Positions 1-64,000 of a DNA stretch of 64,000 nt are shown here, in pieces. The number at the start of each line of letters is the position of its first letter. The first letter of the stretch is position 1. Origin of the DNA: Apostichopus japonicus (Eukaryota; Echinodermata; Holothuroidea; Aspidochirotida; Stichopodidae). The DNA lies in contig NC_092579.1 in NCBI RefSeq assembly GCF_037975245.1, forward strand, positions 16,144,178-16,208,177, written 5' to 3'. The notes under the pieces are model-generated. The model saw nothing but the letters and a program-made list of their open reading frames with translations, had not been told where the DNA came from and did no database searches. Both the position numbers and the translations under genes were made by a program.

Positions 1-193
1 TTGAACCAGCCGTTTCTTAAATCGTAGTTTAAGACGTGATATTCACCAACAGCGAAGAGATCGTAGGTAAAGTGTTTGCCGGCATAACACTTAAATTTTA
101 TATACAAATATATGTATACAGTATAAACAAATAACCTACATGCAAACTGCACACATATGGTACACCGCGCCGTGTATAGGAACAAGTCACGCC
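1..193. other. no gene recognised, window left edge
   Basis: I see no coding exon or known repeat here. The stretch is AT-rich and ends at the first TIR element. Confidence 0.5.
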
Positions 194-565
194 CATAGGC
201 GTACGAGGCGGGGGGGGCAGGGGGCAGACTGCCCCCCCCATTTCCAGAGGACAAGAAATTCGGGCAAAAGTCCTGACAAATTCGGGCAGCCTAAGGGGAG
301 AAAAAAATATGTAGTAGCTTGCCCGAATCTTTTCATATTTTTGCCCGAAAATTCCGTGGAGAGCGTTCTGTGTTATTTGTTTTGTGACATTAATATTGAT
401 ATAACTTTATAAGCCTAATGATTTTCTTTATTTAGCATCATGATGCCCGAATATTTTCTCGTAAGAGCAGCTCATCTGGGCTACCACGCTTTTTGCACTA
501 TCGCCCAAAATTATTAAGAAGAAACACTGCTCCCCCACAAACCGAAATGGTCCCGTATGCCTATG
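194..565. mobile_element. TIR element (MITE-like), copy 1
   Basis: The ends are imperfect inverted repeats: CATAGGCGTACG at the left and CGTATGCCTATG at the right. GTCACGCC flanks the left end and GTCAAACC the right, a 6/8 match that I read as an eroded target-site duplication. A G-run/C-run lies just inside the left end, as in the other family members in this window. No transposase is encoded. Part of a further copy may start near 627 (CAGGGACGTCGCTAG). Confidence 0.55.
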
Positions 566-779
566 GTCAAACCCTGTGTATATTAAACTGAGTGCATCAT
601 GACATATGCACAGAGCACGCCGTACTACCAGGGACGTCGCTAGAGGGGGCGGTGTGGGGTCACACTCCCCCAATCTTGGTAAAACTGACGATATTTGGAA
701 AATTTTAGTGCAAAAGTCAAAATTTTCGACTGTCGCACTCTTATTTTCCGACTGACGCACACTAATTTACATATATTCT

Positions 780-960
780 TGTAATTTGTGAATGACCTAA
801 AATTTTCGGTCCAGTCGTTTTCCTTGTTGTATTATCAATATTTGTTCATTTTTCTTTTCTTTTCTCCCAGGGAGTCTCCTACCTTGTTAAGTCTTTTATG
901 ACTTTTTAGGAGACTTCCTTTCCCTTTGTACACAATTGGCGATAAATAAATGAATGAATA
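780..960 (+). mobile_element. retroelement 3'-end fragment with AATGAATG-type tail
   Basis: A T-rich stretch is followed by an inverted pair (GGGAGTCTCCTACC / TTAGGAGACTTCC) and then CACAATTGGCGATAAATAAATGAATGAATA. This arrangement is typical of the 3' end of a non-LTR retroelement or its SINE. Only the tail is visible and the family cannot be named. Confidence 0.4.
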
Positions 961-1089
961 CGAACTTTTGTATGGTGGAGTATAAGGATCGCGAGAAACA
1001 ATTTCTCAATGTAGAATATACGTAAGGATTAAATATACAGTAATAATATTATACAGTAATACAGTAATAAAATATTACTAGTACGAGTT

Positions 1090-1690
1090 AATAAATTCCT
1101 TTTTCAAATGTCTGGTGAATGTGGGTTTTGAAGTTATGAACTTCACATTTTTTGATAGATCATTCCAGATTTGTATTGCTCTGTTACGATGACCGAATTT
1201 CCCTATGTTACTATGGTAAAAATTGCAATGAGCGTTGTTGGCTTGTCTTTTGTGATGGTTATGTAAGACTCTGTTACTACAAATAAAGTCATTAAAAGTG
1301 ACTGGCAGTAATCCATTCCATGCTTTGTAAGCAAAGGCAGCAACCTTGACTGTTATAATATCACCGAGTTTTAATAAATTTAGGGACTTGAATATTCCAC
1401 TAGTATGTTCAAGTGGTGGGGCATTAGCAATGTGACGTATAGTCTCTTTTGGAGAATATTTAGGCGGTCAATGTTTACATTGTATGTACCAGACCAAATA
1501 GTTGTACAATAGGATAAGTGTGGCAGAACTGGTGTTTGATACAGCATTCTAAGGACATGCTGTGGGAGGAAAAATTTCAGTTTAGATAATATACCAGTAT
1601 TTATTGCTACAGTGTTACATACTGACGAAATATGGTTATTCCAAGAGAGTTTACTATCAATATTAATACCAAGAAACCAAGAAACGTATG
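1090..1690 (-). pseudogene. non-LTR retrotransposon reverse transcriptase, C-terminal remnant
   Basis: On the minus strand the translation carries hallmarks of the end of a LINE ORF2: a piece beginning FLGINIDSKLSWNNHIS, then GILSKLKFFLPQ, LRMLYQTPVLPHLSYC and RLNILQKR. After a break it continues with AFAYKAWNGLLPV and FGHRNRAIQIWNDLSK, ending in a stop near 1090. These match the thumb and connection region of Jockey/CR1-like elements. The endonuclease and polymerase palm are absent, so this is a truncated copy. It lies between an inverted fragment of the local repeat (961-1011) and the first array unit. Confidence 0.75.
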
Positions 1691-1707
1691 ATTTTGATAA
1701 AATAATA

Positions 1708-3064
1708 ATGCCTAATAGAACTACTGCACAACGTTTGCCAGCTTCAATTTGGATAATTTATGCATTAATTTTACTATTGGATGTGTTGGCCATGTTCGTT
1801 AGCTTCAAGTAAGTTCGGGATATACGTTAATATTTAATAGTATACAATTAAAACGCGCAATGCTAATCTACGGAATCTTAAAAGTGCCATCAAAATAAGA
1901 AAAACTTTGCCCCATAAGGTGACATTTTTCAGTAAATTGTTTAGATAACAAGATAAAATCTTATCGAAAATCATAAAAATGTTGGATTGCACAGTTGCTT
2001 TAACTGAGCAATTGAACAATTTTCTGCAAAATGTTTAATTGACAACTTATCATATCTCATCAATTGTACATTTTGCTGCAATATGTTCAATTGATACCTT
2101 CATTCTGTCTGACCAATTGAAACATTTTCTGCAAAATGTTAATCGACAATTTATCTTGTCTCGTCAACTCAACATTTTTCTTTAAAATGTTTAATTGTTC
2201 ACTTCATTCCAAATGCTCAGTTGAAATGAAGTGAACGATTGATTTTTTTTTCATTTGAGTGATAAATAGCCCCAACCCCCCTCCCCCCCCCCCCCGAAAA
2301 CATTTTTTGAAATATTTAAAGTACCCAATACACCTCCAATGAAGAACAGAACTTATTCTGTTTGATTTCTTGACTTAAAGACCATTAGGGGAAAACTAGA
2401 AACACTCACTAGGAGGAAACATACCTGCAAACCAAAGACAATTTTGGTAATTTCACCTACAGACACGGGACATGTACTAAAACACATTCAATAAAGGTTA
2501 AAACCCACTCTTAAATAGCGATTCGATGACCTAAACATTATTTTCGATAATCAGTATAATTTAGCTGTATTTTTTTTTTAACTCTGCACAAAATATATGC
2601 ACTCGATCGGACCGCTCGGCACCCCGTGTGTCCGCAATTGGTATCTGCTTGCGTAGTTGAATGTGAAAACATTAACAGCTTGTAAATACAATATCTCAAG
2701 AGTTGAAAGTTGGCTGTACCTCCAACCTGCTGAATTTTCAGTATCAACATGAAGAAGCCTGTCTTCAAAATTAGACACTATCGAAATGTGCTACAATTCT
2801 TGTCGCAATTGGAATATACTTGTCCCAATTTGTAACAACTTGAGTTGTTGCAATTTGTAATGAAGTCTTTCACAATATGAATGATAATAAACTGCGAGCG
2901 AAACCAAAGAGAATATTTTCATTTTACAGTATTCCAGTTGAACGTCTTTGAGGCAAACCTATTAACATGTGAAATATGTTTTCAGGTTGATGACTGTTCA
3001 AGGCTCAGACTCTGAACCGTCTTACGCTTATGGTGACACGGATCGCGATCTAGTTCCAGCTTGA
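1708..3064 (+). CDS. predicted two-exon membrane micro-protein, array copy 1
   Basis: I do not recognise this gene. Exon 1 is 1708-1808: an ATG, 33 codons and two bases, ending in the strong donor GTAAGT. It encodes a short polar start with an N-glycosylation-like NRTT, then a hydrophobic segment at about residues 14-32 (IWIIYALILLLDVLAMFVSF). Exon 2 is 2986-3064, follows TTTTCAG, supplies the missing third base and encodes about 25 acidic/polar residues (QGSDSEP, YGDTDRDLVPA) ending in TGA. The phase 2 junction is exact. The product would be about 58 residues, a single-pass membrane or signal-anchor peptide. The same pair recurs at 3481-4837 and 6026-7385 with mostly intact frames. Extra exons in the intron cannot be excluded, and no promoter was identified. 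Function is unknown. Confidence 0.4.
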
Positions 3065-3480
3065 ACTGGTCATTTTTTGAAATAATTCAATTACCCAATA
3101 CCCCTCCAATGAAGAAGAGAACTTATTCTGTTTGATTTCTTGACTTTAAGACCACAAGGGGAAAACTAGAAACACTCACTAGGAGGAAACATACCTGCAA
3201 ACCAAAAACAATTTTGGTATTAATTTGACCTACAGACACGGGACATGTGGAAAATTTTAGTTCAACAGTCGAAATTTTCGTCTTTCGCACTCTTATTTTC
3301 CGACTGTCGCACTCTAATTTACATATATTCTTGTAATTTGTGAATGACCTAAAATTTTCGGTCAAAATTGACCTATAATCAGTCATATTTACCACGTTTT
3401 CCTTGTCACATTGAGAAATTGTTTCTCGCGATCCTTATACTCCACCATACAAAACTTCGTATGATTTTGAAAAAATAATA

Positions 3481-4837
3481 ATGCCTAATAGAACTACTGT
3501 ACAACGTTTGCCAGCTTCAATTTGGATAATTTATGCATTAATTTTACTATTGGATGGGTTGACTATGTTCGTTAGCTTCAAGTAAGTTCAGGATATACGT
3601 TTATTATTTTTAGAGTATACAAGTAAAACGCGCAATGCTAATCTACGGAAGCATAAAAGTGCCATCAACATAAGAAAAACTTTGCCCCATAAGGTGACAT
3701 TTTTCAGTAAATTGTTTAGATAACAAGATAAAATCTTATCAAATATCAGAAAAATGTTGGATTGCTCAGTTGCTTTAACTGAGCAATTGAACAATTTTCG
3801 GCAAAATGTTTAATTGACAGCTTATCATATCTCGTCAATTGTACATTTTGCTGCATTATGTTCAATTGTTACCTTCATTCTCAGACAGCAATTGAAACAT
3901 TTTCTGCAAAATGTTTATCGACAATTTATCTTGTCTCGTCAACTCAACATTTTTCTGCAAAATGTTTAATTGTTCACTTCATTCCAAATGCTCAGTTGAA
4001 ATGAAGTGAATGATTGATTTTTTTCATTTGAGTGATAAATAGCCCCAACCCCACCCCCCCCCCCCCCGAAAATATTTTTTGAAATATTTAAAGTACCCAA
4101 TACACCTCCAGTGAAGTAGAGAACTTATTCTGTTTGATTTCTTGACTTTAAGACCATAAGGGGAAAACTAGAAACACTCACTAGGAGGAAACATACCTGC
4201 AAACCAAAGACAATTTTGGTAATTTCACCTACAGACACGGGACATGTACTAAAACACATTCAATAAAGGTTAAAATCCACTCTTCAATGGCGATACGATG
4301 ACCTAAATATTATTTTCGATAATCATTGTAATTTAGCTGTATTTTTTTTAAACTCTGCACAAAATATATACGCACTCGATCGGACCGCTCGGCACCCCGT
4401 GTGTCCGCAATTGGTATCTGCTTGCGTAGTTGAATGTGAAAACATTGACAGCTTGTAAATACAATATCTCAAGAGTTGAAAGTTGGCTGTACCTCCAACC
4501 TGCTGCATTTTCAGTATCAACATGAAGAAGCCTGTCTTCAAAATTAGACACTATCGAAATGTGCTACAATTCTTGTCGCAATTGGAATATACTTGTCCCA
4601 ATTTGTAACAACTTGAGTTGTTGCAATTTTTAATGAAGTCTGTCACAATATGAGTGATAATAAACTGCGAGCGAAACCAAAGAGAATATTTTCATTTTAC
4701 AGTATTCCAGTTGAACGTCTTTGAGGCAAACCTATTAACATGTGATATATGTTTTCAGGTTGATGACTGTTCAAGGCTCAGACTCTGAACCGTCTTACGC
4801 TTATGGTGACACGGATCGCGATCTAGTCCCAGCTTGA
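3481..4837 (+). CDS. predicted two-exon membrane micro-protein, array copy 2
   Basis: This is the second unit of the array. Exon 1 is 3481-3581 (ATG, 33 codons plus two bases, donor GTAAGT). Exon 2 is 4759-4837 (acceptor TTTTCAG, ending GCTTGA). Relative to copy 1 the hydrophobic segment differs by A to V in the TTAQ stretch and by LDVLAM to LDGLTM. The acidic tail is the same (EPSYAYGDTDRD). Both reading frames are intact and the junction phase is conserved. As with copy 1, expression and function are unknown, and the call rests on splice signals and conservation between copies. Confidence 0.4.
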
Positions 4838-5530
4838 TCTGGTCATTTTTTATGAAATAATTAAATTACCCAATACCCCTCCAATGAAGAAGAGAACTTA
4901 TTCTGTTTGATTTCTTGACTTTAAGACCATAAGGGGAAAACTAGAAACACTCACTAGGAGGAAACATACCTGCAAACCAAAGACAATTTTGGTAATTTCA
5001 CCTACAGACACGGGACATGTACTAAAATACATTCAATAAAGGTTAAAACCCACTCTTCAATGGCGATTCGATGACCTAAATATTATCTTCGATAATCAGT
5101 ATAATTTAGCTGTATTTTTTTTTTAACTCTGCACAAAATATATGCACTCGATCGGACCGTTCGGCACCCCGTGTGTCCGCAATTGGTATCTGCTTGCGTA
5201 GTTGAATGTGAAAACATTGACAGCTTGTAAATACAATATCTCAAGAGTTGAAAGTTGGCTGTACCTCCAACCTGCTGAATTTTCAGTATCAACATGAAGA
5301 AGCCTGTCTTCAAAAGTAGATTCTATCGAAATGTGTTACAATTCTTGTCGCAATTGGAATATACTTGTCCCAATTTGTAACAACTTTAGCTGTTGCAATT
5401 TGTAATGAAGTCTGTCACAATATGAGTGATAATGAATTGCGAAATAGACCAAAGAGAATATTTTCATTTTACAATATTCCAGTTGAACGTCTTTGAGGCA
5501 AACCTATTTACATGTGATATATGTTTTCAG

Positions 5531-5608
5531 TTGATGACTGTTCAAGGCTCAGACTCTGAACCGTTTTACGCTTATGGTGACACGGATCGCGATCTAGTTC
5601 CAGCTTGA
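5531..5608 (+). pseudogene. extra copy of the micro-protein last exon, one base short
   Basis: This is a fourth copy of the acidic last exon and has no first exon of its own. It lies in the extra half-unit duplication. The junction reads TTTTCAG-TTGATG, whereas the other copies read TTTTCAG-GTTGATG. The base that completes the split codon is therefore missing, and splicing here would shift the frame. The remaining codons to TGA are intact, with EPFYAYG as in copy 3. Confidence 0.5.
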
Positions 5609-6025
5609 TCTGGTCATTTTTTATGAAATAATTAAATTACCCAATACCCCTCCAATGAAGAAGAGAACTTATTCTGTTTGATTTCTTGACTTTAAGACCA
5701 TAAGGGGAAAACTAGAAACACTCACTAGGAGGAAACATACCTGCAAACCAAAGACAATTTTGGTATTAATTTGACCTACAGACACGGGACATGTGGAAAA
5801 TTTTAGTTCAACAGTCGAAATTTTCGACTTTCGCACTCTTATTTTCCGACTGGTGCACTCTAATTTACATATATTCTTGTAATTTGTGATTGACCTAAAA
5901 TTTTCGGTCAAAATTGACCTATAATCAGTCATATTTACCACGTTTTCCTTGTCATATTGAGAAATTGTTTATCGCGATCCTTATACTCCACCATACAAAA
6001 CTTCGTATGACTTTGAAAAATAATA

Positions 6026-7385
6026 ATGCCTAATAGAACTACTGTACAACGTTTGCCAGCTTCAATTTGGATAATTTATGCATTAATTTTACTATTGGAT
6101 GGGTTGACCATGTTCGTTAGCTTCAAGTAAGTTCAGGATATACGTTTAATATTTAATAGTATACAAGTAAAACGTGCAATGCTAATCTACGGAAGCATAA
6201 AAGTGCCATCAACATAAGAAAAACTTTGCCCCATAAGGTGACATTTTTCAGTAAATTGTTTAGATAACAGGATAAAATCTTATCAAATATCAGAAAAATG
6301 TTGGATTGCTCAGTTGCTTTAACTGAGCATTTGAACAATTTTCGGCAAAATGTTTAATTGACAACTTATCATATCTCGTCAATTGTACATTTTTCTGCAA
6401 TATGTTCAATTGATACCTTCATTCCGTCTGAGCAATTGAAACATTTTCTGCAAAATGTTAATCGACAATTTATCTTGTCTCGTCAACTCAACATTTATCT
6501 TTAAAATGTTTAATTGTTCACTTCATTCCAAATGCTCAGTTGAAATGAAGTGAACGATTGAATTTTTTTTTCATTTGAGTGATAAATAGCCCCAACCCCC
6601 CTCCCCCCCCCCGAAAATATTTTTTGAAATATTTAAAGTACCCAATACACCTCCAATGAAGAAGAGAACTTATTCTGTTTGATTTCTTGACTTTAAGACC
6701 ATGAGGGGAAAACTAGAAACACTCACTAGGAGGAAACATACCTGCAAACCAAAGACAATTTTGGTAATTTCACCTACAGACACGGGACATGTACTGAAAC
6801 ACATTCAGTAAAGGTTTTAAAACCCACTCTTCAATGGCGATATGATGACCTATTATTTTTCAATAATCAGTATAATTTAGCTGTATTTTTTTTAACTCTG
6901 CACAAAATAAACGCACTCGATCGGACCGTTCGGCACCCTGTGGGTCCGCAATCGGTATCTGCTTGCGTAGTTGAATGTGAAGGCATAAACAGCTGTAAAT
7001 ACAATATCTCAAGAGTCTTGAGTTGAAAGTTGGCTGTACCTCCAACCTGCTGAATTTTCAGTTTCAACATGAAGTAGCCTGTCTTCAAAAGTAGATTCTA
7101 TCGAAATGTGTTACAATTCTTGTCGCGATTGGAATATGCCTTGTCCCAATTTGTAACAACTTGAGCTGTTGCAATTTGTAATGAAGTCTGTCACAATATG
7201 AATGATAATAAACTGCGAGCGAGACCAAAGAGAATAATTTCATTTTACAGTATTCCAGTTGAACGTCTTTGAGGCAAACCTATTTACATGTGATATATGT
7301 TTTCAGGTTGATGACTGTTCAAGGCTCAGACTCTGAACCGTTTTACGCTTATGGTGACACGGATCGCGATCTAGTTCCAGCTTGA
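6026..7385 (+). CDS. predicted two-exon membrane micro-protein, array copy 3
   Basis: This is the third unit. Exon 1 is 6026-6126 and exon 2 is 7307-7385, with the same GTAAGT donor, TTTTCAG acceptor and phase 2 junction. It shares LDGLTM with copy 2 and has EPFYAYG where copies 1 and 2 have EPSYAYG. The intron again carries the AT-rich subrepeats and the poly-C run. The predicted product is about 58 residues with one hydrophobic segment. Function is unknown. Confidence 0.4.
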
Positions 7386-7699
7386 TCTGGTCATTTTTTT
7401 ATGAAATAATTAAATTACCCAATACCCCTCCAATGAAGAAGAGAACTTATTCTGTTTGATTTCTTGACTTTAAGACCACAAGGGGAAAACTAGAAACACT
7501 CACTAGGAGGAAACATACCTGCAAACCAAAGACAATTTTGGTAATTTCACCTACAGACACGGGACATGTACTGAAAGTGTTTATACACATGCAAATACAG
7601 GACATGTACCGTTGTGCTTCAGAATAATCAGCCAGTTTAATGGCATATGATAAAACTCTTAATATCATGCAGTATATGCGGTTTCTGGGTCTATAAGCG

Positions 7700-8425
7700 T
7701 TAAATCTGACGAATTGAAAAAGGTTTAAGTATTAGTTCAATTGGTTGGTCGTAACAAATGATTTAATAATCAACCACTTCCCGAAGAGAGCAGAGCATCA
7801 CTTCATGAAAAAATCTAGGTTATATTTTTTACGCTTCAACTTGGAAGAAAGACCAAACAGCACTTAAATGTTTCTCCCGGGACTCACAGTGGTCCAGCCC
7901 ATCCTGTCACTGCATTCTAGTATACCTGTCATCATGATTGAATTTTTCCTTTCACTAAGTCCAACCAGTAAAGTTTGGAAATGAAGTTATTCACAATGAC
8001 ATTACCAATTCGACCACCCCTATTCCTGATTCCCTTGTCAAAGAATACTTTTTACCCATCAGTTGTGATGTCATTGCTCTTAGAAATTCAATTTTTCACC
8101 ATAATGAGCAAAAGTAATGGCTTATAAGCCATTAAAATGAGGGCGCTGTTAAAATGAGGGCGCTTTTAAAATGAGGGCGCTGTTATCAATTTAGTGAAAT
8201 TTTGAAAGACACACATATATGGGGAAAAAGACACAGAAACACATATTTGGAAAATTACCCTCAATCCCGGGACACGGCTGAAAACGCCTTGGGAGCTACA
8301 AGGACCCCACTTTGGACATCCTCCACCGTTAAAAAAGTCGGGACGTCAAATTTTGTCCTGACTTTTCAAAATGTCCTGACCTTATAGGTGTGTTTTTTTT
8401 TTCATGTCCTGACATTCAAGGTATG
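7700..8425. other. no gene recognised
   Basis: No coding exon was found between the end of the array and the CATA tract. A 17-bp motif (AAAATGAGGGCGCTGTT) is tandemly repeated about three times at 8130-8182. Confidence 0.5.
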
Positions 8426-8426
8426 G

Positions 8427-8881
8427 TGCATACATACATACATACATACATACATACATACATACATACATACATACATACATACATACATACATACATA
8501 CATACATACATACATACATACATACATACATACATACATACATACATACATACATACATACATACATACATACATACATACATACATACATACATACATA
8601 CATACATACATACATACATACATACATACATACATACATACATACATACATACATACATACATACATACATACATACATACATACATACATACATACATA
8701 CATACATACATACATACATACATACATACATACATACATACATACATACATACATACATACATACATACATACATACATACATACATACATACATACATA
8801 CATACATACATACATACATACATACATACATACATACATACATACATACATACATACATACATACATACATACATACATAC
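8427..8881. repeat. (CATA)n microsatellite, ~455 bp
   Basis: This is an uninterrupted tetranucleotide array of more than 110 units. Long open frames across it (IHTY on one strand, MYVC on the other) come from the 12-bp codon periodicity and are not genes. Confidence 0.98.
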
Positions 8882-8985
8882 TATGAGCATGTCCAAATTT
8901 ATATAGACATGTCCAAACTAATATGAGCATGTCCAAAATAATATGAGCATGTCCAAAATAATATAAGCGTGTCCAAAAAGAATAG
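8882..8985 (+). repeat. ~20-bp minisatellite (ATGAGCATGTCCAAAATAAT)
   Basis: About five imperfect copies of a 20-bp unit with core GCATGTCCAAA directly abut the CATA array. Confidence 0.85.
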
Positions 8986-9784
8986 GGAATTTTCGAGTCA
9001 AACTACCCTCTACAAATGTGTACAGTGAACATGTAGGCGTTTGAAGTTACGCCGTGTGTTCCAAATAGTAACTTTTATATTGGTATGTCGATAAACAAAT
9101 TCAGTTTATCAATACCTTATTTGGAGTTACTCTGTATCAACAGGGAGTTGTTTTCCATAACAACTCCCTGGTATCAAGCGACACCATGGTTATCACTATG
9201 ACATTATAATATTGCATTATTCTTCAGTTTTTGTTAATTAAATAATATTATATTTGTGAATAAAATAAAGACCATCACCTCATTTGTTTCTTTTCAACAT
9301 CCCTTCGTATTGTGAGTGGTTTCGCCCTGCCTTGAAGCGTTAAAAATATGCATATTATATGCGTAGGCAAAGAAGTTTACGTACGAAAGTACGAAAAACA
9401 TGAACATGCGCTAACAACGTTTTAACTAGTACACAGTTATCACACATGCGTAAGAATTGTGACCAGTGGCGTAGCCAAGTGGGGGGGGGGGCGTGGGGGC
9501 GATAGCCCCCATGAAAGCTTGTCGCACCCCAGTCGCCCTCCCACTGGGATTTGAGTGTCGAAAAAAAAATTACATGTGCGAAAATATATATCTTTGGTCT
9601 GAATGGTCTCGAATCTCCATGATGACCACTCATGAACGACCCTTCGGACCGGCAGTAGGCTATAGTTGCTGAAAAACCTGACGTGACATAGCGCATAGGC
9701 CGAGAAAACATCTACAGAAGTCGCACTGTACTGAAAACACATGTTAACGACCGTCGAATTATATATTTCCTGCTCTAATAAATA

Positions 9785-10086
9785 CAGGCGCGTAGCCAGG
9801 GTGGGGGGTCGAAGCGGGCGACGCCCCTCCCCCTTGAGCATACTTTTTGTACGTTTTCATGATATCGCTAGTAATTTCAAAATAGAAAAGCTTAGATGCA
9901 ACTTGCAAGGCCTGGGAAGTGCCATTTCCAGCGATCTGGGAGGCATTTTCGGCCAAAATTTTCTTGTACGCTTCGCGCCAACTGATGGTGGCGCTACGCT
10001 TAGATAGTTTCTAATGCCGAATCTACGGCTCTGACAATTTGCCTACAGGTTCACCCCTCCCTTGGCAAATTCCTTGCTACGCGCCT
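9785..10086. mobile_element. TIR element (MITE-like) with 9-bp TSD, nested
   Basis: The ends are perfect 11-bp inverted repeats, AGGCGCGTAGC and GCTACGCGCCT. They are flanked by an exact 9-bp direct repeat, TAATAAATA, at 9776-9784 and 10087-10095. A 9-bp target duplication and a non-coding body of about 300 bp suggest a Mutator-like non-autonomous element. The body includes a conserved core, AAGGCCTGGGAAGTG, that recurs near 10710, near 16730 and, inverted, near 44840. Confidence 0.8.
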
Positions 10087-10309
10087 TAATAAATATTAAT
10101 ACAAACAGCCAATCAGGATCATGTAACCAGTGCGCTTTAACTGATCAAACAAGCTAGTGAGCTATACTATACCCTTATAGAAAGGTGGTTTCCAGGTACT
10201 TGAATGCCAAAGAAGATGTTAAAAGGTAAAAAATGCTGACATCATACAGATTTCTCACATTATTGCTCGCGTCACTGACTCCATACTCTGTTACATTTTC
10301 AATCGGGTT

Positions 10310-10425
10310 TTCACTTCTGGGACGTACCCTGATGCTCTTAAAACCGCTAAAAAAAAAACAAATTTTCAAGAAAGGAGACAATACTATCGCTGAGAACTAC
10401 CGGCGAATCAGTCTTTCACCCTAAT
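10310..10425 (+). pseudogene. reverse transcriptase fragment (LINE), frameshifted
   Basis: One frame reads GTYPDALKTAK. A +1-shifted frame after a run of A reads IFKKGDNTIAENYRRISLSP. Together these match the conserved start of a non-LTR reverse transcriptase domain (IFKKGD...NYRPISL). An indel in the A-run broke the frame. Only about 115 bp are recognisable. Confidence 0.65.
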
Positions 10426-10899
10426 AATATTTCAGACGCAATCTTTGATGTCAGTTTGACATATAGTTTGGTCATTTCAGTATGTTACTTGCCTGAAAGC
10501 CCAGTCAATCTTTCCTTATTTTCCACGCGCAATTTGCAGATTTGTGGAAAAATGTCAATGCCGGTGTCAAACTCACAAAAGATATGTCATGATATTTGAA
10601 AGTAACTTACCAGACTGGTTTTTTTCTTCTATTTCACTAAACTATTTGATGACCATATCAAGATATGGGATCTCAAAATAAAGCATGTTGAGAAAACTTT
10701 AGAGCAGCTTACAAGGCCTGGGAAGTGTCATTTCCAACGATCTAGGAGGCCCTTTTAGCTAAATTTTTTCGATACGCTGCGCGCCAACATGGCGCTCCGC
10801 TTAGATAGTAACAAGACGCCATCCCAGGAATGTTCAAGCCCCCCAGCGCCCCTTACTTAAAAAATCTTGGCTACGTCACTGCTTGTGACACTTAATTAC

Positions 10900-11835
10900 G
10901 GTTAGCAGGCTTGCTGCTTAACAGGCCTGAGAATGAAGTATGACACTAGCCCAGGTTTATAAAGAGAAAGCATAGGTTCGGGGGTATCCCACGTTTAATC
11001 TTCACTCTCACCTTTTAACTACATTTTAAGATGGAAAAGTGGAAAGAAGTCTTCAACTACAGATCCGTGGTGCAACAGCGTGTTGTACACAATGGTTCTT
11101 GGTAACTCACTGATAGTTACAGCACCTTGGGGCCGGTCGACCACTCGCACTCGCACAAACGACTCAACTAATATTTGGCATTCCGTTCACATTTGTCTTA
11201 ATTTATAATCAACTGTGATTTTACCCGGAGTAATAGTCGGTTGGTTTGTTCAAATTCAAGGGACTATGATTAATGGGGAAATTCTCTCTCATGACAGCTA
11301 AAATGACCACAAATGAAGAAAGAAATAGTTACAAAAAAAAAAACGGTTTTTAGTTTTGAATTTATATACATATTCAGTCCCTTTAAAAAAAAAAAGCAGA
11401 AAAAGAGTGAATTAAAGATACTTACCCGATGTTTTTTATTTTTTATTTTTAAATATAGTTTTCTTTAATAAAATTTCTTAAAAAAAGACCCTTTTCACAA
11501 GTGGAAATTATTATATACAGAATCCTCATTTTATGCATCACATTGTCAAAAAGAAAAGAAAATCACCCCAACAACTTGATCCACTCTCAACCCCAGTAAC
11601 CATGTGATTTTGTCTTTTGTTTACGTCAAGTGAGATATCCTTTTAAAAGGGAATAGATACGGGTCTGGGAAGTGGTTTGGTGGTGGTGGGGGGGGGGGGT
11701 GGGTGCAGTAATACTTCCTTTATCAGTCAAAAGTGGAACAATGTAAGGGCCTTTTGTATCGTTAGCTTTTCATGTGCCGTTGACTGACATTTTTGATATT
11801 TTAAAGTTTCATTCCTTATCATTTTGTTATTGCAG
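10900..11835. other. no exon recognised upstream of gene A
   Basis: The missing 5' exons of sulfotransferase gene A (anchor, stem, phosphosulfate loop, catalytic His) would be expected here, but none can be read on the plus strand. The stretch holds poly-A and poly-G runs only. Confidence 0.5.
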
Positions 11836-12532
11836 TAACTTTATTTTCCTAAACACTATTCGTGAGCCAATACCGTGGATGATATCTTTGTACTACTTTG
11901 CAAGAAATGGAGACAGCAAAATAGCTATGGGTACTACGGTGGACGTAAGTATTTTGTCTAGACTTGCCCTACTGACGACGAACCTGGTTCCTTCCAGTAA
12001 ATGACATTTACATAGGTACATGTTCATCACACCCAGACATCTGTCTATAACATAGTTCATCTGAAAGATGTATATATCTATATATTCAACTAAAGAAATT
12101 AAATACCGGAAATATCGAAGTATTGACATTCATCAATTCTGTACAGATATTTTGCAATCCTCATTATGCACAACTGAATGGCTTGATTTGCAGAGTTTAA
12201 TTGATTCCTATGATCGTACTTTAACATCTGTCCTTGCTATCCACGCACCAGTTCTAACTAGAGTAATTAACGTTTGGCCAACAGTGCCTTGGTTGTCCGA
12301 TAAAAAAATGGACCTCGGTTGTGGAATTCACTTCCGGTGGAATTGATGTGTATTGACTCCTTGACCCTGGATGCTTTTAAGATAAAGTTAAAAACGTATC
12401 TGTTTAAGCTTGCTTATTTTGATTGACCCGACTGGAAGGCTTTTTCTTTGTTAAGCGCTTTTGAATGTTTTGTACAAAATTAGCGCTATATAAATGCATA
12501 TGTTATTATTATTATTGTTATCATTATTGTTG

Positions 12533-12563
<31 letters not shown>

Positions 12564-13082
12564 CTTGGACAGATAAACCTAGGAAAGGAAAAGAAAATAT
12601 CTAGGAACTAAACTTAAAGAACAAGGCACCATTAGGTTTAAACATCAGAAACGATTTGCCATCCCAGATAAACGGAAACAATACCTTTGCAATTACGACG
12701 GAATCGGATTAAAATAATCCGACACAATTTCCTAAAACTTCTGCTCAATTCAGCAGAAATCAGTAAGTCGCTTTGCCTTAAAACCATGCCGACACTATTC
12801 TCTATCAAATAGTTACAATTCCTGCTACTCCTTGTCACTTTCGGTGTCATGTTTGCACTGAAGAAGAGCTAGTTTTACTCGAAAGCTCTGCAAAAACCAA
12901 ACATCGGCTGTTTTAATTTCCAATCACTTACCTAATTGAATTATTGTATCTCACTCGAGATCTAGCCTTTCTCTAACTTCATACAGCATAGTTGTTTAAC
13001 AGATTTTCCGTTATTCCTATATATATATAAATACATGTGTGTGTATATATATATATATATATGTAATATATATATATATGTA

Positions 13083-13114
<32 letters not shown>

Positions 13115-16100
13115 ATTCTTATATATATTATTATTTATTATTATATTATTATTATATTATTTATTATTATAAATATTATTTATTTTTATTTTTTTTATTT
13201 TGTGAAATGTGATGAATACATCTGGCAACTGTTTGTAAAGTAACATTGTTGTTAATACAAATGGAGCTGGAATTCTTACTGATGTAAAAATCAAATCATA
13301 GAAGAAGGTATTATATTTGGAAAGAATATATGTTTTTCTTTTTAAGTAAAGAGAAAGTTACGACAAGTTAAACCCGAGCAACTCTACAACTTTTCATATA
13401 GAAAACAGTGACCAGCTGCCTAAACTCTTTCCAAAACAACAAGTCATCGTAAAGGGTCACGCGCATTAAACACTGCAGATCATTTCCTGCGGAAAGGCTG
13501 TTAAATCCATTGAGGTGGAAAGTCGTTATTAGAGACGCCACAAACAAAAAAGTAGTAAAAAAGTGCTTTTTTTGTGTAATGTGATAATATACAGAAATTT
13601 TTACATTTTTGTGGTCCTCTCAACTCAAATGACGGAGCACCTTTTTTTGACAGAAATAGTGTTTTTTCTTGGTTATCACCTTATCGGGTAAGAAAACTTC
13701 TAACGGATTTTTGATAACTATATGCAGGCCTCTATCAAAACTTATTAGAGGTACCAATTTTATTCCCCGCTACAACCCCCAACCGCCCCCAGAGGCCATA
13801 GTGATTTACATTAATATGTGTACAGTTAAACTTCCGACCATGGAGGTTCGACATACGAATTCCTGGAAATTAAAATTCTGGCCATCACAATTTGGATTCC
13901 CAACACTTCCAATAGGTGAGTGAATGTGTTGTAGTATAATACCATCTATGAATTTGTTGTATGCATCAATACCGCATGTCATAATGACTAACTCTTTTTT
14001 TCAAACATGCAAGGTTTGTCTCTCTACATGCCATCTCCACGACACATTGAAAACTTGTGTAAATCTCTCTGTTTTTCTCTCTCCACCCACCTCTCTCTCT
14101 AACCCCCCTCTCTATATATCCTATTTTAATGTATACAGGATACAAGTTTTGATGAATGCGTAGCAAGGAATCTTTCGTACTGTGTTCCAAAATTTGATCA
14201 ATATCTGAAGTATTTTTGCGGAGATAGTCCCCTTTGTAGGTAAGTATATGAACATTTAGTTTGTGCCTCGATATTAGTATTTTCTTTGTGACGAATACTC
14301 TGTTTGTTACTCCAGGAAGTGAAATATATCTGTTGGTTTATATAAGGCTGTATTATACTTTGTTATTGAACTCTTATGACCTTTGAACTTCAACGAGAAC
14401 CCTAAGGGTTTATGTAGTAACTACGATACATCTGCATGCTAAAGAAGTAAGTCTGTTCAGTCCAATCAAATGTCTGGTCGATAATTTCATGTCGGAACTT
14501 TAACTTTTCAGATATCGTTTTTGCAAGGTTTTTAGACTCTCGTTTATGTTTACTTAAAATGACCTTACATCAACACTGCAAACAAACATTTGGAGATATT
14601 GTTTGTTTAACATGGTTTTAGGACTTTGACCTCTGTTAACGCGAGCACACTCCCAAATAGACACCCACACACACCTACACACGTTCTATGGTGCGCCTAT
14701 TGTGCCACAAGTCCTGAAATCGACATATGTCCAATTAAATTTACAAATGTCGGTTTCTCTTGCTCTCATTGGACGACCATTTTCACATGTTTTTTTTTCT
14801 AGCGCTCTAATTGGCAGAAATCGACATATGTCCAACGAGAGCATGATAACCCCCCCCCCCCAAAAAACAAAAAAACAAAAACAAAAACAAAAAACAAAAA
14901 CAAGACTAAAAGATGTTAACTTCGTTAAGCCATCTTAACGTGTACAGAATTCTATTGAATGTCTGTACATCAGTATGGTTATTTGTAGCCTGGTCTGGAT
15001 TTGATGTCTAAAAGAGGGGGAGGCGTCCAAGGGGAAGTGACATTTTTCATCTTTCCGAAAAGCCGCTTAACTGGCTTGATTAACCCAATCATAACAATTT
15101 CTTTGTGTGATAAGTGTTTATTTCTATGCAAAGTTCTCGATCAAGCTTCTTTTTTTCTATCATTTCTTAGTTACATTAAAGTAATGTAAGTGTATGATTG
15201 TTCCGTGAAATGGGTCATCATATTTGACTTACTGACTTAGGTGCGTAGGACGCTGTGTCACTTTGCCCTCTGGCGAGTAATCCTCCTCCAATCTGGTCTA
15301 TCTGCTGCGCAGCTTTCAGCAGCTTGGGTTGTCATACCTAGGTCTTTCTGGATTAGGTCCTTCCATCTTGAAGGTGGTCGTCCTGGAGGTCTTGGCTTGC
15401 TGAAGTCATTCTTGAATGCTTGGTATGGAAGCCGATGCGCCGGCATCCTAAAGACATGGCCGGCCCATTTCAGGCGTCTCTTGCAGATTGCAGTCTTAAT
15501 GGTAGTTGTGACATTCAGCCTTTGTCTGATGGTGTCGTTCCTCACTTTATCTAGGATGGAGACACCCAGTATTGCTCTGAGACATCTCATTTCAAAGACA
15601 TCAAGTCGATGACGATCTTTTTCACGGAGTGCCCAGGATTCAGAGCTGTAAGTTGCTATTGGTAGAATGAGGGCCTGGTAAATCCTTACTTTCAGGGTCC
15701 TGGTGATGTCATGATTTGACCAGATGGTATTTTTAAGTCTCCCAAAAGCCCAGGAAGCCAACCTTATGAGGCGTTTGACGTCTTCTTCCATTGAGGGGAC
15801 ATTGCTGCCAAGGAAGACAAAGTTGTCAACTTTCTCAACAGGTTCTTGGTTAAGGAGAACACCTTAGGTGTCTTCAGACATTATTTTACACTTTGTTTTT
15901 AAATATCATATTTGCTTTTAACTATTTTGTAACTTTCATTTTGTTTTTCTTTTCCCCCCCTAGAACTCACGAAGCTTTATCGATATCCAAATCAAATTTC
16001 GAGTCATATTTAGTAGTCGGTTTAACTGAAGAGTTCAGATCTTTCATTCAATTAATCGAGATACTTTTACCAGACATATATGAAGGAATTCTTGCAGATT

Positions 16101-17099
16101 ATGACCAGAATGTTGAACGTAAGCTTCTGTCAAGATTTTGTCGCTGTTTTAATAATGTGTCAGGCCTTGTATTTCTACATCACTTTTAATTTTTAATTGT
16201 TTTGCCAACGGCCCTTTAAACAACTGATACTACACCATACTACACTCAGAAGATTATATGTCAGTTCCTCAGAGAAAATGCAATAGGAAACTATAGTTTG
16301 CCTTTAGTGGTCTCAAATAATATGTTTTATATTTTCATATTAGATTTGATCAAATATTTAACCTTGCATGTGAAGAACCTTTATAAATCCGTGATATCTA
16401 CCAAATAGAATCAGATTTTTTTCTTATCAGTTTAGGGAAGTTGTTCATGGCAATTATCCAACTCTCTCATTTTGACTTCCTTCTTCTATATACGTCTTCA
16501 TCAGTTACTGTTGTCAGTGGCGGAGCGTCCATACAGTCAGTGGGGGAGGGGCGGACGCCCCCCTGACGGACTCAAATGGACTGCTGGCGCCCTTTTCAGC
16601 TTTTTACCAATTTTTACTTATTCGCGATTATTGCCTTTTTTATTGTGCTCTCATCTACCTATTGACATTTGTCACATTTTGTTGGCGATGACACCTATTT
16701 ATTCTTCGTTTATCTGCAAATTAGCAAGGCCCGGAAAGGGTCATTTCCGGCGATCTAGGGAGTATCTTTACTCAAAAAATTTCTGTACGCTCCGCGCCAA
16801 CCCGTGGTGGCGCTCCCCTTGGATAGTGTCGAAAGCGCCTCTACAGACCATTCTCGCCCCCTCTGACCAATACCCCTAGCTCCGCCACTGACTGTTGTCA
16901 TTAAATCATCTCTATCTTTATTGTCTCTCCTGTAACAGAACTACATGACAAAACTCGAACCAAAGCGAAACAGGGTCCACTCGATGAAACGGTTAGGAAC
17001 TTAAAGGAAAGACGGGATGTACAAATTATGTATGAATTCTACAATTTCGTTAAGAGAAAGTTTCATCGCCTTCATAGATGCGTTGTGGGAGAAGAATGA
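11836..17099 (+). CDS. uronyl/heparan 2-O-sulfotransferase-like gene A, 3' half
   Basis: Four exons are supported: 11836-11944, 14139-14239, 15964-16118 and 16939-17099, encoding 174 residues plus a stop. They are homologous exon by exon to the last four exons of gene B, with identical intron phases (2, 0, 2, 1). Exon 1 carries the 3'-phosphate-binding strand-loop (LNTIREPIPWMIS). Exon 2 carries the Cys-rich segment (FDECV, YFCGDSPLC). Exon 3 carries FESYLVVGLTEE, and exon 4 the C-terminal helix region (YEFYNFVKRKFHRL). The family transfers sulfate from PAPS to the 2-position of uronic acid residues in the Golgi. The anchor, stem, phosphosulfate loop and catalytic-His exons are not visible upstream, so the gene is 5'-truncated or they lie before repeat insertions. 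The usual RDPxxR reads REPIPW, with the second Arg lost, so activity is uncertain. Confidence 0.8.
12075..12560 (+). pseudogene. internally deleted LINE copy in intron of gene A
   Basis: The first part reads FCTDILQSSLCTTEWLDLQS, then SYDRTLTSVLAIHAPV and PTVPWLSDK. This is the endonuclease-to-RT linker typical of CR1/Jockey-like elements. It then jumps to a C-terminal piece (LWNSLPVELM, DAFKIKLKTYLFKLAYF, stop). The 3' end has GCGCTATATAAATGCATA followed by an ATT microsatellite tail (12507-12556). The whole reverse transcriptase between the two pieces is missing. Confidence 0.7.
12561..14138. other. intron of gene A, no exon recognised
   Basis: The stretch contains TA/TTA-rich microsatellites at 13018-13195. 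A short perfect stem (AGAGCT...AGCTCT) near 12862-12890 is of unknown origin. Confidence 0.5.
13018..13195. repeat. TA/TTA-rich microsatellite
   Basis: Alternating TA runs interrupted by TGTAA are followed by ATTATT repeats. The tract lies within an intron of gene A. Confidence 0.9.
14240..15240. other. intron of gene A, no exon recognised
   Basis: A C-run followed by a (CAAAAA)-type simple repeat lies at 14850-14905. No coding content was seen. Confidence 0.5.
15243..15890 (-). pseudogene. non-LTR retrotransposon ORF2 C-terminus in intron of gene A
   Basis: The minus strand is open for about 180 codons, with the classic LINE C-terminal layout: EPVEKVDNFVFLGS, RLIRLASWAFGRLKNTIW, YQALILPIATYSSESWALR, FEMRCLRAILGV, CKRRLKWAGHVFRMP and PGRPPSRWKDLIQKDL. 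An in-frame stop lies just upstream, after MSEDT near 15865, so the copy is dead or 5'-truncated. It is antisense to gene A and lies in the intron before exon 15964-16118. The family resembles elements annotated as endonuclease-reverse transcriptase. Confidence 0.85.
16516..16890. mobile_element. TIR element (MITE-like) with 9-bp TSD in intron of gene A
   Basis: The terminal inverted repeats are AGTGGCGGAGC and GCTCCGCCACT. An exact 9-bp direct repeat, ACTGTTGTC, flanks them at 16507-16515 and 16891-16899. The body contains the family core AAGGCCCGGAAAGGGTCATTT. No protein is encoded. It lies about 50 bp before the last exon of gene A. Confidence 0.8.
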
Positions 17100-20000
17100 G
17101 TGCCGAGTAAGTCGTCGGTCGGATCATTCACAAATAACGGGTCAAACGTCGTGTTTAATGGGGACATCAAACCCAAAACCACGGAGAAAGCTCCGTCAAA
17201 AATCGGATCCTAATTTTTATTAGAACGACACATTAGCTGACGGAAAGCAATACAAGCTGGTTATTTAAAGTATGCTTTGGTATTTGGTGTTAAGTTTTTA
17301 TTTCCGGGTATCTATCACCGGCAAGTGCAATCCATACAATATTGAACTTATACATTTGGTTGTGGCTAATAACCGGTACGTTTGTCGTTCCATAGTTACC
17401 TTTACATACCATTAATATTTATGAGGCGTATTTCATTTAGATGAGCTTTTGACACGTACCTCAGTCGCGTGTAAGAAGTCAAAAAGCAGGTTTTAGGTTT
17501 TTTAAACATAATAATTTGAATGAGCAAGTGTTCTTTCCTCTGTATAGAATACATGAAAGTGCCGATTTTGTTTACCATAAATAAGAAGTGCCTCCATTTT
17601 AAGTTGTTGAAATGTACCCTTTATCCATTTTAGTAATGTTAAAGATATTATTACTCATTATTATTAATGAATATTAGACTACAAACTGTCGAAAACTTAC
17701 AATTTCTCGTTTGTTGAAAAACATTCCAATATTCGACAATATCGGGAAATGTTCCGGGGACTAACAAGGGGTGGTTCGTATACACCCTACAGTAATAAGG
17801 GCTAACTGCAGTTGAAATTAGTCCATTTCGGGGAATAGTTCCTAAAGCTTTTGATGATATCTTACGAGGATAACATTGGCTCATACGCTGTTAACGATGA
17901 AGTCATCCATCAAACCTCAATACAGTTTTGTATTCTGGTTTAAATATACGTACAAAGGCAGCTCTGTATTTTAAGTATTCAAGAACATAAGTTAACGGTA
18001 ATTATAGCCTTTGGACTTTTCAAAATTGTCAAACTTTTATCATTGATTATTTATTTCAATAAAACAAAAAATAACCAACAATGTATCTTTGTCTTTCTTT
18101 ATTAAACACTTTTTTAATATTGTAACAAACTATGTCTGCTAAGAATGAGCATAATTCAATGGAAACAAAGAGATGGGAGGAAAGATAATGACCCTGTTAT
18201 CCCGCTAATGTCTGATATTATTCGCAAAAACAATGGATAAAACTACTCAGACATATTTGCGAAGCAAATATTATTTCTCAAATAGAAGCTTAGCTTAGCT
18301 TCTGCAGCGTATAGCTGCTCTTATTTTCCTTAAAGTGCTCCTGTTTATCTTAAACTTTTTTAGCTTTTTAATTTTCATCTTACAATGAAACTAGGCATAT
18401 TGAATTATATACATACATAGGCCTACATACATGAATGTATGCATACACACTGCATACACACATCATTCACACGCACATACATACATACATCTCTTTGGCA
18501 AATATCATCCTTATAATGTGGATGATCAGCCAGGGATGATCAATTACTATGGAAACTTTTCAATTTTGCAATTTATGAAAGGTTTTGGGAACCGGGATCT
18601 GTTTAGTCAACTTAGTGACGCCGCACTATACGACGTGTACGTATGTATACATATATTATGCCAGAGAACAAGCTCCACATAGAGGGATGGCTGTCAGGGT
18701 TGTAGAAGCCGAGGGCCGGTAAATGAGCCCAATGGAGTGAGCAGTAGCTAACTGAGATATTTCTACCAACTGAATAGATATAGGCCACTTGAGGAAAGGT
18801 TCGCCCACCTCTCAACTTTCTTCCTGTTCGCCCACCCCGCCCTGCAGCCTACTGATGGAAACCTCTGTTTACCGCATACTTTTTCTATTTTAAACAGAAG
18901 ACATTTCAGCCACTAAACCTATCATCTCTCGATATATCGTAGTGTGTCGGTTTCTGTTATTATGTCTATCCATCTGTTTATAGCTCCATGGTCTAACCAC
19001 CATGCAAGTTTGATACCCTAACATGCAATCATGCGTTACGTGGTCTTTGTGTGTTCTAGACCCGGTCGCGTCACGCAGTCCTACAACTGTATAACGTAGA
19101 AAATGGTTATACTATAGAACAATATCGTGCAGCACACTAACACTGATAATCCCTCCACTGATTAATTTATGCAGTGTATATACAAAGCATATAGTTCTAT
19201 TCAAACAAGCACCATTCCGCACCAGTCTTTTCTGACATTTTCTAATTCATGGCGGAATCCAGTTTGTCATTCTTTCGTAGAAGACCTGGCGTATGTAGGT
19301 CTATACTTTCTGTTGCTTGGTACTAGTGTATACTTCGCCTCCTGTGTGTCATATACATATACAGCTGTGTTATACGATACAATTTGAGTAGGACTATTAC
19401 TAAAAATTCATCGTTTTCATTTTGCCGAATAATTACCTTGAACGACGACAAGCTGATTGTAGAACGGAAAGGCCAATTATAAATACATCCTTCGGACACG
19501 TTCATGCTTACTTATTTTTATGGAGTCATTTGTGTGTGTTTTAAACGTAATAAGTGTTTGCTTGCATATCAAATATTTCTCTTGTATTTGAGTTTTAAAC
19601 AAAGCCGTTAAGACTTAAATTTCTGTCTGGCGACTGCCGAAGTGGATCTAATGACATGCTATACCTTGTTCTCTGTATTTCTCACGTTCAAACTCCAATA
19701 CCAGCAACTCTCTCAGAATCGAAATTGATCGCTCAATATTTCCCAAGACCACGCACGAACCGTCATCTCTGCAGTAACAAGCCTAAGGATATGATATCAT
19801 CATATTGATGGTGAATGGTAGAAAAATATAGTTTCTGTTGCGGACCTTGCAGCACTATTTGTTCGTGATGCATTCCAAATCAAGAAAATCTTAATGAGGC
19901 ATATATATACTATACAGACTTAAATGCCACCGATATCATGATAGGCCTATACGGAAACCAGCCTAAGTTATACCATCGGTAAAGGTTGGTATGCAAAGAA

Positions 20001-20192
20001 ACATAAAGCATTGCAATGCTATTTTATGCATCATTCAGAACACGTTACAGAAATTGAAGGGGAAAACGAGAATACTGAAACAACCAAATCGACTTCAAAT
20101 ATGGTAATGATATTCGTGACGTAGATAATTGACATAATCTGCATATCAAAGACATTATTTCTTTCTGGAGCAGCAGCAGCATTTCCAAAAGC
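17100..20192. other. intergenic between genes A and B
   Basis: No gene is assigned. CATA-like short repeats lie at 18410-18490. A stretch near 18490-18650 is open on the plus strand (containing DDQPGMINYYGNFSILQFM) but has no recognisable family or splice context. Transcription start sites of gene B should lie near the right end but cannot be defined. Confidence 0.5.
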
Positions 20193-30928
<10,736 letters not shown>

Positions 30929-31020
30929 GCAACGTTTAGTAACACAGCGACGTCAACTCTTGCTATAACCATTGCAGAAATAAACTGTAACATGAAGACT
31001 TGTAGTAGGCTAGGATGTAG

Positions 31021-31149
<129 letters not shown>

Positions 31150-31179
31150 TATGTGTGTATACACCCATTAGAAGTGAAA

Positions 31180-32530
31180 CAAGCTGTCGCCCTTAAAATG
31201 TACACGTTTCGTAATTTATATTTGTATGAATTCATGATGCTCCGTCACAAATACTTCGTATGACGATAAATTCACACCTGGTAAAGAATGACTGTTTTGA
31301 ATTATTACAACAACATGAGCAGACTCCCCGACCTAGACACAAATCACACCTGTCACTCCCTAATAGAGAATGACTGTTTTACAGAAAATCGAATTATTTC
31401 AACAAAAGGAGCAGACCCCGCCCTGGATACAAATCATTTGTTATGAAACTGAGGTAGTGTGAAATTTATCTATGCTAGGCACACGAAAATCTGTCGTCGA
31501 ATGACGTACATTTCATGTTATATTTCTATACAATTGGTAGGACATTTCATTCTAAGTTGGATAGGTTTGACTAAGCACTACTACTGTCAATGTAATTGTT
31601 ACATTTTTGATATCTATTTATATTTTACTCAAGTATGTGAAAAAAGACACTTTCAATCGTTGTTTAACGTTAAAAGCAATTCGCGAAGCCATATAAGACG
31701 GGTTGGCAACAATTCCTTCAAGTTCTAAATTTGTTCTTTTTTATTCTTTTGGCGTTTTTAATGGAATTTTGATCCAGATGCTCAGTCAGTAAAAAATCGG
31801 AGTATACACTGAGTCAATTGTGTAAGAACAAACTTTACTCATCAACGACATGGAATTTAAATGGAAAACTGTGCTTCTGTTTCTTGCCATTTTCGTTGCG
31901 AGGGTGAACGCACAAGGTTAGTATTCTCAGAAAAAAGTTATAAAGGCTTTTGGTCCGCGTTCCACATAGCATGATTTTCCAGGTAATTTTTTTAAGAAAA
32001 GAAAAGAAGCAAAAAAGAAGAAGAAGAGAGAAATGCGCCGAGAACCACGACAACGGAAATGTAGAATATTGCGAATCTTATATCGTGAAGGACGTACAAA
32101 TAAAATGATTTGGGCTATTAATGAGTTATCGTTTAAGTATTAACATTATCACAAGGAATGGAGCTTACTATGTTAAATATATAAATGTATATATATAATA
32201 TATGTTTTTTATGTAAATATATAAATAAATAAATAAATATATATCTATATATATATATATATATATATACATAAATAAATACGTTAACATCCCAGCAACC
32301 AAAATATAATAAGTATATATAAGAAGTGAAACGAGATATCGGCTTTAAAACGTACACGTTTCGTAATTTATATTTGTATGAATTCATCATGCTCTGCCAG
32401 AAATTTGTCGTATGACGATACAAATCACACCTGTCACTCCCTGGTAGAGAATGACTGTTACAGAAAATCGAATAATTTCAACAAAAGGAACAGACCCCGC
32501 CCTGGATATAAATCATTTGTCAGAAACTAT
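31180..32530. repeat. pair of ~300-bp direct repeats flanking the FN3 signal exon
   Basis: Segments at about 31162-31445 and 32315-32520 share TAGAAGTGAAAC, GTACACGTTTCGTAATTTAT, TGTATGAATTCAT and ACCCCGCCCTGGATA, each beside a TA-rich tract. They are two copies of an unidentified element. The first exon of the FN3 gene lies between them. Confidence 0.65.
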
Positions 32531-35500
32531 ATATATATATATATTATAGAAATTGAAATATGAAGAATGACGTCATGCGACATATAATGAAGCCACTCAT
32601 CCAACTGTCGGTGCTCTGCTTGTACGGTAAGAAAGTACCGGCACGTAATACGAACACTATGTCTTTGACATAACTAAAGTGATAAAGTTAACATAAATCA
32701 CTTGAAAAGGTAATATCGTGTGCCGCATTTGGGTGTCAAAATCGTCAAAAATGTGGCAATGGACTGCAATTTCACAGGTAATACTTAGGAAACGATAGTA
32801 GAAGCAATGACATAGAAATCCATTTACTAATGTCGTATGCTCAGCTGCTGTATTGTTATTAACTAGACCCTGGATATAGCAGATATAGTAGATAACACTC
32901 AACTTTGTATCAGTAAGTACTAACAGGCCTAATCCTTTATACATCAAGCATATCCTCAGTCAATGGCTCATGATAGATTGACTTGTGTGATTGCAGAATT
33001 CGTTACAGCATTTGGTGGGTACATGTGGAAAATATGTGATAATTTAGCAGTAGGGATTGTATGACTGTAAACTTGGTGGACCAAGAGGTCTATAACTAGA
33101 AACTTACAGCACATTTATGGCATTGCACTTACATGCTTGCAAAAGTACTGCTTACCCCTTTTCTATATGTATCGATCATAAGAGATTGGGGAGAAAATCT
33201 GCACAGAGAGTTCAATCCCAATAGGACCAATGACATGTTGCTTTGTGCTGAACTGTTCTATGGAAATCAATTTTCTAACCGAATCACAGGCACTCCCAAA
33301 TTATGGCAAATTATGTAAATTGAGTTGGCCATAACTATTATTAAACTTGTCTGTGCATGCTGTAGTGTTTCAGTTGTGTTACATATGCGCTCTTTTACTA
33401 AACAAAGCTAACACCTACATCCCAGCATTATTTCATAGTGTTCATAGTATACGACAATAAAAGAAGAGACAAAAAACACGAGACCTAAAAGAGATACTGA
33501 ACACCGACAACTTTACAATATGGAATGTCATTGAAAAAATATATTTTTAGATGCACATATTTCATGTTCTCAAACCTTTGTGTGGGACTTAATTTTTAAT
33601 TTCCGGTTTTATCAACATAGTAGATCGATACTACTACGCCATAGCCAAGTAACCAGATTGACAAAGCATTGACTGCTACATCTGCTCAGCTAGACAAAAC
33701 GTACAATATCATTCATCGGTTATTACTTAGTCAAGATAATAAATAAATAATGGTCACGTTTTTACTGTAAATACCTTTTATTCATTAAAATCTTGGCAGG
33801 CACATTCAGGGTTTGAAGAGGGATTTTGAACAAACACAATGCATGATTGCACACAAGTGGAAGAATTTTTGTTTTTGACAAGGACTGTAAAGAGACATTG
33901 ATGATGATTGGATTTTGAATACTCAGTAAAAAGAGAGAAACCATCTTTGCGTAGATGAAAACTACATTTTTGTACTCTCATCATTTTGCACAGCTCCTCC
34001 ACAGGATGTCTACGTACAGTAAGTATTGGCTGGACCAATCCCTGAAGCTGGTTATCCGACCTACCTTCTGCTCAGTTTTAGTCCGAGCACGGATGTTGTT
34101 GATGACTACCTCTATGAATTCAGTATAGCAGGAGGTCCGACTACATCGGAGGTCATATCTGCCAATGGACCTTTCACCTGGGAATTCACACCATTGAACA
34201 TTCCAGCCAACCAACCTCAGCTGACGATCGACCATAGACTAGTATCTAGGAGGAATGGCGTGGAGGGTCCTGCTGCAACTATACAAATTGTGACTCAAGA
34301 CTCTGTCCCACGTGTGTAGTTTATAGTTTCTAACATTTAGGTACATTTCAATGGTTAGAAAGACAACATAGGCCTATTGAAATCCTATCCATATGATTAA
34401 ATCATGGATGAACACGGGCTAACGTCTTGCCTACTCATTTCGATGAGTATTCAGAGAATAAGTAGACAGGCATGTAATTGTCAGACCCTAGTACTGCTCC
34501 AGGGTAGTAGCTTCGCAATTTTTCAAAACAAGCATTTCTGTCACATATTTCATGATTGGGTTTGTGTCTCCTTGAAATCTCTATCAGTGTGTTTGTGTGG
34601 CCCAATTTGAAAGGAGCTGATTTATTAACAGGCCTTATTAGGCAGTGGAAGATTGTGAAAACATTCACGATATGTGATCTATTAGAACCAAAGTTATGCA
34701 ATGGGAAGTCCTGCTTTAGCGTGCAAGTAACTACATTAAAAATATGCTATAAAATGCATTTCCCTTCTTTCTCTGACAGCCTCTCCTCCGCCAGTTGAGG
34801 GACGTTTCCAGGCTGTCGGTACAAGAACAGCTATACGATGGGGTGTGGACGCCACTGCAGATTATACCAGTTTTGTAGTGTTCGTTTACTCCCCGGGGGA
34901 TACCACAGCCATGAGGATGGACCTTGATATTGGCAAAACCAGTTACTTTTTCAACTTCCCCAAAGAGCAGCTGCTCCTCGATTTTTACACAAGGAATGAC
35001 CGCGGATTGTGGAGTACTGCTGCGACATTTACACAAGCAGATGCAACGCCTGTCTCAGTTGGTAAGGATTGTAAACATTTATTATTTTCTTGAGGCAATA
35101 TATTGACTTGGAAGCTGAAGAAGAAACAAAGTCAAGTGCATGTTTCAAAAGTAAACAAAATTAGCAAAAAGGAATTGTAAGTAATGTTAAGCTTCAGTCG
35201 TGTGAAAGTGTCTTGTGATGTTTGTCAAAAGGGTCTGTTCTCCTGTGCCCTGAGTATGTAAGTGTGTGCATAGTGGGGGCTCTGTCTGCTTTGGATTTTC
35301 AGTATTAAATTGAGTGTATGTTAGGTGACATTTGTATTTTCGTGAAGGTCTATATAGGTTGGTTTACACTGCTGTCGCTTTATGCATGCGATTTACTGAA
35401 AATGTTTTGGATCTGTAGGTAAAAACCACATCCTTATAGCATTTTGTGACGTAAAATTATGGAGTTTTTAAATTTGTGAAACTTAATTAGTGCAAAGGCA

Positions 35501-38500
35501 ATAGCAGATTGTATGATGTCAAATATATCAATAAATTTTCAATCATTTATCCACAGAAGATAAATAACATTTCTCCAAAAAGTTGCATTTTGATGAAATC
35601 TTAAGAACAGAGAATATTGACAGCTGAGAAAACATCCCGCATCTTTTAAGTACCAAGAACATTTAAGATTAAGTAAAGCTTTCGGAGAACATTTGCCCTG
35701 ATGACATTGCGGATCATCGCCGCGATCCACTTCCTGAAGTAACTGAAAGTTTAGTCAGTGAAATAAATTGCATGTTGATTACAGTAGATCGTATCTTGAG
35801 TTTTAAGTACAAGCTATTGAGATCGGGTTTTCAGGGTTCGGAGAGGGAGTTTGATCAAACACAATGCATGATATAAATGATAATCACACATAAGTGGAAC
35901 TTGTCATGGAGTCACATGTAGTGTCGTAATAAAATAGATTACACACTTGGCGTTCGACAGAGAGTCAGAGTAAAGATGGCGTCGAAGTCTGCTACCAGAA
36001 GTTATCAATAAAAACGAGTACACCGTACTGGATTCAACTGTAAACCAATGCCTTGAACTGTGTCCTTATTTGAAACAAGAAGTACTCTACATCACAGAAG
36101 TTTTATTTTTGATATGGACTGTAAAAAGACATTAATGATGATTGGATTTTAAATACTCAGTAAAAAGAAAGAATCCATCTTTGCGTAGATGAAAACTACA
36201 CTTTTGTACTCTCATCATTTTGCACAGCTCCTCCACAGGATGTCTACGTACAGTTAGTATTGGCTGGACCAATCCCTGAAGCTGGTTATCCGACCTACCT
36301 TCTGCTCAGTTTTAGTCCGAGCACGGATGTTGTTGATGACTACCTCTATGAATTCAGTATAGCAGGAGGTCCGACTACATCGGAGGTCATATCTGCCAAT
36401 GGACCTTTCACCTGGGAATTCACACCATTGAACATTCCAGCCAACCAACCTCAGCTGACGATCGACCATAGACTAGTATCTAGGAGGAATGGCGTGGAGG
36501 GTCCTGCTGCAACTATACAAATTGTGACTCAAGACTCTGTCCCACGTGTGTAGTTTATAGTTTCTAACATTTAGGTACATTTCAATGGTAAGAAAGACAA
36601 CATAGGCCTATTGAAATCCTATCCATATGATTATATCATGGATGAACACGGGCTAACGTCTTGCCTACTCATTTCGATGAGTATTCAGAGAATAAGTAGA
36701 CAGGCATGTAATTGTCAGACCCTAGTACTGCTCCAGTGTAGTAGCTTCGTAGTTTTACAAAACAAGCATTTCTGTCACATATTTCATGACTGGGTTTGTG
36801 TCTCCTTGAAATCTCTATCAGTGTGTTTGTGTGGCCTTATTTGAAAGGAGCTGGTTTATTAACAGGCCTTATTAGGCAGTGGAAGATTGTAGAAACATTC
36901 TTGATATATGATCTATTAGAACCAAAATTATGCAATGGGAAGTCCTGCTTTAGCGTGCAAGTAACATTAAAAATATGCTATAAAATGCATTTCCCTTCTT
37001 TCTCTGACAGCCTCTCCTCCGCCAGTTGAGGGAAGTTTCCAGGCTGTCGGTACAAGAACAGCTATACGATGGGGTGTGGACGCCACTGCAGATTATACCA
37101 GTTTTGTAGTGTTCGTTTACTCCCCAGGGGACACCACAGCCATGAGGATCGACCTTGAACTTAGCAGAACCAGTTACTTTTTCAACTTTCCTGTAGAGTC
37201 GCTGCTCCTCGATTTTTACACAAGGAATGACCTCGGATTGTGGAGTACTACTGCGACATTTACACAAGCAGATGCAACGCCTGTCGCAGTGGGTAAGGAT
37301 TGTAAACATTCATTACGTTCTTGAGGCAATCTATGGACTTGAAGCTGAAGAAGAGAAGAAGAAACAAAGTCAAAGTGCATGTTTCCAATGTAAACAAAAT
37401 GAAAAGAATGTATTATAATAAATGTCAAGCTTCAGTCGTCTGAAAGTGTCTTGTGATGTTGCTGAGTTTGTCAAAGGGTCTGTTCTCCTGTGCCCTGAGA
37501 ATGTTACTTTGTGCATAGTCGGGGAGGGGGGGGGGGTGGTGTTTGTTGCAATGCAGTTGTCCTAACTGCTTGGGAATTGCAGTATTAAATTGAGTGGATG
37601 TTAGGTGACAATTTTTATTCTCTTGAAGACCTGTCTCTGTAGTTTGGATTACAATGCAGTTATCTTGATTTATCCAGGGAATGGATCACAGCACTAGGCG
37701 GTCTCTGATGTCAAAACGTTACTTGTTCAATAGCTTCAATTAATTTGGTATTACGATCTTCTGTTTGGTTTATCCTTGAAATGTGATACAATAATTACAT
37801 CTATGATGTGTAAACCATTTATCCATACATGCAGAAAATATTCTTTCTCAATCTTGCACCTCGAGTAAGCTGTTTCCTCGTCAGAGAATATTAAGCTCTG
37901 TTAAAGCGAGCATAATTCCAACTGTTTTCACATTCCAAAGGGATAAATTAACAATAAGAATTAATTAGGAAGTTAATGCTTTGAAGACAGTGTGCAGTGA
38001 ACATGTACAAAGACTACATACTTATTGAGGTCCATTTCCTGAAGTACAGATGGGGTTTATCAGATGGTAAATCTAAGTCGATAAGCCATGGATTCTATCT
38101 AGATGAATAAAGATGTGGAGGACGATTTTCAACTAGCGGTGGGAAAGAATTTGTGTATCTTTTAAAAAAAAGTGTTGCAGCATGTGTATGTCTAATGGTA
38201 ATCTCTGTAACGGTTTTAAATATTAAGGAGAAGGAGCATAGGGTTTGGTAAAAGTTGCTGCTTGCGCTACTGTAGGGTGCCCACACGGATTCACAGTTTC
38301 TTTGAAAGGATTTTCTAGTGACTGGAGTGGGTTTGATCGCTTTATAGAAGCGATTTGCAGTACATGTTCTGGATCTGTAGGTAAAAACCAAGTCCTCATA
38401 GCATTTTGTGATGTAAAATTATGGATTTTTTTAAGTTGTGACATTTGGTTAGTGCATCAGGTAACAGCAGAGTAAATGATGTCAAATATAATATTTCAAT

Positions 38501-41500
38501 CATTTATCTACAGAAGAAAATAATATTTCTGCAAAAAGTCGCATTCATTTTGATAAAATCCTAACCACAGTGAAATATTTACAGCTGAAAAAGCGTTCCG
38601 CATCTATCAGGTTTCAAGAAGATTCAAGATTACGAAAAACTTTTCGGGGAACATTTCCCCTCCTAAGGACATTGCGGATCACCTGCTGCGATCCACCTTC
38701 TGGAGTTACTGAAAGTTTAAGTCAGTCAAACATAGATTACATGTTGATAACAATAGATCTATCTTGAGTTTTAGGTACGAGCTATTGAGATTTGGTTTCT
38801 CTTAAATATGAATTTGATATTTGTGCCACTGGAATATTCCTTTAAATTCTTTTCAAATTCCCTTTAAATTCCTTTAAATTCTGTATCCAATCAAGCACCA
38901 TCTTTGACATCATTCATTGCGCTTTTAGTTATTTTGAACTCACTCAAGTTTGTTGTTGTTTGATTTAGCTGACACCTTGTTCCAGATTAGCCAGCTAACA
39001 GAGACTACAATGACATTGGAATGGCAGCACAAACCTGATACGAACATCATACAATACATCATTACCATCACAGACCCTGCAGATCCGGCGCAACTGATTA
39101 CGAAGACGATTGACGCTTGCGCCACAGCGGAGATGTTCTCAGAGCTATTCCAAAACTTAACCCCAGCAACTGGGTACTCCCTGCAGATTGATGCTATTCA
39201 AGACGGAAATATCATTCCTCAACCATACGTCGGTCCGGAAGTAGTTTACACACGTTAGTTCATATTCGCAGTTTTGTGGCCTTAATCAGGGTGGGGTGGA
39301 GGAGACGGAGGGTGAACTTTGAGAGGAAGAATTTATCGAACGAGTTTGAGTCGTTGGAGCACGTTCCCAAAGATTAGATAACGGTCTTTATATTGAGAAT
39401 TTTTGAAAATTAAAACAAGCTGAGTAATATCACCTGCATTTTGGTTTGTGAATTTTTACAAACATAGGGGGATGTCTTACAAAGGAAGCCTACATTTGAG
39501 CAAACTATGACACTCTGTTAGATGTAGCCACTAATTAAAACATTTATAATAAGAGTAATGAAGGTTTCCATTCAGTTCTGAAAATTGCTGTTGCCCTGAC
39601 ACCTTTGTCTCGAAATGTGACATGCAAAGAGCTAATCAGATATCTTAAAAAAAACCAATGGACTTGTACAATAAAACTAATGAACTGCATTTCTAAGGGA
39701 AGTTTGTATCAAAATATAAAAAGAAACTTGATTCCAATTAATGTAAGAAGTTGATTTTATTTCATTCCATATCATTTACTTTATTTTTCAATACCAATAA
39801 ACACATTTCGGTTAATTAAGATAAGAATACAGGATGCAAATTTGTGAAAGGAAGTCTTCTAAGAAGTCCTGTGGCTTAAGAAAGAAGAACACTCCTATGC
39901 AAGAAAGCAAGAAAGAAAAAATAAGGAAGCAAAGAATAGAACACAAAACAATAAAAATCCAAATCAAGTCAAAGAAATTAAAGAAATTCATCAATATCAG
40001 TACTAGCAGTTTTGAGTAGTGTGTAGCTAATCCACTTTCCTTTAGTGAGCCTTGGGAAAGGAGGAGGATTACAAACGTACCTTCGTCTGGATGCTTATCA
40101 GGTTTTTATTCTTTGGTGCAATAGGTTTATTTCCTTTGTTTTTTTATTCCCATGTGCAATAAGTATATTCTTTGTTGGCTTTTGTCCTCTCCTCCCTTTT
40201 TTCTCATCTCTTCCATGTTTTATGCTTTATCTACTCCTATTCAATGTAATAATTATTGTTTGTACCACTTTTCGGTGCTGAATACAATGTATTTGAATGG
40301 GTGCGTCGGGTAAGGAGAGGTGGTACTCTCCATACTCATGGTTTGTTGGATTGCGACCAATGTCAAAGTATTGAATTTAAATGCAGGGAGTAAGTTCATA
40401 CAGTTCTCACGTCGATTTGCTCATCTACAGCTTCCATCCTGTATCTCATGGTTTTCACCAGCCAATATACAATTGTGCAAAGGAATGGGAAGATTAATAG
40501 AGTAAGAGTTACGATAACTTCATTGATCCTCAGAAGGACACTAAAAAAGTAACGAGTAAAACTAAAAAGGAAAGAAAACATGAAAAAGCAGCAAGCTGTG
40601 CAGAAAGGGCAAGAAATTCCAAGGAGGAGTATTGACAAGTTAACTATTTCCCTTTTCAGGTCCCTTCCCCCCAGAATTGGCTGTCATAACTCAGACAGGG
40701 TTAGACTCAATCAGGTTTGAATGGACACCACCTACCACAGGGAACTTTGATGGCTATGTGGTTGTCCTGAATAGTGACAACAAAAATCAAACATATCTGG
40801 ATAGCAACACGATGTTCTTCGATGTTAGTGGATTGCAAGCTGACGTTGCGCACGATTTTGGGGTCTACACGTACGTTGGTCCCACCGACCAACAGATATG
40901 GAGTGATCTGGGACCTACAGATTTTGTTCCAATAGGTAAGGAAAACCAGATGCTGGAACTATTTGGTAGACACTAAGTCATTATCGTAGAATTGTCTTCA
41001 TAGAGTAAAGAAAACTTGCTCTGTTTATCACTGTGCAGTTTTAAATGTGAAGCGAGATAGATTAGATAATTATCAACTGTAATCCTCTGTAATTATTATT
41101 TTTTTTTTGTGGCAACAGCAGAGTGAATGATGTCATAACTACCATTGAGCTGAAAATATTTTTCGTCTTGCCTTATAATATACCTCTCCTTTCTTTCATG
41201 TCGGAAACTTCAGATTTCTAAGAAGCAAAATGTTTGCATTTTGACGAGAATGTAACTGCAGGGAAACCTTGACAGCTAAGCTAAGCAAACATTCCAAATG
41301 TATCAATATGGAGAGTATGATAGAAAAGTATAGCATTTGCTGTTTATGACATCACAAACCACCTCCAGTGATACTCTGTGGGAGGAAGAATCAAGGATTT
41401 AGCCAGTCGAAATAGGTTTCATTCAATGAACCATATATTGAGTTTAAGGACGAGATATTGAGATGGGAATTTTAACTAACAGTGTGGAGTTTCTGTCTTT

Positions 41501-42856
41501 GTCATGTATAAGTGTTATACTGTATCGTCCTGCCATCTGAATATCCATTTAAGAAGAAAGATTCTAGTATAAAAATGTATAAATATTTAAGTTAAAAGTT
41601 AATAAAGTATACAAAATAACATATAAAAAAAACAAGACGGCGGTTTGATGAACTGTTTTTTCCGTCCCTATATTGACACAAGGCAATCAAGACTAGTCAA
41701 AGTTTTCGTTTATAAAGGTATAGATGTTGGCCAATCCTTCAAGTAAAGTGATAAGCATTTATTCGGCTTCATTTCCCACATTTAATTTCTCCTTTTATTA
41801 GACTTTCATTACAATATTGCAGACAGTTAAAATGGATTGAGCCACGATGTTTCCAAAACCTTATATAAAAAGGAATTCTCTCTAAATGATTGCAAATTTT
41901 GCAATTTTGTATACATGTATTGGGCATTTAGGAGATCTCGCATGGAGTTCACTATTCATGTATCACTTTCTTCTTTATATGAATTAAAGCTCATCGCATG
42001 GAACAGTTCTTTGCATTTTACCTTCTCTCGCTTGCTTCATAGCGGACGTTGACGGAAACGTTCAGATAGACAGTATCACTTCTTCAAGTCTGAATGTGCT
42101 ATGGGACGCCTACCAGAATGCAATGGCTAACCTTATCACGCTGGTGGACGAGAACAACCAGGTGGTGGGTCTGCAACAACTGGACGGCACAGCCACACAG
42201 TTTAGCTTCACAGGACTCGATCCTAGCACCTTCTACGAAGCCAGGGTGAAGGTCTTCATTGACAATCAGGCTTTCTATGCAGGCGAAAGCAATGCAAGTA
42301 CATGTAAGTTGTTTTGTTTTGTTCAAATAAAGAAGAAAAAGAAAACCATGCCATATAGAATGTTGACTGTTAGATCTTAACTTTGAAGATCATTCAGACT
42401 CCCGCTTTTTTTGCTCTCCACATTAGTTGCCAGTTCAACAGATAATTCTTTTTTTTTAAATTTTCGAGTCTCGTGTTAAGAATGCCATTTTGAAACAAGG
42501 TTTTCGTCGATTTACCCGTTAGTTTTGTTCACTGCGATTGAGTGCATTAATATTACAAGTGATTTATATTATTTAAATTGTCGATCAAACAGTACCTGTA
42601 GGAACGCCATCTGGTGTAGTGAATGTCCAGTCTACCACCACTGATGCAATCACGGTCGATTTCACCGAAATCCCAGGAGCAACCTCCTATCAGATCATTT
42701 ACACAGACAACTTGGGAGTTACCAGAACGCTGACTAGCTTTGCGGGGTCTCCATTTACCATTCCCAACTTGAGTGCCAGTACAGACTATAACATTCAGGT
42801 GAACAGCATTGTGCAAGGTGCCACAGAATTGGTCGGCAACGCCCAAGGCCGAACAG
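31850..42856 (+). CDS. secreted multi-domain fibronectin type III protein
   Basis: Exon 1 (31850-31916) encodes a signal peptide (MEFKWKTVLLFLAIFVARVNA) and ends in phase 1. Eight domain exons follow, each about one beta-sandwich long and each with phase 1-1 borders: 33994-34311, 34780-35061, 36228-36545, 37011-37292, 38969-39253, 40660-40935, 42043-42303 and 42593-42856. The later exons show clear FN3 features: a Trp in strand B (LEWQHKP, FEWTPP, VLWDAY) and the tyrosine-corner region (LTPATGYSLQI, LDPSTFYEARV, LSASTDYNIQV). The first type (APPQDVYVQ...) is a more divergent beta-sandwich. Exons 33994-34311 and 34780-35061 are duplicated at 36228-36545 and 37011-37292. Exon 33994-34311 has an in-frame TAA at 34020-34022. 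Being symmetric it can be skipped without a frameshift. The last exon ends in a good donor (GTGAGT), but no following exon was found, so the 3' end is unresolved. The product is probably secreted; its function is unknown. Confidence 0.8.
33880..37650 (+). repeat. tandem segmental duplication of two FN3 exons (offset ~2.23 kb)
   Basis: The segment from about 33880 to 35360 recurs from about 36110 to 37650 with near-identity across exons and introns. Both copies carry the domain pair 33994-34311 + 34780-35061 and 36228-36545 + 37011-37292. The first domain exon differs by almost nothing except the stop-creating change. The second pair has several coding differences (for example MDLDIGKTS versus IDLELSRTS). 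Confidence 0.9.
33994..34311 (+). pseudogene. FN3-gene domain exon with in-frame stop (duplicate copy 1)
   Basis: The exon frame matches its twin at 36228-36545 except that codon TTA (Leu) is TAA at 34020-34022. The same T-to-A change turns GTTAGT into GTAAGT, a consensus splice donor at 34019-34024. The exon is therefore either skipped (phase 1-1, 318 bp), truncates the protein, or is cut to a micro-exon of about 25 bp. Confidence 0.75.
35400..41470 (+). repeat. repeated intronic blocks accompanying FN3 exons
   Basis: Blocks at about 35400-35830, 38360-38790 and, more diverged, 41190-41470 share GGATCTGTAGGTAAAAACCA, GCATTTTGTGACGTAAAATT, GCATTTTGATGAAATC and GAGTTTTAAGTACAAGCTAT-like strings. 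The FN3 exons were apparently multiplied together with their flanking introns. Confidence 0.7.
39254..40659 (+). other. FN3 gene intron, no further exon
   Basis: The intron is AT-rich with purine-rich patches near 39850-39990 and 40550-40600. No coding content is supported. Confidence 0.5.
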
Positions 42857-43059
42857 GTGAGTGTTATACACTCGTTCCGTGAAATTCGGGATCTCCAGTA
42901 AAGCCCCGAGATCCCACATAACCCATTTTGGAGAATAAAATCCTTACAACATCCCCTCTCATTGCACAATGACAAGTTTTGTACACTGAGGAAAAACAAA
43001 TAAATGATGAAATGCAAATAACTATCAATGTGCTATATATAGCATGATCATGGGCTGTT

Positions 43060-43380
43060 GTAAGTGGTTATACTTACATTGATATTAAGTATGCAATTAC
43101 ACATGTCTTCTCACATGTTTCGTAATAACATGCACTTTTTGAGTGAATCATATACATGTGTGTATAATTTAATACATGTTAATGCATGTTCTTCTAATAT
43201 TGCATTTACATGTCACATGTTTATGCCATGGTATTGCATGTTATGTCATTACACATAATATTATGTTTTTGTTTGTATAATTACATATTCATGTGTATAA
43301 GTAGTGTACATATAGTTACATGTTATTTCTTGTTATGTCATTACACATAATTAAATATTGTGTGTATAAATTCAATATAA
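43060..43380. repeat. ACATGT/TTACA-rich degenerate repeat
   Basis: Loosely repeated ACATGT, TTACACATAATTA and TGTATAA motifs are scattered over about 300 bp, with no coding content. Confidence 0.5.
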
Positions 43381-43764
43381 TTTATACATATATACCAATT
43401 GCGGTTATCATTTTTAAGGGTATTGCATTCTGAGGGCATGTCTTTTGTGTAGATGCCAAAAACCCTCCATAGTGGGATGAGGAATATTGTCAAATTTGTA
43501 AATAACCTTGATCAAACCATGGTTAAAACATGGTCAAACTATAGAGATTTGTAGCATGTAATTTACTTATATAAATTTTGAAGAATATTGAAAGAGCGGA
43601 CATTTTAATGGAAAATTACGAAGGGGGTGTGTATGGGGGGGGGGTGGGGTCTGCTGAGCAGCCCATCTTTGTATGTACAAAATTAGTCTGTCTTTAACAT
43701 TGCTATGGATGTCGTTTGGCTCAAAAAATATGTTATGTTTTGTATTTTCTATTTTGTGTAAATT

Positions 43765-43945
43765 TTTTTTAGAAAAAGAGGAGAGGAAAAAAGGGAGAAG
43801 AAGAAAGGGAAAAAAGAGGGGGAAAAAAAAGAGGAGGAAGGAGAGGAAGAAAGGGAAAAGAAAATAAGGGAAGGTAGAGCGAAAAAGGATAAAAGGAGGG
43901 AGTAGAAGAAAAACGCCAAGACACCGGGAAGAGAAAGAGGAACAT
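43765..43945. repeat. homopurine tract
   Basis: Nearly uninterrupted A/G for about 140 bp (AAAAGAGGAGAGGAAAAAAG-type), then a purine-rich tail. It could adopt triplex DNA. Highly basic or acidic open frames over it are composition artefacts. Confidence 0.85.
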
Positions 43946-44128
43946 TGACATAATTACAGCGCTGATCCCTATTATATACACATGATCCTCACCCTACTCC
44001 TTACACCGACAACTTCATTTTTGACGTTACCATTTTTCCTCTCTCACTAATATATAAGTTTGTTCCCTTTTCTGGATTTTCCTTCTCATTACGTTTTAAA
44101 TTATAATACGTTTACATATACGTTCATA

Positions 44129-44668
<540 letters not shown>

Positions 44669-44934
44669 CTGGCGCGTAGCCAGGAATTTGCCAAGGGAGG
44701 GGCGAACCTGTAGGCAAACTATCAGAGCCGTAAATTCTGCATTGAAAACTATTTAAGTGTAGAGCCACCATAAACTGGCGCTACGCGTACAAGAATGTTT
44801 TGGCTGAAAATGCCTCCCAGATCGCTGGAAATGTCACTTCCCAGGCCTTGTAAGTTGCATCTACCCTTACATTACTAGCGATATCATACTATGTTCTGTA
44901 TTGCGGCATTATTTCCCCCTTGGCTACGCGCCTG
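44669..44934. mobile_element. TIR element (MITE-like) at the FN3 duplicate breakpoint
   Basis: The ends are GGCGCGTAGCC and GGCTACGCGCC. The body matches the nested element at 9785-10086 in the opposite orientation (TTGCCAAGGGAGGGG, CTCCCAGATCGCTGGAAATG, CCCAGGCCTTG). The flanks CCAATTAA (44661-44668) and CCGATTAA (44935-44942) match 7/8, an eroded target duplication. Confidence 0.75.
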
Positions 44935-45359
44935 CCGATTAAAAGACTTGTGCATAGCATCTTTGCAGCTTTCTAATTTTCCTAATCGGCTTGTGGCAAA
45001 CCTTCACCCAGCTACGAAAAAGACAAAATAAATAAGGAGAAAAATTAGATCTAGATTTATCCATACCAGACATTTTGGTTAAACGAAAATTAATGTGGAG
45101 TTTCTCCGTTACACCGCTCCTTCTTTCTCAAACTCCCACCAAATTCGATCTCATAATGGAAGTCTTGATCCGATTGAAAAACTCGTGAAGCTTTGCACAC
45201 ATGATGGTGGATAAAATGGGGAACAACAGTCTGCATATCGGGGCGGGGATGGGGAAGGAGCCATGTGCCCTGGCTTGGATACGGCTCTGCATGGAATCGT
45301 TTCGAAATCAAGTACGGTAATCGCTGTATGCATCAAACACATACCATTAGCTTGTGTGC

Positions 45360-45560
45360 CATTCTTGCATGGTGGTTGTCTTGGGTAATTTTAATGCCAA
45401 AATAGCACTCTGCGGAGATGTCAACTATAAAACTATTCACTCAAATCATATTGCAAACAGCCGTTTACAACCAACGACACTTTTAGAAAAGACAACCACC
45501 AACTCAGGCAAATCATTCCATTCGTTCACAACCCTATTAAAAACGAATTAGTTTTTTTTT
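45360..45560 (+). pseudogene. possible LINE endonuclease scrap
   Basis: A short open frame reads VVLGNFNAKIA, then GDVNYKTIHSNHIANSRL. It resembles the GDFNAR...G...N.NG.RL motif of retrotransposon endonucleases. It is short and diverged. Confidence 0.3.
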
Positions 45561-45910
45561 ACGAAAGACAAGTTAAGTTAAGACAATGACCTGGAGTGTT
45601 ACTACTCTGGGGAAAACTGTAGTCACTAAATGCTTAATTATCAAATCCATGGATAATCTTGTACAACCTATATCGAATCCAAATTATTTGCTCCATTGAC
45701 TGATCATATGCACACAATTCTGCTTACTTCTGTTCGACCGAAAAAAAAACCCGCTTAGAAGTGATGTTCACTTAGCAGCTGCAGGCTATATGCCTTGCAG
45801 TTATATATGCTGTAACGGTTTATGGCACAGTCAAGTTTACATGTAATGATATGTGAAATTATCGTTTATTTCTGTAATTTATAATCATAAATTTCATATC
45901 ATTTTTATAG

Positions 45911-45981
45911 AAAATGAAATAGAGTCGATGCCTACTAAAACAGAACAATTTGATTGTTCGAAGAAAGTGCTTGGAGGAACG
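45911..45981 (+). pseudogene. orphan stem exon of a third sulfotransferase copy
   Basis: The exon is bounded by TTTTTATAG and GTAAGT. It has 2 + 69 bases, so it enters in phase 1 and leaves in phase 0, exactly as exon 2 of gene B (23206-23324) does. Its end (FDCSKKVLGGT) aligns with the end of that exon (WCKEKILRGL), sharing Cys-Lys-x-Lys-(V/I)-Leu-x-Gly. No anchor exon precedes it and no catalytic exons follow before TA repeats and satellite DNA. It could instead be an active exon of a gene whose other exons are outside the window. Confidence 0.45.
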
Positions 45982-46486
45982 GTAAGTGGCTGTGAAAATA
46001 GGGGGTTGTTGATTAACCACGTGTAACACATGAACCAAATGAAGGTGTATCACCACCAGTAATTGCTACACTAACGTTCACATGTCTTTCGTCATTTTAC
46101 GACCCACCATACGGTAGGTGATAGCTTGGACTAGATTTTGAGCTATAAGAGGTGATAATTTAGCAGAGTGGGAGTACTTCTCAACCCATGTGATAGCCAT
46201 CGTTACGGAACATTCACAAATGAATTGCTAAAGTGACTTATATCACCTTCAGTTCTCATGATTTTGAGCCTCTTGGTAGTTTACTTCATCTTCTTGAGCA
46301 CCTACGCATAAACAACAATGGGTCACAAAAGTAGGTTAATCTATGGAAATTTTCGCGACAGTGCTCGGTTAACATGTCATGCGGATTATATAGCACAAAT
46401 TGTGGTTTGGATGGTACCTAACCTGATGAAATGCGATGATTTTTGATAGTAACTTTCTACACATTCATTTCATTAATAAGGCTTGG

Positions 46487-46691
<205 letters not shown>

Positions 46692-46939
46692 TCGATAATT
46701 TTGAATGAGTTGTTGTCACATAGCCGCTTACAGTTGGGAAATTTAGCTAAGTGTTTGTAAATATGTGAATTCTTATCGGTTTTTTGATGCTCAGAAATCC
46801 GTGTCGAAAGGTGCCTATGGGTTTCCCCTATATAACAAGCATTACAGCTTGTGCTTGTGCTTATATTAGTGCATTGGTTAATGTGGCATTTTCAAGTGGA
46901 AGAGAGTACCGTTTACTCAAAACCTTCTTTGGTCAATTT

Positions 46940-47000
46940 GGCATATTCATTATTATAATGATTAATATCATTATTATAATGATTATTATAATTTTTTCAT
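46940..47000. repeat. ATTATAATGATTA palindromic AT repeat
   Basis: CATTATTATAATGATTA is repeated about three times over 60 bp, next to the satellite block. Confidence 0.7.
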
Positions 47001-47029
47001 TGTGGTACCAAAACCAGGGTGTCTACTGA

Positions 47030-50000
47030 CCAACATGGTACAATATTAGGGGGTGCCATCCCTCCCTGGGGTGAAAGAGGGGTTATTTCGAGAAAAAAAC
47101 CGAAAAAATACAAAATTTAACATAAAAGGCTAGGGAGGAAACCCGCTTTTGGACCTTGCAGGCCTTACCACGCACAGGGGCCTGGCCCTTTTGAGCCCAT
47201 TTTGACAGGGTATCACCACTAGGGTGTCTGCTGTCTAAAATGGTACAATAAAGGGGGTGCGATTCCTCCCTGGGGTGATACGGGGGGTTATTTATAGAAA
47301 ACCCCCGAAATAAGTCAATAATTTAACGTTAGAGTATAGGGAGGACGCCCGCTTTTGGACTTTGCAGGCCTTACCACGCACAGGGGCCTGGCCCTTTTGA
47401 GCCCATTTTGAAAGGGTACCCCCACTAGGGTGTCTGCTGTCCAAAATGGTAACATATTTAGGAGTGCGATCCCCCCTAGGGTGATAGGGGGGGTTATTTT
47501 GTGAAAAACCCCGAAATAAGTCAATAATTTAACGTTATAATACGGAGGAAACCCGCTTTTGACCTTGCAGGCCTTACCACGCACATGGGCCAGGTCTTTT
47601 TGAGCCCATTTTGACAGGGTACCACAACTTGGGTGTCTGCTATCCAAAATGGTACAATAATTTTGAGAGCGGTTCTCCCTGGGGTGATATGGGGTTATTT
47701 TGAGAAAAAAATAAGTCAATAATGTACGTAAGACCGCTTTTGGACCTCTTTTGGACCATCCTCACGCCGACACATCGGATTTCAGCGACAACACTATTTC
47801 AGGGTAAGTAGCAGAGACTATCAGCTTGCGTTAGCTATCAAGACCGTGTAATTATCTTATCAGGAAAGGTAATTTGTCAATATGAATTCTATTTATGGGA
47901 AAATAGGGGTTTTTGTTTTGAAAACTGTGAAAAATACGTCTTCTTGAACCCCCTCTCCTGTTGACTGGGGGCACTTTTAAAGGTGAAACTTTCAACGTTG
48001 TGGTAGATGGGAGGTCCAGCTATTAGAATTTATTACAAACAGGTGAATTGCTGCACCAGAAAGGGGTATAGTCGGTACGTTCTAGAGGCCCACCCAAAAA
48101 TAGGTGTTTTTGTGCTTTAAGTGTTAACATTTTGTTGGAAAATGCCGACTTTTGACATTTAAAACGATACCATGGTTACTAAGGTAGTTCAATTCTCCCC
48201 CCTTCGCAGTGGACCACCACTAGTGTGTCTGCTGTCTGAAATGATATAATTAATGGGGGTGCGATTCCTCCCTGGGGTGATAGCGTTATTTTGAGAAAAA
48301 CCCCGAAAAAATACAAAATTTGACATGGAGTTTATAGAGAGGAAACCCGCTTATGGACCTTGCAGGCCTTACCACGCACAGAGGCTTGGCCCTTTTGGGC
48401 CCATTTTAATAGGGTACCACCACTAGGGTATCTGCTGTTCAAAATGGTACAGTAATTGGGAGTGTGATCCCCCCTGGGGTGACAGGGGGTTATTTTGTGG
48501 AAAACACCGAAATTAGTCAATAATTTTACGTTAGAGTATAGGGAGGAAACCCGCTTATGGACCTTGCAGGCCTTACCACGCACAAAGGCCTTGCCCTTTT
48601 GGACCCATTTTGACAGGGTATCACCACTAGGGTGTCTGTTGTCCAAAAGAGTAACATAATGAGGGGTGTGATCCCCCCTGGGGTGACAGGGGGGTTATTT
48701 TGTGAAAAACACCGAAATTAGTCAATAATTTAACGTTAGAGTATAGGGAGGAAACCCGCTTTTGGACCTTGCAGGCCTTACCACGCACAGGGGCCTGGCC
48801 CTTTTGATCCCATTTTGACAGGGTATCACCACTGGGGTGTCTGCTGTCCAAAATGGTACAGTAATTGGGCGTGTGATCCCCCTGGGGTGATACGGGGGGT
48901 TATTTTGTGAAAAACAACGAATTTAGTCAATAATTTAACGTTAGAGTATAGGGAGTAAACCCGCTTATGGACCTTGCAGGCCTTACCACGCACAGAGGCC
49001 TGGCCCTTTTGGGCCCATTTTGACAGGGTACCACCACTAGGGTGTCTGTTGTCCAAAAGAGTAACATAATGAGGGGTGTGATCCCCCCTAGGGTGACAGG
49101 GGGGTTATTTTGTGAAAAACACCGAAATTAGTCAATAATTTAACGTTAGAGTATAGGGAGGAAACCCGCTTTTGGACCTTGCAGGCCTTACCACGCACAG
49201 GGGCCTGGCCCTTTTGATCCCATTTTGACAGGGTATCACCACTGGGATGTCTGCTGTCCAAAATGGTACAGTAATTGGGAGTGCGATCCCCCCTGGGTGA
49301 CCGGGGGTCTTATTTTGTGAAAAACAACGAAATTAGTCAATAATTTAAAGTTAGAGTATAGGGAGGAAACCCGCTTATGGACCTTGCAGGCCTTACCACG
49401 CACAGAGGCCTGGCCCTTTGGGCCACAGGATACCACCACTAGGGTGTCTGTTGTCCAAAAGAGTAACATAATGAGGGGTGCGATCCCCCCTAGGGTGACA
49501 GGGGGGTTATTTTGTGAAAAACACCGAAATTAGTCAATAATTTAACGTTAGAGTATAGGGAGGAAACCCGCTTTTGGACCATGCAGGCCTTACCACGCAC
49601 ATGGGCTTGGCCCTTTTGAGCCCATTTTAACAGGGTATCACCACTAGGGTGTCTGCTGTCCAAAAGTGTCACATAATTGTGAGTGCGGTTCCCCCTGCGT
49701 GATATGGGGTTATTTTGAGAAAAAACCCGAAATAAGTCAATAATGTACGTAAGAGTATACGGAGAAAACTCGCTTTTGGACCTCTTTTGGACCATCCTCA
49801 CGCCCACACATCGGATTTCAGCGACAACACTATTTCAGGGTAAGTAGCAGAGACTATCAGCTTGCGTTAGCTATCAAGACCGTGTAATTATCTTATCAGG
49901 AAAGGTAATTTGTCAATATGAATTCTATCTATGGGAAAATAGTGGTTTTTGTGTTGAAAACTGAAAAAAAAAATACGTCTTCTTGAACCCCCTTCCTTGT

Positions 50001-52580
50001 TGACTGGGGGCACTTTTAAAGGTGAAATTTAAAAAAGTTGTTGTAGATGGGAGTTCCAGCTATTAGAATTTTTTACAAACAGGTGAATTGCTGCACCAGA
50101 AAGGGGTATAGTCGGTACGTTCTAGAGGCCCACCCAAAAATAGGTGTTTTTGTGCTTTAAGTGTTAACATTTTGTTGGAAAATGCCGACTTTTGACATTT
50201 AAAACGATACCATGGTTACTAAGGTAGTTCAATTACTCCCCCCCCCCCCCTTCGCAGTGAACCACCACTAGTGTGCCTGCTGTCTGAAATGGTACAGTAA
50301 TTGGGGTTGCGATTCCTCCCTGGGGTGATAGGGTTGTTTTTTTGAGAAAAACCCCGAAAAAGTACAAAATTTGACATGGAGTATAGGGAGGAAACCCGCT
50401 TATGGACCTTGCAGGCCTTACCACGCACAGAGGCTTGGCCCTTTTGGGCCCATTTTAACAGGGTACCACCACTAGGGTGTCTGCTGTCCAAAATGGTACA
50501 GTAATTGGGAGTGTGATCCCCCCTGGGGTGACAGGGGGTTATTTTGTGAAAAACACCGAAATTAGTCAATAATTTTACGTTAGAGTATAGGGAGGAAACC
50601 TGCTTATGGACCTTGCAGGCCTTACCACGCACAAAGGCCTGGCCCTTTTGGGCCCATTTTGACAGGGTATCACCACTGGGATGTCTGCTGTCCAAAATGG
50701 TACAGTAATTGGGCGTGTGATCCCCCTGAGGTGATACGGGGGTTATTTTGTGAAAAACAACGAAATTAGTCAATAATTTAAAGTTAGAGTATAGGGAGTA
50801 AACCCGCTTATGGACCTTGCAGGCCTTACCACGCACAGAGGCCTGGCCCTTTTGGGCCCATTTTGACAGGGTACCACCACTAGGGTGTCTGTTGTCCAAA
50901 AGAGTAACATAATGAGGGGTGCGATCCCCCCTAGGGTGACAGGGGGTTATTTTGTGAAAAACACCGAAATTAGTCAATAATTTAACGTTAGAGTATAGGG
51001 AGGAAACCCACTTATGGACCTTACAGGCCGTACCACGCACATCGGCTTGGCCCTTTTGAGCCCATTTTAACAGGGTATCACCACTGGGGTGTCTGCTGTC
51101 CACAAGTAACATAATTAGTGGTGCGATTCCTCCCTAGTGTGACAGGGTTTTTTTTTTGTGAAAAACACCGAAATTAGTCAATAATTTAACGTTAGAGTAT
51201 AGAGAGGAAACCCGCTTTTGGACCTTGCAGGCCTTACCACGCACAGGGGCCTGACCCTTTTGATCCCATTTTGACAGGGTATCACCACTGGGGTGTCTGC
51301 TGTCCAAGATGGTAACATAATTGGGAGTGCGATCCCCCCTAGGGTGATCGGTGGATTATTTTGAGAGAAAAAAATAAGTCAATAATGTACGTAAGAGTAT
51401 ACGGAGAAAACTCGCCTTTGGACCTCTTTTGGACCATCCTCACGCCCACACATCGGATTTTAGCGACAACACTATTTCAGGGTAGGTAGCAGAGACTATC
51501 AGCTTGCATTAGCCATCAAGACCGTGTAATTATCTTATCGGGAAAGGTAATTTGTCAATATGAATTCTATTTATGGGAAAGTAGGTGTTTTTGGTTTGAA
51601 AACTGTGAAAAAATACGTCTTCTTGAACCCCCCTCCTGTTGACTGGGGGCACTTTTAAAGGTGAAACTTAAAACGTTGTGGTAGATGGGAGGTCCAGCTA
51701 TTAGAATTTATTACAAACAGGTGAATTGCTGCACCAGAAAGGGGTATAGTCGGTACGTTCTAGAGGCCCACCCAAAAATAGGTGTTTTTGTGCTTTATGT
51801 GTTAACAATTTCAGGAAAATGCCGACTTTTGACATTTAAAACGATACAATGGTTACTAAGGTAGTTCAATTACTCCCCCCTTCGCAGTGAACCACCACTA
51901 GTGTGTCTGCTGTCTGAAATGATATAATTAATGGGGGTGCGATTCCTCCCTGGGGTGATACGGGGGTTAGTTTGAGAAAAACCCCGAAAAATACAAAATT
52001 TAACGTTAGAGTATATAGGGAGTAAACCCGCTTTTGGACCTTGCAGGCCTTACCACGCACAGGGGTCTTGCCCTTTTGAGCCCGTTTTAAGAGGGTACCA
52101 CCACTAGGGTGTCTGCTGTCCAAAATGGTTACATAATTGGGAATGTGATCCCCCTAGGGTGATACGGGGGTTATTTTGTGAAAAACACCGAAATTAGTCA
52201 ATAATTTAACGTTAGAGTATAGGGAGTAAACCCGCTTTTGGACCTTGCAGGCCTTACCACGAACAGGGGCCTGGCCCTTTTGAGCCCATTTTAACAGGGT
52301 ACCACCACTGGGGTGTCTGCTGTCCAAAATGGTAACATAATTGGGAATGTGATCCCCCTACGGTGATAGGGGGGTTATTTTGAGGAAAAAAAAACAAGTC
52401 AATAATGTACATAAGAGTATACGGAGAAAACTCGCTTTTGGACCTTGCATGCCTTACCACGCACAGGGGCCTGGCCCTTTTTGACAGGGTACCACCACTA
52501 ATGTGTTTGCTGTCTAAAATGGTACAATAATTCTGGGTGCGATCCCGCCTTTGGGTGATAGGGGGGTTATTTCGAGGAAA
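47030..52580. repeat. satellite array, ~205-bp unit with higher-order structure
   Basis: About 18 copies of a unit containing GTGTCTGCTGTCCAAAATGG, a C-run/G-run pair, GTCAATAATTTAACGTTAGA, GGAAACCCGCTTTTGGACC and GCAGGCCTTACCACGCAC are spaced 201-209 bp apart. Three longer inserted modules of about 460 bp interrupt the array (see separate entry). Open frames across the minus strand arise because the unit is close to 68 codons; they have no start, domain or splice support. Confidence 0.95.
47735..48215. repeat. interspersed satellite module 1 (copies at 49775-50260 and 51405-51890)
   Basis: The module contains CCTCTTTTGGACCATCCTCA, CATCGGATTTCAGCGACAAC, AGCTTGCGTTAGCTATCAAG and TGCTGCACCAGAAAGGGGTA. 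Near-identical copies occur at about 49775-50260 and 51405-51890, each followed by a restart of the 205-bp units. This defines higher-order units of about 2.04 and 1.63 kb. Confidence 0.9.
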
Positions 52581-52599
52581 AAATATGCAATTGCTTTCC

Positions 52600-55500
52600 C
52601 AATACGCCACATTGACCAGCACGTCGAGCACTAGATTGGTCAATTTGGCAAAACTTAAAAGAAAACGTGTTTAATTGGAAATTTTATAGAGAATTCTTGG
52701 AAAGAAAATCCAATTACCAATTCTTTAAGATTCGCTGAAAAAAACTTCCATAAATCGTTTCACACCTTGGATATTTTTACCAAAACAAATCCAAATGAAG
52801 TGTAATACTGCAGCATCATTTACGCTCACCACTCACGTCAAAAAATAATCAAGGTTATACTAAAATGTTAACAGTTGCATTTTTACGGAACTATTAGATT
52901 TTGTTATAATTTTTGTATTGATAGATGAAGCAACATTTAAGACATAATATATATCAATTTCAAGCTCATATGTCGTCCGGTTATTTTTTATGAAGAATTT
53001 CTGGGTGTATTTTTGTTGTCATTTGGTACACTTTTGATTGGTCAATTTGGCGACGGCACTGGATTTTTGTCAAATTTGGCATGAAAACATACTATTTCGG
53101 TGGAAATAATACCTTTATGGTTATTCCACGTGAAACACAATATATTCGCCCATCTATATCAAGAAAAAATTTGCATATACACCCATATTTCGTTAAGTTA
53201 TCAAATAATATACCTCAAAATCGTCGCGATTTGATACTTATTGCAAATATACAATTAAGGTCGCAAATTGCTTTTACCCCCAGCTTTGGGGTTACTACTA
53301 CAACGAAAATACTCTCTAAGGCAAAATTAAGAAAATTGTAGCCATAAAGCTAAATACTTCTTGAAAACACTATGATATTTATCAAAATTCGCCATCTAGT
53401 GCGCAACACCCAAACTCAGCGGATAGAGGGCGGCCTTCATGGTCTATTTGGCATTATGAGTAAAAGCAGCGAATTAGGCTCGTCCTATAACATGTGACCT
53501 GTGATTTCAGAATAGCAATTAACAATCTTTTATTATACTTGCGTATATTTATCAAAACGTTTATACTTTTCTAAAGTCGTGCTATATTTTTAAGTTTCAG
53601 TTTACCATATCAGTCCCTTCGAAATATGACTAAATACGTTATTTTTCAATTTAAAATGGAATTTGGTCATATCGGCATTAAATTCTATCTCAAAACTCAA
53701 TAAGGGTGAATAAATATTAGAAAATTATCAAATACTGTATAAAAATGATGGATTTGTTTGGAGGGGTGGAGGGAGGGGGGGGCAGGAAATGTCGAATGGT
53801 AGCTATTATAGGGGTCTATTATGTGATTTGAAAGGCAAAAAAAAAAAAAAAGCTTTTAAAATTGTGAGACTACCAGCTCAGACAAGATGAAATGAGCCAC
53901 ACGGACACTTTTTTAAGTCAGTCACATGGATGTTATTGGCGACTTTACAAACTTTAGTAAAACAAACGTTAAAGTCATTGACATGAAGAAAACATAAATG
54001 TTGTTCTAAAAATGACATTAATCAAATGATGTTGTTGTGTGCATTATTAATTTGTTTAATGTAAAAAAAATACCATCAACAGAATAAGGATGTTGTGTTT
54101 ACATAAGATCACTGTCATACAATGAAAGTGCTGCCACACAATGAAAGTGCTGCCACAAATCTCTGTCCGCACCTTCCTAATTCTACGACAATGTAGTAAT
54201 TCATGAAAATTGATATCTCATAGTACATAAACTAGGTAGAACATTGTAAATGAACATTATATGAAATTTATGCATTAAAATTCACATTTATTTACATGCT
54301 ATTTCAATTAATAGAAAAACGGCAGATCTCATACCAACAACCACGTATGTCATTGACACTATGTAAAAAATTGGCTATCGCCTAAACAGATATGAGATGT
54401 AGGCCTATATAATTATCCTTCTAATTGAACATTTATTCACAAATGTGATTGCATAGAAATTCCCAAATTTAATCCACCATTGACAATTCATACTACCTTT
54501 TAACTTTTGAAATGTTTACAGAAGAGCTTTTTCACATTCTCCTAAAATGTATATACAATAAATTGGCTAATTTGATTGCAGCACAATTTCAAAATTTAAA
54601 ATTAATATCCACAGTATAAATGCAACTTTTACACATATTTCAAAAGTGTATAAGCATTCATTTTTCTATATAATGCGTTCAAATAAGTTCTGTGGTATCT
54701 CTGGCTGCTAACTTTCGATATAACCATGTCCAAACAGAGACATTAAATCACAATAATTACACGAAATCAATACAGACAGGAAGTAAACCTTATTTCGTGT
54801 GTAGCAGTTTGATTACTTTCAAATATTCCACAAAGCATAAACAAATGCCGATTACATACATAGAAAACATATGATAATGCTTTCCAATGTAACAGACGAC
54901 ACCCTGCATATCACATATCAAAGGAGTCTGAAAGAATTGACTTTCTTTGTTGAAAAAAGGTTAGACCATGCAAGCATACATGTTTAGTAACGTCAAGAAA
55001 ACTGGAACATTTAATGGAATATCTTTTTAAGACATATTGGGGATTTTCATTTTGAAACTACTTTTTTACTGTTTTTGAAACTACTTTTCTGGCTTGAGGT
55101 TCATAGGGAAAACGACGTTGCATACGAAGTCGAAGCATAATACGGAATTTTGAGCATGACGTATGTATGCATGATATCAACAAAAACAATATGTATCATA
55201 ATACTGATCAATGCATATACCAAGTAGGACAACAGTCACATATAACCATCTTGAGATATAGTGTTGAGTGTATAAGCATCATCTAGACGATTTCAATATG
55301 GCTCCTCCCTTTCGTGAATATTAATGATTCTACAAATACATGACAGGAGCATGTTTGGTATGCATATTGACACCATCCCACCAAAATGTCAAATTTAATC
55401 GGTATAAGTCAATTGTATCCGACATACAACAATTTAATTCGAGATAGACCAGTGTTAATTGACATATATTCATATAGCTCATTAACATATTCCAAATCCA

Positions 55501-56474
55501 GATTTCGCGGATGATTGACAGCTCTGCAGTTAATACTCTCGCATGAAAGACAGACAAACATCATCGACGAAGGTACATCATTTACGCGCAGTCACATGAC
55601 AGCACCGACAAATAATGAAATGGTTTTTTTTCCAAATAGCACAGCGTAAACTACTTCGAAAATGGAGAAGATTACCAAACTAGCAGGAGTACTAATCGTG
55701 GTTAGGACCATGGTAAATAAGTACGTCTACTTTCAAATGATATCAAGATAGGCCTATATATAAATAGGGCTTAACAAGTAATAAGTTAGATTCTGTTCTT
55801 CACTTGGTTTCGAAACAACTTCGTTTGTCGTGGCCTCACTGCAGTGATGTCGAAAGGGGGCCTTTGCCTATCACAGTATCTGAGAGAGTTGCCAGATGCT
55901 GGAAAAGAGGCCGTATATACACTCTTGAAATAAGCCGGGTTTTATCAATGGTCTAACACTATTGGTCTTCGGAGCTGTCGATCATCCTCGAAATTCAGTT
56001 GTGGAATAGATTATTGAGCTAAATCGATGATATGGCTATACTAACTATATGTAGAATTAAATCGGAATATGCCGGATTAAATTGACTTATACCGATGAAA
56101 TTTTACATATATATAGCGATTTAAAGGTATACTGTATTTGCCCCAAATATTCAAATTGGTAACCATTGGTAACCATTATGTTACTAATTTTATAACACTA
56201 TTGAGGAAATTGATCTCACTTGTAACTGAGAACAATTCAGAGAGTAAAGACCTCCAGGAAATTACTTTTTTTTTTTATAATTTCCAGCAATTATAGCATG
56301 CTACAATTTGGGTCCTATACAGACTAACTTTAAATTGTTAGATATGTGTAGATTAAATTGGTATATGTTGATTTACCTTGGTGATATATCAAATTAAACT
56401 AGTATATTCCAATTTAAAGTGGTACAGTATGTCGATTTGAAAGTGGCATTTATATCACTTATAAAACAAAACAA
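52600..56474. other. no gene recognised
   Basis: AT-rich intergenic DNA. A 21-bp direct duplication (CAATGAAAGTGCTGCCACA) lies at 54119-54158. No coding exon could be supported on either strand. This stretch includes the 3' flank of the minus-strand recombinase-like gene. Confidence 0.5.
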
Positions 56475-58956
56475 TTACTTTTCATTCCTAGAGTGACGGA
56501 TCCTATCATACACTTGTTGGAAGGTAAATTTTTTCTGAAGAGCTTCATCAGCATCATAAATCTTTAGTGCCTGAATAAAAGCAAAAAAAACAATACGGAA
56601 ATTGTAACAAAATGAAAGATCCTTAATAATGGTGCTTATTCACCAAACGGTCAATCTTAAGCTATTTGTATATGGTCAATTTCATAATCAGTGGTGTAAC
56701 TTTCAATATTGACACTTATTTAACCATCATAGGTGAAGAATGACTTAAACTGCATAATAAATTGTCAACCGTTTATCAAAGCAGCTGTGGAGAAGGGCTG
56801 CAAATTCATTCACTCCTTCTTTACTTTCGTTGTCCATTTTACTATTATGGTATTTGTATTTACATCCAAATCACCTATATGTTGTTTCTTGTTTTCATGT
56901 TGATATTTGTTTTATATTTTCTAGTGGGGGGAGGGGGTTAAGACTTATTGCTATACCATGTTTATAGTCAATATGAAATTTGCTCAATCCCTCCAACTCC
57001 TAGCCAACAGTATATAGCCAAAACTCATTCATTTATACCTCCAGAATGGAGTTAAGACATGGCTGCACTTACATCTATTCCAGCAACTACTACATGAGCC
57101 AAGATAAATAAGAAACCTCTGTATTCATATTCTGGTAAGGTGGGATGGAGGGGGGGGGGGGTGTTATTGGAACTGCATGCTTCATCTATGTTGCGTGGTC
57201 AGAGTTTTCTCTAGGACTGGCTTTATGTTTTACCCGACATTTTATTTTAAGCCTGTTTTTTCCTGAAATTGTACCTGTAGTACATTGTTTTCTAGTATAT
57301 TGCCAAAATGCCAATTCTGTTTGACTCCTTGATTTTATTGCTATAGCCATTATATTTTATACTTATGTAAGAGGGGCTAAAATCTAACTTCTTCTAAAAT
57401 GAAGGGTGGATTAATTGTATATTTAAATACTCACAATATCTTTAATTCGGATTTCCGGATGACTTCTTATCAATTCGGTATAACGTCCCATAAGGCTGTC
57501 TACAATTTGTTTTGTAAAAAATGCCCGATTTGACTTTTTAACCACCTGGATTGAAGAAAATAACATGCACCCTTACTTCATATAACACAAATAGAAGGAA
57601 ATCACTCCAACCTTTTTATATTATAAATTTGGTGAAAAATGTAAATATCTAAACAGATGACTCTTCACTGAACACTAAGCATGTGTAGGCAGTAGCGGAC
57701 ATAAGCAAACATTTATCAAACTTTTCAAAGGTCATCTGAGGTCACCAGTGGTCAAACACTAAACTATCTTAGGAAGTATAGGTGTCATACTTGGTGTATG
57801 GAAGTACTGTACCTTCTGGACTGCAAGAACCAACAAAAAGAGGTCAAGTTGGACACATCTCATACATGGTGTTTGGATTAATTGAATTGAGTCCCAAACC
57901 TACCTATAACCTACCACACTATGTTCATTTGATATACGGTACATACACGATGACTAAGACACAAAACATAATTTAACTATAATTCATCCACATTTATTTG
58001 TGGTTTATTATTTGCATAAAAAAAAACAACAACTCACCATTATGTTAGACAAGCAGGGTCCTTTTTTGTTCTGTGGTTGAAAAGAAGTAGATGTGGCCAT
58101 TTTGAATGCTTTTGGTGGGACATATGGCTAATTGAGAGATATCAAAATTACAAATACATGAGTTGCAAAATATATTTAACATTTATGAAGAATTAAGTAT
58201 AGAATCAATATTTTGACGGGTTCTGACTGTCTCTAAAAGAAGTATACTATTTAATACATTTCTGAGGAATGTTGTAATGAAGGAAAGTTAAAGTTTGATT
58301 TTCTTCAACAATATAAACCAGATCAAAACAAGTGGGGAGGCTTTATTTAGTCAATATGCTTCAATTAGCATTTGCTGCATCTTTGGCATTTATTTTTGTC
58401 GATACATGCATAATGCAGGTCAGTATAAACAGGGTAGTAATTCCATGTTATAAATATCTTCTCTTGCTCTGGTATACTGCAGTTGGGTGTTATACTGGTG
58501 TCACCCCAAATATAACATTTTATTTAGAGGATTAATTCTTGTACTTACATCATCATCATTGTTATCACAGTGGCTATCTTCCACTTCCTCTTGTGCAGAT
58601 TCTTCATAACTCTTTAACTGAAATGTAATGTTTTAATGCAATGAGTGGAAGAAAGTACAGAATGATCATAAGCTTACATAAGTTCATTGTAAAGTAATAG
58701 TGTTGTCTATGTAATCATGTTTCAATGGTAACTGTCAAAAATGCATCTGTTGTATTATTGAATATGATATTGATTATATAATATAGGGGTCGGGCTCTTC
58801 ATGGCAAACTCCTCTTAATGTAGTGAAGAAAGAAGGCTTCAAGTTGCATTAGTTGCATGTACAATATGTACAATTCGACATGAAATGTGGTAAAAATCTG
58901 CAGAGGTTATATTAAGACTTCAGAGCTTATGAATTTGAAGAAGCAATGACACTCAC

Positions 58957-59222
58957 CTCAGAAGGTGCATTCATAACATGTGATTCTTCTGGAGCACATG
59001 ACTAGAAAAAAAAAACAGAAAATGAAAATGGTCTGCATGCCAAATAATGATAGTTTGCTTGTTTTGACCTGCAGTTGTATATTCTGACATGAAATGTGGT
59101 AAAAGTCTGCAGAACTTTTAAGACTTCAGAGCTTATGAACTTGAAGTAGCAATGACACTCACCGCAGAAGATGCATTGCCAACAACCATTTGTCGTCTGT
59201 TTTCATCCCCTGGAGCACATGA
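58957..59222 (-). repeat. duplicated small exons with flanking intron
   Basis: Exons 59163-59222 and 58957-59001 both begin TCATGTGCTCCA (SCAP), end before GTGAGTGTCATTGC and are preceded by TTTTCTAG. Their downstream introns share AAGTCTTAA, GCTCTGAAG-type and TCAAGTTCATAAGC-type strings. This is a tandem exon duplication. The copies differ in length by 15 bp, a multiple of three. Confidence 0.75.
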
Positions 59223-59391
59223 CTAGAAAAAAGCAGAAAATGATCTGAATGCCAAATATACTGATTATTTACTTTGTTTTGACCCGCAGTTGCATATTCA
59301 TATTGACAACAGAGAGCACACATATTCATCCTTTGATGCGGTCTGGATTCATCCTATGTCATGAGTTAATTACTTAATTGGGAAGTTAGCA

Positions 59392-59724
59392 ATGTCACTG
59401 TCCTGGGCCAACTCAAGCAAAATTCAACAGCTAGACAGTTTGACAACCTGCATACACATTTGGATATGCAACAACTCTGTAAAACCACCACTACAGCGGT
59501 CTTATTGTGGAGCCTTCAAAGTCCTTCAGAAAGATAACAAACATTACGTCCTGGACATTAAGGAAAGGCAAAAAGGTTATGTTTGCTGGATTGTTTACAA
59601 ATACAATACCTGGGTGGCAACATCATTGCAAGTAGTGAATGATAACTTTCATGTAGCATCCATGTCCCTGCCTCAAGAGTTTGAATCCTATCCTGATTTC
59701 AGAGTGACAAGAGAAGTGACATGA
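59392..59724 (+). pseudogene. Ty3/gypsy-type pol C-terminal fragment in antisense
   Basis: The plus-strand frame reads LDSLTTCIHIWICNNSVKPP, LQRSYCGAFKVLQKDNKHYV, LDIKERQKG and so on. This matches the region after the integrase core in Ty3/gypsy retrotransposons (VRxDxVKPPLQxPYxGPFKVL). No core integrase, reverse transcriptase or LTR was seen. The fragment lies in the intron between recombinase exons 59759-60156 and 59163-59222, in the opposite orientation. Confidence 0.75.
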
Positions 59725-59835
59725 TTTCACTAAATATTGTTAAACTTTAAGAACATACCCCATCATCAAGCAGACCTCCTATGATATGAGATGCCCTGCA
59801 AGCATCGACGGCTGAGTTGGCAGCTCTATAATAAG

Positions 59836-60080
59836 TATGTATGTATGTATATTAGATCCTCCTGCAAGCAGGAACTCGCGAAGAAGCCTAATTAGCTTAT
59901 CAATGCCGCAAGCTGACCGAAGTCAGTCTCTCACATTCATATTTAACGTCCATGATTATGAATTGTTAATTGTCAACAACTCTGTAACTGGACGACATAC
60001 ATTAATCTGGGAGTGACTCGAACCAGGGACCTTATGATTGAAAGGCACCGGTGTTAACCACTGAGCTAACACTGCATAAG
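59836..60080 (-). mobile_element. tRNA-derived SINE inserted in recombinase exon
   Basis: On the minus strand the head has an RNA polymerase III A-box-like TTAGCTCAGTGGTTA (60055-60069) and a B-box-like GGTTCGAGTC (60015-60024), spaced as in a tRNA. A tRNA-unrelated body follows, ending in an (ATAC)n tail (59836-59852). The 5-bp repeat ATAAG flanks it at 59831-59835 and 60076-60080. Excluding the insert plus one repeat copy (245 bp) leaves 153 bp, exactly 51 codons in phase 0-0. Confidence 0.85.
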
Positions 60081-61309
60081 TGGCCTGTGTATTTTCATGG
60101 TGGGCCATGTGCTGGGAGATGAGGGCACGGTTCGATGCAGACTGGGATGCACAAGACTGAGAAAGAAACAATCACTACATTTTATGTATAATTTGACAAT
60201 TTTGTCGCACTATTTTTGAGAAGGTGGTACTGACATTTCGTGCGATAGGATTCGGAATCATGCCTGGATCAATATATATGGTCTGTTTCGATCAGCTGGT
60301 TTCTGACACTTCAGTCATTTAATCAGTTTTTCTTGTGACCATGCCACTCAAACAATGGAGCATTTTTGAGAGTTATGCAATATGTGTAAATGTATCATTA
60401 GAATGAAGGAATATTAAATTTGTAAAGTTGCGAGGAAAAAATCTTAAGAATCTCAGAAAGTAAAAGTAGCACAAAAAACAAATCAAGATTGGTATATACC
60501 CAGGTTGCAATTGTTTTTCTGATGTTTTTCTGATGTTGACTGGTGTGAGATGTTGCACACCCAATGACGCCCCTATCCTTTCAACATCCTGTGCTACACG
60601 TAGCACTGCCTTGCCGTTCACACCGATAAACAGGGGGGTTGAGGGGTGGTCCATCGAGGAAGCATTGGGTGTCTGCAACCTGAAATTTGTGATGTACGCT
60701 CTGCACCAATTGTATAGTTCATTTGGAAGAACGACTTGTGCAGGCCCATAAGTTGCAGATGTTTTATGCTGTGAGACCTATCATAAAGAAGCATAATATC
60801 CGAAATTTGAAAAACCTCTAGTTGTTTTTGCATATGATCAAATGTGATGCATATTACATGGGGACTATTGAAAACATTCCTACAGCCTATCTGGCTACCG
60901 AGCAACCCACATTCATACCTATATGCAAGGTGTTTACAAGTAACATACATGACATGTTATGAGGTCTGTGCTCATAGCCCTCGATCTGAAATAACATGGA
61001 AAGACCAATTAATAGGCTTAAGAAGGTGCAGTGATCCCAACAAAAATGAAGCATGTAACTAAATTTAAAATAATAAGTAAACTGTTAACTTTACATTTGA
61101 GCATGGAACATTCAAATGATTCAAACCTTTATAACCCAAAATGATTCCAGTTGGCCCATCAACAAATCTTCTGCCTCTCCAAATTCGCCTAGAGTCATGT
61201 TGGTGACCACACCACTTCTGCAGCCACCATGGAGTAGAATGTTGGCAATGATGAGGTTCCTATACCTCCTAATTTTTGCCCAATCAAGGGAACTTGTCGT
61301 ACAGAGACC

Positions 61310-62365
61310 TGAAAAAAAGTAAATGCATACTTTGTTTGAGGATGACAAAAAGGTATAGTATAATTATATGAATTGCACTTGTTGTTTAAAGTTATTTCTA
61401 TTTGAGGTCACTTGGAGACAATACAGCAGGAGCTAATTTGTTTTTAAATTGAACTTTTCAAAATAGATTTATGAAGAAATTAATAAAAACATTGTGAAAA
61501 TATGTCCCCCAACTTCGATAAGCTTACAGAGCAGGTCATGGTAGGTCAGGATGTGGCAGAAACAAGTTATTGTAGTATACTCGCTCTCTTCTGCTAGATC
61601 GAGCTGTAAGTGTGATTTGCACCCATAGCTTTGAAGACTGAATGCAGAAGAGAAGCTATAGTTTCTGAATTATTTTGATGGATACCTAAGAGAATTGAAA
61701 ATAGACTATGGTCTTGAAATTACAAATTACTTAATAAACTGTGGATTAATGAAATACTTTTTTGTCCTGTTTTGCATTTCATGAAAGATAAGGTTGAAAG
61801 GCCAGCTTGCTGGTAAGTGTAGCTAGCATGTTGGGGAGGGGGTGATAGTGGCATTGTGTATGATACTTATTGTCGACTAAACAAGTGTTCATTCATACTT
61901 AGTAAAGATTCCTAAATCCTATTGGTTCATTCAGGTCAGCTGACTGTGGTTAATCCTGTGAGTAATGCACGGTAAAATTACAGGGCATCACTTTAATAAA
62001 TCTTTGGTTATATGTAACCAAAAATGTTTTGTTTTATGATTTTTTCCTCCACACAAATGGTAGTGTATGAATGAATGGGGTGAATCAACGGTCTAGCATG
62101 CGTTTCTCACATGATTAATGCACTCCGGGTGTTAATGCTATCGCTGGATGCACTCGGGCTCCGCCCTCTTGCATCGCTTGCATTATCCCCCGATCGTGCA
62201 TTAATCCTGTGAGTAACGCATGCTAGACCGTTGATTAACCCCTTATTAACAAGATTGCTGATCCTTCTAGTTTCGGCATGTGTTACTGGTTATAACACAC
62301 TTTTCACTATATATATTATATCTCACCTGGATATTTTTTATTTAAGTTGACAAAAATGAACTTAC
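61310..62365. other. intron of recombinase-like gene
   Basis: No exon is supported. The stretch contains the inverted-repeat element described at 62077-62242. Confidence 0.5.
62077..62242. mobile_element. short inverted-repeat element (~166 bp)
   Basis: The left arm 62077-62122 and right arm 62197-62242 are about 46-bp imperfect inverted copies (AATCAACGGTCTAGCATGCG ... CGCATGCTAGACCGTTGATT). The loop is GC-rich and CpG-containing (TCGCTGGATGCACTCGGGCT). A related half-copy (TTAATCCTGTGAGTAATGCA) lies near 61952. Confidence 0.75.
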
Positions 62366-62437
62366 TCAATAGACCATTCACCTCTTCTGCTGAAGCCTTT
62401 TTGAATTTTTTGATTGCTTCTTGTGATAGAAGGATTC

Positions 62438-63586
62438 CTTGAATGTTAAAATAATGACAATCATATTTTCAATTCCAAACAGAGATGAGAAATAGTTTGA
62501 ATTATGATGAACCCATACTATTTTAGAACTGTCATGAACAGAAAAGAATGATAAAAAAAAATTAAAATATTTCTGTTCCTTGTCTTGTGTGAATTGACAA
62601 TCCTTTCATCAGACAGAACTATGTATACACCAACTTTGTTTCACTGTCAATAAAACACCTCTTATTGTCCCTTCATCTTAGAGAGAATGTAATACTGAAT
62701 GACCAAAGTTAGGTCATGTACTTCTCATTACAATTGACTGTAATAACTTACAGGAAACTATCATGCATGTTTGCTTCTATTATTTATGGCTGATACAAAC
62801 AGGCTTGTGAGCATTCATAGACACATGTCACATAAAACTTGAAAGTTTATCCACAATACTTATAAATGCCAAAATTACAAGTAATTGAAATCATAATGGA
62901 CCCAAATATGACACATATTTTTTGGTAAAAATTCTCAAACATGTGGTAAATGTGTTGTTTGTTTTCATATTTACTTATTTTGTTGTCTGTTAGGAATGTT
63001 GTAGAAATTATGTAAAAGGTGATCAATGTACAATTGGTACTTACCGTGTTGTATACTTCTACTATGTCAGCTACACATGTGATGTCAAACTAGTATACTT
63101 TTCAATTTAATCTTGATGATTATGTTCTTTGTTTGTAGGGTCTTTTTAAAGGATGCCATTAACAGATGTGATTACATTATGTTGTCAGAGCCATGAGAAT
63201 TAATATGCCCCCCCCCCCCTTTCAAGCAGTAGGTGCATCTGTGTCATGCATAGTCAATACAATAGATGTTCGATGTATGCCATGAGTCCCAGCAGATGGG
63301 ATCATGCCTCTGTGGGTATGGTAAACGTGGGATGGCTGAGAGGGTTGAGTGTGTCATGCGAGTCTCCAAATTTGTTAATTAAAGTATGTCTCTTGTTTAC
63401 AATTTTACTTTTAGTTACCACTCATTTTTATCCTTGCATTAATGTTAAAACGTTTACTCTTAATGGTTGTATTGTATTCCATTTATTGCTAGATGTCAGA
63501 GTCAGTTACACAGAAATCTCATTGTGCATATGTATCCTATGAGGGAGCATATGTTACATATGGAAATGGAAAGGTTTATTGGTTAC
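62438..63586. other. intron of recombinase-like gene, no exon recognised
   Basis: AT-rich, with a short C-run near 63210. A plus-strand open frame at 63493-63765 overlaps the minus-strand exon 63587-63816 and is taken to be its antisense. Confidence 0.5.
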
Positions 63587-64000
63587 CTGCAATTTGGGAT
63601 CGAAGAAATTTTTCTCTCCGTAATGCCTCCGGCCTCATTGATGACACAAAATCATCTACTGCACGCACCATGCGGTCAGCAGATGCCACTGTAACACCGT
63701 TGGTGCTTGCGGCGCTGGTGTTGACAGCTAAAAAATTAGCCAGTTTTTTTAAAGATAGCAAGTAGCATTGGATGGTTTTTGGCTGCTTGCCATCATCATT
63801 TAGGAGTTCTACAGTTCTGAAGGAATAAGAACAAAGGTGTATTTGAATGAAAGAAAAGGGTAATTAGTTTTTCAGTTTTGTGCCAAGAAGGCTGCAGAAA
63901 AGCTGGTATTGCACATGCTGTAGAAGCATCCTAGATATATCAAGTAATGGGCAATTCCACGCAAACAAGGACATGACATGAAAAAATTACAATCTTTCTT

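Follow-up and report, generated by a model that had tools for sequence, protein, structure and literature searches.

A probable pseudogene of a tyrosine-recombinase-like family in Apostichopus japonicus, carrying both a SINE-like insertion and an 11-bp duplication

Introduction

The gene considered here lies on the minus strand of the window, i.e. the whole 64,000-nucleotide stretch of Apostichopus japonicus DNA that was analysed. One of its exons resembles the His-to-Tyr segment of tyrosine recombinases (YRs) and is split by a SINE-like repeat at a pair of Tyr codons. An earlier note on this DNA read the insertion as a single, decisive loss-of-function event. Did the SINE end the life of this gene, and what kind of gene was it? 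Pseudogenes are common in duplicated families, as are SINEs in exons, so a single event of this sort matters little. What the locus offers is a clean illustration of why a lesion is best weighed with the entire gene and its paralogues in view. On that basis we consider it highly probable that the gene is a decayed member of a tyrosine-recombinase-related family, broken at least twice, by an 11-bp duplication and by the SINE, and that either lesion would have sufficed.

Results

Gene model

Eleven exons can be drawn on the minus strand between 63816 and 56475. Ten have AG/GT borders, and the eleventh has AG followed by a stop codon at its end; all of these borders are predicted from the sequence. 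As numbered here, exon 1 (63587-63816) covers a putative core-binding-like region, for which the Pfam family Phage_int_SAM_4 returns an E value of only 0.08, under its cut-off. Exon 2 (62366-62437) is followed by exon 3 (61127-61308), which contains the Arg I motif GCRSG, and by exon 4 (60500-60777; 278 nt), which runs from the region of the conserved Lys as far as Arg II and whose end is not in phase with exon 5 (59759-60156; 398 nt). Next come exon 6 (59163-59222; 60 nt), exon 7 (58957-59001; 45 nt) and exon 8 (58549-58617; 69 nt), each open and with AG/GT borders. Exon 9 (58038-58070), also with AG/GT borders and an open frame, is only 33 nt long and is tentative. Exon 10 (57435-57545; 111 nt), again open with AG/GT borders, resembles by eye C-terminal exons near paralogue L010 and on C16, and exon 11 (56475-56570), which ends in the stop codon, similarly resembles the last exon on C16. 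In all, exons 1-3 and 6-11 are open. Further exons probably lie upstream, beyond the window, where an open stretch on the same strand is like an N-terminal part of L010; two zinc-finger-like stretches are also visible there by eye on that strand.

A processed pseudogene was considered and rejected, as introns are present. Two neighbouring stretches that contain exons 6 and 7 (58830-59240) resemble a tandem duplication, in that both exons begin SCAP and the introns look alike by eye. Separately, 62090-62225 has the look of an inverted repeat, starting near gcatgcgtttctcac and ending near gtgagtaacgcatgc, and by eye is possibly a MITE.

Exon 5 is a single exon split by a repeat

Exon 5, bordered by the acceptor TTTCTCAG and the donor GTATGT, contains a 240-bp repeat at 59836-60075 (minus strand), with copies of a target-site duplication on either side, reading ATAAG on the plus strand: 60076-60080 on the gene's 5′ side and 59831-59835 on its 3′ side. 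When the flanks were joined by script with the repeat left out, they gave 153 nt, or 51 stop-free codons, in agreement with the earlier note. An open frame is by itself poor evidence here, since 95 of 154 joins were open when a cut of the same size was moved along the exon, and at least 8 neighbouring joins shared the best score in this control. It is the match to paralogues that carries the case for a single exon. The joined peptide aligns to L010 with 26 identities and to L011 with 25, over 50 aligned residues in each case and with no internal gaps across the join; the alignment to L016 is weaker, with 16 identities. The segment forms one uninterrupted open stretch in L010 (on C1) and in L011 (on C20), and likewise, in the weaker match, in L016. 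The two halves thus correspond to a single exon in these relatives, which is also the outcome of checking whether the paralogues hold the segment as two older, separate exons. Together with the abundance of the repeat family, described below, this upholds the view that a SINE-like repeat sits inside one exon.

Counting from the joined-exon alignment, the conserved His codon is the 19th of exon 5 (60100-60102). The first Tyr codon, at His+8 (60076-60078), is the last before the repeat, and the second, at His+9 (59828-59830), which probably encodes the nucleophile, is severed from it by the repeat. An insertion site at the Tyr-Tyr pair, with the first Tyr codon directly before the repeat, is thus as previously described.

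A query of the 25 residues preceding the repeat recovered L010 (E=0.006) and L011 (E=1.5), all three candidates being scored; the value for L011 is weak alone, and its probable kinship rests on the longer alignment. The same search revealed no SINE-free second copy of the locus in the assembly, which may carry one haplotype only: three places matched, and just the window's own did so at 100%.

The repeat belongs to an abundant family

Apart from the window's own place and a 29-base fragment, a single DNA search returned at least 39 matches at 96–99% identity, confined to the repeat part, from 40 scored candidates out of 2621. The family, whose absence elsewhere would have spoken against a SINE, is thus abundant and its members closely alike. 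Seven aligned copies begin alike near GGAGTGTTAGCTCAGTGG and end in a (CATA)n tail. At 4 of 240 columns the window's copy departs from the base most common among them, and one of these changes is also present in L003. These seven are the best matches to the window's copy and show that close relatives exist, rather than how old the family is; the SINE in exon 5 appears fairly young. Its target duplication is 4 to 6 bp long; the (CATA)n tail merges with the duplicated bases, which leaves the exact length ambiguous. By-eye inspection of the seven other copies showed clear target duplications in just two, L003 and L007.

Like tRNA-derived SINEs, the repeat is about 240 bp long, ends in a simple repeat, lies between short direct repeats and exists in many near-identical copies; by eye, its head carries what we take to be box A/B-like motifs. 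It differs from them in that its target duplications measure only 4-6 bp and its head is missed by tRNA programs: ARAGORN found no tRNA at the repeat head, and Rfam found none over 58000-64000 at E≤1. Within the window, the SINE head was matched once in a pattern search. Elsewhere in the window, a long four-base array of the CATA type, the unit of the SINE tail, occupies 8382-9002.

An 11-bp duplication breaks the frame in exon 4

At the end of exon 4, Tandem Repeats Finder reports a perfect 11-bp tandem duplication of 2.4 copies (60512-60537, minus strand; 100% matches). In a DNA alignment, the three paralogues compared at this point (L010, L016 and L014) are all without those 11 nt. As read from the assembly sequence, the duplication is a frame-breaking lesion. 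It shifts the frame such that exon 5 is read out of frame and translation would end there with or without the SINE, which argues against a single decisive event. Starting from exon 1, predicted translation of the gene spliced as it stands terminates at the very start of the repeat, after 283 codons; with the flanks of exon 5 joined by script, it ends after 297 codons, still within exon 5. The His and Tyr codons are out of frame in both cases, and no uninterrupted frame through them was found in the window's copy. With 21 perfect tandem runs of 8-30 bp units in the window (short-period units filtered out), such a duplication is not rare in itself. What matters is its location in a coding exon and its length, which is not a multiple of three.

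A small, duplicated gene family

The assembly searched comprises 671.6 Mb in 35 contigs. A protein search with exon 4, in which all 17 candidates were scored, gave 9 matches, and a second with part of L010, with all 20 scored, gave 14, the window's own place included each time. These matches lie on C1, C16, C17 and C19, and several of those on C1 are paired, a few kb apart; L011, on C20, was found with the exon 5 query only. The 13 matches of the L010 search outside the window represent 11 places, four of which contain stops (L022, L023, L024 and L027), and two of these four are also split across two frames. Exons 1 and 5 of the C17 copy (L045) are altered relative to the C16 copy (L044), the first by a 4-bp gap and the second by one additional base, and both differences change the frame. 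Decay is thus common in what is a small, multi-exon, duplicated, recombinase-like family. L044 and L045 are very similar YR-like genes, their likeness extending through the introns; two alignments of these copies gave mean column identities of 84% and 93%, overhangs and gaps counted, and reached no end of the similarity.

Evidence for a tyrosine recombinase

In all three spliced paralogues, Arg I, Lys, Arg II, His and Tyr-Tyr are invariant and occur in this order. An additional His, located three residues ahead of Arg II in the pattern, is not conserved here, with I, L or T in its place. Nine residues separate the His from the second Tyr, the same as from the His of XerD to its Tyr, and this spacing favours the second Tyr as nucleophile. 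In L011 the Tyr-Tyr site reads Cys-Tyr, so that the second Tyr alone is kept. An hhalign comparison, on the other hand, opened a gap and paired the first Tyr rather than the second with that of XerD. The second Tyr is probably the nucleophile, which would place the SINE directly before its codon. The claim that the SINE lies at the catalytic Tyr codons accordingly needs refinement: the site is indeed between the two Tyr codons, but the favoured nucleophile is the one that follows the insertion.

Profile searches point in the same direction. The phrog_216 integrase family was the best hit for two of the three spliced paralogues (best E=2.3e-4) and for both of two longer peptides (about 4e-4). 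Pfam Phage_integrase (PF00589; curated cut-off 27.1 bits) matched two of the three paralogues under that cut-off, at E=0.005 at best; of the longer peptides, one scored E=0.009, below the cut-off, and that of L010 had no match to any Pfam family at E≤1. Among five pieces of the gene in the window there was one sub-threshold Pfam hit and none to PF00589, and a search of the genome itself with PF00589 gave 32 matches, none at the family's places. Against five recombinases (XerD, XerC, Cre, lambda Int and a DIRS-like YR), hhalign gave E=6.8e-4, a probability of 27% and an alignment in which Arg I, Arg II and His coincide. No recombinase was found among PDB sequences, where one search gave two unrelated weak hits and the other was empty. 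The AlphaFold model, which covers the exon 3-4 part only, is poor (pLDDT 52.5), and a viral-contig scan yielded seven pattern matches, none confirmed. Tyrosine recombinase is hence the best reading of these genes rather than a proven one, drawing on weak profile scores and the residue pattern. The affinity first suggested for the gene is borne out with modest support, from that pattern, phrog_216, sub-cut-off Pfam matches and hhalign.

The DIRS-like row of the five-recombinase alignment is the YR of L048. By eye, this locus is a DIRS-like element, in which a 393-aa YR frame adjoins a long frame with the look of RNase H.

Discussion

The window's gene looks like an ordinary pseudogene with two or more breaks, rather than one felled by a single decisive event. 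The 11-bp tandem duplication in exon 4 shifts the frame. The SINE, for its part, presumably reached exon 5 through ordinary LINE-driven retrotransposition, with a 4-6 bp target duplication, and came to lie immediately ahead of what is probably the catalytic Tyr codon. Either lesion alone would remove the His/Tyr end of the protein, and the gene is probably without a useful product. Since the exons other than 4 and 5 are open, the gene may have been lost recently or in part only. No targeting would be needed to explain an insertion next to the Tyr codon: many other sites would have served, and attention fell on this one only in retrospect.

The SINE may or may not have hit an already dead gene. 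It is possible, though we think it somewhat doubtful, that the SINE came first and was decisive, and that the 11-bp duplication arose later in a dead gene. This is a sub-case of the explanation we prefer, such that confidence in the one overlaps with confidence in the other. The exactness with which the repeat splits the His-to-Tyr segment, and the open state of all exons except 4 and 5, would fit this order; yet the duplication is sufficient by itself, and no evidence was found that dates either lesion before the other.

It is improbable that a shortened protein is still made, which would retain zinc-finger-like and core-binding parts and bind DNA in the manner of Crypton-derived host genes that lack the Tyr. 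A stop in exon 5 of 11 is expected to trigger nonsense-mediated decay, and no close orthologue for a test of selection was found here, whereas the open frames of exons 1-3 and 6-11 would be compatible with such a protein. So would the report, in PMC3212892, of Crypton-derived host genes that are expressed and have lost their catalytic Tyr. Finally, the reading of the flanks as two distinct exons, with the repeat in an intron, can be dismissed as extremely improbable: no evidence was found in its support, the segment is uninterrupted in L010, L011 and L016, and direct repeats border the element.

It is the family that is unusual. Its genes are rich in introns, and their YR-like domain, with the catalytic residues retained, is preceded by motifs that by eye are zinc-finger-like. 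The paralogues share with phage integrases and XerC/XerD (PF00589, phrog_216) the series Arg I, Lys, Arg II and His, with a Tyr at His+9, arranged as in XerD. They differ in lacking the His before Arg II, in scoring below the Pfam cut-off, and in being intron-rich animal genes, of which the window's copy is broken. Like Cryptons and the host genes derived from them, they are eukaryotic and YR-like, with several copies in a single genome. Crypton-derived host genes include KCTD1, KIAA1958, ZMYM2-4, QRICH1 and WOC, as given in the same source (PMC3212892). DUF3504 host genes have lost most catalytic residues, whereas the paralogues here keep R, K, R, H and Y. Unlike Cryptons, the family has zinc-finger-like motifs upstream, as judged by eye.

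Titles and the opening parts of abstracts yielded no published description of the gene family and no name for the SINE, which says little about novelty. There is some chance, albeit a small one, that these are undescribed, intron-rich animal genes combining zinc-finger-like motifs with a tyrosine recombinase whose catalytic residues are kept, and that some members are active, either as host genes or as slow-moving elements. Should some members keep recombinase chemistry, this could matter for DNA rearrangement in animals.

Other open frames are present on the minus strand of the window. Those at 47315-52670 contain a recurring motif such as KITPCHPRGDHTPNYCTILDSRHPSGGTLSKWAQKGQ and lie partly in the window's most GC-rich 4 kb, and those at 1078-1757 and 15258-15863 resemble, by eye, C-terminal parts of LINE reverse transcriptases.
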